DNA of 47,839 nucleotides from Alphaproteobacteria bacterium. GTDB taxonomy: Bacteria > Pseudomonadota > Alphaproteobacteria > Micropepsales > Micropepsaceae. A program made the position numbers and the translations under genes. A model generated the notes under the pieces. That model ran no database searches and was not told where the DNA came from. It saw only the letters and a program-made list of their open reading frames with translations. The first letter of the stretch is position 1, and every line of letters begins with the position of its first letter. The stretch is from positions 1 through 47,839 of the forward strand of contig JAEUMK010000036.1 in NCBI GenBank assembly GCA_016792565.1, written 5' to 3'. This document shows positions 1 through 47,839 of the stretch, piece after piece.

Positions 1-133
1 CGACATGAGATGGTCCTTGTTGCGTTGCAACAGACCCAAACGCCACAGCGGATCGAGTGTTCCGCGCGCCGGTTCAGGGCGTACGCAGGAACGCCGTCGT
101 CGCCGTCAATTTCCATGAAATTTCGAAATTAAA

Positions 134-210
134 TGGCGCGCCCGAAAGGATTCGAACCTCTGACCCCCAGATTCGTAGTCTGGTGCTCTATCCAGCTGAG
201 CTACGGGCGC
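134..210 (-). tRNA. tRNA-Arg (anticodon ACG)
   Basis: Read on the minus strand this folds as a full cloverleaf: acceptor GCGCCCG/CGGGCGC, D stem GCTC/GAGC, anticodon stem CCAGA/TCTGG around the loop CTACGAA, and a T arm with TTCGAAT. The anticodon ACG makes it an arginine tRNA, whose A34 is expected to be deaminated to inosine to read CGN codons. The discriminator is G and the 3' CCA is encoded in the DNA. A possible promoter lies about 50 bases upstream. Confidence 0.97.
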
Positions 211-257
211 GCTGGCCGGTGAGGATCGCGGGGCGACCCGTCGGCGAGGGGGCCAGC

Positions 258-285
258 CTTTAAGGGGCGCGGCCGGGAAAGGCAA
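258..285 (-). promoter_or_regulatory. Possible promoter of tRNA-Arg
   Basis: On the minus strand TTGCCT and TTAAAG are separated by 16 bases and sit about 50 bases before the tRNA. This fits a sigma70-type -35/-10 pair, but it is inferred from pattern only. Confidence 0.35.
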
Positions 286-370
286 GCCCCGCATCGACCG
301 TCCCGCGCGCCCCTGGCGGCGGGGCCTGCGGCGCTTGACGAAGGCGGCGCGGCGGCGCACCGCAAGGCGC

Positions 371-1072
371 ATGGACGATCCCGACACGGCCCGCTGGCGC
401 GAGATCTGGCCCTTCACCGCGCTGATGCTCGCCATGGCGCTGGTCCTGGCGGCCGGCGGCGAACACTGGCTGACGCCGGCGGCGCTGGGCGCCGACCGCG
501 TGGCGCTGGCCGACTGGGCGGCGCGCCATGCCCTCGTCGCGCCCTTCGCGGTGGCGGCCGCGGCGGCCGCGGCGGCGCTGCTGGCGGTGCCCGGCGAGGC
601 CGGGGTCGCGATGGCCGGCGGACTCTTCCACGGGGCGCCGGCTGGCGCGCTGCTGGCGGCCGGCGGCGCGACGCTGGGCGCGACCGCGCTGATGCTGGCG
701 GCCCGGCGGGCGCTGCGGCCCATGCTGAGGCGCAGCCCGGCGCGCTGGCTGATCGGCGCCGAACAGGCGCTGCAGCGCCACGGCCTGTGGTGGCTGCTGG
801 CGCTGCGCCTCGCCTTTCCCCAGGTGCCGCTGCTGGTGACCCTGCTGGCGGCGGCGCTGGGGGCGCGGACCCGCGACTTCGCCCTGGCGACGGGGCTGGG
901 CACGCTGCCCGGCGCCTTCGTGATGGCCTCGGCCGGGGCGCAGATGGCCTCAGCCGGCCCGCCCGGCGGAGATCCGCTGAGCGCCTGGCCGGCGCCGCTC
1001 GTCTTCGCGGGGCTGGCCTTGGCCGCCCTCTTGCCTATCCTCGCCGCGATGACCAGGCGAGGCAGATCATGA
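371..1072 (+). CDS. VTT/TVP38-TMEM64 (DedA-like) family membrane protein
   Basis: A 233-residue, very hydrophobic protein with about five membrane segments. It has the features of the VTT (SNARE-associated) family: a Gly-rich re-entrant stretch GGLFHGAPAGALLAAGG near residues 83-99 and a LRLAFPQVP motif at 145-153 followed by further helices. These inner-membrane proteins are linked to lipid or small-molecule transport, and the exact role here is unknown. The ATG at 371 is preferred to a TTG at 335, because the extra 12 residues are only Arg/Ala-rich. Its stop overlaps the next start by four bases (ATGA), so it is probably cotranscribed with the histidine kinase and glucokinase. Confidence 0.85.
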   Translation: MDDPDTARWREIWPFTALMLAMALVLAAGGEHWLTPAALGADRVALADWAARHALVAPFAVAAAAAAAALLAVPGEAGVAMAGGLFHGAPAGALLAAGGATLGATALMLAARRALRPMLRRSPARWLIGAEQALQRHGLWWLLALRLAFPQVPLLVTLLAAALGARTRDFALATGLGTLPGAFVMASAGAQMASAGPPGGDPLSAWPAPLVFAGLALAALLPILAAMTRRGRS

Positions 1073-2490
1073 GCGCGGGCGAGCCGCGGCGCGGCGGCCT
1101 CGTCCGCTCGCTGTCGGGGCGGCTGCTGCTGCTGACCGTCGGCTTCGCGCTGGCGGCGCAGCTGACCGCCTATGTGCCGATCGTCGCCGGCCAGCACCAG
1201 GAGCTGCTGAGCAGCCGGATCGCGGCGGCGCAGACCGCCGTGCTGGCGCTGGAGGAGACCGAGAACAACGAGGTCAGCCCGCGCCTGCGCCAGGAGCTGC
1301 TCGCCAATGCCGGGGTGAAGGCGGTGGCGCTGAAGCGCGACGAGGCGCGGCTGCTGTTCCTCGCCGACGACATGCCCGGGCCGGTCTCGAAGGTCTACGA
1401 TCTGCGCGGGCGCGGCTGGGCGACGGCGATCGGCGACGCGGCCGAGGCGCTGTGGAGCGGCGGCGACCGGGTGCTGCGCATCATCGACACGCCGCGCCTG
1501 GGCGGCGGCCAGTTCATCGAGGCGATCGTCGAGGAAAGGCCGATCCGCGAGGCGCTCGCCGCGTTCGCGCGGCGCACCTTCTTCATCGGCCTGGCGATCG
1601 CCATGGCGACCGGAGCGCTGGTCTTCCTGGCCCTCAACCTGGCGCTGGTCCGGCCGATGCGCCGGCTGATCCGCTCGATGACCGCCTTCGGGGAGCAGCC
1701 CGAGAGCGGCGACCGCGTGCTGGTGCCGAGCGGCCGGCGCGACGAGATCGGCGATGCCGAAGTGGCGCTCGCCGCCCTGCAAGGCGAAGTCCGCCACTCG
1801 CTGACCCAGCGCGCCCACCTGGCGGCGATGGGCGCGGCGGTCGCCAAGATCAATCACGATCTGCGCAACATGCTGGCCGGCGCGCAGCTCGCCTCGGAGC
1901 GGCTGGAGCAGTCGCGCGACAGGAACGTCCGGGCGATGGCGCCGCGCCTCATCCGCACGCTCGACCGGGCGATCGCGCTGGCGACCGACACGCTGACCTA
2001 CGGCAAGGCCGGCGAACGCGCGCCGCTGCGCGAGGACGTCAGGCTGCGCGAGCTGGTGCAGGACGCCGCCGCCGCGGCCGGCGCGGCCGACCGCCCGCCG
2101 GTCGTCTTCGAGAACGCGGTCGGCGACGATGTCACGGCCTGGGCGGACAACGAGCAGCTGTTCCGCATCCTGCTCAACCTGCTGCGCAACGCCGCCGAGG
2201 CGATCGACCGGACGGGGCGGCCGGCCCGCCTGAGCGTGACGGCGGGCGCCAGCGGCGCGGACACGGCGATCGAGATCGCCGACGAAGGCCCCGGCATTCC
2301 CGATGCGCTGCTGCCGCATCTCTTCCAGCCCTTCGGCGGGGCCGGGCGGGTGAGCGGCACCGGGCTCGGCCTCGCCATCGCCCGCGAGCTGGCGCGCAAT
2401 CACGGCGGCGATCTGACGCTGGTGCGGACCGGCCCGGCGGGCACCGCCTTCCGCGTCGTACTCCCCGGCCGGCGGGAGCGCGGCCGATGA
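1069..2490 (+). CDS. Membrane sensor histidine kinase (HAMP, HisKA, HATPase_c)
   Basis: A 473-residue protein. It has an N-terminal membrane segment (about residues 16-40), a periplasmic sensor region of about 130 residues, a second membrane segment (171-193), a HAMP linker (194-245), an H box INHDLRNML with the likely phospho-acceptor His263, and an ATP-binding domain. That domain shows an N box with NEQLFRILLNLLRNAAEAI (361-379), DEGPGIP (405-411), LFQPFGG (418-424) and GTGLGLAIA (430-438). It should autophosphorylate and pass phosphate to a response regulator, but no regulator gene is adjacent, so it is an orphan kinase here. It overlaps both neighbours by ATGA junctions. The signal sensed is unknown. 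Confidence 0.95.
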   Translation: MSAGEPRRGGLVRSLSGRLLLLTVGFALAAQLTAYVPIVAGQHQELLSSRIAAAQTAVLALEETENNEVSPRLRQELLANAGVKAVALKRDEARLLFLADDMPGPVSKVYDLRGRGWATAIGDAAEALWSGGDRVLRIIDTPRLGGGQFIEAIVEERPIREALAAFARRTFFIGLAIAMATGALVFLALNLALVRPMRRLIRSMTAFGEQPESGDRVLVPSGRRDEIGDAEVALAALQGEVRHSLTQRAHLAAMGAAVAKINHDLRNMLAGAQLASERLEQSRDRNVRAMAPRLIRTLDRAIALATDTLTYGKAGERAPLREDVRLRELVQDAAAAAGAADRPPVVFENAVGDDVTAWADNEQLFRILLNLLRNAAEAIDRTGRPARLSVTAGASGADTAIEIADEGPGIPDALLPHLFQPFGGAGRVSGTGLGLAIARELARNHGGDLTLVRTGPAGTAFRVVLPGRRERGR

Positions 2491-3440
2491 GCGCCGAAAT
2501 CCTGTTGGCCGACGCTGGCGGCACCCATACGCGCTTCGCGATCGCCCGCGCCGGCGCGATCGGGCCGCACCGCGTCGTCGACAGCGCCGCCCACGCGCGC
2601 TTCGCCGACGCCGCGCGGGACTTTCTCGCAGCCAGCGGCGCCCGGCCGGGGCGGGCCGCGATCGCCGCGGCGGGTCCGCAGGCGGGCGGCGCCGTCACGC
2701 TGACCAACGGACCGCGCTGGCGGATCGCGCCGGACGAGGTGGGGGCATCGCTGGGGATCGCCGAGGTGCGCGTCGCCAACGATTTCGCGGCGCTCGCGGC
2801 GGGGGCGCCCAGCCTGCCGTCCGGGTCTCTGAGCGAAGTCGCGCCGGGGACGGCGGACCCGGCCGGCGCCATCGCCGTGATCGGCCCGGGCACCGGGCTC
2901 GGCGTCGCGCTGCTGGCCCCGCTGGGCGGCGGGCGCTCCCTCGTGCTGCCGGGCGAAGGCGGCCATGCCGGTCTCTCGCCGGCGACGGCGCGCGAGATGG
3001 CGGTGCTGGGCGCCCTGATCGAGCGCTTCGGCCATGTGAAGGCGGAGCACGTGCTGTCGGGTCCGGGGCTCGAAAACCTCTGGCAAACCCTCGCCGCGCT
3101 GGACGGCGCGACGGACGCTTCGCCACCCTCGGCCGCCGAGATCGCCGGGCGCGCGGCGACGGGCTCCTGCCCGCGGTCGGGCGAGAGCGTCGCCCTTTTC
3201 GCCGCCTGGCTCGGCGGCTTTGCGGGCGACGTGGCGCTGATCGCCGGCGCGACCGGCGGGGTCTATCTGGCGGGCGGCATCCTGCCGCGCTGGGGGGCGC
3301 TGTTCGACCGGGCGGCGTTCCGCGCCCGCTTCGTCGCCAAGGGAACGCACAGGACGCTGATGGAGGCGATGCCGGTGAAGCTGATCGTCGATCCGCTGGC
3401 GACCTTTCGCGGCCTGCTCACCCTGTTCGATGCGGCCTGA
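2487..3440 (+). CDS. glk: Glucokinase
   Basis: A 317-residue cytoplasmic ROK/hexokinase-fold enzyme that phosphorylates glucose with ATP to glucose 6-phosphate. Visible motifs are the N-terminal phosphate loop DAGGTHTR (9-16), the catalytic aspartate in NDFAA (Asp99), the second phosphate motif GPGTGLG (133-139) and EGGH (157-160), which in bacterial glucokinases contacts sugar. The length matches the proteobacterial Glk family. The ATG overlaps the stop of the histidine kinase gene, placing glk third in the operon. The next gene converges on it, and a hairpin lies between them. Confidence 0.93.
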   Translation: MSAEILLADAGGTHTRFAIARAGAIGPHRVVDSAAHARFADAARDFLAASGARPGRAAIAAAGPQAGGAVTLTNGPRWRIAPDEVGASLGIAEVRVANDFAALAAGAPSLPSGSLSEVAPGTADPAGAIAVIGPGTGLGVALLAPLGGGRSLVLPGEGGHAGLSPATAREMAVLGALIERFGHVKAEHVLSGPGLENLWQTLAALDGATDASPPSAAEIAGRAATGSCPRSGESVALFAAWLGGFAGDVALIAGATGGVYLAGGILPRWGALFDRAAFRARFVAKGTHRTLMEAMPVKLIVDPLATFRGLLTLFDAA

Positions 3441-3448
3441 CGCGCGGG

Positions 3449-3485
3449 CCGCAAAAAGCAAACAGGCGGCCCCGGAGGGCCGCCT
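3449..3485 (-). terminator. Intrinsic terminator after the cytochrome c gene
   Basis: AGGCGGCCC and GGGCCGCCT form a 9-bp stem with a CGGA loop (3464-3485). On the minus strand it is followed by TGTTTGCTTTTTGC, a T-rich tract. It lies in the convergent gap between glk and the cytochrome gene and may act in both directions. Confidence 0.75.
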
Positions 3486-3512
3486 GCGCGCGATCGTCCG
3501 CGGTGCGGGGCG

Positions 3513-4349
3513 TCAGTTGCCGGGCGTCGCCGGGGTCGGCGTCGTGGGCTGGTCGCCGGTCGGCGCGGAGGGCTCGCCCGAGGGCGGCGTGTTCGCGTCG
3601 ATGCGCTCGGGCGGTTCGATGGCGGCCGGGGCCGGCGGCGGCGCGGGCTCGAGCGGCGTGCCGGCATCGGGCACCGACTTGTCGTCGGCGGGTTCGCCGG
3701 CCGGGGCCGGTTCGCCCTCGCCGGCCGGCGTCGCGCCTTCGGCCGGAGGGGCATCGGCGGGCGCGCCTTCGGCGGGGGCCGCACCGGCCGGAGCCGGGGC
3801 GGGAAGCGGATAGGGCGAATCGGCCCAGGTCCGCATATAGGCGATCAGCGCGATGCGATCCTCGGACTTCTTGAGGCCGGCGAAGGCCATCTTGGTCTTC
3901 GGAATCGCCTTGCCCGGCGCCTCGAGGAATTTGTAGAGCGCGGCATAGTCCCAGGGCTCGCCGGACTTCGCCTTGATCGCCTCGGAATAGGCGAAGGCGT
4001 CGCCGAGATGGGCGTGGTTGGCGCCGACGACTCCATAGAGATTGGGGCCGATCTTGTTCTCGCCGCCCTTGGTCCAGGTGTGGCACTGGGCGCACTTGGC
4101 GGCGACCTTCTCGCCGGCCGCGAGATCGGCCGACGCGAGCACGGTGCCGAAATCGGGCAGCGCGACCTCGACAGGGCCGGCGTCGCCGCCCTCCGCCGGG
4201 CCGGCGCTTTCGACGCCCGCCACCACGTAGCCCGGTTCGGCCGGCACCTCAGGCGCGTAGAGCGTCTTGGTCAGCTCGTTGATGCCGAGCACGGCCAGGG
4301 CCGAAAACCCGAGCCCCATGAAAATCTTGTTCCACTCGAAGGAATCCAT
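3513..4349 (-). CDS. Membrane-anchored class I cytochrome c (CycM-like)
   Basis: A 278-residue protein. An uncleaved N-terminal membrane anchor (about residues 8-24, after MDSFEWNKI) is followed by a linker and a class I cytochrome c domain with the haem site CAQCH (86-90) and a likely axial methionine in KTKMAFAG (Met154). The domain matches the short-chain mitochondrial/CycM type that carries electrons between the bc1 complex and the terminal oxidase on the periplasmic face. The last ~95 residues are a low-complexity Ala/Pro/Glu tail with no recognised fold. The ATG at 4349 is chosen because the anchor follows at once; an upstream ATG at 4379 adds ten unlikely residues. Confidence 0.92.
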   Translation of the reverse strand: MDSFEWNKIFMGLGFSALAVLGINELTKTLYAPEVPAEPGYVVAGVESAGPAEGGDAGPVEVALPDFGTVLASADLAAGEKVAAKCAQCHTWTKGGENKIGPNLYGVVGANHAHLGDAFAYSEAIKAKSGEPWDYAALYKFLEAPGKAIPKTKMAFAGLKKSEDRIALIAYMRTWADSPYPLPAPAPAGAAPAEGAPADAPPAEGATPAGEGEPAPAGEPADDKSVPDAGTPLEPAPPPAPAAIEPPERIDANTPPSGEPSAPTGDQPTTPTPATPGN

Positions 4350-4403
4350 GCCCCTCTCCGCACAATGCGTGGACGGCAACCACGCGCTACACGCCAGCGC
4401 GCT

Positions 4404-4433
4404 TTGACCCCGACGCGGCGGCGATCCTATAAC
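4404..4433 (+). promoter_or_regulatory. Probable promoter of kdsB-pheA
   Basis: TTGACC (4404-4409) and TATAAC (4428-4433) are separated by 18 bases and end about 60 bases before kdsB. This is a good match to a sigma70 -35/-10 pair. Confidence 0.55.
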
Positions 4434-4495
4434 CCGTCGCCCGCGCGGGCGGAAGGCCTTGCAGGCGGCAGGGAAACTAAAGTCCGCGCACCGAC

Positions 4496-5266
4496 TTGAG
4501 CGAGACTTCCGACTTGACGTTACGTCCGATCGTCCTCATCCCGGCCCGCATGGCCTCGACCCGCCTGCCGGGCAAGCCGCTCGCCGACATCGCCGGCCGG
4601 CCGATGGTCGTGCGCGTGCTGGAGAAGGCGGCGGAGGCCGGTTTCCGGCGGATTGCGGTCGCCTGCGCGGAGGAGGAGATCGCGGCGGCGGTGCGCGCGG
4701 CCGGCGGCGAGGCGATCGCGACCGACCCTGACCACCCGTCGGGCTCCGACCGCATCGCCGAGGCGCTGGCCCGGATCGACCCGGACCGCGCCTATGACGC
4801 GGTCGTCAATCTGCAGGGCGATCTGCCGACGCTGGAGTCGCAGGCGATTCGCGACGTCGCGGCGGCGCTGGAGGAGAGCGGCGCCGACATCGCCACGCTG
4901 GTCGCCCCCTGCGCCGCGGAGGACCGCGCCAATCCCAATGTCGTCAAGGCGGTCGTCGCCTGGAACGAGGGCGGCCGGACCGGCCGGGCGCTCTATTTCA
5001 CGCGGGCGAGCGCCCCCTGGGGCGAGGGCGAACTGCTGCACCATATCGGCATCTACGCCTATCGCCGGGCGGCGCTGGAGCGCTTCGTCGCCCTGCCCCC
5101 CTCGCCGCTGGAGAAGCGCGAGAAGCTGGAACAGCTCAGGGCGCTGGAAGCCGGGATGACCATCGCCGTCGCCCGCGTGGGCGGCGTGCCGCTGGGCGTC
5201 GATACGCCCGAGGATCTTGAAAAGGCGCGGGCCGCGTTCGGCCGCGCCACGGAGACACACCCATGA
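4496..5266 (+). CDS. kdsB: 3-deoxy-manno-octulosonate cytidylyltransferase
   Basis: CMP-KDO synthetase activates KDO with CTP for the inner core of lipopolysaccharide. The N-terminal signature [15 protein letters not shown], the central VNLQGDLP (NxQGD) substrate loop and the C-terminal [11 protein letters not shown] are typical, and about 256 residues is the family length. No ATG lies upstream of the signature: the first in-frame ATG (4550) falls inside it and would remove the nucleotide-binding start. The gene must therefore begin at a TTG, either 4496 (taken here) or 4514. Neither has a strong ribosome site. It ends in an ATGA overlap with pheA. Confidence 0.93.
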
Positions 5267-6138
5267 ACAGCCTCATCGCCAAAGCCCGGCGCGTCGCCTT
5301 CCAGGGGGAGCCCGGCGCGTTCGGCAACCAGGCGGCGCGCGAGTCGCTGCCTCATGCCGAGGCGGTGGCGAAGGAGACCTTCGAGGACGCGGTCGAGGCG
5401 GTGCGTTCGGGCGAGAGCGATCTTGCGATCATTCCGGTCGAGAACTCGCTGCATGGCCGCATTGCCGACATCCACCATCTGCTGCCCGAGGCCGGGCTGC
5501 ACATCGTCGGCGAGCACTTCGTGCGCATCAATCTGCAATTGCTGGGGCTGAAAGGCGCGCCGCTCGCCGGCGTGCGCACCATCGTCAGCCAGGGCCCGGC
5601 GCTCGGCCAATGCCGCAGGCTGATCCGCGAGATGAAGCTGCATGCGCAGGAATGGCACGATACGGCGGGCGCGGCGCGCCATGTCGCCGAGCTGGGCGAT
5701 CCCAGCGTCGCGGCGGTCGCCTCGCGGCTGGCCGGCGAACTCTACGGGCTGGAGGTGCTCAAAGCCGACGTCGAGGACGCGGCGCACAACATGACGCGGT
5801 TCCTGATCATGGCGCGCGAGGCCGAGACGGCGCCGCGCGGCGCGGCCGGGCTCACCGTCACCAGCCTCGTCTTCCGTGTACGGAACGTTCCGGCGGCGCT
5901 CTACAAGGCGCTGGGCGGCTTCGCCACCAACGGGATCAACATGACCAAGCTGGAGAGCTATCAGCTGGGCGGGACCTTTACCGCAACGCAGTTCTATCTG
6001 GAGATCGACGGCCACCCCGAGGAGCGCAACGTGCGCCTCGCCCTGGAGGAGCTGCAGTTCTTCTCCAGCCATGTACAGGTGCTGGGCGTCTATCCCGGCC
6101 ATCCCTTCCGGGTCGCCGCGCAGGCGGCCGCAGCTTGA
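5263..6138 (+). CDS. pheA: Prephenate dehydratase (monofunctional, with ACT domain)
   Basis: A 291-residue enzyme that converts prephenate to phenylpyruvate in phenylalanine synthesis. The N-terminal two thirds hold the dehydratase domain, starting [13 protein letters not shown], with ENSLHGR and the catalytic-type NMTRF motif. The C-terminal ACT domain contains [18 protein letters not shown], which corresponds to the phenylalanine-binding regulatory segment. No chorismate mutase domain is present, unlike the enterobacterial fusion. It is translationally coupled to kdsB by a four-base overlap, an arrangement common in alphaproteobacteria. Confidence 0.96.
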
Positions 6139-6219
6139 CGCGCACGGTTGCCGCCCGCCCCCGGCGCGCCGATGATCGCTGCGATTCGCGCGTCCCGCCG
6201 GACGCCAAGGAACAGAGCC

Positions 6220-6552
6220 ATGACACACGCAAGCCGCCTGGCCGCCGCCCTGTCCGTCGCCGGCCTCGCCGCGCTCGCCGCCTGCGCGACGCCGCCCGGG
6301 CGCTTCGGCGGCGATCCCGGGCGCGGCGAGAAGGTGGTCGCCGAATGGTGCGCCGCCTGCCACAGCGTGCGCGGCGTGGAGAGCGACCAGGACCGCGCCC
6401 CGACCTACGAGCAGATCGCCCAGCGGCCCGGACGCGACCGGGCCTATCTGGCCGCCTTCCTTGAGGAAGACCATTTCCCGATGTCGACCTACCGCCTGCT
6501 CGACGACGAGAAGGCGGATGTGGTGGCGCTGATCGTCTCGCTGAAGAAGTAG
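6220..6552 (+). CDS. Small cytochrome c lipoprotein
   Basis: A 110-residue protein with a hydrophobic signal ending in a lipobox (LAALAAC, Cys22) and one haem c site CAACH (Cys44, Cys47, His48). A methionine in HFPMS (Met88) is a plausible axial ligand. It is probably a monohaem electron carrier tethered to a periplasmic membrane face, with unknown redox partner. AAGGA upstream supports the ATG at 6220; a longer reading from 6148 lacks a ribosome site and would hide the signal. It converges on nudC with 12 bases between them. Confidence 0.85.
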   Translation: MTHASRLAAALSVAGLAALAACATPPGRFGGDPGRGEKVVAEWCAACHSVRGVESDQDRAPTYEQIAQRPGRDRAYLAAFLEEDHFPMSTYRLLDDEKADVVALIVSLKK

Positions 6553-6564
6553 CGCCGCCCGGCG

Positions 6565-7509
6565 TCAGTCCGTCTCGGCCCAGGCGCGGATCAGCTGATG
6601 GGCGATCGCCAGCCTGGGCGGCACCCAGAAACCCTCCGGCCCCTGGCCCGCCAGCGTCGCGCGCACCGTCGCCTTGTCGACCCAGCGGGCCTCGGCCAGT
6701 TCGTTCTCGTCGACCGTGATGGCGTCCGATTCGGCCTCGGCGAAGCAGCCGATCATCAGCTGCGAGGGCCAGGGCCAAGGCTGGGTCGAGTGGTAGCGCA
6801 CCGAGGCGACGCGCACCCCCGCCTCCTCGAAGAGTTCGCGCGCCACCGCCTCCTCGATCGTCTCGCCCGGCTCGATGAAGCCGGCGAGCGCCGAGAACAT
6901 GCCTTTCGGGAAAGCCCGGCCGCGGCCGAGCAGGCATTTGTCCTCCCAGGTCGCCAGCATGATCGCCACCGGATCGACGCGCGGGAAGTGCTCGGCCTTG
7001 CAGACCCCGCATTCGCGCTTGTAGCCGCCCTCGCTGAGCGCCGTGGGGGCGCCGCAGGCAGCGCAGAAGCGGTGGCGCTGGTGCCAGTCGATCATCGACT
7101 TGGCCTGGGCGAGAATCGCCGCATCGCCGGCCGGCAGCTCCATGGCGAGGCCGCGCAGGTCGGGGAAGGTGCCGAGGCCGGCCAGCGGACCTTCGTTTTC
7201 CGGGTCGCGGGCGGCCGAGATGTCGATCGCGAAATAGGCGCCGCCCTTGTCCTGGCCGAGAAAGACAAGCGGCGCGCCCGGGCCCATCAGGTTCTCGCAG
7301 AGGCCGGGGCGGAGAAAGCCGGCTTCCGGCCGCCCGTCGGCCCCCTTCATGGCGAAGGGCCGCAGCTTCCAGAAGGGGATGACGAGGGTGGACGGCTCCT
7401 TGAATCTCAGGGCGATCCAGCCGGCATCGGCGCGCTTCTCGCTGGCGCGGTCGAGCGGGTTGTTGGCGAACGTGTTGGGGCTGGCGAAGGTGAAGGGCAT
7501 GGCCGGCAT
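6565..7509 (-). CDS. nudC: NAD+ diphosphatase / NADH pyrophosphatase
   Basis: A 314-residue Nudix hydrolase that cleaves NAD(H) to NMN(H) and AMP and, in related enzymes, removes NAD caps from RNA. A zinc ribbon uses Cys149, Cys152, Cys167 and Cys170 (FCAACG and RECGVC). The Nudix box starts GFIEPGETIEEA at residue 210 and ends in RELFEEAGV. The NudC-specific SQPWPFPxS motif follows as STQPWPWPSQ. The start could be Met1 or Met4 of MPAMPF. Its 5' end faces the SRP RNA gene. Confidence 0.95.
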   Translation of the reverse strand: MPAMPFTFASPNTFANNPLDRASEKRADAGWIALRFKEPSTLVIPFWKLRPFAMKGADGRPEAGFLRPGLCENLMGPGAPLVFLGQDKGGAYFAIDISAARDPENEGPLAGLGTFPDLRGLAMELPAGDAAILAQAKSMIDWHQRHRFCAACGAPTALSEGGYKRECGVCKAEHFPRVDPVAIMLATWEDKCLLGRGRAFPKGMFSALAGFIEPGETIEEAVARELFEEAGVRVASVRYHSTQPWPWPSQLMIGCFAEAESDAITVDENELAEARWVDKATVRATLAGQGPEGFWVPPRLAIAHQLIRAWAETD

Positions 7510-7554
7510 GATTCACACGGGGGCCGGGCGGCGCGCAAGCCGTGCGTTCAAGAC

Positions 7555-7585
7555 TTGCGGAAAGCCCCCGCGCTTCTGATATACT
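7555..7585 (+). promoter_or_regulatory. Probable promoter of the SRP RNA gene
   Basis: TTGCGG (7555-7560) and TATACT (7580-7585) lie just before the SRP RNA 5' end. The 19-base spacer is slightly long, but the -10 is strong and correctly placed. Confidence 0.55.
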
Positions 7586-7588
7586 CGT

Positions 7589-7690
7589 TTCGGGAGGTTG
7601 GCGCGGACGTGATCCTCGCCAACCCGGTCAGGTCCGGAAGGAAGCAGCCGTAACGAGTTCTTCTCGGGTCGATGTCAGCCTCCCACCCGT
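7589..7690 (+). ncRNA. ffs: Signal recognition particle 4.5S-type RNA
   Basis: The conserved SRP RNA core GGTCAGGTCCGGAAGGAAGC is present at 7626-7645, containing the GGAA tetraloop and the Ffh-binding internal loop. Flanking arms (CGGGAGG near the start and CCTCCCACCC near the end) pair to close the long hairpin, giving about 100 bases, the bacterial small form. Its place just before dnaX is a classic alphaproteobacterial arrangement. The ends are estimated from pairing. Confidence 0.95.
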
Positions 7691-7727
7691 TTCCATCTCC
7701 TCCTGCGACAGAGGCGCGACGCGGCGC

Positions 7728-9479
7728 ATGACGGACGAACCGTCGCTCCTCGGGCTCGACGCCCCGCCGCAGACGCGGGACCGCGGCGCCTACCGTGTCC
7801 TCGCCCGCAAATACCGCCCGCAGACCTTCGACAGCCTGATCGGTCAGGACGCGATGGTGCGCACGCTGGGCAACGCCTTCGCCAGCCGCCGCATCGCCCA
7901 CGCCTTCATGCTGACCGGGGTGCGCGGGGTGGGCAAGACGACGACCGCCCGCATCGTCGCAAGGGCGCTCAACTGCATCGGCCCGGACGGCCGCCGCAGC
8001 GAGCCGACGATCCAGCCCTGCGGCCAGTGCGGGCCCTGCGTCGCGATCGCCGAGTCGCGCCATCCCGACGTCTTCGAGATGGACGCCGCCAGCCGCACCG
8101 GCATCGACGACATCCGCGAGATCATCGAGGGCACGCGCTACCTGCCGGCCGAGGCGCGCTACAAGGTCTACATCATCGACGAAGTGCACATGCTCTCCAA
8201 GAACGCCTTCAACGGGCTGTTGAAGACGCTGGAGGAGCCGCCGCCGCATGTGAAGTTCATCTTTGCCACCACCGAGATCCGCAAGGTGCCGGTGACGGTG
8301 CTGTCGCGCTGCCAGCGCTTCGACCTGCGCCGCATTCCGGCCGAGGGCCTGGTGGCGCATCTGAAATCCATCGCGTCCGAGGAAGGCTTCGCCGTGCCGG
8401 ACGATGCGCTGGCGATCGTCGCGCGGGCGGCCGAGGGCTCGGTGCGCGACGCGCTCTCGATCCTCGATCAGGCGCTGGCGCTGGCCGAGGACGGGGCGCC
8501 GCCCGACGCCGCCCAGATCCGCGCCATGCTCGGTCTCGCCGACCGGGCGCGGGTGCTCGATCTCTACGACCTCACCATGAAGGGCGACGCCGCCGGGGCG
8601 CTCGCCGAACTGCGCAGCCAGTACGATGCCGGCGCCGACCCGATCGCCGTGCTCCAGGACATGCTGGAGCTGACCCACTGGCTGACCCGGCTGAAGATCG
8701 CGCCAGAGGCCTCCAAGGACGTGGCCGCCTCGCCCGCCGAGCGCGACCAGGGTCTCGCCATGGCCGCGCGCCTCACCATGCAGACGCTGACCCGCGCCTG
8801 GACGCTGCTGCTGCGCTCGCTCGCCGAGACGCGCGACGCGCCGCTCGCCATCCAGGCGGCCGAGATGGCGATCGCCCGGCTCTGCTTCGCGGCCGATCTG
8901 CCGCCGCTCGACCGGCTGATCGCCGAAGCCGCCAAGGGCGGCGGGGCGGCCCCCGGCGCGGCGCCGCGCGGCCCTGCCCCCGGCAGCGGCGGGGCGCGCG
9001 CCTCGGCCGACGGACGCGGCGCGCCGATCCAGGCCCGCGCCCAGGCGGACGAGCAGCCGACCGCGGTTTCGGTCCCCACCTTCGAGGCGCTGCTGCGCCG
9101 GCTGGAGGAAGAGGACGACCTGATCCTCAAGGCGCGGGTCGAGAAATTCGTGCGCCTCGTCAGCTTCGCCGACGGCCGCATGGCGATCGCCTTCGCGCCG
9201 GGCGCGAACCCCAAGGAGATCGTCTCCGGCCTGCAGGACCGGCTGAAGGCCTGGACCGGCAAGAGCTGGCTGATCGACATGCGCGAGAGCGGCGGCGCGC
9301 CTTCGATCGCCGAGGCGCGCGACAGCGCCCGCGCCGCGACGATGAACGCGGTCTCGCAGCACCCGCTGGTGAAGGCGGCGCTCGAGGCCTTTCCCGGCGC
9401 CAAGATCATCGACGTGATCGAGGCGGAAACACTGGGTGCGCCGGAAACCGGCGACCCCGACATGGCGGACGACGAATGA
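7728..9479 (+). CDS. dnaX: DNA polymerase III subunits gamma/tau
   Basis: A 583-residue clamp-loader ATPase. It has Walker A GVRGVGKTT (64-72), a zinc-knuckle cysteine cluster (Cys98, Cys101, Cys104 with Cys83), Walker B IIDEVH (149-154) and sensor motif SRCQRF. After an Ala/Pro-rich linker near residue 410 comes the C-terminal tau domain that binds the polymerase. The ATG at 7728 is the first that leaves the SRP RNA intact. No A-rich slippery heptamer was noticed, so a programmed gamma product is not supported. It overlaps ybaB by ATGA. Confidence 0.96.
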   Translation: MTDEPSLLGLDAPPQTRDRGAYRVLARKYRPQTFDSLIGQDAMVRTLGNAFASRRIAHAFMLTGVRGVGKTTTARIVARALNCIGPDGRRSEPTIQPCGQCGPCVAIAESRHPDVFEMDAASRTGIDDIREIIEGTRYLPAEARYKVYIIDEVHMLSKNAFNGLLKTLEEPPPHVKFIFATTEIRKVPVTVLSRCQRFDLRRIPAEGLVAHLKSIASEEGFAVPDDALAIVARAAEGSVRDALSILDQALALAEDGAPPDAAQIRAMLGLADRARVLDLYDLTMKGDAAGALAELRSQYDAGADPIAVLQDMLELTHWLTRLKIAPEASKDVAASPAERDQGLAMAARLTMQTLTRAWTLLLRSLAETRDAPLAIQAAEMAIARLCFAADLPPLDRLIAEAAKGGGAAPGAAPRGPAPGSGGARASADGRGAPIQARAQADEQPTAVSVPTFEALLRRLEEEDDLILKARVEKFVRLVSFADGRMAIAFAPGANPKEIVSGLQDRLKAWTGKSWLIDMRESGGAPSIAEARDSARAATMNAVSQHPLVKAALEAFPGAKIIDVIEAETLGAPETGDPDMADDE

Positions 9480-9799
9480 GCAAGCTGGAAGAACTGATGA
9501 AGCAGGCGCAGGCGATGCAGGAGAAGCTCGCCGGGGCGCAGGCGCGGGTCGAGACGCTGGAGGCTGACGGGGTCAGCGGCGGCGGCCTCGTCGTCGTGAC
9601 GCTGCACAACAAGGGCGCGATGAAGCGCCTCGTCATCGACAAGTCGCTGCTGAAGCCCGACGAGGCCGAGATCCTGGAGGATCTCATCATCGCCGCCCAT
9701 GCCGCCGCCAAAGCCAAGCTGGACCAGCTGATGGGCGAGGAAATGCAGAAGATGACGGCCGGGCTCGCCCTGCCGCCGGGCTTCAAGATGCCGTTCTGA
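9476..9799 (+). CDS. ybaB: YbaB/EbfC family nucleoid-associated protein
   Basis: A 107-residue protein starting [18 protein letters not shown], the standard YbaB start, with a central beta segment and ending [15 protein letters not shown], the highly conserved C-terminal motif. Family members are dimeric DNA-binding nucleoid proteins; the exact function is not settled. It is coupled to dnaX by an ATGA overlap and followed by recR after seven bases. Confidence 0.96.
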
Positions 9800-9806
9800 T
9801 CCGGCG

Positions 9807-10409
9807 ATGAAGGCCGCCCTGTCAGGCCCCGAGATCGAGCGGCTGGTTCAGGCGCTGGCCAAGCTGCCGGGGCTCGGTCCGCGCTCGGCCCGGCGCGCCG
9901 CGCTGGCGCTGATCAAGAAACGCGAGACGCTGCTGGACCCCTTGAGCGCGGCGCTGCGCGAGGCGGCCGCGGCGATCAGGGTCTGCTCGGTGTGCGGCCA
10001 TATCGATACGACCGATCCGTGCGGCCTGTGCGCCGATCCGCGGCGCGACGATGCGCTGCTCTGCGTCGTGGAAGACGTCGGCGACGTCTGGGCGCTGGAG
10101 CGGGCGGGCGTCTATCGCGGGCGCTATCACGTGCTCGGCGGCACGCTGTCGGCGCTGGACGGGCGCGGTCCCGAGGCGCTGAACATCGCGGGGCTGCTCG
10201 AACGCGTGCGCGAACGGCCGGGCGTCGAGGTGGTGCTGGCGCTGGCGGCGACCGTCGAGGGCCAGGCGACGGCGCATTATCTGACCGAGCGGCTGGGCGG
10301 CGGCGTCCATGTCACCCGCCTGGGACACGGCGTACCGGTGGGCGGCGAACTCGGCTATCTCGACGAGGGCACGCTCGCCGCCGCCTTCAAGTCGCGCCGG
10401 CCGCTCTAG
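9807..10409 (+). CDS. recR: Recombination mediator protein RecR
   Basis: A 200-residue protein acting with RecF and RecO to load RecA on gapped DNA. It has a helix-hairpin-helix near [15 protein letters not shown] (19-33), a four-cysteine zinc finger (Cys60, Cys63, Cys72, Cys75), a Toprim domain with [12 protein letters not shown], and a C-terminal Walker-B-like tail. The length is standard. Its TAG stop falls in the palindrome CTAG, which also supplies the stop of the convergent gene on the other strand. Confidence 0.96.
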
Positions 10410-10579
10410 GCGGCGAAGCGCGCGACATGCGACAGCGCGAGAGCGCCGGCCGGGTCCTCGAGCAACGCCGTGGCGAGCACGAAGAAGCCGAGGACGACGG
10501 CGAAACCGAGCGGCAGAAGGGCGAGGCCGTCAAGCCGGCTGTGCAGGCGGTCGTTGGCGGCGACGATCCAGGAAAGCAT
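10406..10579 (-). CDS. Micro membrane protein, unknown function
   Basis: A 57-residue reading frame, [20 protein letters not shown] followed by one membrane helix (about residues 22-40, [19 protein letters not shown]) and a short tail. A strong ribosome site, AAGGAG, sits eight bases before the ATG, which supports translation. I do not recognise a family. It converges tail to tail with recR, and the two stops overlap. Confidence 0.6.
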
Positions 10580-10776
10580 GGCGGTGGCTCCTTGTTGCGG
10601 CCGCGGAGATACGCGCCGTGCGCCGCGCGCTCTGTGCGCCGGATCACAGCTTCGCCGCCGCCGCGACGCCCCAGCGGCAGCCGTCACGCCGGCGGCGGAT
10701 GTGATCGACGCGGCGGGCCATTGCGTCCGGCGCGCGCCTCCCCAATTGAGAGGCCAACCTCAAGGGAGAGCCGGGA

Positions 10777-11289
10777 ATGACCGTGTCGATGTATCAGGCC
10801 GCCGTGCCGCCGCTGGTCCGCCTGCTGGAAACGCTGAAGCACCTGCTGGCCAAGGGCGAGGCCCATGCGGCGGCGCGCCAGATCGAGCCGTCGGTTCTGC
10901 TGGGGGCGCGGCTGGCGCTCGACATGCTGCCGCTCGCCCGCCAGGTGCAGATGGTGTCGGACTCGGCCAAGGGTGCGGGCGCGCGGCTCGCCGGGGCCGC
11001 CCTGCCCTCCTATCCCGACACCGAGACGAGCTTTCCCGAGCTTCAGGCCCGGCTCGACAAGACGATCGCCTTCCTGAAGGGGCTCGACGAAGCGGCCTTC
11101 GCCGGTGCGGCGGAGCGCGAGGTGAAGATGAAGGCGGGCGCCAGCGAATACACCTTCACCGGCCTCGACTATCTTCAGACCTTCGCGCTGCCCAACGCCT
11201 TCTTCCATGCCGTCACCGCCTACAACATCCTGCGCCACAACGGCGTGGAGGTCGGCAAGATGGACTATCTGACGGGCGGGCGGGCCTGA
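10777..11289 (+). CDS. DUF1993 family protein
   Basis: A 170-residue soluble protein starting MTVSMYQAAVPPLVRLLETL, with FKGLDEAAFAG-like and C-terminal FHAVTAYNILRHNGVEVGKMDYL segments typical of DUF1993, a helical-bundle family related to DinB-like proteins. No enzyme activity is established. AAGGGAG upstream supports the ATG at 10777. It stands alone and converges on the phosphatase gene with three bases between stops. Confidence 0.8.
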   Translation: MTVSMYQAAVPPLVRLLETLKHLLAKGEAHAAARQIEPSVLLGARLALDMLPLARQVQMVSDSAKGAGARLAGAALPSYPDTETSFPELQARLDKTIAFLKGLDEAAFAGAAEREVKMKAGASEYTFTGLDYLQTFALPNAFFHAVTAYNILRHNGVEVGKMDYLTGGRA

Positions 11290-11292
11290 AGC

Positions 11293-12087
11293 TCAGGGGC
11301 GCTCGATCAGGCGCTCGCGCAGGCGGGCGCGCAGCGCCGGCGTGACGCCGAGGCGGTTCTCCAGATAGGCGTCGAGCGAGCCGTCGCGCTCGGCGATCGC
11401 CCGGTAGGCGGTGGCGAGGTAGTCTTCCTCCACCCGATAGACATGGCGCAGCAGATCGAGCGGCGCGTCGGCGCCGTTCAGCTCGCGGAAGATGCGGGCA
11501 AGCTCGGGCAGGCGCTCCTCGATCCGGCTCGCCGTATTGGTGCGCATGTAGTCGGCGTAGATGTCGGCCTCCGAGACGCCCAGCGCGTGGTGGATGAAGG
11601 CGGCGATGAGGCCGGTGCGGTCCTTGCCGGCATGGCAGTGGACGACGATCGGCCCGTCGGCCTCGGCGAGCGCGGCGAAGGCGTCGGCGAAGACCTGAAG
11701 GTGGCCCGGCTCGTGCGCGAGGTCGCGATAGACCTCGATCATCCGCTCGGTGATCGTCTGCGTCGTCAGGCCCGGCTCGGCCAGGGTGCCCAGATGCGGC
11801 GGCTCGACCTCGTCGGAGGGCTGGCCGTAGGAAATCACGCGGGCGCGGCAGGCCGGCGAGCGCCGGGTCGGAAACCGCGTGCGTTCGGCGGGCCGCCGCA
11901 GATCGACGATCGCCGCCATGCCGAGCGCCGCGAAGCGCTCGAGATCGGCATCGGTCGCCGTTGCGTAATGGGCCGAGCGGTAGAGCCGGCCGGTGCGCAC
12001 GCGCCCGCCGCCGGCCGCCGCATAGCCGCCGAAGTCGCGAAAATTGTGGATGCCCTCGAAGACGGCGGAGACGGTCGTATCGTTCAT
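11293..12087 (-). CDS. Tyrosine/dual-specificity phosphatase-like protein
   Basis: A 264-residue protein of the Y_phosphatase3 type. The N-terminus FEGIHNFRDFGGYAA (10-24) is the usual family start. The P-loop HCHAGKDRTG supplies Cys151 and Arg157 (Cx5R). Enzymes of this type act on phosphotyrosine or phosphoinositides; the natural substrate here is unknown. The ATG at 12087 is chosen because the family motif follows directly; an ATG at 12111 would add eight residues. There is no signal peptide, so it should be cytoplasmic. Confidence 0.88.
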   Translation of the reverse strand: MNDTTVSAVFEGIHNFRDFGGYAAAGGGRVRTGRLYRSAHYATATDADLERFAALGMAAIVDLRRPAERTRFPTRRSPACRARVISYGQPSDEVEPPHLGTLAEPGLTTQTITERMIEVYRDLAHEPGHLQVFADAFAALAEADGPIVVHCHAGKDRTGLIAAFIHHALGVSEADIYADYMRTNTASRIEERLPELARIFRELNGADAPLDLLRHVYRVEEDYLATAYRAIAERDGSLDAYLENRLGVTPALRARLRERLIERP

Positions 12088-12137
12088 GGCGCGTTGATAG
12101 GACGCCGTCATGACGAAGGTAAGACCATCGCCGGGGT

Positions 12138-12605
12138 TCAGCGCTCCAGAGGTTCGATTTTTCCGCCGACCCGCTGGAATTTCCCGGGCGTCATATAGGA
12201 CTCCTCGGCATTCGTCATGGTGAAGGCGTCCGGACCGTCGAACACCAGCGTCAGCACGGTGCCGCGGTCCGAGCCTTGATCGAGGGTCACCTCGATCGTC
12301 TTGCGGTCGAGGCGCCGCGCCGTCCAGGTGCCGGTCACGGCGCGGGTGCGCATGTCGGCGACCATCGGCACGCCGCCGAGGCCGATGATCGTCATGTCCT
12401 CGTTGCCGAAGGCGATGGTCTCGATCTGGGCGCTGTGGCCGAGGCCCTGGGGATAGCTCCAGCCCTGCTGCTGCCACATGCCGATCAGTTCGGCCTGGAA
12501 CTCGTTCAGCTCGATCGGCATGGGCAGGGCGTCGGCGCGGGCGGTCGGGGCCGCGGCAGCGCAGGCGGCGGCGAGGACGGCGGCGATCAGGAGGGTCTTG
12601 GGCAT
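12138..12605 (-). CDS. Secreted hypothetical protein
   Basis: A 155-residue protein with a clear signal peptide ([20 protein letters not shown], cleavage near residue 25 at ARA-D). The mature part looks like a beta-rich single domain: polar strands with [20 protein letters not shown], then [19 protein letters not shown] do not recognise the family. GAGGAG is well spaced before the ATG. It is divergent from rpmH. It is probably periplasmic, function unknown. Confidence 0.75.
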
Positions 12606-12673
12606 CTCGATACTCCTCTGGTGGGACAGTCAGTCGGGACCGCAATTGCGGCGGAATGTTAACCTCGGCGCAG

Positions 12674-12702
12674 TTGACTCGGGGCGGCGCATCCCGTATC
12701 TC
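12674..12702 (+). promoter_or_regulatory. Probable promoter of rpmH-rnpA
   Basis: TTGACT (12674-12679) and TATCTC (12697-12702) are separated by 17 bases and end 69 bases before rpmH, fitting a strong housekeeping promoter. Confidence 0.6.
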
Positions 12703-12771
12703 CGCGCCTCTTTTGCAGACGAGCCCCGCAGGGCGCGCTTCGGTGCGACCGCGAGGTTCAGGAGACGTGTG

Positions 12772-12906
12772 ATGAAGCGGACCTACCAGCCCTCCAAGAT
12801 CGTTCGCAAGCGCCGCCACGGCTTCCGCAGCCGCTCCGCGACGGTCGGCGGCCGCAAGGTGCTGGCGAAGCGCCGCGCCCACGGCCGCAAGCGCCTGTCG
12901 GCCTGA
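12772..12906 (+). CDS. rpmH: Ribosomal protein bL34
   Basis: A 44-residue, highly basic protein: [20 protein letters not shown] then the Arg/Lys-rich helix ending KRLSA. This is the universal L34 sequence of the large ribosomal subunit. AGGAG precedes the ATG. It heads the conserved rpmH-rnpA-yidD-yidC-engB-argB block. Confidence 0.99.
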
Positions 12907-12937
12907 GCCGGGGCCGGCGGGCGGTGCCCGCCGCATC

Positions 12938-13420
12938 ATGAGCGAGGACCGCACTCTACCCGAAGCCGGCCGAAAGGCCGGTTTCCGCGTTTTGCGCGTC
13001 CTCAAGGCGCGGCGGCAGTTTCTGGAAACCGCCAAGGGCCTGCGCGTCCATCGCCCGACGCTGACGCTGCAGCGGCGCGACCGGGGCGACGGCGACGCGG
13101 CGATCGGCGTCGGCTTCACCGTCACCAAGAAAGAGGGCAACGCGGCCGTCCGGAACCGCATCCGCCGCCGCTTTCGCGCGGCGGTGCAGGCCGTTCTGGG
13201 CGACAGCGGCGCGCCGGGCACCGACTACGTGATCATCGGACGGCAGGCGGCGGCCGACGCCCCCTTTCCTTCGCTGCTGGCGGACCTTAAAGAAGCGCTG
13301 GCCGAGGCGGCGAGGCGCGCGGCCAGGGGCGCGAAAGCCGCGCCGCGAGACTCCAACCCTTCCTTGCCCGGCCCCCCAGTGCCGGGACCTGCGGAACCCG
13401 ACGGCCCCGACCATGTCTGA
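12938..13420 (+). CDS. rnpA: Ribonuclease P protein component
   Basis: A 160-residue basic protein that assists the RNase P RNA in tRNA 5' maturation. It has the [15 protein letters not shown] start, [24 protein letters not shown] (the conserved RNR signature, about residues 58-80) and DYVIIGRQ. The C-terminal ~45 residues are a Pro/Ala-rich extension beyond the usual fold. It overlaps yidD by eight bases. Confidence 0.95.
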
Positions 13421-13721
13421 ACATCCCGCCGAGACGCCGCCGCGCACCTGGGCGCGCCGCATCGCGGCGGCGCCGATCCGGGCCTACAAATACCTGATCT
13501 CGCCGATGCTGCCCCAGGCCTGCCGCTTCGAGCCGACCTGCTCGCGCTATGCGCTGGAGGCGATCGAGACCCATGGCGCCCTCAAGGGCCTGTGGCTGGG
13601 CGTCCGGCGCATTCTCAGATGCCATCCCATCACCTGGCTGGGCGGCGGCTCGGGCTACGATCCCGTGCCGCCCGCCAAGAGCCACCGACACGCCGCGCAC
13701 GACTGCGCCGGCCATCCCTGA
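13413..13721 (+). CDS. yidD: Membrane protein insertion efficiency factor YidD
   Basis: A 102-residue protein with the YidD core: [20 protein letters not shown] followed by [10 protein letters not shown] and [19 protein letters not shown]. The three conserved cysteines are present. It assists YidC-dependent insertion at the inner membrane. It lies between rnpA (overlapping) and yidC (10-base gap), as in most bacteria. Confidence 0.96.
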
Positions 13722-13731
13722 ACGGTCCGAC

Positions 13732-15516
13732 ATGAACCAGCAGCCCCAAGGCGGCGATACCCGCAACCTGATCATCGCCGTCGCTTTGTCGATGGCCGTC
13801 TTCGTCGGCTGGTTCGTGCTGTTCCCGCCGGCCGACAAGCCCAAGCAGGAGGCCCAGCAGCAGCAGGCCGCGGAAGCGACGGTGCCGGGCGTGCCGGCCG
13901 CCTCGGCGGCGGCCTACCAGCACGTGCCGCGCGAGACGGCGCTCGCCGCCGAAGGGGCGCGCATCGCCATCGACACGCCGGCGGTCGACGGCTCGATCCG
14001 CCTGAAGGGTGCGCGTTTCGACGATCTCAATCTCAAGCGCTACAGGACCACGATCGAGAAGAACGCGCCCGAGATCACGCTGCTGGAGCCGGTCGGCGTC
14101 ACCAACCCCTACTACGCGGAGTTCGGCTGGACGGCCGAGCCGGGCACGAGCCTCGCCCTGCCGAACGCCGAAACCGAGTGGCGCGCGGTCAGCGGCGACA
14201 CGCTGAGCCCCGGCAAGCCGGTCGTGCTGGAGTGGGACAACGGCCAGGGGCTGGTCTTCCGCCGCACCATCAACATCGACGCCGACTACATGATGACCAT
14301 CGACGACGCGGTGGAGAACCGCAGCGGCGCGGCGGTCAAGCTGTTCCCCTATGGTGCGATCGTCCGCGGGGGCGTGCCCTACTTCCTGCCCATCTGGGTG
14401 GTGCATCAGGGCATGATCGGCGTGATGAACGGCACGCTGCACGAGAAGGACTACGAGGAGATCGTCGAGGAAGGCGGACGGATCGACAGCCAGGAGACGA
14501 CCGGCGGCTGGCTCGGCTTCACCGATCACTACTGGATGACCGCCCTGGCGCCTGCCCAGAACGAGCCGGTCACCGCCACCTTCCGGGCGGCCAACCAGGG
14601 TACGTGGGAGCGCTATCAGGCCGACTTCGTCTACAAGACGGCGCGCGAGATCGCGCCGGGCGCCAGCGCCGGCGTCACCCATAATTTCTTCGCCGGCGCA
14701 AAGGTCGTCTCGCTCGTCGACCGCTATGCCGAGGGCGGCATCCAGCGCTTCGACCTGGCGGTCGACTGGGGCTGGTTCTTCTTCCTGACCAAGCCGATCT
14801 TCCTGGTGATGGACTGGCTCTACGGCCTGGTCGGGAATTTCGGCGTCGCGATCCTGCTGCTGACCGTGATGCTGAAGGCGCTGTTCTTCCCGCTCGCCAA
14901 CAAGTCCTACGAGTCGATGGCGAAGATGAAGAAGATCCAGCCCGAGATGATGGCGCTGCGCGAGCGCTGGAAGGACGACGCGCCCAAGCTGCAGCAGGAG
15001 ATGATGGCGCTCTATCGCCGCGAGAAGGTCAACCCGGTCTCGGGCTGCCTGCCGCTGCTGCTGCAGATCCCGGTCTTCTTCTCGCTCTACAAGGTGCTCT
15101 ACGTCTCCATCGAGATGCGCCATGCGCCGTTCTTCGGCTGGATCCAGGATCTGTCGGCGCACGATCCGACCTCGGTGTTCAACCTGTTCGGCCTGCTGCC
15201 CTATGCCGTGCCGGCCTTCCTGGTGCTCGGCGCCTGGCCGCTGATCAACGGCCTGGTGATGTGGGTCCAGATGAAGATGAACCCGCCGGCCCCCGATCCG
15301 ATCCAGCAGCGCATGTTCGGCATCATGCCGTGGCTCTTCATGTTCATGCTGGCCTCGTTCCCGGCGGGCCTGGTGATCTACTGGGCCTGGAACGGCTTCC
15401 TGTCGATGGCGCAGCAATACGCGATCATGCGCCGCATGAAGGCGGAGATTCACCTGTTCGACAATCTGAAGGCGAGCTGGCCGTTCCGGCTCTTCTTCGG
15501 CCGCGCCAAGGCGTGA
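13732..15516 (+). CDS. yidC: Membrane protein insertase YidC (Oxa1 family)
   Basis: A 594-residue Gram-negative YidC. An N-terminal membrane helix (about residues 10-27) follows MNQQPQGGDTRNL, then the large periplasmic beta-super-sandwich domain (about 60-345), then the conserved five-helix core with GNFGVAILLLTVMLKALFFP, a charged cytoplasmic hairpin (SMAKMKKIQPEM) and a C-terminal basic tail. It inserts and folds inner-membrane proteins alone or with SecYEG. The stop overlaps the engB start (TGATG). Confidence 0.98.
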   Translation: MNQQPQGGDTRNLIIAVALSMAVFVGWFVLFPPADKPKQEAQQQQAAEATVPGVPAASAAAYQHVPRETALAAEGARIAIDTPAVDGSIRLKGARFDDLNLKRYRTTIEKNAPEITLLEPVGVTNPYYAEFGWTAEPGTSLALPNAETEWRAVSGDTLSPGKPVVLEWDNGQGLVFRRTINIDADYMMTIDDAVENRSGAAVKLFPYGAIVRGGVPYFLPIWVVHQGMIGVMNGTLHEKDYEEIVEEGGRIDSQETTGGWLGFTDHYWMTALAPAQNEPVTATFRAANQGTWERYQADFVYKTAREIAPGASAGVTHNFFAGAKVVSLVDRYAEGGIQRFDLAVDWGWFFFLTKPIFLVMDWLYGLVGNFGVAILLLTVMLKALFFPLANKSYESMAKMKKIQPEMMALRERWKDDAPKLQQEMMALYRREKVNPVSGCLPLLLQIPVFFSLYKVLYVSIEMRHAPFFGWIQDLSAHDPTSVFNLFGLLPYAVPAFLVLGAWPLINGLVMWVQMKMNPPAPDPIQQRMFGIMPWLFMFMLASFPAGLVIYWAWNGFLSMAQQYAIMRRMKAEIHLFDNLKASWPFRLFFGRAKA

Positions 15517-16217
15517 TGGCGGCCGGCGCCTCATACGAGGACTTCCTGCCCGAAGTGGCGGACGAAGACATCGCCTTCGGGCGCTGGCTGTTCGAGCAGG
15601 AGTGCGTCTTCCTGCGCGGCGTGGTGAAGATGGACGGGTTGCCGCCCGGCGACAAACCCGAGATCGCCTTCGCGGGCCGCTCGAATGTCGGCAAGTCGAG
15701 CCTCGTCAACGCGCTGACCCGCCGCAAGACGCTGGCCCGCGTCTCGAACACGCCGGGGCGCACCCGCGAACTCAACTTCTTCGCGCTCGCCGGCGCGCTC
15801 AGCCTCGCGGACCTGCCCGGCTACGGCTATGCCCGCATCGAGCGCAAGCTGTCCGAGCAGTGGACCAAGCTGATCTTCCAGTATCTGCGCGGGCGGGCCT
15901 CGCTGAAGCGCGTCATGCTGCTGGTCGACAGCCGCCATGGCCTGAAACCCTCCGACGAGGAGGCGATGACGGCGATGGACGAGGCGGCCGTCAGCTATCA
16001 GATCGTCCTGACCAAGATCGACAAGCTGAAGGCGGCAGAGCTCGCCGCCGTCCTCAAGGCGACCGCCGCGCGGGCGGAAAAGCACCCCGCCGCCCATCCG
16101 GTGATCATGCCGACCTCCAGCGAAACCGGCTTCGGAATCGCGCAATTGCGCGGCCTCGTCGCCGCCGCGTCCGGCTTGGACGCGACCAGCCTGCCGGGCT
16201 ATAAGCCCGCGACCTGA
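15516..16217 (+). CDS. engB: Ribosome biogenesis GTP-binding protein EngB (YsxC/YihA)
   Basis: A 233-residue TRAFAC GTPase needed for large-subunit assembly. Visible motifs are G1 GRSNVGKSS (54-62), G2 TPGRTRELNFF, G3 DLPGYGYA (99-106), G4 TKIDK and a G5-like TSSET. The 35-residue N-terminal lead is common in alphaproteobacterial members. It is translationally coupled to yidC. Confidence 0.96.
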   Translation: MAAGASYEDFLPEVADEDIAFGRWLFEQECVFLRGVVKMDGLPPGDKPEIAFAGRSNVGKSSLVNALTRRKTLARVSNTPGRTRELNFFALAGALSLADLPGYGYARIERKLSEQWTKLIFQYLRGRASLKRVMLLVDSRHGLKPSDEEAMTAMDEAAVSYQIVLTKIDKLKAAELAAVLKATAARAEKHPAAHPVIMPTSSETGFGIAQLRGLVAAASGLDATSLPGYKPAT

Positions 16218-16235
16218 ATTCCAGCCCGAGCGCCG

Positions 16236-17177
16236 ATGCCCATGTCCACCGACGATCAGCCGCGCGACGACCTGCCCTTCGAGCGGCGTCAGCTGGCCAA
16301 CTGGCGCCGGACGGCGCGGACCCTGGTCGAGGCGCTGCCCTACATCCTGCGCTACGACGGCAAGACGATCGTCGTGAAATACGGCGGCCACGCCATGGGC
16401 GAGGAGGGCGTCTCGGAGCATTTCGCGCAGAGCCTCGTCCTGATGAAGCAGACCGGCATCGATCCGGTCGTCGTCCACGGCGGCGGGCCCCAGATCGGCG
16501 CGATGCTGGAGCGGCTCAACATCAAGAGCGAGTTCATCGACGGCCTGCGCGTCACCGACCGCAACGCCATCGACGTCGTCGAGATGGTCCTGACCGGCTC
16601 GATCAACAAGGCGCTGGTCTCGGCGATCAACTCGGCCGGCGGACGGGCGGTGGGCCTGTCCGGCAAGGACGGCAACATGATCGTCGCCAAGAAGCTGCAG
16701 CGCGTGAAGCGCGACGCGACCGGCAATGTCGAGCGGATCATCGATCTGGGCTTCGTGGGCGAGCCCGAGCAGATCAACGCCGAGGTGCTGGAGACGATCA
16801 TGAACTCCGACCTCATCCCCGTGGTCGCGCCGATCGGGGTGGGCAAGCACGGCGAGACCTACAACATCAACGCCGACACGGTGGCCGGTGCGATCGCCGG
16901 CGCACTGAACGCCGACCGCCTGCTGTTCCTCACCGACGTTCCCGGCGTGCTGGACCGCCAGGGCAACATCATGCCCTCGCTGACCGTCTCGGAGGCCAGG
17001 GCGCTGATCAAGGACGGCACGATCTCGGGCGGCATGATCCCCAAGGTGCAGACCTGCATCGATGCGCTGAACACCGGCGTCGAGGCGGTCGTCATCCTCG
17101 ACGGGCGCATCCCGCACGTCCTGCTGGTCGAGCTCTTCACCGAGCACGGCGCCGGCACGCTGATCCGGCACGACTGA
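16236..17177 (+). CDS. argB: Acetylglutamate kinase
   Basis: A 313-residue amino-acid kinase that phosphorylates N-acetylglutamate, the second step of arginine synthesis. It has VVKYGGHAM (phosphate site), [10 protein letters not shown], a central NMIVAKKL region and the C-terminal [10 protein letters not shown] motif. The N-terminal helix of about 25 residues ([20 protein letters not shown]) is the type seen in arginine-inhibited hexameric enzymes, so feedback inhibition is likely. The start is at 16236 or, two codons later, 16242. Confidence 0.97.
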
Positions 17178-17213
17178 GGTGCGGGAGCCATTCGCCCGGT
17201 CCTGTCGGGCGGG

Positions 17214-18158
17214 CTAGTAGCCCTTCGTCAGATCGACGGGGTTGAGGGGCGCCTCGCCGCGCCGCACCCGCGCCATGCTTTCGGCCATCTGCTGCGCGGT
17301 CGAGCGGGGGTCGGTGATCGCCGCGATGTGCGGCGTCACGATCACCTTCGGGTGCGTCCAGAGCGGGCTCGTGGCCGGCAGCGGTTCGCTCTGAAACACG
17401 TCCAGCGTCGCGCCGCCGATCTGGCCCTCGTCCAGCGCCGCGACGAGATCGCTCTCGATGAGATGGCCGCCGCGCGCCGCGTTGATGAGGCGGGCGCCGC
17501 GCGGCAGGCGGTCGAACGCGGCGCTGTTCAGGATGCCGCGCGTCGCCGGGGTCAGCGGCAGCAAGCAGACGAGGATGTCGCTGCGCGCCAGGAATGCCCC
17601 CAGTTCGCCCGCACCCGCAAAGCTCTCGACCCCCGGCTCGGCCTTGCGGCCGAGGCTCCAGCCGGCGAGGCGGTAGCCGAAGGGCCTCAGCTTGCGCGCC
17701 GCGTCCAGCCCCAGTTCCCCGAGGCCGAGAATGCCGACCCGCGTCTCGTCGGCACGCGGCGCGGCGAAGGGCTTCCAGCGCCCGGCCGCCTGATGGCCGA
17801 GGCTGTGCGGCAGGTCGCGGTGGTGGGCGAGGACGTGGAGGACGACATATTCGCTCATGCCGGCGGTGAGATAGGGATCGACCACGCGCGACAGCGGCAC
17901 GTCCCTGGGATAGCCGGGGTCGAGGAGGATGTGATCGACCCCCGCCCCCAGCGAGAGCACGCATCTGAGGTTCGGCAGGCGGGCGAGCGCGCCGGCCGGC
18001 GGCTTCCAGACCACCGCCCAGTCGATCGTCTCGGGCCGTTCCACCTCGCCCCGCGAGACGACGAACTCGACCTCCGGCGCGGCGGTGCGGAAGGCCGCTT
18101 CCCAGTCCCCCGGAGGGTCGGAGGGCGAGATGAACACCAGACGTTCGGGGGCGGCCAT
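17214..18158 (-). CDS. D-2-hydroxyacid dehydrogenase (glyoxylate/hydroxypyruvate reductase A-like)
   Basis: A 314-residue NAD(P)-dependent enzyme resembling GhrA, which reduces glyoxylate or hydroxypyruvate. It shows GILGLGELG for dinucleotide binding, LLPLTPATRGIL, the catalytic Arg in NAARGGHL, the Glu in SEPLP and the His in TPHIAA. Substrate preference cannot be decided from sequence. It is a lone minus-strand gene between argB and def. A short hairpin at 17193-17211 lacks a T tract. Confidence 0.88.
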   Translation of the reverse strand: MAAPERLVFISPSDPPGDWEAAFRTAAPEVEFVVSRGEVERPETIDWAVVWKPPAGALARLPNLRCVLSLGAGVDHILLDPGYPRDVPLSRVVDPYLTAGMSEYVVLHVLAHHRDLPHSLGHQAAGRWKPFAAPRADETRVGILGLGELGLDAARKLRPFGYRLAGWSLGRKAEPGVESFAGAGELGAFLARSDILVCLLPLTPATRGILNSAAFDRLPRGARLINAARGGHLIESDLVAALDEGQIGGATLDVFQSEPLPATSPLWTHPKVIVTPHIAAITDPRSTAQQMAESMARVRRGEAPLNPVDLTKGY

Positions 18159-18206
18159 CGTTCCTCGCGCTTGACGCCGTGCGGCGCGTTTCCTACCTGA
18201 GGCCCC

Positions 18207-18725
18207 ATGGCCATCCGCCCCATCCTGACCGCGCCCGACCCGCGCCTCAAGACGATCTCGAAACCCGTCGAGCGCGTCGACGACGCCCTGCGCGCCCTGA
18301 TGGACGACATGCTGGACACGATGTACGACGCGCCCGGCATCGGCCTCGCCGCGATCCAGATCGGCGTGCCGCAGCGGGTCATCGTCATGGACCTCGCCGG
18401 CAAGGACGAGGAGAAGCAGCCGCGCTTCTTCGTCAATCCCGAGATCCTCTGGCGCTCGGAGGATTTGTCCTTCTACGAGGAGGGCTGCCTGTCGGTGCCC
18501 GAAATGTACGAGGACGTCCAGCGCCCGGCCCGCATCCGCGCCCGCTGGCTCGACTATCACGGCCAGGAGGTCGAGATGGAAGCCGACGGCATGCTGGCGA
18601 CCTGCCTGCAGCACGAGATGGACCATCTGGAGGGCGTGCTCTTCATCGACCATCTCTCCAAGCTGAAGCGCGACATCATCCTGAGGAAGATGACCAAGGC
18701 GAAGAAGCGCGCCGCGGTGGGCTAG
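18207..18725 (+). CDS. def: Peptide deformylase
   Basis: A 172-residue metalloenzyme that removes formyl from nascent proteins. All three motifs are intact: [10 protein letters not shown] (44-53), EGCLSVP (metal ligand Cys94) and QHEMDHLEG (metal ligands His136 and His140, catalytic Glu137). It is followed after three bases by fmt, the usual pairing of formylation and deformylation genes. Confidence 0.98.
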
Positions 18726-18728
18726 GCC

Positions 18729-19649
18729 ATGGCCCTGCGGCTCGCCTTCATGGGGACGCCGGCGTTCTCGGTCGCCCCGCTCGCCGCGCTGATTTCCGCC
18801 GGGCACCAAATCGCCGCCGTCTATACCCAGCCGCCCCGCCCCGCCGGGCGCGGCCACGCCATGCAGAAATCGGCCGTACACGTCTTCGCCGAGGCGAACG
18901 GCATCCCGGTGATGACGCCGAGATCGCTGAAGACCGCCGAGGCGCAGGCCGCGTTCGCGGCGCTCGAGCTCGATGCGGCGGTGGTGGTCGCCTACGGCCT
19001 CATCCTGCCGCAGCCGATCCTCGATGCGCCGCGGCTCGGCTGCGTCAACATCCACGCCTCGCTGCTGCCGCGCTGGCGCGGCGCGGCGCCGATCCAGCGG
19101 GCGATCATGGCGGGCGACGCGGAGACCGGCGTGATGACCATGCAGATGGATGCCGGCCTCGACACCGGCCCGGTGCTGATGGCCGAACGCCTCGCCATCG
19201 GGCCCGACATGACGGCGGGCGAGTTGCACGACGCGCTCTCGCCGCTGGGAGCCGATCTCATCGTCCGCACGATGGCGGCGCTGGAGCGCGGGGCGATCGC
19301 GGCGCGGCCCCAGGCCGAGGCGGGCGCGACCTACGCCGCGAAGATCTCGAAGGAGGAGACGCGGCTCGACTGGACGCAGGACGCCGCGAAGCTGCGCAAC
19401 CAGGTGCGCGGTCTCAGCCCAGCGCCGGGCGCGTGGACCGAGCTTAACGGCGAACGGGTGAAGGTGCTGAAAGCCGCACTCGCCGGGGGCGCGGGCGCGC
19501 CGGGCGCCGTGCTCGACGACCGGCTCACCATCGGCTGCGGCATTGGCGCCCTGCGGCTCGACATCCTGCAGCGGCCGGGGCGCGGCCCGATGGCGGCGGA
19601 CGAGCTGCTGCGCGGCTTTCCCGTGCCGGCCGGCACGCACCTGACGTGA
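18729..19649 (+). CDS. fmt: Methionyl-tRNA formyltransferase
   Basis: A 306-residue enzyme that formylates initiator Met-tRNA with 10-formyltetrahydrofolate. The N-terminus [12 protein letters not shown], the folate/catalytic signature [20 protein letters not shown] (Asn and His of the NHD triad) and the C-terminal OB-fold region with LNGERVKVL are present. It overlaps truA by GTGA. Confidence 0.97.
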
Positions 19650-20389
19650 CGCGCTGGAAGCTCACGCTGGAGTATGACGGACGGCCCTTCGTCGGCTGGC
19701 AGCGCCAGGCCAACGGCCCCTCGGTGCAGGGCGTGCTGGAGGAAGCCGTGCACGGCTTCTGCGGCGAGCGCGTCACCGTGCACGGCGCGGGCCGCACCGA
19801 TGCCGGCGTCCATGCGCGCGGCCAGGTCGCCCATATCGATCTGGCGAAGGACTGGAGCGCCAAGACGGTGCGCGACGCGATCAACGCCCATCTGCGCCCG
19901 CATCCCGTCGCGGTGCTGAAGGCGGAGGAAGCGGCCGGCGATTTCGAGGCGCGCTTCCACGCGATCCGCCGGGCCTATCGCTATGTCTTCGTCAACCGCC
20001 GCGCGCCGCTGACCTTCGAGGCGGGCCTCGCCTGGCAGGTGGCGGTCGACCTCGACGCGGCGGCGATGCACCGGGGCGCGCAGTTCCTGCTCGGGCGGCA
20101 CGACTTCACGACCTTCCGCGCCGCGCAGTGCCAGGCGAAATCGCCCGTCCGCACGCTCGACGAGATCGCCGTCACGCGCGAGGGCGAGCGCATCGTGATG
20201 GACGTCGCGGCGCGCTCGTTCCTGCACAGCCAGGTCAGGGCCTTCGCCGGATCGCTGAAGCTGGTCGGCGAAGGCCGCTGGCCGCCGGAGGAGATAGGCG
20301 CGGCGCTGGCGGCGGCCGACCGCGCCCGCTGCGGCCCGGTCGCGCCGCCCGACGGGCTCTACCTGATGCAAGTCGACTATCCGGCCTGA
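19646..20389 (+). CDS. truA: tRNA pseudouridine(38-40) synthase
   Basis: A 247-residue pseudouridine synthase for the anticodon arm. [12 protein letters not shown] and the catalytic loop [14 protein letters not shown] (Asp52) are intact, as is the C-terminal FLHSQVRAF segment. It starts with GTG at 19646, where the GTGA overlap with the fmt stop implies translational coupling. It converges on murI with seven bases between them. Confidence 0.97.
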
Positions 20390-20396
20390 GGACGGG

Positions 20397-21248
20397 TCAC
20401 GCCGCGTCGAAGACGAGCGGCGCACCCCAGAAGGTCTCGACCAGGCCGCTCTGCAAGCCCGGCGTGCCGGTGGTGAGGAAGCGGCGCGTGCCGCCCGTCC
20501 CCGGATCGTATTCGGGATGGCGGGCGAGATAGGCCTCGATCGCGTCGGCGGTGGCCTTGGGCTGGTGGATCAGCGGCGTGCCCGGCGGCAGCGCGGCGCG
20601 GAACATGTCGGCGACGATCTCGTAGTGGGTGCAGCCGAGAATGGCGCGGTCGGGATGGCGGCCGAGCCGGGCGCGCAGCGCCTCGACATGGCGCTCGACC
20701 ACCATCGCCAGCTCCACCGCACCCGCACCTTTTTCGATCAGGCCGGCGAGTTCGGGACAGGGCTCGCAGAACACCGCCACGTCCTCGCGCCGCTTGTCGA
20801 TCTCGATCTCGTAGACCCGGCTCGCCGCCGTCGCCGGGGTGCAGAAGATGCCGAGCAGGTCGAGCTTCTCGATCGTCTCGCCGCGCCGTTCGGCCTCGTG
20901 CTGCCAGGGCAGGCCGGTCGCCGCCTCGATGGTCGGCACGATGATGCCGAGCACGTTGACCGGTCGCCCCAGCGCCTTGCGGTAGCCGGGCAGCCAGTCA
21001 TGCTGGAGACGGCGCAGGGCGATCGCCGAGGCGGTGTTGCAGGCGAGGATGACGAGGCTGGCGCCCTTGTCGAACAGGCGCTCGCAGCCGGCGCGCGTCA
21101 GTTCGACGATCTCCGCGCCTGTCCGCCCGCCATAGGGCGTATGCGCCTGGTCGGCGAGATAGATGAAGTCGGCCCGCGGCAGGCGGTCGACCAGCACATG
21201 ATGGACGGAAAGCCCGCCGACCCCGGAATCGAAGACGCCGATGGACAT
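20397..21248 (-). CDS. murI: Glutamate racemase
   Basis: A 283-residue cofactor-independent racemase supplying D-glutamate for peptidoglycan. It shows GVFDSGVGGLSV (4-14), the first catalytic cysteine in ILACNTASA (Cys70) and the second in LGCTHYE. The residues DQAHTPYGGR match the usual YPYG loop. It lies immediately downstream of dapE on the same strand (four-base gap), pairing two wall-precursor genes. Confidence 0.94.
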   Translation of the reverse strand: MSIGVFDSGVGGLSVHHVLVDRLPRADFIYLADQAHTPYGGRTGAEIVELTRAGCERLFDKGASLVILACNTASAIALRRLQHDWLPGYRKALGRPVNVLGIIVPTIEAATGLPWQHEAERRGETIEKLDLLGIFCTPATAASRVYEIEIDKRREDVAVFCEPCPELAGLIEKGAGAVELAMVVERHVEALRARLGRHPDRAILGCTHYEIVADMFRAALPPGTPLIHQPKATADAIEAYLARHPEYDPGTGGTRRFLTTGTPGLQSGLVETFWGAPLVFDAA

Positions 21249-21252
21249 GGGT

Positions 21253-22413
21253 TCAGGCCGCGAAATAGCGGGTCAGGACGGCGGCATAGACCGCCTGGAG
21301 CGCCGCGATGTCGGCGACCGGAACCTGTTCGTCGACCTTGTGCATGGTTTCTCCGACAAGGCCGAGTTCGGCCACCGGGCAGTAATTCTTGATGAAGCGC
21401 GCGTCGGAGGTGCCGCCGCCGGTGGAAAGCTCCGGCACATGGCCGGTCACGTCGCGGACGGAATCGGCGAGCAGTTCGACGAACGGGCCGGGGCCGGTCA
21501 GGAACACGTCGCCCCCGATGCTCCAGTCGAGTTCGAAGGCGCCGCCCTCGGCCGCGATCACGGCACGGCAGACATCGTGCACCCAGGCCTCCAACCCTTC
21601 GGCGGTCTGAAGGTCGTTGTGGCGGATGTTGAAGACGGCGCGGGCTTCGGCGGGGATCACGTTGGTCGCCGGATTGCCGACATCGACGGTCGTCACTTCA
21701 AGGTTCGACGGCTCGAAATAGGGCGTGCCGGAATCGAGGCGGCGCGCGGTGAGCGCGGCGAGGATGGCGACGAGCTTGGGGATCGGATTGTCGGCCTTGT
21801 GCGGATAGGCGACATGGCCCTGCGCACCCAGCACGCGCAGCCGTCCGGTGCACGAGCCGCGGCGGCCGATCTTCAGCGTGTCGCCGACCCGCCGCTGGCT
21901 GGTCGGCTCGCCGACGACGCAATGGTCGATCCGCTCGCCGCGCGCCGCCAGCGCCTCCAGCATCTTCACCGTGCCGTTGATCGCCGGGCCTTCCTCGTCG
22001 CCGGTGATCAGGAAGGCGATCGAGCCGCGCTCGCCAAGACGCGGCGAGAAGGCGGCGGCGGCGGCGGCGAAGGCGGCGATGGCGCTCTTCATGTCGTTGG
22101 CGCCGCGCCCGATCAGCAAGCCGTCCTCGATGCGCGCGGCGAAGGGGTCGGCGCTCCAGGCGGCGGGATCGCCCGGCGGCACGACATCGGTGTGGCCGGC
22201 GAAGCAGAGAACCGGCGCCGTGGTGCCGAGCCGCGCATAGAGATTGTCGACCGGCGGCGTGCCCTCGTCCTCGAAGCGCATGATCTCGCAGCGGAAGCCG
22301 AAGGGTTCGAGCGCGGCGGCCAGAACGCCGAGCGCGCCGGCGTCGGCCGGCGTTACGCTGGGGCAGCGGATCAGGTCCTGCGCCAGCGTCAGGGCGTCGA
22401 GGCGAACGGTCAT
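21253..22413 (-). CDS. dapE: Succinyl-diaminopimelate desuccinylase
   Basis: A 386-residue M20-type zinc enzyme that removes succinate from N-succinyl-L,L-diaminopimelate in lysine/DAP synthesis. It has GHTDVVPPG (metal His and catalytic Asp), [12 protein letters not shown] (bridging Asp), [12 protein letters not shown] (catalytic and metal Glu) and the dimerisation domain between. The ATG at 22413 starts [19 protein letters not shown], the usual family start; an ATG at 22506 would add 31 unlikely residues. The matching succinyltransferase dapD lies about 3 kb away. Confidence 0.96.
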
Positions 22414-22526
22414 GGCGGCGGTGTAGAGAGGCGGCCGGAATTGGTCAAATCGGGCGATCATGGCGCTTGCCCGGACGCCTCGGGGCGAGGATGGTGCGCC
22501 GTCCAAAAAACCTGAGGGAGAGCGAC

Positions 22527-23390
22527 ATGGCGGGACGTCTGGCGGGCAAGGTTGCGGTGATCACCGGCGCGGCGTCGGGCATCGGGCGCGGAACGGTCGA
22601 ACTCTTCGTGCGCGAGGGCGCCAAGGTGGTCGGCGCGGACCTTCAGGACGACAAGGGCGCGCGCATGGCCGAGGAGCTGGGCGACGCCTTCCGCTACATC
22701 CGCTGCGACGTGACGAGCGAGGCCGACATCAAGGCGGCGATCGATCTGGCCGTCTCGACCTGGGGCAGGATCGACGCGCTCTACAACAACGCCGGCACCG
22801 GCGGGGCGATGGAGACGGCCGAGGACGTGACCGCCGAGGGCTTCGACAGCGTCATGCATCTGCACATCCGCGCCGCCCTCTTCGGCATGAAATACGCCGT
22901 GCCGCACATGAAGGCGGCGGGCGGCGGCTCGATCATCTCGACCGCCTCGGTCGCCGGCCTGCAGAACGGCTTCGGCCCGATCCTCTATTCGATCGCCAAG
23001 GCCGGCATCGTGCACATGACCAAGGTCGCGGCGGCGCAGCTCGGCCCGCACAATATCCGCGTCAACGCGATCTGCCCGGGCCTCATCGCCACGGCGATCT
23101 TCGGCACCTCGCTGGGGCTGGGCCGCCAGGCGGCCGACACGACGGTCGACGCGATCGCCAAGTCGGCCGGGTCGGCGCAGCCCATTCCGCGGGGCGGCCT
23201 GCCCGCCGACATCGCGGAAGCGGCGCTCTATCTCGCCAGCGACGGCTCGGGCTTCGTCACCGGCCACGCGCTGGTGGTCGACGGCGGCATCACCGTCGGG
23301 CCGACCGGCGGCGAGGCCTTCGCGCCCATCATGCAGGCGATGGGCATCGACATGGACGCGCTGGCGGCGCTGCAGCCGGGCAAGGCGTGA
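22527..23390 (+). CDS. SDR family oxidoreductase
   Basis: A 287-residue classical short-chain dehydrogenase. The cofactor motif is TGAASGIG (13-20), then NNAG (87-90), catalytic Ser141, Tyr154 and Lys158 (YSIAK), and the C-terminal VDGGIT. Asp38 at the end of beta2 (GADLQ) suggests preference for NAD(H). The substrate is unknown. GAGGGAG before the ATG fixes the start. The stop overlaps the next gene, a small monooxygenase-like protein, so they probably act together on an aromatic or alicyclic compound. Confidence 0.9.
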
Positions 23391-23692
23391 TGCTGATCCT
23401 CGCCGGAACCTTCCGCTTCGATCCCTCGGCGATGGAGATCGCGCGTCCCGCGGTCGCGGCGATCATCGCCGCCTCGCGCGCCGAGGAGGGGTGCATCACC
23501 TTCTCGTTCGCGCAGGACGTGATGGACCCGACTCTGGTGCGGGTCTTCGAGGTGTGGCGCGACCAGGCGGCGCTCGACGTCCACCGTGCGACGCCCCACC
23601 TCGCGGCCTGGCGCGCCGCGCAACCGAAGATCGGCATGCACGACCGCCAGCTGAAGATCTACGAGATCGCCTCGGTGACCGAGACGCCCTAG
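23390..23692 (+). CDS. Antibiotic biosynthesis monooxygenase (ABM)-domain protein
   Basis: A 100-residue ferredoxin-like alpha/beta barrel protein of the ABM/YgiN type: LILAGTFRFDPS, EEGCITFSFAQD, VRVFEVWRDQAALDVHRATPHL. Such proteins are small quinol or polyketide monooxygenases or simply dimeric binding proteins. The ATG at 23390 overlaps the SDR stop (TGATG); a GTG one codon earlier is also possible. It is translationally coupled to the SDR gene. Confidence 0.82.
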   Translation: MLILAGTFRFDPSAMEIARPAVAAIIAASRAEEGCITFSFAQDVMDPTLVRVFEVWRDQAALDVHRATPHLAAWRAAQPKIGMHDRQLKIYEIASVTETP

Positions 23693-23736
23693 TCCCTATT
23701 TCAGGGATGGCGAAGCCAGCGAGATTCGCATGCGCA

Positions 23737-23764
23737 ACAAAGGCCGCCCCGAAGGGCGCGGCCT
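23737..23764 (-). terminator. Probable terminator after the serine hydrolase gene
   Basis: AAGGCCGCCC and GGGCGCGGCCTT form a GC-rich stem with one bulge around CGAA. On the minus strand it is followed by TGTTGCG. It lies in the convergent gap and may serve both sides. Confidence 0.5.
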
Positions 23765-23795
23765 TCACTCCGATGGGTCCGTGGCGGCACCGAAG

Positions 23796-25061
23796 TCAGC
23801 TCCGGCGCCCGAACCGTGCGAACGAGATGCCGCCAAGCACGATCGCCATCGCGCCCGCGGCGAACAGAATCAGAATGCTGCGCAGGTCGAACAGAACGAG
23901 CGTGTCGAGACCAACGGTTCCCGTTTGCCAATACAACCACTCGCCGCCGATCTCCCTTGCGAGCGTAGCGCTGCCGGTCGAGAGCACGATGATGCCGTCG
24001 CCGGTTGCCGGATCGATGCGGGCGGTGGTGTTGATGGCCGGATAGTTGCCGCCGTCGTGACCGATGACGAAATCATCGACGCCGCTCGGCGCGTAAAGCG
24101 TTTCTCCCAGGCCCCAGACCGGCATGAAGAGAAGATAGGCCTGCGGTGCGCGCATCGATTGAAGCGTTGCAGGGCTTAAGACGCCCCGCCCGGGCGGGGC
24201 GCCGCCGGGTCCGCCGACTTGCGCCTGCAGGAAGCGCGTTAAGTCGGCCGCCGACGTATAGAGCGACGCCGCTCCGGTGGCCGTGAACCTGTAGCGGACG
24301 GCCGGCGATCCATCCGGCCCAAAGACGTCCGCCAATTGACCGGGGTCCGGATCGACGAACGTCGATGCGGTCATTCCGAGCGGCTCGAATACGGCGAGGC
24401 GCACGTAGTCATTGAAGGACTGGCCCGAAACTTCTTCGATGAGCAGTTGCAGGATGAGGTAGCCGCCGCCCGAATAGCGCCATGTCGAGTCCGGGTGTGC
24501 CCCGACGCGTACGATTCCGGCGCTGCCGGGCAGGACATCCACCGTGTGGCTCAGTTCCTGTTCGATCGATGGCAGATGTTCCCCCGGGCCAAAGCCGCGA
24601 AAGCCAAGGCCATCCGTCAAGCCCGCAGTATGGCTGAGCAACCGGCGTATCGTGACCGCATCGTCGCCGAACTCGCTCGGCGGCAGGCGCCAGCGCGTGA
24701 GATAGCGGGAGACGGGCGCATCGAGGTCGATACGCCGCTGTTCGACCAAAGTCATGACGCCCCAGGCCGTCAGCCACTTGCTCATCGAAGCGACCTGAAA
24801 GAGAGAATTGTCATCGACCGCGCGGCCATGCGAAGCGAAAAAGGTCTGAGCGACTTGCGCGTTGTCCAGCAGCACGATGGCGATGTTGCCTCGCGACTCC
24901 GCCTCGTACCGGCTCTCCGCCCATTTGAGGAAGCCTGCCGTGTCCCCGCTCGCCGCCGGCATGGGCCGCAACCAGCCCTCACGCGCGCCAACAGCCACCA
25001 ACATCGCCCAAAGTCCGAGGCCGGCGATAACGGCGACAATGACGCCAAAGAGCCTTCCCAT
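23796..25061 (-). CDS. Membrane-bound serine hydrolase, class C beta-lactamase fold
   Basis: A 421-residue protein of the Beta-lactamase (AmpC/EstB/Alp) superfamily. An N-terminal membrane segment (about residues 5-25) is followed by the nucleophile motif SMSK (Ser92, Lys95), the second motif YSG (Tyr196) and a HDGGN third motif, and there is a C-terminal membrane helix (about 390-412). This points to a periplasmic D-aminopeptidase, esterase or carboxypeptidase rather than an antibiotic-resistance enzyme, but the substrate is unknown. GGAGG stands well before the ATG at 25061. Third codon positions look less G/C-biased than in neighbours, hinting at later acquisition. Confidence 0.87.
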   Translation of the reverse strand: MGRLFGVIVAVIAGLGLWAMLVAVGAREGWLRPMPAASGDTAGFLKWAESRYEAESRGNIAIVLLDNAQVAQTFFASHGRAVDDNSLFQVASMSKWLTAWGVMTLVEQRRIDLDAPVSRYLTRWRLPPSEFGDDAVTIRRLLSHTAGLTDGLGFRGFGPGEHLPSIEQELSHTVDVLPGSAGIVRVGAHPDSTWRYSGGGYLILQLLIEEVSGQSFNDYVRLAVFEPLGMTASTFVDPDPGQLADVFGPDGSPAVRYRFTATGAASLYTSAADLTRFLQAQVGGPGGAPPGRGVLSPATLQSMRAPQAYLLFMPVWGLGETLYAPSGVDDFVIGHDGGNYPAINTTARIDPATGDGIIVLSTGSATLAREIGGEWLYWQTGTVGLDTLVLFDLRSILILFAAGAMAIVLGGISFARFGRRS

Positions 25062-25167
25062 GGGATCCTCCGACCTCGACGCCCCCGGCAGCGCCGCCAT
25101 GCCTCGCCGCTTCACACGGCTGGGCGTCGCGCCGGATCCGGCCCAGACAAGCTATGGACTCGTGATC

Positions 25168-25995
25168 CTAGTCGCGCAGCAACTCGTTGATGCTGGTCTT
25201 GGAGCGGGTCTTGGCGTCGACCGTCTTGACGATGACGGCACAGGCGAGCGCCGGGGCGCCGCCGCCGCCGCCGAGCGTGCCCGGCACCACCACCGAATAG
25301 GGCGGCACACGGCCGTAGAAGATCTCGCCCGTCGCGCGATCGACGATCTTGGTCGACTGGCCAAGGAAGACGCCCATCGAGAGCACCGAGCCCTCGCCGA
25401 CGATGACGCCCTCGGCGACTTCAGAGCGGGCGCCGATGAAGCAATCGTCCTCGATCACCACCGGGTTGGCCTGGAGCGGCTCCAGCACGCCGCCGATGCC
25501 CGCCCCGCCCGAGATGTGCACCCGCGCGCCGATCTGGGCGCACGAGCCGACCGTCGCCCAGGTGTCGACCATGGTCGCCTCGCCGACCCGCGCGCCGACA
25601 TTGACGAAGCTCGGCATCAGCACCGCGCCCTTGCCGATATAGGCCGAGCGGCGGACGATGGCGCCCGGCACGGCGCGGAAGCCGGCGGCGCGGAAGTGCT
25701 CGGCCGTCCAGCCCTCGAACTTCGAGGGCACCTTGTCCCACCAGTTGGCGTTGGCGCCGGGCGCCCCGGCGATGAGGCCCATGTCGTTGAGGCGGAACGA
25801 CAGCAGCACCGCCTTCTTCAGCCATTGATGGACGACCCATTCGGCGCCGTGCTTCTCGGCGACCCGCGCCTCGCCCGCATCGAGCAGCGTCAGCGCGGCG
25901 TCGACCGCCTCGCGGGCCGCGCCCTTCGTGGCGGGCGAGAGCGCGTCGCGCTCGTCCCAGGCCGCCTCGATGGCGCTCTTCAGGCTGTCGGTCAT
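25168..25995 (-). CDS. dapD: Tetrahydrodipicolinate N-succinyltransferase
   Basis: A 275-residue left-handed beta-helix enzyme that succinylates tetrahydrodipicolinate in DAP/lysine synthesis. The N-terminal helical domain ends with WWDKVPSKF. Hexapeptide repeats run from about residue 105 ([12 protein letters not shown]) through the signature [16 protein letters not shown] to about residue 225, and the C-terminus NELLRD is typical. The ATG at 25995 overlaps the stop of the upstream HAD gene by four bases, so the two are cotranscribed. Confidence 0.97.
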
Positions 25996-26708
25996 GCGGG
26001 GTCTCCGGTTTCGATCGAATGCAGGAAGGCGGCGACCGCCTCGGCGACGTGGTGGACGTGGTCCTCGCCGTCGTCCGGCATGGGCGGGCCGCCATGGCTC
26101 CACGGCGCGTCGTTGGCGATCCACACCGTCGTCATGCCCAGCGCCGCGGCCGGCACCAGGTTGCGCTTCAGGTCCTCGAACATCGCGGCGCGCTCGCCCT
26201 TCGCGCCGTAGTGGCCTAGCACGGCCTCGTAGGCGAGCGGGTCGGGCTTGGGGCGATAGTCCGCCGAAACGATGTCGAAAATGGCGTCGAACTCGTCCAG
26301 CACGCCGAGCTTGGCCGCGATGTTCTCGGCATGGCGGCGGCTGCCGTTGGTGAAGATCGCCTTGCGCCCCGGCAGACGGGCGAGCGCCTCGCGCAGATGG
26401 GCGTCATGCGCAAGCTCGGCGAGGTCGATGTCGTGGACATGCTCCAGGAAGCGGGCCGGGTCCATGTTGTGCCGGTTCATCAGCCCGCTCAGCGTCGTGC
26501 CGTAGTCGCGGTAGAGTTCCTTCTGGTAGGCGTGCGCCCGCGCCTCGTCGAGCCCGAACTCGGCCATCAGGAACCGCTTCATGTTGCGGTCGATCTGCGG
26601 AAAGACGCCGCAATTGGCGTCGTAGAGCGTATTGTCGAGGTCGAACAGCCAGACGTCGACGTGGCGGAAATCGGGGCGGAAATCGGGGCGGAAATCGGGG
26701 CGGGTCAT
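25992..26708 (-). CDS. HAD-superfamily pyrimidine 5'-nucleotidase
   Basis: A 238-residue phosphatase of the SDT1/PhoG-like HAD group. It has motif [10 protein letters not shown], motif [12 protein letters not shown], and motif [13 protein letters not shown] with FEDLKRNL. The alphaproteobacterial gene next to dapD is usually annotated as pyrimidine 5'-nucleotidase; the substrate here is inferred. The start is odd: the first residues [15 protein letters not shown] are encoded by three perfect 12-bp repeats, so the true start or N-terminal length may vary. It overlaps dapD by ATGA. Confidence 0.88.
26664..26699. repeat. Three tandem 12-bp repeats inside the HAD gene start
   Basis: The unit GCGGAAATCGGG occurs three times without mismatch, with a partial fourth copy (GCGGG) toward the start codon. 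It is in frame (12 bases) and encodes the Arg-Pro-Asp-Phe repeat, so copy changes would not break the reading frame. Confidence 0.95.
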
Positions 26709-26730
26709 CAGGGCGAGGGGGGTAGCAGAC

Positions 26731-26746
26731 TTAAATCGGCTTTAAC
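26731..26746 (+). promoter_or_regulatory. CtrA-type box upstream of the DUF2336 gene
   Basis: TTAA-ATCGGCT-TTAAC matches the alphaproteobacterial CtrA consensus TTAA-N7-TTAAC exactly. It ends 39 bases before the ATG, in a promoter-proximal position. A further TTAA lies at 26762. Binding is inferred from the consensus only. Confidence 0.6.
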
Positions 26747-26785
26747 AGCGTGCCGCTAGGCTTAAGGGCCAACGTCGAGGATGCC

Positions 26786-28048
26786 ATGCTGAAGGCTATC
26801 ATGGGGCGGCTGCTCGGCCGCCCGGCCCTGCCGGACAAGCTGAGCTACGAGGCGGCCCGGGAGGCGCTGGAGCGCCATTCGGCGCGGCTGCATCGCGACC
26901 TCGCCTCCCGCCCGGAAGCCGAGCCGGAAATCCTCTATTATCTCGCCGGCGACCGCGATCCGGACATTCGCCGCCGCGTCGCCGCCAATCCCTCGACCCC
27001 AGCCAAGGCAGATAGGCGGCTGGCCGACGATCCCGACGGCGGCGTGCGCGAGGAACTGGCCCGCAAGATCGGCCGGCTGGTGCCCGAGCTCGACGCAGCC
27101 GCCCATGCCCGCATCCGCGATCTCGCTATCCAGACGCTGCAGTGCCTCGCCCGCGATCAGCTCCCGCGGGTGCGTGCCATCATCGCCGACGCGGTGAAGG
27201 ACTCCGCCACCGCGCCGCGCGACCTGGTGCGCCGGCTGGCGCTCGACGAGGACGACGCGATCGCCTGCGCGGTGGTCGAGTACTCGCCCCTGCTGAACGA
27301 TGCGGATCTGAAGGAGATCGTCGATCTCGCCCGGGTGTCGGAACGGCTGGCCGCCGTGGCCCGGCGCCGCGGCCTGTCGGCTGCCGTCTGCGACGCCGTC
27401 GTCGCGCGGGCCGACATCGGCGCCATCGCCGCGCTCATCGCCAACGAGACGGCGCAGATCGGAGACCAGGCGCTTGAGGCCATTCTCGCCAAGGCCGCCG
27501 AGATCGAGGCCTGGCATGCGCCGCTGGCGATGCGCCCGAACCTCTCGGAGCGGGTCCTGCGGCGCATCGCCGGCTTCGTCTCGTCGGCGCTGATCGAGCG
27601 CATGGCGCGGCGGCCGGGGCTGGACGCGGCGACCGAGCTGGCGCTGAAGGCGGCGGCCCGGCGTCGGATCGAGACGGGCGGCGGCGGCGCGCTGCCGAGC
27701 GAGTCCGAGCGCCGCGTCCAGGCGGCGCTGAAGGCAGGCCGGCTGGACGAGGCCTTCATCGGCGCGGCCGCCGAGGCGGGCGAGCGCGACGTCGTCGCCA
27801 TGGCGCTCGCCGCCCTTGTGCGCGTGCCGCCGGCGGTGGCGACGCGCATCCTGGATTCGCGCAGCGCGCGCGCGGTGACGGCGCTGGTCTGGAAAGCCGG
27901 GCTCGCCATGCGGGTCTCTGTGGAGATCCAGTCCTTCGTGTTGAAGCTCCCGGCGCGCGAGCGGCTGCTGGCGCGGGGCGGCACGGACTTTCCGCTGGGG
28001 CCCGAGGAGATGGCGACCCATCTGGAACTCTTCGGGATCGGCGGCTAG
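26786..28048 (+). CDS. DUF2336 domain-containing protein
   Basis: A 420-residue, mostly alpha-helical soluble protein. The segment ILYYLAGDRDPDIRRRVAANPSTP followed by DDPDGGVREELARKIG is the hallmark of DUF2336 proteins, which look like HEAT/ARM-type repeats. No function is established. GAGG precedes the ATG at 26786; an upstream frame start at 26750 would overlap the CtrA-like box region and is not preferred. It stands alone between a divergent HAD gene and a convergent peptidase. The upstream box suggests cell-cycle control. Confidence 0.85.
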   Translation: MLKAIMGRLLGRPALPDKLSYEAAREALERHSARLHRDLASRPEAEPEILYYLAGDRDPDIRRRVAANPSTPAKADRRLADDPDGGVREELARKIGRLVPELDAAAHARIRDLAIQTLQCLARDQLPRVRAIIADAVKDSATAPRDLVRRLALDEDDAIACAVVEYSPLLNDADLKEIVDLARVSERLAAVARRRGLSAAVCDAVVARADIGAIAALIANETAQIGDQALEAILAKAAEIEAWHAPLAMRPNLSERVLRRIAGFVSSALIERMARRPGLDAATELALKAAARRRIETGGGGALPSESERRVQAALKAGRLDEAFIGAAAEAGERDVVAMALAALVRVPPAVATRILDSRSARAVTALVWKAGLAMRVSVEIQSFVLKLPARERLLARGGTDFPLGPEEMATHLELFGIGG

Positions 28049-28069
28049 AGCGGCGTCCCAGGCAATGGG

Positions 28070-28909
28070 CTAGAGACGCCGCACTGCGGTGATCGGGCCG
28101 CCCTTGGGGGCGATGCGCGCCACCGCTGCGGCGAGCGGCTCGCTCGCCACCTGCATGTGATGGGCGTTGGCGTGCAGCAGGCGCACCGCGTCGCGCATGA
28201 TGCCGACATGGCCCTTCCAGAAGACGAGATCGCCGCGCCTGAGGCCCTGAAGGTCCGGCCCCGCCACCACCGGGGCGCCGAGCGCGCCCTCCTGCATGTC
28301 GGTGTCGCGCGGCGCCTCGCGGCCGCACATCTGCAGCGCCGCCTGGACGAGGCCCGAGCAATCGAAGCCGAGCGGCGTGCGGCCGCCCCAGAGATAGGGG
28401 ACGCCGAGAAAACGCTCCGCGACGGCGGCGAAATCGTCCGCCGGCGCGGCCAGCGGGGCGAGATGGCGGGCATAGACGAAGCCGCCGCTGGCGAGCGCCG
28501 CATAGACGCCCTCGCCCGGCGCGACGCGGGCGTTCATCGGCAGCGTCATGAGGACCGGCGATTTGAGGTCGGCGGCCGCATAGACAAAGGTCGATGAGGC
28601 CGTGACCCGGTGGGTGGGCGGTCGCGGCGGATCGCCGAGATCGGCGGCCTGGACATAGCCGACATAGGAATCGAGCAGCGCCTGGCCCCACGACCAGCCG
28701 TCCTTCGTTTCGTAGACCGTGAAGGTCTCGCCGAAGAGCAGCTCGGTCTCGACCGGCGCGTCGGGCGCCGGGCGGCGGCGGATCCAGGTCTTGCCGGCGC
28801 GGCAGGCGCGGGCGGCGCCGTCGGCGAACGCGGCTGCCTCGACGCGGCCCTCCAGGTGGCGGGCCGCGAGATCGGGCCGCGCCGGGATCAGGCGGCGGTC
28901 GTGGCTCAT
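28070..28909 (-). CDS. NlpC/P60 (C40) family peptidase with SH3-like domains
   Basis: A 279-residue protein. Bacterial SH3-like segments occupy about residues 35-150 (KTWIRRRPAPD, DGWSWGQALLDSYVGYV), then the C-terminal NlpC/P60 domain with catalytic Cys184 (FDCSGLVQ), His234 (KGHVGIM) and a third polar residue near His250. Such enzymes cut gamma-D-Glu-DAP bonds of peptidoglycan peptides. No signal peptide is visible, which suggests a role in recycling of muropeptides in the cytoplasm, as for YkfC-like enzymes. It overlaps the upstream MarR gene by four bases. Confidence 0.9.
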   Translation of the reverse strand: MSHDRRLIPARPDLAARHLEGRVEAAAFADGAARACRAGKTWIRRRPAPDAPVETELLFGETFTVYETKDGWSWGQALLDSYVGYVQAADLGDPPRPPTHRVTASSTFVYAAADLKSPVLMTLPMNARVAPGEGVYAALASGGFVYARHLAPLAAPADDFAAVAERFLGVPYLWGGRTPLGFDCSGLVQAALQMCGREAPRDTDMQEGALGAPVVAGPDLQGLRRGDLVFWKGHVGIMRDAVRLLHANAHHMQVASEPLAAAVARIAPKGGPITAVRRL

Positions 28910-29259
28910 GTCGTGTCGAAGCGCTGCGCCGTGGCGGCGACCCTATCGCCGAAATCGCTGAGAAAGACGGAACCCTTCACCGTGCGCTGCACCAGGACGT
29001 TGCGGCGGTCCTCCTCGTCGCGGCGGCGCTTCAGCAGGCCAAGCCGGCCGAGCGTGTCGAGGGCCCGCGTGATGGCCGGCTTTGTCACCTTCAGCGTCTG
29101 GGCCAGGCCGCGCACGGTGTGGGGCGGCGGCATCAGATAGACATGCAGCAGAATGGCGAGCTGGCGCTGGGTGAGATCGGGCGCATCGGAGCGCACGCTC
29201 TCCAGCGTCACTTCGCGCCACAGCGCCAGCGCGGTCATCGGCTTGATTTCGAGCGGCAT
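28906..29259 (-). CDS. MarR family transcriptional regulator
   Basis: A protein of about 117 residues with a winged helix: LTQRQLAILLHVYL, then RGLAQTLKVTKPAITRALDTL (recognition helix) and a wing at KRRRDEEDRRNVLV. It is slightly shorter than typical MarR proteins. The likely starts are MPLEIKP at 29259 or an ATG at 29238. It is coupled to the NlpC/P60 peptidase by an ATGA overlap and follows the aminopeptidase gene, so it may control this peptide-degradation cluster. Confidence 0.85.
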   Translation of the reverse strand: MPLEIKPMTALALWREVTLESVRSDAPDLTQRQLAILLHVYLMPPPHTVRGLAQTLKVTKPAITRALDTLGRLGLLKRRRDEEDRRNVLVQRTVKGSVFLSDFGDRVAATAQRFDTT

Positions 29260-29310
29260 GGGCGATTCCGTCGCGGTCGCCAGCAAGTGTGCGGACTTCG
29301 CCCGCCGCGA

Positions 29311-30711
29311 TCAAGCCGTTTTCGATCCGAAACGGTTCCGCAGCACGGCGAACAGCGCGCGGATGCACTGCGCCTCCGCCCCGACGGGGTGACCGGGCCT
29401 CGGCTTGTCGGTCCACGCGGCGACGTCGAAATGGACGAAGCTCTTGGTCCGCGTCACGAAGCGGTTGAGAAAGAGGGCCGCGGTGATCGACCCGGCATAG
29501 GCGGAGTCGGCCGCGTTGGTGAGGTCGGCGACCTTGCCCTCGATCCAGCCGTCATAGTTCTTCCACAGCGGCAGGCGCCACATCGGATCCTGCTCGGCGA
29601 GCGCGGCGGCCGCGAGGTCGGCGGCCAGCGCCTCGTCATGGGTGAAGAGCGGCGGCAGCTCGAAGCCGGTGGCGACGCGCGCCGCCCCGGTCAGCGTCGC
29701 CATGCAGATCAGCAGGTCAGGGCCCTCGTCGTCGGCGTCGGCCAGCGCGTCGGCGAGGACGAGGCGGCCTTCCGCATCGGTGTTGCCGATCTCGACGGTC
29801 AGCCCCTTGCGGCTGGCGAGCACGTCGCCCGGGCGATAGGCGTCGCCCGAGATCGCATTCTCGACCGCCGGGATCAGCACGCGCAACCGCACCTTCAGGC
29901 CGGCGTCCATCACCATGTGGGCAAGGCCGAGCATCGCCGCGGCGCCGCCCATGTCCTTCTTCATCAGCGCCATGCCGGCCGCCGACTTGATGTCGAGCCC
30001 GCCGGAATCGAAGCAGACGCCCTTGCCGACGAGCGTGACCTTGGGCGCGTGCGCATCCCCCCAGGTCAGGTCGATCAGGCGGGGGGCGCGGACCGACGCG
30101 CGGCCGACGGCATGGATCATCGGATAGTTGCGGGCGACGAGGTCGTCGCCCTCGACCAGGCGGATCGAGGCGTCGTGCGGCGCGGCGACGGCCCGCGCCG
30201 CCGTCTCCAGCTCGGCCGGCCCCATGGCGTTCGACGGCGCGTTGACCAGATCGCGGGCAAACCAGATCGCCGCAGCCTGACGGGCGGCGGCCGGCAGGGC
30301 GGCCGGAGCGACCAGGAGGCGGGCCCGGCCGGTCTTCGCCTTGGACGGCTTGAAGGCGTTATAGGCATAGGCCCCCAGCGCGAAGCCGAGCGCCGCGAAG
30401 TGCGCGCCCACCGCGTCCTCGCCCGCGATGCGGTAAGTGCCGGCCGGCAGGGCGGTCGCCGCCGCGCCGAAAATCAGCTTGTCGTCGCCCTTGCCGAGGC
30501 CGAGCACCGCGAGGCCAAGCCCGCCGGCTTCGTCCGGCAGGAGCAGGACCTTGCCCGGCTGGCCGGAGAAGTCCTGGGCTTTCGCCCAGGCCGCGAGCCG
30601 CGGGCCCTGGCCGGCCGCGAACGCCTCCCAGTCGGCGGCGGCGACGGCGTGCAGGGCGACGGCCGGACGGCCGTCGTCGGCGATGAGGACATCGATCTGG
30701 GGAAGGGACAT
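29311..30711 (-). CDS. M17 family leucyl aminopeptidase
   Basis: A 466-residue cytosolic di-zinc aminopeptidase. The metal and catalytic motifs are VGKGVCFDSGGLDIK, KKDMGGAA and the family signature NTDAEGRLVLADAL. The N-terminal ~150 residues are divergent, as in the PepB-like alphaproteobacterial group that lies next to an NlpC/P60 gene. It probably trims peptides from protein or wall turnover. The ATG at 30711 starts MSLPQIDVLIADDG and has GGAAGG-like sequence nearby on the coding strand only weakly. It is divergent from the GST gene. Confidence 0.93.
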   Translation of the reverse strand: MSLPQIDVLIADDGRPAVALHAVAAADWEAFAAGQGPRLAAWAKAQDFSGQPGKVLLLPDEAGGLGLAVLGLGKGDDKLIFGAAATALPAGTYRIAGEDAVGAHFAALGFALGAYAYNAFKPSKAKTGRARLLVAPAALPAAARQAAAIWFARDLVNAPSNAMGPAELETAARAVAAPHDASIRLVEGDDLVARNYPMIHAVGRASVRAPRLIDLTWGDAHAPKVTLVGKGVCFDSGGLDIKSAAGMALMKKDMGGAAAMLGLAHMVMDAGLKVRLRVLIPAVENAISGDAYRPGDVLASRKGLTVEIGNTDAEGRLVLADALADADDEGPDLLICMATLTGAARVATGFELPPLFTHDEALAADLAAAALAEQDPMWRLPLWKNYDGWIEGKVADLTNAADSAYAGSITAALFLNRFVTRTKSFVHFDVAAWTDKPRPGHPVGAEAQCIRALFAVLRNRFGSKTA

Positions 30712-30824
30712 GGGACTTTCGCGCCGTGGCGGCATTGTGAGGACAATCGGCGGCGCCTGGGCATGGCGGCGCCGGACGACCGAGCATAGGGTCTGGCCGC
30801 ATGCCAAATCAAACGGAGGCTCCG

Positions 30825-31475
30825 ATGAAACTCACCATCGCCGTCGGCACGAAGAACTGGTCGTCCTGGTCGCTGCGCGGCTGGCTGCCGGTCAGGGCCT
30901 CGGGCCTCGCCTTCGAGGAGCATTATGTGCGGCTGCGCCATGACGACACCGAGGACGAGGTCAAGAAAGTCTCGCCCTCGGGTCTGGTGCCGCTGCTGAC
31001 CGTCGAGGAGGGTGGCCGTCGCCATCAGATCTGGGACAGCCTGGCGATCGCCGAATTCATGGCCGAGATCGCCCCGGCCGCCGGGCTGTGGCCGGAAGGG
31101 CGCATGGCGCGGGCGAAGGCCCGGGCGGTGGCGGCCGAGATGCATTCGGGCTTCGCGCCGCTGCGCCAGCAATTCGCCATGGAGTTCGCCCGCCACATGC
31201 CCGGCCAGACGCCGAGCGAGGGCACCGCCAGGGCGATCACGCGCATCGTCGCGGTGTGGGAGGAGTGCCTCGCGGCGAGCGGCGGGCCGTATCTCTTCGG
31301 CGAGAGCTTCGGCAACGCCGACTTCTTCTATGCCCCGGTCGTCTCGCGCTTCCACTCCTACGATGTGGCGTTGAGCGGGGCGGCCAAGGCCTATGCCGAC
31401 CGGGTCTGGCATCACCCCTTCATGCGCGAGTGGCTGAAGGCGGCGGCGCAGGAAGTGGCGGACGGCGTGGTCTGA
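30825..31475 (+). CDS. Glutathione S-transferase family protein
   Basis: A 216-residue protein with an N-terminal thioredoxin-like domain (MKLTIAVGTKNWSSWSLRGW, about 1-80, with the SSWSLR glutathione-site loop) and a C-terminal helical domain containing the GESFGNADFFYAPVV capping segment. It conjugates or transfers glutathione; the substrate is unknown. CGGAGG sits properly before the ATG at 30825; an in-frame ATG at 30801 adds eight residues without a ribosome site. Confidence 0.9.
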   Translation: MKLTIAVGTKNWSSWSLRGWLPVRASGLAFEEHYVRLRHDDTEDEVKKVSPSGLVPLLTVEEGGRRHQIWDSLAIAEFMAEIAPAAGLWPEGRMARAKARAVAAEMHSGFAPLRQQFAMEFARHMPGQTPSEGTARAITRIVAVWEECLAASGGPYLFGESFGNADFFYAPVVSRFHSYDVALSGAAKAYADRVWHHPFMREWLKAAAQEVADGVV

Positions 31476-31487
31476 CGCCGCCCCTCC

Positions 31488-32513
31488 TCAGTTCGGCTTG
31501 TCGAGCGAGGCGTAATAGGCCTCGGCGCCGGGATGGAGCGGCACCGGCAGGCCGTCGCGCGCGGTATCGAGCCGGATCAGCTTGCCCTTGGGATGGCCGG
31601 AATCCAGCAGGCCGCGATTGTCCGGGTGGAAAAGGGCGCGGACGATGGCGAAGACGAGATCGTTGGAGACTTCGGCATTGACCAGCCAGACGGCGCGGAC
31701 CTCGATCGAGGGCACGGCCCCCATGTTGCGGTAGGTTCCGGCCGGGATCTGGGCCTTGCTCATGTAGGGCGCCTTGGAGACCAGCGCGTCGATCTCCTTG
31801 CCCTCCAGCGGTATGAGGCGGATCTTGCCCTCGGCGGCGAGTTCCTCGACGACGCCCAGCGGCGCGCCGCCGACGAAGAAGAAGGCGTCGAGCTCCTTCG
31901 CCTGGAGCATCTCCAGCGAACGGTCGGCGTTCTCGAAGGCGAACTTCACCCGCTTCTCGGTCAGCTTGTAGGCGCCGAGGATGGCGCGGGCCATGGCATT
32001 GGTGCCCGATCCGGCGGCGTCGATGGAGACGCGCTTGCCCTTGAGGTCCTTGACCGCCGCAATCTTCGAATCGGCCATGACGACGATGTGAACGGTCTCG
32101 GGGAAGAGGGCGGCGATGGCCCGCAGATTGGCGGCCTTTCCGTCGGCCTTGAAGACGCCCCGGCCCTCGAACGCATCGGCGGCGATGTCGGCCTGGGCGA
32201 GGCCGGAGGTGACGCGGCCCTCGTTCACGGCGCGGACATTGGCGATCGAGCCTTCCGAGGCGCGGGCCGCGGCGATGAGGCCGAGCGGGCCGCAGCGCCC
32301 CTCGGCCTCGCACCGCGCGACGCCCGGAGGGTGGCTGATCAGCGAAGCCAGCATCTGGCCGATCGGATAATAGGTCCCCGAGCTGGACCCGGTGGCGATC
32401 TGGAAGGCGATGCGCTCGGGCGCCTCTCCGGGGGGCGTGGTCATGCCGATCGCGCCCGCCACTGTGGCGGCGGCGGCGGCGGCGAGGACGGCAAGGGAGC
32501 GAAGCAGGCGCAT
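31488..32513 (-). CDS. TAXI family TRAP transporter solute-binding protein
   Basis: A 341-residue periplasmic protein with a signal peptide (about residues 1-22). The mature part begins with the TAXI hallmark IAFQIATGSSSGTYYPIGQM and includes GSGTNAMARAIL and an extended helix-rich C-terminus. TAXI proteins bind substrates such as glutamate or other small acids for tripartite TRAP uptake. No gene for the DctQM-like membrane subunits is in the window, so its partner is elsewhere or it serves another role. Confidence 0.92.
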   Translation of the reverse strand: MRLLRSLAVLAAAAAATVAGAIGMTTPPGEAPERIAFQIATGSSSGTYYPIGQMLASLISHPPGVARCEAEGRCGPLGLIAAARASEGSIANVRAVNEGRVTSGLAQADIAADAFEGRGVFKADGKAANLRAIAALFPETVHIVVMADSKIAAVKDLKGKRVSIDAAGSGTNAMARAILGAYKLTEKRVKFAFENADRSLEMLQAKELDAFFFVGGAPLGVVEELAAEGKIRLIPLEGKEIDALVSKAPYMSKAQIPAGTYRNMGAVPSIEVRAVWLVNAEVSNDLVFAIVRALFHPDNRGLLDSGHPKGKLIRLDTARDGLPVPLHPGAEAYYASLDKPN

Positions 32514-32672
32514 GGGCGAGGCTTTTGTCTTTCCTGCCGACTATAGACCCGCAATCGCGGCGGCAAAAAGTCATTGCAACCGCTAACGGCGTGACGAAGG
32601 CCCGATATTAAGACTTTCTTGACCCGGGTTAACCAGAATGGCCGGGCTTTTCGCACCGCCCGGAGTAGCCCC

Positions 32673-33560
32673 ATGTCTGCAGCGCCCTCGCCTTCGCGCC
32701 GGCCGCTTCGCCTCGCCGCGATCCTCCTGGCCGCCAGTTCCCTGGCCGCCTGCGCCGCCGACGGACAGAGCGCCGCCGGTCCGGCCGATCCGGGCCAGGA
32801 CACGACCCGCAGCCAGGCGGTTGCCGAACTGAAGGCCCGCCCCGTTCCCGACGATCCGATCGGCCGCGCCGCCTACTGGGCGCAGCGCGCCGAGCTGGAG
32901 CCGGGCGACGTCTCGGTCTCGGTGCAGTTCGCCAAGGCGTTGCGCGGCATCGGCTCCAACGAGCGGGCGGTCGAGTACCTGGAAGAGTGCCTGGCGCGCC
33001 AGCCGGGCCAGCCCGATCTGGTCGCCGAATATGGAAAGTCGCTGGTCGCCGCCGGCCGCCCGCGCGACGCCTTGCCGGTGCTGGCCCAGGCCCGCCAGAT
33101 GAAGCCGGACGACTGGACGATTCTCGTCGCCCAGGGCGTCGCCTACGATCAGATCGGCGACTACGCCAACGCGCTGAAGAGCTACGAGATGGCGCTGGCC
33201 ATCTCGCCCAACAATCCGGCGATCCTCAACAATATGGGCCTCAGCTACCTGATGGCCGGCGACAAGCAGAACGCCGCGAAATACCTGCGCATGGCGGCCG
33301 CTGCGCCGGGCGCCGATCCGCGCGTGCAGGCCAATCTCGCTCTGGTCTCGGACGTTCCCGCCGCCAAGGCGGAGGCCAGGGCCGAGGCCGAGCCGGCGCC
33401 GGCGGAAAAGCCGGTCGCCGCCGCCGAGGCGCCACCGGCGATGAAGCCGACGACCGATGCGCCCAAGGCGGCCAAGGAATCCGACGCCGCGCCGGCAACC
33501 GGAGCGCCGCGCACGCTGGCGACAGGTTCGGGAGCGGCTGACCTGCGCGGCTCGGACTGA
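32673..33560 (+). CDS. tadD: Tad pilus TPR lipoprotein TadD
   Basis: A 295-residue lipoprotein. The signal ends in a lipobox (SLAAC, Cys27). TPR helices follow from about residue 65 to 225, with repeats such as AVEYLEECLARQPGQP, YANALKSYEMALAISPNNP and AILNNMGLSYLMAGD. The last ~60 residues are Ala/Pro/Glu-rich. TadD is thought to act as a pilotin-like factor for the CpaC secretin. CGGAG precedes the ATG at 32673. It faces tadC tail to tail, 15 bases apart, and is transcribed from its own promoter. Confidence 0.88.
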   Translation: MSAAPSPSRRPLRLAAILLAASSLAACAADGQSAAGPADPGQDTTRSQAVAELKARPVPDDPIGRAAYWAQRAELEPGDVSVSVQFAKALRGIGSNERAVEYLEECLARQPGQPDLVAEYGKSLVAAGRPRDALPVLAQARQMKPDDWTILVAQGVAYDQIGDYANALKSYEMALAISPNNPAILNNMGLSYLMAGDKQNAAKYLRMAAAAPGADPRVQANLALVSDVPAAKAEARAEAEPAPAEKPVAAAEAPPAMKPTTDAPKAAKESDAAPATGAPRTLATGSGAADLRGSD

Positions 33561-33575
33561 CGCCGAGCCCCTCGC

Positions 33576-34535
33576 CTACATCTCGGCGATCTTCATCACG
33601 GCCGGCCCCAGGATCACGACGAAGAGCGGCGGCAGGAAGAACAGGATCATCGGCACGGTGAGCTTGGCCGGCAGCGAGGCCGCCTTCTGCTCCGCCGCCT
33701 GCATGCGCAGCTCGCGATTCTCCAGCGCCATGACGCGCAGCGCCGAAGCCAGCGGCGTGCCGTATTTCTCGGCCTGGTTGAGCGCCGTACAGACCGCCTT
33801 CACGCCCGGATGTGAGCAGCGCTTGGCAAGGTTGTCATAGGCCTGGCGGCGGTCCGGCAGATAGGACAGCTCGGCGGTCAGCAGCGAGAATTCCTCCGCC
33901 AGCTCGACCGACTGCGAGCCGACCTCGCCGGCGACGCGGTTGAACGCCGCCTCGATCGACATGCCCGACTCGACGCAGATCAACAGCAGATCCAGCGCGT
34001 CGGGGAAGGCGCGCATGATCGATTCCTGGCGCTTCGACGTGATGTTCTTCAGGTAGAGATCGGGCACGTAGAAGCCGGCCGCGCCGGCGCCCATCGTGAA
34101 CACGATCTTGTTCAGCATGGGCATGTCCTCCTGGGAGAGGACGAAGAAGTAGAAGGCCGCGCCGGCGATCAGGATCAGCGGCATGGCGAAGCGGAAGAAC
34201 AGGAAGGCGTAGACCGGGCCCTGGCCGCGGAAGCCGGCCGACGACAGCTTGTCGCGGATGCCGGGGGTCTCGAGCAGGTTCTGCAGCTTGAGCTGGTCGA
34301 CCGCCCGCTTCATGAAGTCGACCTGCTGGCCGCGGATATTGGCCTTCTTGTTCAGCTCCTCCATCTGGCGGCGGCGCAGGATCTCGCGCTGGTCGGCGAC
34401 GGCCTTCAGGCGGCCGGCCAGCTTGTCGCCCTTCATGAGAGGGGCGGCGAGCGTGACCACGGTGGCGAACACGGCGAGGCCGGCCAGCAGCGCGCCGACG
34501 AATTGGGGATCGAAGAAACGGTCGACCAGGCTCAC
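33576..34535 (-). CDS. tadC: Tad pilus platform protein TadC (type II secretion F family)
   Basis: A 319-residue inner-membrane protein with a GspF domain (about residues 165-290: PDALDLLLICVESGMSIEAA) and membrane segments near residues 12-30, 105-145 and at the C-terminus (PMILFFLPPLFVVILGPAVM). It pairs with TadB to form the platform on which the CpaF ATPase acts. It is the last gene of the minus-strand cpa/tad operon, nine bases after tadB. Confidence 0.95.
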   Translation of the reverse strand: MSLVDRFFDPQFVGALLAGLAVFATVVTLAAPLMKGDKLAGRLKAVADQREILRRRQMEELNKKANIRGQQVDFMKRAVDQLKLQNLLETPGIRDKLSSAGFRGQGPVYAFLFFRFAMPLILIAGAAFYFFVLSQEDMPMLNKIVFTMGAGAAGFYVPDLYLKNITSKRQESIMRAFPDALDLLLICVESGMSIEAAFNRVAGEVGSQSVELAEEFSLLTAELSYLPDRRQAYDNLAKRCSHPGVKAVCTALNQAEKYGTPLASALRVMALENRELRMQAAEQKAASLPAKLTVPMILFFLPPLFVVILGPAVMKIAEM

Positions 34536-34544
34536 GGCGCTCTC

Positions 34545-35531
34545 CTAGACCTTGAAGCTGATCATCTTCTTCATCACCAGGATGCCGAGCCCCATCCACA
34601 GCGCGCAGCCGATGAGGATGAGATTGCCGGCCCGCTCGGTGAAGAGCGGCATGATGTAGTCGGGCGAGGTGGAATAGACGAGGCCGAGCATCACCACCGG
34701 CAGCGCGCCGATGATGGTCGCCGACGACTTGGCCTCTGACGACAGCGCCTTGATCTTGCCCTGCAGGCGCTTGCGGTCGCGCAGCACGCCCGAGAGGTTG
34801 CCGAGCGCCTCGGAGAGGTTGCCGCCGGCCTTCTGCTGGATGGAGAGCACGATCTGGAAGAAGTTCACCTCCGGCACCGGCATGCGGTCGTAGAAGCGCT
34901 TGAGGGCGTCCTCCAGCGTGATGCCGACGCGCAGGTTCTCCAGCATCAGCCGGAACTCGCCGCCGACCGGGTCGGGCGATTCCTGGCCGATGACGCGCAG
35001 GCAGTCGTTGAGCGGCAGGCCCGACTTGACGCCGCGCACGATGATGTCGATCGCGTTGGCGAACTCGACGAGGAACGATTTCTGCCGCCGGGCGCGCAGG
35101 AACAGCACGACCCAGCGCGGCAGGCCCATGCCGGCGGCGAAGCCGGCGCCGGCCGCGATCAGCGGCGAGCCGACCTTCAGATAGGTCATGAAGGCGACGA
35201 GGACGGCGACGACGGCCGAGATGATCCAGAAGCGCGAGACCGGCAGGGTGAGGCCCGCCTGCTCGATCATCTGCTTGACGGTGAGGCGGACCTTCTGCTG
35301 CGCCGCCTTGCGCTCGAGCTCCTTCAGGGTCTCGGCGACCTGCTTGCGGCGCTTGTCGCCGGGATCGGCGGCGCTGCCGGCCAGGGCGCGGCCCTTCAGG
35401 GCGGGCGAGCGTGCGGTCGCGGCGGCGAGCCGCTTGGCGGCCTTGTTGCCGCCGCCGCCGGCGAGCGCGAATCCGCCGGCCGCCAGGGCGAGCGCCCCGA
35501 GGCAGATGACGGCGATCATCGTGGTATCCAT
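34545..35531 (-). CDS. tadB: Tad pilus platform protein TadB (type II secretion F family)
   Basis: A 328-residue inner-membrane protein. It has an N-terminal helix (residues 4-26), a basic cytoplasmic region, two helices around 97-140, a GspF domain (about 160-290, with GVKSGLPLNDCLRVI and QQKAGGNLSEALGNLS) and two C-terminal helices. It forms the assembly platform with TadC. It sits between cpaF (14-base gap) and tadC. Confidence 0.96.
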   Translation of the reverse strand: MDTTMIAVICLGALALAAGGFALAGGGGNKAAKRLAAATARSPALKGRALAGSAADPGDKRRKQVAETLKELERKAAQQKVRLTVKQMIEQAGLTLPVSRFWIISAVVAVLVAFMTYLKVGSPLIAAGAGFAAGMGLPRWVVLFLRARRQKSFLVEFANAIDIIVRGVKSGLPLNDCLRVIGQESPDPVGGEFRLMLENLRVGITLEDALKRFYDRMPVPEVNFFQIVLSIQQKAGGNLSEALGNLSGVLRDRKRLQGKIKALSSEAKSSATIIGALPVVMLGLVYSTSPDYIMPLFTERAGNLILIGCALWMGLGILVMKKMISFKV

Positions 35532-35545
35532 GCGCGCGCTCCCGC

Positions 35546-37030
35546 CTAGCTGCCGTGGCCGTGCGCGGCGTCGAGCGCCATCGCGAGGTCGCGCTCGAGG
35601 TTGAAATAGCGGGCCCGATCCCAGAAGGCGGGGCGCGAGATGCCGGTCGAGCGGTGGGTGCCGATGACGCGGCCCTGCTCGTCCTCGCCGGTGATCTCGT
35701 AGAGGAAGAGATCCTGGGTGACGATCACGTCGCCTTCCATGCCCAGCACTTCGGTGATGTGCGTGATGCGGCGCGAGCCGTCGCGCAGGCGCGCCGCCTG
35801 GACGATCACGTCGACGGCGGCGACGATCATCTCGCGGATCGTCTTGGAGGGCAGCGCGTAGCCGCCCATGGTGATCATCGATTCCATGCGGCTGAGGGCT
35901 TCGCGCGGGCTGTTCGCGTGCAGCGTGCCCATCGAGCCGTCATGGCCGGTGTTCATGGCCTGCAGGAGATCGAACGCCTCCGGCCCGCGGACCTCGCCCA
36001 CGATGATCCGCTCGGGACGCATGCGCAGACAGTTCTTCACCAGATCGCGCATCGTGATCTCGCCGGTCCCTTCCAGGTTCGGCGGACGCGTCTCGAGACG
36101 CACGACGTGAGGCTGCTGGAGCTGGAGTTCGGCGGCGTCCTCGCAGGTGATGACGCGCTCGTCCTGCTCGATATAGGCGGTCAGGCAGTTGAGCAGGGTC
36201 GTCTTGCCCGAGCCGGTGCCGCCCGAGATGATGGTGTTGCAGCGGCTGGCGCCGACGATCTCCAGCACCTTCGCGCCGGGCTCGGAGATCGAGCCGAACT
36301 TCACCAGGTCGGGAAGCTTCAGCTTGTCCTTCTTGAACTTGCGGATGGTGAGCGTCGGGCCGTCGATGGCGAGCGGCGGCGCGATCACGTTGACGCGGCT
36401 GCCGTCGGGCAGGCGCGCGTCGCATATGGGCGAGCTTTCGTCGACCCGCCGGCCGACCTGGCTGACGATGCGCTGACAGATATTCATCAGCTGGCCGTTG
36501 TCGCGGAAGCGGATATTGGTCAGCTGGACCTTGCCGGAGACCTCGATGAACACCCGCTCGGCGCCGTTGACCATGATGTCGGCGATGTCGTCGCGGGCCA
36601 GCAGCGGCTCCAGCGGGCCGTAGCCGAGGACGTCGTTGCAGATGTCCTGGAGCAGCGTCTCCTGCTCCGCGATCGACATCACGACGTTCTTGATCGAGAT
36701 GATCTCGTTGACGATGTCGCGGATTTCCTCGCGCGCCGATTCCGCGTCCAGCTGGGCGAGCTGGGCGAGGTCGATCGTGTCGATCAGCGCGTTGAAGATC
36801 GTCGTCTTGATCTGGTAGTAGCCCTCGGACCGCGACTCCACGGCGACCGGCGTGACCGGCTTGGGCTGCGGGGGCCCCTTGGGCGCGGCGGGACGCGGCG
36901 CGGCCGGCTTGGGCGCGGCGGCGGCAGGCGGCGGGGCGCGATCGCCCGATGCCGGCGGCGGCGGCGCGGCCGGCCGGGTGACCGGCGAGCGCGGGCTGAG
37001 GGCGTCTCCCCCTGAGCGCTTGCCGAACAT
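35546..37030 (-). CDS. cpaF: Tad pilus assembly ATPase CpaF/TadA
   Basis: A 494-residue secretion ATPase of the VirB11/GspE class that powers pilus assembly from the cytoplasm. A Pro/Ala-rich tail of ~65 residues precedes the N-terminal domain (70-245). Then come Walker [10 protein letters not shown] (270-278), an Asp box CEDAAEL (296-302), Walker [10 protein letters not shown] (341-349) and a His box [10 protein letters not shown] (365-374). It lies three bases after cpaE. Confidence 0.98.
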
Positions 37031-37033
37031 GGG

Positions 37034-38326
37034 TTACCCCGCCTTCTTCATGGGCTTCTTGTTGAGACCGCCGAGGAATTTGAAGATCGAGTCGCGCTTG
37101 CCCTTGGCTTCCGGCGCGCTCTCGCGCCCGGTCAGCATCCGCGCGACGTGCAGGAAGCCCTGGGCGGCGCGGGATTGCGGGTTGAGCTGGGCCAGCATCT
37201 GGCCGTTATTGGCAGCCGTCCCGAAGAGCTGGGGATCGAACGGCAGGACGAGGATCGGTTCGGCGCCGAGCGCCTCGCCGAAATCCTTCACCGGGATCTC
37301 CGGCCGCTTGACGACGCCGACCTGGTTCAGGATGACGCGCGGCTTGGCGTCGTTGGGGCGGGCCGCCGCGAAGACGTCGAAGATGTTCTTGGCGTTGCGC
37401 AGCGAGGCGAGATCGGGCGTCGCGGTGACGATGATCTCGTCCGCCGCCATCAGGGTCTGGCGCGTCCAGGCGTTCCAGCCGTGCGGCACGTCCACCACCA
37501 CGGCGGGCGAGGAGGCGCGCACGATGTCCATGACGGTTTCGAAGGCCTGCGGGTCGATGTCGTAGTCGCGGTCGAGCACGGCGGGGGCGGCGAAGAGATG
37601 CAGCCGCTCGCCGGCCCGCACCAGCAGGCGCTCCAGCAGCAGGTCGTCCAGGCGCTCCGGCGCGACCAGGGCGTCGGCGACGCCCTTGACCGGGTCCTGG
37701 TTGAAGTCCAGCCCGGCGGTGCCGAACGGCAGGTCGAGATCGACCAGGGTCGCGGCGATGCCGACCTGGGTGGACAGCGCCCAGGCGAAATTGTGGGCGA
37801 TGGTCGAGGAGCCGCTGCCGCCCTTGGCGCCGACGAAGGCGAAGACCTTGCCGATCGGCTCGGATTCCGGCGCCGAATAGAGATTGGCGATCGCCTCGAT
37901 CACCTGCATCGGGTGGATCGGGGCCATCAGGTACTCGCTGATGCCCTGGCGGATCAGCTCGCGATAGAGCGTGATGTCGTTCGACTCGCCGACCACGATG
38001 ACCTTGGAGGCCGGGTCGCAGACGCCGGCCAGCCGCTCCAGCTGGGCCATCAGCGGGCCGCTTTCGGTCTCGCGCGATTCGACGATCAGCAGGTTGGGCG
38101 TCGGCGACTCGGCATAGAGCTCGGCCGCCGTCTCCACGCCGCCCATGTGGACGGCGACATGCGTCTTGGCGAGCCGGCGATCCTGCGCCGCGCGCTGGAT
38201 GACCGCCCCGGTTTCGGGCGATTCGCAGAACGCCGCGATCGATATCCGGGGAACCGGACGGTCCTTGATGTCGACGCCGAAATCGTCGGCGCCGGAAGCT
38301 GAGAAAGTGCGTTGGGCTGTGCTCAT
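37034..38326 (-). CDS. cpaE: Tad pilus localisation protein CpaE/TadZ
   Basis: A 430-residue protein with a receiver-like N-terminal domain (about 25-150) followed by a MinD/ParA-type ATPase domain. The nucleotide loop is AKGGSGSSTIAHN (167-179): the signature lysine Lys168 is present but the second lysine of the usual KGGxGKT is replaced by Ser, as in other CpaE proteins. VDLDLPFGTAGLDF is the switch region. CpaE is known to place the pilus machine at a cell pole. It is encoded between cpaD and cpaF. Confidence 0.95.
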   Translation of the reverse strand: MSTAQRTFSASGADDFGVDIKDRPVPRISIAAFCESPETGAVIQRAAQDRRLAKTHVAVHMGGVETAAELYAESPTPNLLIVESRETESGPLMAQLERLAGVCDPASKVIVVGESNDITLYRELIRQGISEYLMAPIHPMQVIEAIANLYSAPESEPIGKVFAFVGAKGGSGSSTIAHNFAWALSTQVGIAATLVDLDLPFGTAGLDFNQDPVKGVADALVAPERLDDLLLERLLVRAGERLHLFAAPAVLDRDYDIDPQAFETVMDIVRASSPAVVVDVPHGWNAWTRQTLMAADEIIVTATPDLASLRNAKNIFDVFAAARPNDAKPRVILNQVGVVKRPEIPVKDFGEALGAEPILVLPFDPQLFGTAANNGQMLAQLNPQSRAAQGFLHVARMLTGRESAPEAKGKRDSIFKFLGGLNKKPMKKAG

Positions 38327-38353
38327 GTCGTTGTCCTCAGGCTCCAGCGCCCG

Positions 38354-39049
38354 TCAATTCTTGCCCGTGCCGCTCTGGGTGTCGGAGATCTTGCCGCTGT
38401 CGCCCTGATTGCGGTTCGACGTCGTCGCCTCACCCTTCTCGTACTTGTCCATGATGGTGTCGCGCCGCGTCGTCGAGCCGGCGGGGTCCATCGGGCGGGC
38501 TTCCAGGAGGTCGCGCGGATTGGCCGCCATGGCGGCCATGTTCTTCTGCATCGCGCAGCCGAAATTCGGATAGGTGGTGTTGTCCCAGGTCATCGCCAGG
38601 TTCTCGCTCCAGTCCGGATTCTCGCAGGCCGGGACCGAGGCGACGTGGCGGGCATAGGCGACGCGCACCGTCGCGCCGCCGGCGTCGGCCGGCATGCCGG
38701 TGACGCGGACATTGCCGCGCGGGATGCCGTAGATCGCAGCGAGGTCGCGGATTTCGCCCTCGGCCTGTGCGGCGGCACGGCCGCCGTTCGCGACCTGGAT
38801 CTGCAGGACGCCGCTGCCGTTCGACTTGTACGACTGAAGCAGGCCGGCAACCTCGGACTGGGATTGCGGCGTCAGGCGGCCGCGCTGGTCGGTCGCGACG
38901 TTCACCGCGGTCACTTCGGTCGTGACCTCGATCGGCAGGCGCTGCTCGACCGGCAGGGCGGCGTGGTAGCGGTCCTCGAAGGTCGACGAGCAGGCGCCGA
39001 GCGCGACGAGCAGCGGCAAGGCCAGGTACGATGAGCTGAGACGCGTCAT
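38354..39049 (-). CDS. cpaD: Tad pilus assembly lipoprotein CpaD
   Basis: A 231-residue lipoprotein with lipobox VALGAC (Cys20). The CpaD features are RGRLTPQSQSEVAGLLQSYK, a BON/OmpA-like middle with IPRGNVRVTGMP, and the C-terminal signature NFGCAMQKNMAAMAANPRDLL followed by a RRD motif. It works at the outer membrane with the CpaC secretin. The order cpaC-cpaD-cpaE is the conserved one. Confidence 0.95.
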   Translation of the reverse strand: MTRLSSSYLALPLLVALGACSSTFEDRYHAALPVEQRLPIEVTTEVTAVNVATDQRGRLTPQSQSEVAGLLQSYKSNGSGVLQIQVANGGRAAAQAEGEIRDLAAIYGIPRGNVRVTGMPADAGGATVRVAYARHVASVPACENPDWSENLAMTWDNTTYPNFGCAMQKNMAAMAANPRDLLEARPMDPAGSTTRRDTIMDKYEKGEATTSNRNQGDSGKISDTQSGTGKN

Positions 39050-39061
39050 GGCGGTGCCTCG

Positions 39062-40552
39062 TTATTCGATGATGTAGCCGCCGCTCGGCTGCTCGCCGGC
39101 GGGGATGGTGCGCGTGGTGTAGGTCGCGTTGGGCTGGCCGTTCAGGATCGCCTGCGCGTCGGTGGCGGGCACGAAGCCGGTCGTCGGCATCGAGAGTTCC
39201 TTGCCGGACACCGGGTCGACCAGGATCGCCGAGACGATGATGACGAGCTCGGTCTGGTTCATCTGGTAGTCGCGGCTGCGGAACAGCGCGCCCAGGACCG
39301 GGAGGTCCTTCAGGCCGGGATAGCCGTCGATGCTCTGCTTGTAGTCGTCGCGCAGCAGGCCGGCCATCATCATGGCGCCGCCGCTGGGCATTTCGAGCGT
39401 CGTCTCGGCGCGCCGGACCCGCAGACCCGGAATGGTGAGGCCGGGCACGGTGATGGCGTTGCCGTTGGGGTCGCGGATCGTGTTGCCGGGCACGTTGAGG
39501 GCGCCTTCGGCGGTCAGTTCGCTGACCTCGGAGGAGACCTTCAGGCTGATGCGGCCCTCGCTCAGCACGACCGGGGTGAAGGCGAGGCCGACGCCGAACG
39601 GCTTGAACTCGATGCGGATATTGCCGCTGTCGTCGATGCCGGTCGGGACCGGGAACTCGCCGCCGGCCATGAAGTTGGCGGTCTCGCCCGAGATCGCCGT
39701 CAGGTTCGGTTCGGACAGGAGGCGCAGTACGCCGGCGCGCTCCATGGCGCGGACCGTGCCTTCGACATTGTTGTAGCCGTCGGTCCTGAGGTCGGTGCCG
39801 CCCGTCGGGTTGTAGGGAACCGGCGGCAGGATGCCGCCCGAGGCCGACCCTGTCCCGAGGGCGCGACCGAGCAGGCTGAACTCGTTGGTCGAGGAGAGGT
39901 TGATCGGCACGCCGCCGGCCAACGCCATCGCTTTCAGGTCGATGCCCAGCTGCTTGGCGACGACGCGCTGCATCTCGGCGACGCGGACGCGGATCATCAC
40001 CTGCTCGCGGCCGGAGATGGAGATCATGTTCAGGACTTTTTCCGGCGCGCCGACATAGCGGGCGGCCAGCTCGCGGGCCTGCTCGGCGACCGATGCCGAG
40101 GGGGCGATGCCGGTGAGCACGATGTTGTCGTTGACGCTCTCGGCGCGGATCGAGGCGCCGGGGAAATGCTTGGCGAGGATGTCGCCGAGCGAGCCGATGT
40201 CGCGCTCGACCCGGATCTCCAGGTTCAGCAGCTGCTTGCCGGAGTCGGAGAAGAAGAAGGCGTTGGTCTGCCCGACCGTGAGGCCGAGGATGTAGATGCG
40301 CCGCGGCGTGCGGACGATGGCATCCACGATCGCCGGATTGGAGACCAGGACGTCGGCCGCATCGGCCGGCAATTCGATGATCGCCGCCTTGTTGAGGCCG
40401 AGCACGATGCGCTCGCTCGCCGGCCGGTCGCCGCCGTCGCGCACCGCCACGGTCTTGGAGACCGGGCCGCCGTCATTGCCGGCCGCCGCCGGCAGGGCGC
40501 CGGCCAGCACCGCGACAGAGGCGCAGAGGAGAAAATTCGCTATGCCACGCAT
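39062..40552 (-). CDS. cpaC: Tad pilus outer-membrane secretin CpaC/RcpA
   Basis: A 496-residue secretin. A signal peptide (about residues 1-24, MRGIANFLLCASVAVLAGAL) precedes the pilus-formation N-terminal domain (about 35-120, RIVLGLNKAAIIELP and GLTVGQTNAFFF), a BON-like region (SVNDNIVLTGIAPS) and the secretin pore domain (about 230-450) with GVLRLLSEPNLTAISGE and the closing LPVLGALFRSRDYQ motif. It forms the multimeric gate for Flp fibres. The ATG at 40552 puts it eight bases after cpaB. Confidence 0.96.
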   Translation of the reverse strand: MRGIANFLLCASVAVLAGALPAAAGNDGGPVSKTVAVRDGGDRPASERIVLGLNKAAIIELPADAADVLVSNPAIVDAIVRTPRRIYILGLTVGQTNAFFFSDSGKQLLNLEIRVERDIGSLGDILAKHFPGASIRAESVNDNIVLTGIAPSASVAEQARELAARYVGAPEKVLNMISISGREQVMIRVRVAEMQRVVAKQLGIDLKAMALAGGVPINLSSTNEFSLLGRALGTGSASGGILPPVPYNPTGGTDLRTDGYNNVEGTVRAMERAGVLRLLSEPNLTAISGETANFMAGGEFPVPTGIDDSGNIRIEFKPFGVGLAFTPVVLSEGRISLKVSSEVSELTAEGALNVPGNTIRDPNGNAITVPGLTIPGLRVRRAETTLEMPSGGAMMMAGLLRDDYKQSIDGYPGLKDLPVLGALFRSRDYQMNQTELVIIVSAILVDPVSGKELSMPTTGFVPATDAQAILNGQPNATYTTRTIPAGEQPSGGYIIE

Positions 40553-40560
40553 GTCGCGCC

Positions 40561-41412
40561 TCACTGGTTTCCTGCCGCCTGGACTTGGCTGACTTCGCCG
40601 AAGCGGATGATCGTGATGGTGCTGCTCGCCTTCTTGGGCGCGCCGGGCTGGCCGGCGGGCACGCGAAGGGCGGTGATCGGGGTGTCGGCGCCGGTCAGGC
40701 CGCGCAGGGCGAGCGAGAGCGTGCCCGCCTCTCCGCCCTGCTGCAGCAGTTCGGCTTCGGCCGGGCTGACCTCGAGCGTCGCCGTCTTGGCGGTCGGCAT
40801 CGCCGTCTCGCCGCCCTCCACGGCCTCGCTCTGGCCGCCGGAGTCGCGGAAGCTCTGGCCGACCGCGAGGACGCGGACGTTCTGGAGCAGGGTGCGCGAG
40901 ATGACGCGCTTGGAGCCGCCCTCGGTGTCGCCTTCGACCGTCGCGGTCATGACGACGTCGACCCGGTCGTTCGGCATGATGAAGCCGCCGGCGCCGGTCT
41001 CCTCGCGGATTTCGACCGACACGGCGCGCATGCCGGGCGACAGCGCGGCGGCCATGAAGTTCGCGCTTTCGGCGCGCACCAGCTTGGAGGTCGTCGCGGG
41101 CTCGCCGGCGAACAGCACCGTGCGGGCGACCGCGCCGATCATGGATTCCATGCCCGCCGGATTGGCCTCGCGGGTGATGAACGGCGAGGACAGCGCGTCC
41201 TTGGGCCATTTCTGCCACTTGAGGTCCTCGGCGAGGACGGTGTGGCCGACATCGATGTCGCGCGCGGCGACCAGGACTTCGGCCATCTCGACGGCCGGAC
41301 CGGCCGCCGCGACGGCCTTGCTCTTGCCGCCGAAGAAGCCGCCGAGAAGAAGCGCAGCCATGCCGGCAGCTCCCAACGCAACGATGAGGACGAGGATGCG
41401 GATCGGGCTCAT
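40561..41412 (-). CDS. cpaB: Tad pilus assembly protein CpaB/RcpC
   Basis: A 283-residue protein with an N-terminal membrane anchor (residues 5-26) and a periplasmic SAF domain (about 43-110: EVLVAARDIDVGHTVLAEDL, then WPKDALSS), followed by the CpaB-specific domain with SPGMRAVSVEIREETGAGG and PNDRVDVVMT. It helps assemble or stabilise the secretin. It lies between cpaA and cpaC in the operon. Confidence 0.95.
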   Translation of the reverse strand: MSPIRILVLIVALGAAGMAALLLGGFFGGKSKAVAAAGPAVEMAEVLVAARDIDVGHTVLAEDLKWQKWPKDALSSPFITREANPAGMESMIGAVARTVLFAGEPATTSKLVRAESANFMAAALSPGMRAVSVEIREETGAGGFIMPNDRVDVVMTATVEGDTEGGSKRVISRTLLQNVRVLAVGQSFRDSGGQSEAVEGGETAMPTAKTATLEVSPAEAELLQQGGEAGTLSLALRGLTGADTPITALRVPAGQPGAPKKASSTITIIRFGEVSQVQAAGNQ

Positions 41413-41440
41413 GCGGACAAATCTCCCGGGCGAGTGCGGG

Positions 41441-41950
41441 TCATGACGAGAAGGCCGCGAGGAAGAGCGGCGTCTTGGGCAGGACGATCAGGGCCCCGAT
41501 GCCGAGCGCGACGCCGTAGGGCAGGCCTGCCTTGGGGCGCAGCAGCTCGTTGAGGAAGGGCAGGCGCGCGGTCATCGCCGGAAGGGGGGCGCGGCGCAGC
41601 CAGAGAATGGCGATCGCGAAGGCGCCGCCGACCAGGGCGAACACCATGCAATAGAGAAGGATGAAGTGCGGCCCCATCCAGAGCGCCGCGGCGGCCAGCA
41701 GCTTGGCGTCGCCGCCGCCGATGAGGTTGCCGGCGAAGAGGCCCATGCCGATGACGAGCGCCGCCAGGCAGACGAGGGCGTGCCAGCCGATTTCGCCGAG
41801 CGGCATCGCCGCCAGCGCGGCGGCCAGCGCGAAGGCCGCGGCCAGGGCGGCCGGAATCCAGTTGGGGATCTTGAAGCTGACCAGGTCCGTCACGGCGCCG
41901 GCGACGAAAAGCGCCGGGCAAGCGACAAGAACGACGGCGTCCAGAAACAT
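41441..41950 (-). CDS. cpaA: Prepilin peptidase CpaA/TadV
   Basis: A 169-residue inner-membrane aspartyl peptidase of the short TadV type (A24 family, no methylase domain). Catalytic aspartates are Asp22 (AGAVTDLVSFKIPN) and Asp81 (LIGGGDAKLL). It has about five membrane helices. It should cleave the leaders of Flp and of the TadE/TadF pseudopilins. The ATG at 41950 is preferred; a GTG two codons earlier is in frame. It is the first gene of the main minus-strand operon, with a CtrA-like box about 90 bases upstream. Confidence 0.95.
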   Translation of the reverse strand: MFLDAVVLVACPALFVAGAVTDLVSFKIPNWIPAALAAAFALAAALAAMPLGEIGWHALVCLAALVIGMGLFAGNLIGGGDAKLLAAAALWMGPHFILLYCMVFALVGGAFAIAILWLRRAPLPAMTARLPFLNELLRPKAGLPYGVALGIGALIVLPKTPLFLAAFSS

Positions 41951-42024
41951 AGCCACCCCGAAAGCGGCGCGGGCCCGGCCCGCGATGCGTCCACGCCGCG
42001 CGGATCGCGGCCTGTCGACAAAGA

Positions 42025-42054
42025 TTAAGGGGCGGCCTCTTAAGCGAGGCTTAA
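42025..42054 (-). promoter_or_regulatory. CtrA-type boxes upstream of cpaA
   Basis: TTAA-GCGAGGC-TTAA (42040-42054) is an exact TTAA-N7-TTAA match to the CtrA consensus. A third TTAA sits at 42025. The sites are 75-105 bases before cpaA, the first gene of the operon. In related bacteria pilus genes are CtrA targets; binding here is inferred. Confidence 0.6.
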
Positions 42055-42162
42055 ATAAATCCTTCCCAATCCTTTACGCGATCACCGAATGTCGAACGAT
42101 CAAGGCGTTGGGCGGTTAACGGACGTTTACGAATGGCGGGCGCGCCTCGCCGCAGCCGGCGG

Positions 42163-42203
42163 CGCAAAAGCAAAAGGGCCGCGGGGAATGCCCCGCGGCC
42201 CTT
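42163..42203 (-). terminator. Strong intrinsic terminator after flp
   Basis: AAGGGCCGCGGGG and CCCCGCGGCCCTT form a perfect 13-bp stem with an AATG loop (42174-42203). On the minus strand it is followed by TTGCTTTTGC. It lies 25 bases after the flp stop and separates the abundant pilin transcript from the cpa operon. Confidence 0.9.
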
Positions 42204-42228
42204 GCATCCGGCCGAAGCCGGATGGCGC

Positions 42229-42390
42229 TTAGATCTCGGCGGCGACGTTCGTGAACACCGCGTTGAGGTCGATACCGAGGGCGCGCACGCCGACGATGAT
42301 GGCGACCGCGATGAAGGTCGCGATCAGGCCGTACTCGATGGCCGTCGCACCCGATTCGTCCTTGAAAAAGCGCGAAACAAACTTGCTCAT
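42229..42390 (-). CDS. flp: Flp/Fap type IVb major pilin
   Basis: A 53-residue prepilin. A short basic leader MSKFVSRFFKDESG ends in the processing Gly14; the mature protein begins ATAIEYGLIATFIAVAII, with the Flp Glu5-Tyr6 pair (Glu19, Tyr20) and a single hydrophobic helix, ending NVAAEI. CpaA should cleave after Gly14 and the machine polymerises it into adhesive pili. GGAGG precedes the ATG. It has its own transcript: a separate upstream region and a strong terminator. Confidence 0.98.
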   Translation of the reverse strand: MSKFVSRFFKDESGATAIEYGLIATFIAVAIIVGVRALGIDLNAVFTNVAAEI

Positions 42391-42699
42391 GTTGAGCCCT
42401 CCGTTGAATGTCACCACAGCACCAGTTCAATCGGCGGGTTTTGGTTTGCTCGTCGCCGTGAACAACGCGACATTACGCCCGATGCGTTTCCGCCCGCTTA
42501 AAAGACGCGGTAAACGGCGCATTTACCGCAAAAAACTTTCCCGGAGCGCCCGCGGCCGTCCGTAGACGGAGGAGTTGGGGGAAATTCCTGACGGACCGCT
42601 AAGAGATCGGGCGCGGCGTTCAGACTTCGTTCAATCCTCAGCGCCAAACTGCGCCCGAACGCCGCGCCTGTCCGCGCGGCCGCCATCCGGAGTCCGCCG
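42391..42699. promoter_or_regulatory. Divergent control region of flp and the pilus N-domain gene
   Basis: This 309-base gap holds no gene. It contains the flp ribosome site at its left end and an inverted repeat GCGGTAAA-N7-TTTACCGC (42507-42529), about 120 bases before flp, which resembles a dimer operator. A TTAA half-site lies at 42498. No clear -35/-10 pair was identified for either gene. Confidence 0.5.
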
Positions 42700-43092
42700 A
42701 TGAAACGTCTCAGCCTTATCGCCGCCTTCGCGGGTCTCGCCGTCAGCTCGGCCGCGGCCGAGGATCTCTCGGTCGCCAAGGACCAGTCCAAGGTGGTCAA
42801 GCTGACCAGCCTCGCCGCCACCGTGGTCGTCGGCAATCCCGAGATCGCCGACGTGGCGATGCAGGACGGGACCACCGCCTTCGTCACCGGCAAGGGCTTC
42901 GGCACCACCAACGTCATCGCGATGGACGCCGAGGGCCGCCAGATCGCCAGCTTCCGCGTCGTGGTCACCGCGAACGCCGACCGCGCCGTGACGCTCTTTC
43001 GCGGCGGCCAGGCGGTGACGCTCTCCTGCGCCCCGCGCTGCGAGGCGGTCGCCGTGGCCGGCAACGCGGCGCCGAGCGTCGCGGCGCCCTGA
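42700..43092 (+). CDS. Stand-alone pilus-formation N-terminal domain protein
   Basis: A 130-residue periplasmic protein with a signal peptide (cleavage near Ala20) and one domain like the N-terminal domain of CpaC secretins: DQSKVVKLTSLAATVVVGNP, EIADVAMQDG, FVTGKGFGTTNVIAMDAEG. It has no pore domain. Two cysteines at Cys110 and Cys114 (SCAPRC) could pair. It is divergent from flp. It probably contacts the secretin or the CpaB/CpaD ring, but its function is unproven. Confidence 0.85.
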   Translation: MKRLSLIAAFAGLAVSSAAAEDLSVAKDQSKVVKLTSLAATVVVGNPEIADVAMQDGTTAFVTGKGFGTTNVIAMDAEGRQIASFRVVVTANADRAVTLFRGGQAVTLSCAPRCEAVAVAGNAAPSVAAP

Positions 43093-43127
43093 CGCCCCGG
43101 CCGGCGCCGCCGGCCTTCCTGAAACGA

Positions 43128-43162
43128 AAAGAGGGCGGGGAATTTCCCCGCCCTTCTTCTTT
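43128..43162. terminator. Bidirectional intrinsic terminator
   Basis: AGGGCGGGGAA and TTCCCCGCCCT form an 11-bp stem (43132-43154). It is followed by TCTTCTTT on the plus strand and by a T-containing tract on the minus strand. It serves the plus-strand pilus N-domain gene and probably the convergent tadG-like gene. Confidence 0.8.
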
Positions 43163-43236
43163 GACCGCCTGGAGCGCATCCCGCGGCACGCCGCCGCACG
43201 GCGCAGGATCCGGCGCGTACGCCGGGCCGCGCGCCG

Positions 43237-45096
43237 CTACCTCGCGACGCGCAGGTTCGAGATCTCGACCGCGATCTGGCGGAAGACCGTCTGGAGATCG
43301 CCGCCGTTGTCGGCCAGCTTGGCGTGCGCCGGGCTGGTCGCGCAGTTGGTCAGCACGTTCACGACATCGACGTTGTCGGAGATGTCGAAGCCCACCGTGT
43401 AGACGATGACGCCCTCGGCCTTCATGCCCGCGCACAGCGCCGCCGCCTGGGCGAACGGATCGCCGTTGGTGGCATTGCAGTTGATCTTGTCGTTGGCGGA
43501 GCCCGAGCCGGAGCCGGCGTCCGCGGCGATGACGCCGTTGCAGTAGGGGGTGTTGAACTCGCCGTCGGTCATCAGGACGGCGATCTTCAGCAGATCGTCG
43601 GCGCCGTAGGCGGCCGGCTGGCTTTCGGACGGCCAGAGATAGCCGAAATCCGGCGACAGCATGTACCAGCCCCAGGCGATGCCGATCTGGCCGGCGGTCG
43701 AACCGGCCGCCGCCAGGGCGTTGATCCGGCTGGTCAGCAGCGTCTTGTCGGTGGTCAGCGGCACGATGGTGCTGGCCAGGCAGGTATTGCCCGAGGGCGC
43801 CGGATAGACGCGGCCGAGGAAGCGCGTGCTCGGCGCGGCGTCGGTGTATTCATCGCCGCCGACGCGCTCGCTGACGCAGGTGCTGATCCGGTGGACGCGG
43901 GTGGCGGCGCTGGCGTTGGTGAAGCGGAAATACTCGCAGCCCGCGACCGTGCAATGGGCGGCGCCGCCCGAGCTGTAGGTGCCGTAGTTGGCGCCGATCG
44001 CCCCGGCCAGCGAGAAGGTGGTCGCCGTCCGGTTGGCGACCGTGAAGGTCGTGTTGGCGGCGCTGTTGATCTGCGTGCCGGTGCCGGTGGCGCCGGTGAT
44101 GAAGATGTTGTCGCCGTTGTTGAAGGCGTGCGCGGCGCTGGTCGTCACCACCATGCCGCAGTCCGAGACGAGACACCGCCTGATCGTACCGCCCGAGGAG
44201 TAGCTCGTATAGCCTGAACCGTTGACGCCGTTCAGGCGGAAGCGGTTCGCGTCGACGCGGGTGATCGTATAGGCGCGATTGTTGATCTGCGTCATGCCGC
44301 TGACGCCGCTGATATAGACGAACTGGCCGGTGCTGAAGCCGTGGGCGTTCGAGGTGATGACCACGGGATTGGCCCGGGTCGCGCCGGTGATGGTCTTCGA
44401 CGATCCGGTCGTCCACGCCGTCGAGGCGATCGAGGCGGGCGCGGCGACCGGGCCGCGTACGGCGTCGGCGTAGGCGCCGACGTTCACGGCGTTCGCATAG
44501 GGAATGAGCGCCAGCTTGGAATATTGCGGGTCCGACGAGGACTGGCCGTCCCAGACCACGATGTCGACGAGGTCGGCGGCGGCGGTCTTCAGGTCCGCGA
44601 TGCGCGAGCCGGCCATCGAGCCCGTCACGTCGAGAACCAGCGAGACCTCCAGGCTGTTCGAACTGCGCCGGACTTCGGCTTCCGCCGTCACCGACAGCTC
44701 GTTGTAGCCGATGATGCCCATGATCAGCGTATCGACGGTGGCGTCGGCGGCGACCACGACCGCGTCGTCGCCGTACTGGATGCGCAGGGCGCTCGGGCGG
44801 CCGATCTCGTCGTCGGGATAATTGGCGAGGAAGTAGGCGTTCGCCTTGGCGGTGACCTCCGCCGAGGTCAGGCCGACCTGGCCGCCGAGAGCCAGCGCCG
44901 TCGCATCGAGCGCCGACGACAGGCGGTTCTTGACCAGAAGGGCGCGGCTGAAGTCGACCGCGAGGCCGCCGAAGGCGAAGAACGGGATCGCCGCCAGGCC
45001 GAACATCATGGCGATATTGCCGGCGCGGTTGCGGCGGAACCGTCCCAGGAAGGACGGACCGACGCCAAGGCGGCGAATGAACGGCAGAAGGCTCAT
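43237..45096 (-). CDS. tadG: TadG-like von Willebrand factor A protein with inserted beta repeats
   Basis: A 619-residue protein. An N-terminal TadE/TadG-type segment (RNRAGNIAMMFGLAAIPFFA, membrane helix about 28-50) is followed by a vWA domain whose metal site begins LDVTGSMAGS (155-164, DxTxS) and resumes at VLMTDGEFN (508-515) and VIVYTVGFD. Between them, residues about 228-385 hold two tandem repeats resembling phage-type FCCH beta repeats, each with a YSSGG end and followed by a cysteine. It is presumably anchored in the inner membrane facing the periplasm as a minor Tad component or adhesin. GGGGAG precedes the ATG at 45096. It is divergent from tadE. Confidence 0.9.
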   Translation of the reverse strand: MSLLPFIRRLGVGPSFLGRFRRNRAGNIAMMFGLAAIPFFAFGGLAVDFSRALLVKNRLSSALDATALALGGQVGLTSAEVTAKANAYFLANYPDDEIGRPSALRIQYGDDAVVVAADATVDTLIMGIIGYNELSVTAEAEVRRSSNSLEVSLVLDVTGSMAGSRIADLKTAAADLVDIVVWDGQSSSDPQYSKLALIPYANAVNVGAYADAVRGPVAAPASIASTAWTTGSSKTITGATRANPVVITSNAHGFSTGQFVYISGVSGMTQINNRAYTITRVDANRFRLNGVNGSGYTSYSSGGTIRRCLVSDCGMVVTTSAAHAFNNGDNIFITGATGTGTQINSAANTTFTVANRTATTFSLAGAIGANYGTYSSGGAAHCTVAGCEYFRFTNASAATRVHRISTCVSERVGGDEYTDAAPSTRFLGRVYPAPSGNTCLASTIVPLTTDKTLLTSRINALAAAGSTAGQIGIAWGWYMLSPDFGYLWPSESQPAAYGADDLLKIAVLMTDGEFNTPYCNGVIAADAGSGSGSANDKINCNATNGDPFAQAAALCAGMKAEGVIVYTVGFDISDNVDVVNVLTNCATSPAHAKLADNGGDLQTVFRQIAVEISNLRVAR

Positions 45097-45346
45097 CGGA
45101 CAGGCTCCCCGAATGCGGCGGGGCCGAAGGGAGGCCGCGCCGACTGTTCTCTTTACAAGGGTGCGGTGAACGAAAAGTAAAAGATAAAATTCGATGTAAT
45201 ATGGATTAGATCGTGTTTTACGCAACTTTGAATGGCATTGAAGATGGTAATGGTGACCGGATGTTAGAGTTAATCCAAATAAACTAAAGACAAGACGCTT
45301 TCTTTTATTGTATTGATCCGGCGTTTATTGGGGGACATCGACTCTC
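45097..45346. promoter_or_regulatory. A/T-rich divergent promoter region of tadG and tadE
   Basis: No gene fits here. Bases about 45175-45325 are strikingly A/T-rich against the GC-rich flanks, with runs such as AAAAGATAAAATT and TTTCTTTTATTG. This suits a divergent promoter region or a site for nucleoid proteins. No confident -35/-10 pair could be assigned. Confidence 0.45.
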
Positions 45347-45916
45347 ATGGCTTGGCGGATCGGAAAACGGACACCTCGCGGGCGACGCCTGCTGCGCGAT
45401 ACGCGCGGCTCGGCGGCGGTCGAATTCGCGATGCTGGCGCCGGCCTTCTTCGGCCTGCTCTTCTCGATGTTCGAGATCGGCATCACCTACACGGCCGACG
45501 CGCTGCTGCAGGACGCCATCAACGACACCGCGCGCATGATCCGCACCGGCCAGGCGCAGGGCGCCGGCATGACGCGGCAGCAGTTCCGCGACGAGGTCTG
45601 CGACCGCGTCGACGTGCTGCTGGCCTGCGACCAGCGCCTCCAGATCGACGTGCGGACGTTCAACCGCTTCGCCAACGCCCAGTTCGAGGACCCGCTCGAC
45701 GGCAACGGCAATTTCCGCGACGACTTCCGCTACGACCCCGGCACCGCCTGCTCGATCGTCGTGGTCCGCGGCTTCTACGCCTGGAGCCCGATCACGCCGG
45801 GGCTCGGCGAGTTCATGGCGACCATGAGCGGCGGCGAGCACCTGATCCAGGTGACGGCCGCGATCCGCAACGAACCGTACGCGTCCGGCCAGTCCGGCTG
45901 CGCGAGCCTCGGGTGA
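45347..45916 (+). CDS. tadE: TadE family pseudopilin
   Basis: A 189-residue protein. A basic leader ends in DTRG (Gly21), followed by SAAVEFAMLAPAFFGLLF, the TadE prepilin-like helix with Glu26 at mature position 5. The rest is a periplasmic domain of about 140 residues with three or four cysteines (DEVC, LLAC, GTAC, SGC). It should be processed by CpaA and act as a minor pilin or assembly factor. A second, similar gene follows after 26 bases. Confidence 0.93.
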   Translation: MAWRIGKRTPRGRRLLRDTRGSAAVEFAMLAPAFFGLLFSMFEIGITYTADALLQDAINDTARMIRTGQAQGAGMTRQQFRDEVCDRVDVLLACDQRLQIDVRTFNRFANAQFEDPLDGNGNFRDDFRYDPGTACSIVVVRGFYAWSPITPGLGEFMATMSGGEHLIQVTAAIRNEPYASGQSGCASLG

Positions 45917-45942
45917 GTCCCGTCATGGGCAGGGGAACGACG

Positions 45943-46518
45943 ATGTCTTCTCGCATTCAATCGGCGGCGATCGGCCTGCTGGCCGGCTTCGGCGGCCTGG
46001 TGCGCCGCCTGCGCGCCGACCGCTCGGGGCTCTCGGCGATCGAGTTCGCGCTGATCGCGCCCTTGATGCTGACCTGCCTGGTCGGGTCGGTCGAGGTCTC
46101 CAACGGCATGCTGGCCAGCCGCAAGGTGACGCAGACCACCTCGACCATCGCCGACCTCGTGTCGCAGGCGACGGCGGTGACGAACAACGACATCGCCGAC
46201 GTCTTCGCCGCCGGGCTCGCCGTGATGCAGCCGATCGACGCCTCGGCGATGCGCATGCGCATCACCTGTATCGAGGCCGACATCAACGGCGTGACGCGGG
46301 TGGCGTGGAGCGACGGGCGCAACATGCCGCCACGGGGAGTGGGAACGGCCATCACGGTCCCGGGCGGCATCGTGCCGCCGGGCGGCGGGCTGATCTTCGC
46401 CGAGATCGAGCTCAACTATGTTTCGAATTTCGGCCGCTTCCTCACCGAGGGCATCACGATCACCGACCGCTTCTACCTGCGGCCCCGCCGCTCGGTGACG
46501 GTGACGCGGATTTCGTAA
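45943..46518 (+). CDS. TadE/TadF-like pseudopilin
   Basis: A 191-residue protein. A longer basic leader ends RADRSG (Gly29), then LSAIEFALIAPLMLTCLVGS with Glu34 at mature position 5, the prepilin-like signature. The periplasmic part includes SRKVTQTTSTIADLVSQA, typical of TadF-like proteins. It probably is processed by CpaA and partners TadE. AGGGGA precedes the ATG at 45943; an ATG at 45925 is also in frame. It lies directly downstream of tadE on the same strand. Confidence 0.88.
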   Translation: MSSRIQSAAIGLLAGFGGLVRRLRADRSGLSAIEFALIAPLMLTCLVGSVEVSNGMLASRKVTQTTSTIADLVSQATAVTNNDIADVFAAGLAVMQPIDASAMRMRITCIEADINGVTRVAWSDGRNMPPRGVGTAITVPGGIVPPGGGLIFAEIELNYVSNFGRFLTEGITITDRFYLRPRRSVTVTRIS

Positions 46519-46583
46519 GGCGCGGCCCTGCCGCGCGCCTGCTCTGCCGGACGCCAACACGGCCTTGTGAGCGGGAAACGGGG

Positions 46584-46599
46584 TTTACGGGACCTTAAC
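46584..46599 (+). promoter_or_regulatory. Near-consensus CtrA box upstream of the secreted unknown
   Basis: TTTA-CGGGACC-TTAAC differs from TTAA-N7-TTAAC by one base. It lies about 100 bases before the next ATG and 65 bases after the tadF-like stop. Confidence 0.45.
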
Positions 46600-46697
46600 G
46601 CGCGGCGCGGCACACACGGCAGGTCACGGACGGCTCGCTCGGGCGGGCCGAACCTGTTATGCACCGGCCTCTGGACCGGGTGTGTTCGCGAGGAAAT

Positions 46698-47372
46698 ATG
46701 GCTCTCAAAACCCGCGCCTTGGCCGCCTTCGCGGCGGCCTGTCTGTCGGCGGCTTTCCCGATGGCGAACGCCGCGGTGGCCGCCAAGGCCGAGGCGGCCT
46801 GCGTCAAGGGCCCGGACGAGGTCGCCTTGCAGATGCGCACCGTGCAGACCGATCTCATGGTCGCGGCGCTCTCGTGCAGCGCCTCGGCCCGCTACAACGA
46901 ATTCGTCAAGGCGAACCAGCCCGTGCTGATGTCGGCGCATGGCCAGCTCTCGAAGTTCTTCGACAAGAAGCGCGGCGGCCAGAAGGCGCTGAACGCCTTC
47001 ATCACCAAGCTCGCCAACGATTCCTCCAAACGCAGCGTCGCCGACATCGCGCGCTTCTGCCAGGAGACCGGCTGGCTCTACGACGCGATCCTCAGCCCGA
47101 CGCGCGGCGATCTCGTCGCCTTCATCGGCCCGCTGCTGGTCGCCCAGCGGCACGGCTTCCAGTCCTGCGAGCCGCGCCCGTCCTATCTGGTCCTCGGCCC
47201 CACCGGACCGACCGAGGTCGCCGCCGCGACGCCGGCGCCGGCCGCTGCCCCGGCCGCCGCACCTGCCGCCGCACCCGCCGCTGCCCCTGCCTCGGCTCCC
47301 GCCGCCGCGCCGGCGGCCGTGGCCGGCGTGCCGACACCCCTGCCGAAGCCGGCGGTCGTCGCCTCGCGCTGA
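46698..47372 (+). CDS. Secreted four-cysteine protein with Ala/Pro tail, unknown function
   Basis: A 224-residue protein. A signal peptide (about residues 1-25) precedes a helical domain with four cysteines at 35, 60, 121 and 157, matching conserved alphaproteobacterial proteins of unknown function (CVKGPDEVALQMRTVQTDL, VAALSCSASARYNEFV). The C-terminal ~50 residues are an Ala/Pro repeat ending KPAVVASR. It may be a periplasmic partner of the Tad system because of its place after tadE/tadF, but this is inference. GAGGAA precedes the ATG at 46698. Confidence 0.82.
   Translation: MALKTRALAAFAAACLSAAFPMANAAVAAKAEAACVKGPDEVALQMRTVQTDLMVAALSCSASARYNEFVKANQPVLMSAHGQLSKFFDKKRGGQKALNAFITKLANDSSKRSVADIARFCQETGWLYDAILSPTRGDLVAFIGPLLVAQRHGFQSCEPRPSYLVLGPTGPTEVAAATPAPAAAPAAAPAAAPAAAPASAPAAAPAAVAGVPTPLPKPAVVASR
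47221..47325. repeat. Imperfect Ala/Pro-coding repeat tract
   Basis: Units around GCCGCCGCACCC recur and encode APAA-type repeats in the tail of the secreted four-cysteine protein. The copies differ in third positions, so this is an old coding repeat. Confidence 0.7.
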
Positions 47373-47487
47373 AATCCGGGCCGGGCGGCCCCGAAGCCCT
47401 TCCTCTGCCGATGGGCCGCGCCCTGCGGCCATGCCGTCATGCAAATGCACGCAACGCGCATGATCTCGCCCTCACGGCCGGGCCTGA

Positions 47488-47593
47488 CCTGGAGCCCTTT
47501 CCGTTCCGATGAAATCGGAACGGGGCTCCAGGCTCTTGATTGAGCATCGTCTTTTTGAAGAACCGGCATCCACGTCTTCGGATGTTGCTCTAG
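47488..47593. repeat. REP-like intergenic hairpin element
   Basis: A long inverted repeat (CCTGGAGCCC...GGGGCTCCAGG, inner arms CCGTTCCGAT/ATCGGAACGG around GAA, 47488-47532) is followed by CTTGATTGAGCATCG, then AACCGGCATCCAC, and ends TTGCTCTAG. This layout resembles the repeated elements found many times in rhizobial genomes. The rest of the 47373-47696 gap shows no gene; only a terminator lies at its right end. Confidence 0.65.
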
Positions 47594-47641
47594 CCATAAG
47601 GAAAGAAGGCGCGATCCGCTATGAACGGCTTCGCTCCAGCA

Positions 47642-47671
47642 GCAAAAAGGGCGGCCCATCGGGCCGCCCTT
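47642..47671 (-). terminator. Intrinsic terminator after the OmpA-family gene
   Basis: AAGGGCGGCCC and GGGCCGCCCTT form an 11-bp stem with an ATC loop. On the minus strand it is followed by TTTTTGCTGC. It lies 25 bases after the stop of the partial gene. Confidence 0.88.
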
Positions 47672-47696
47672 GCCGCATCCTCCGTGGGGAGGCTGA

Positions 47697-47839
47697 TTAC
47701 ATCGCCGAGCCGGTCAGGTCGATCGTCGCGCGGCGGTTCTGCGGCTCCTTCACGCCGGGGCCGGTCGGAACCAGCGGCTCGCTGAAGCCCTTGCCCGAGG
47801 TCGAAACCACGTCGCCGGGGACGCCGTTGGCGACGAGAC
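47697..47839 (-). CDS. OmpA-family protein, C-terminal part (cut by the window edge)
   Basis: The last 46 residues of a minus-strand gene are visible, read from 47839 to a TAA at 47697-47699. They include GKGFSEPLVPTGPGVKEPQN and then NRRATIDLTGSAM, the C-terminal segment of OmpA/MotB-type peptidoglycan-binding domains, with the NRR motif. The protein is probably outer-membrane or periplasmic and wall-bound. Its N-terminus and full size lie outside the window. A strong terminator follows. Confidence 0.85.
   Translation of the reverse strand, partial: LVANGVPGDVVSTSGKGFSEPLVPTGPGVKEPQNRRATIDLTGSAM

Follow-up and report, generated by a model that had tools for sequence, protein, structure and literature searches.

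Two tandem domains of the FCCH family lie between the halves of a split vWA domain in a minor pilin encoded in the window (i.e. the whole stretch of 47,839 nucleotides that was analysed), and this protein is, as judged from sequence, an orthologue of CpaL, the proposed Tad mechanosensor of Caulobacter crescentus (Charrouf et al., mBio 2025; PMC12607857). The two barrels of CpaL that were published without a family name would then be FCCH domains as well. The architecture is not new, because CpaL was already published with it; what is new is the FCCH name for the insert, together with a series in copy number. The name fills a region that was left without an identity in print and that sets CpaL apart, and it supplies solved template structures and domain boundaries for the CpaL insert. 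The natural series of zero, one, two and three barrels and the exact junctions show where removal of the arm least endangers the vWA fold, and one domain family connects pilus tips with phage tails. The features of the gene and of the locus are given in Table 1.

Table 1. Positions of the CpaL/TadG-type gene, its domains and the surrounding Tad genes (window coordinates; residues count from the Met start)
Feature	Position	Strand	Basis or remark
CpaL/TadG-type minor-pilin gene	43237..45096	-	619 aa, MSLLPFIRR...NLRVAR; Pfam Tad PF13400, VWA, E1_FCCH
Pilin-like module, residues about 24-145	44662..45027	-	Tad/TadE Pfam matches; AlphaFold2 helix and strands
vWA first half, residues 148-215	44452..44655	-	VIA-align to Mfa5, SpaC and RrgA vWA domains
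MIDAS DxTxS (D156, T158, S160)	44617..44631	-	aligned with L086 D160/T162/S164
MIDAS T467 and D511	43696-43698 (T467); 43564-43566 (D511)	-	aligned with L086 T470/D515
FCCH repeat 1, residues 234-304	44185..44397	-	Pfam E1_FCCH; local profile i-E 4.7e-37
Cys-x4-Cys after repeat 1 (C308, C313)	44158..44175	-	homologue alignment
FCCH repeat 2, residues 308-379	43960..44175	-	local profile i-E 8.5e-25; second Pfam stretch (insert alone)
Cys-x4-Cys after repeat 2 (C382, C387)	43936..43953	-	homologue alignment; junction comparison
vWA second half, residues 388-619	43240..43935	-	Pfam VWA; fold match
TadE-like minor pilin, divergent neighbour	45347..45916	+	Pfam TadE 6.2e-11; likely tip partner, CpaJ/CpaK-like
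Second TadE-like minor pilin	45943..46518	+	Pfam TadE 1e-7
Flp/PilA-like major pilin, 53 aa (MSKFVSRFFKDESGATAIEYG...)	42229..42390	-	by resemblance, no profile used
Tad machine: TadC, TadB, CpaF, CpaE-like, CpaD, CpaC secretin, CpaB, CpaA	33576..41956	-	

Identity of the repeats and of the protein that carries them

The protein of 619 residues was read from the Met codon at 45096, a start that fits the homologues (a TTG in the same frame lies further upstream in the list of open reading frames), and has DVTGS at residue 156 and TDGEFN at residue 510. Its N-terminal segment is Tad/TadG-like (PF13400, 1.8e-10, above the cut-off). The full MIDAS set of D, T, S, T and D is present and aligns with the positions published for CpaL; among 67 homologues D156, S160, T467 and D511 are invariant and T158 is kept in at least 90%.

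The preliminary description had placed two repeats of FCCH type at 43944-44415, inside a TadG-like vWA domain, and had likened them to phage structural proteins. The coordinates correspond to residues 228-385, reading frame and motifs are as claimed, and Pfam, a locally built profile, the AlphaFold2 model and Foldseek agree on the two repeats. Pfam E1_FCCH (PF16190) matched the whole protein with E-values of 1.9e-16 to 2.3e-16 (60.3 bits versus a curated cut-off of 29.5) and matched the excised residues 228-385 in two stretches (3.3e-18); the repeat borders given in Table 1 were set by the local profile. Both repeats have the pattern H-x-F...G...I-x-G...TQIN...YSSGG in common, and an alignment of their DNA gives about 64% identity. 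The likeness of the repeats and the conserved cysteines are far beyond chance. The kinship with phage structural proteins was borne out by a match of the insert to PHROG 584 'major tail protein' (4e-16), by annotated phage records and by viral models. Searched by sequence against the PDB, the insert matched the FCCH domain of UBA1 (4e-4), and its best match was chain 26dk_M (4.7e-7), named only 'Structural protein'. NCBIfam Ube1 was rejected as an assignment for the whole protein (TIGR01408, 13.6 bits versus a cut-off of 750).

An AlphaFold2 model built from 67 homologues had a mean pLDDT of 91.5 (about 97 in repeat 1 and 88-98 in repeat 2) and starts with a long helix at residues 24-71, followed by strands. 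Foldseek against the PDB returned two sets of matches: the E1 enzymes UBA6 and UBA1, with E-values from 4.8e-8 (UBA6) to 1e-4, and the vWA pilus adhesins SpaC and Mfa5. Against the isolated mouse FCCH domain of UBA1 (2v31), 88 columns were aligned at 2.6 A with 31% identity and a target TM of 0.60, and the top named matches among viral models included 'Ubiquitin-activating enzyme E1, FCCH domain containing protein' of uncultured phages. The insert was modelled with confidence in the context of the full protein, and its repeats are predicted to have the FCCH barrel fold. The vWA part (residues 143-619) gave VIA-align Z-scores of about 20 to Mfa5, SpaC, RrgA and GBS104, and the pilus-tip adhesins that it resembles comprise these four and PilB; VIA-align of the full model gave vWA matches only, which bears neither way on the FCCH match.

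The published CpaL has a pilin-like module, a vWA domain split into 148-203 and 384-626 and a MIDAS formed by D160, T162, S164, T470 and D515; between the vWA halves it has 'two tandem beta-rich domains', i.e. two barrels of six strands each, which had no strong match in Dali and are directed away from the MIDAS in the model (PMC12607857). In a protein of C. vibrioides DSM 9893 (L086), which counts 626 residues, the same five MIDAS residues are found at these very positions. From its species, length and MIDAS positions it is presumed to be CpaL; its full-length identity with the window protein is 47%, and E1_FCCH matched it twice (7.2e-27). The length, the MIDAS, the identity and the E1_FCCH matches of L086 are the reasons to consider the window gene a CpaL orthologue and the CpaL barrels FCCH domains. 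The word FCCH is absent from the CpaL paper (PMC12607857), and no paper linking FCCH with TadG or CpaL was found in a literature search that excluded subscription papers and preprints. The earlier statement that the fusion had not been described thus holds for the FCCH identity, which was not found in print, and falls for the split-vWA architecture, which was published for CpaL.

The Tad locus around the gene is complete: the machine genes matched the Pfam families T2SSF (twice), T2SSE, AAA_31, Pilus_CpaD, Secretin, RcpC and Peptidase_A24, and the two TadE-like genes begin just past the start of the CpaL-type gene, on the opposite strand. Beside the pilin gene (42700-43092, +) we found a small secreted-looking protein that consists of a T2SS/T3SS pilus N domain only (PF13629, 2.2e-22), a domain that also opens the CpaC secretin (39062-40552). 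Adjoining the minor pilins (46659-47372, +), a protein of 237 residues with a long PAAAPAAAPA tail had no Pfam match. A search with Rfam over 41000-47839 gave no matches.

Insertion point, copy number and distribution

FCCH copies, zero to three in number, occur at one insertion point and only in the CpaL-type clade of the Alphaproteobacteria. In a TadG tree that was built without the insert, all FCCH-bearing proteins fell within a single clade of 78 rows (SH-aLRT 99) that contains members with 0, 1, 2 and 3 copies, and the tree implies at least 6 changes in presence or absence and 11 changes in copy number. The insertion loop follows ...NVGxYADxVRGxxxAG and precedes C-x4-C-x-YxxF. The junctions of members with zero (...VRGTLTAG-RCDTPGCERYRF...), one (...VRGPIAAG-[FCCH]-ARCTKLGCKYYNF...) and two repeats (...VRGPVAAP...[FCCH]-IRRCLVSDC-[FCCH]-AHCTVAGCEYFRF...) agree, so that a survey of TadG homologues yielded one fixed point. 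The zero-repeat members of the clade include proteins of Bosea, Phenylobacterium, Hyphomonas and Pelagibius, and the basic pilin and vWA function can therefore do without the arm.

The four cysteines (C308/C313 and C382/C387) are conserved in 50 out of 50 two-repeat homologues. C382 and C387 are found in 94% and 97% of the 67 homologues, respectively, and have a counterpart in most zero-repeat homologues; the Cys-x4-Cys that follows the insert belongs to TadG itself. The Cys-x4-Cys after repeat 1 is absent from homologues with zero or one repeat. Read most simply, a unit of FCCH and Cys-x4-Cys was duplicated in tandem within TadG and thereby gave rise to copy 2. The repeats of copy 1 and those of copy 2 fall into distinct lineages (two-fold cross-validation correctly classed 103 of 106 repeats from TadG and 29 of 30 from phages), and the duplication should therefore be old. 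Independent duplication of the repeat in each genome was ruled out, the two lineages being separate across species. A CpaL-type TadG with three repeats (L117:3992-6073; r1+r2+r2), with a Cys-x4-Cys behind each, points to a separate, later duplication of copy 2. The majority of single repeats are about as close to copy 1 as to the phage repeats; those of Brevundimonas are of the copy-2 type and were probably reduced from two. The mean pairwise identity is 0.40-0.42 for the repeats versus 0.46-0.60 for the vWA parts, and this somewhat greater variation fits contact with a ligand as well as a relaxed constraint on a spacer.

E1_FCCH was found in 57 of 67 CpaL-like proteins, a sample that was fetched by similarity and is biased towards the query, and in 38 of 200 Caulobacterales genomes, mostly as paired matches within frames approximately 610-690 aa long, some of which were read from end to end. 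Across the class Alphaproteobacteria the domain was recovered from 14 of 386 genomes; apart from the genome of the window itself, TadG was the carrier in two of the 14, and the other frames that were read encode virion-type proteins. The 397 genomes taken across the phylum gave four matches outside the class, among which one baseplate J-type protein, one tail/stabilisation-type protein and one short frame resembling a tail-tube protein, and no TadG with FCCH was seen outside the Alphaproteobacteria in this set. Within the order of the window, 12 of 96 genomes had E1_FCCH: as two repeats in TadG (L003, L004), as one repeat in TadG (L034, L037, L038), and in prophage-type tail proteins of another genus. 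The tested TadG of most other genomes of the family lacked FCCH, among them the TadG of two congeners (L005, L006), and a plasmid search with the TadG protein gave no match.

Several further observations were made along this survey. Long FCCH frames of 833-928 aa (L033, L036, L039-L042 and L044) were found in several genomes that belong to a single genus within the window's family; the frames that were read look like phage tail or stabilisation proteins, which suggests prophages. One locus in the Caulobacterales (L070; G356 C5:262500-268500) contains two CpaL-type two-repeat TadG genes in tandem; matches in G515 and G486 suggest similar pairs, which may represent alternative pilus tips. Finally, a contig labelled Candidatus Sulfopaludibacter (Acidobacteriota; L109, CAMDAC010000023.1) encodes a TadG very near that of Hyphomonas (L085), and is probably a misbinned alphaproteobacterial contig.

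Origin and putative role of the inserted arm

The phage FCCH repeats are up to 56% identical to the TadG repeats over 57 residues, and in annotated phage records the domain is found in tail tubular B, stabilisation and head-closure proteins and in baseplate J proteins. On 71 aligned columns, holding all TadG repeats as one group was not rejected (p-AU 0.778); a free quick tree of 71 columns placed two single repeats among the phage repeats. Recent transfer was not persuasive on grounds of composition: there is a slight drop in G+C in repeat 1 only (0.63 versus 0.68-0.69 elsewhere in the gene; GC3 of repeat 1 0.89) and none in repeat 2.

By analogy with known tip proteins, the insert probably constitutes a structural arm that positions the head of the pilus tip or widens its contact surface, a reading that we favour over a ligand binder or a purely mechanical element. 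CpaL was modelled at the pilus tip with CpaJ and CpaK, and its deletion lowered piliation, raised holdfast output and gave partial resistance to phiCbK (PMC12607857); elsewhere, TadG was modelled as the backbone of tip complexes (PMC12075869). The window protein would likewise be a tip subunit that caps a Tad (type IVc) pilus, and the tip of an extended pilus fits better, by analogy with CpaL, than the broader site 'in or beyond the periplasm' that was suggested at first. The vWA domain with its complete metal site would serve as an adhesive or force-sensing head, and the two FCCH barrels, each followed by a Cys-x4-Cys, would form a stiff arm on that head, possibly pinned by disulphides between the paired cysteines. 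Such an arm may act as a spacer or wing, and lineages may tune its length by gain, duplication or loss of barrels.

It seems unlikely that the FCCH pair is instead a module for specific ligand binding (to a surface polymer, to another cell or to a glycan of prey or host) that was captured from a phage tail protein. The family is present in phage tail, head-closure and baseplate proteins and in prophage-type proteins of the window's order, the phage profile scores the first TadG repeat and the majority of single repeats almost as highly as their own profile does, and the arms inserted in the vWA domain of the tip adhesin RrgA are proposed to contact ligand (PMC7893114). However, the annotated phage carriers are not receptor-binding fibres, and the genome of the window holds no other FCCH copy that could have been the donor. 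With still less conviction, one may imagine that a phage tail domain was captured once by an alphaproteobacterial Tad tip protein and duplicated with its Cys-x4-Cys clasp, and now forms the arm by which a mechanosensing head contacts a surface or receptor, with the copy number (0-3) setting its reach or specificity.

A putative mechanical element, in which barrels and cysteine pairs would tune the opening of the vWA domain by force and touch no substrate, is also rather improbable, for homologues without repeats have the rest of the protein in common; it would agree with the invariant cysteine pairs that come with the inserted unit, with the mechanosensor role proposed for CpaL and with the dependence of PilY1 vWA mechanosensitivity on a disulphide (PMC12607857). 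A neutral mobile cassette under relaxed constraint, with no role of its own, is highly improbable, despite the shifts in presence and copy number on the tree, given the complete conservation of the four cysteines in the two-repeat homologues and the 40-42% mean identity that is retained between diverged rows.

Comparison with known systems

The window protein has its closest parallel in CpaL, with which it has in common the pilin-like N-terminus, the split vWA domain, the same MIDAS residues and a tandem pair of beta domains that separates the vWA halves. The genes differ in location: cpaL is an orphan outside the Tad cluster, whereas the window gene lies inside it, beside the two TadE-like genes. 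The repeat family is shared with the phage FCCH proteins (the phrog_584 major tail protein, the tail tubular B, stabilisation and head-closure proteins and baseplate J), but there the repeats decorate virion proteins that have no pilin or vWA part. The likeness to the E1_FCCH domain of UBA1 and UBA6 (the first catalytic cysteine half-domain) concerns the sequence profile and the barrel fold; unlike these enzymes, TadG has no adenylation or other E1 parts, its Cys-x4-Cys sits in a TadG context, and its FCCH domains would be extracytoplasmic, whereas those of UBA1 and UBA6 are cytosolic. RrgA, GBS104, SpaC and Mfa5 resemble the protein in their vWA domain with a MIDAS, and RrgA and GBS104 also have arms inserted in the vWA domain, which makes them a parallel in function (PMC7893114), although theirs are hairpins and loops and not FCCH barrels. 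In export and anchoring, these four adhesins differ from a Tad tip protein.
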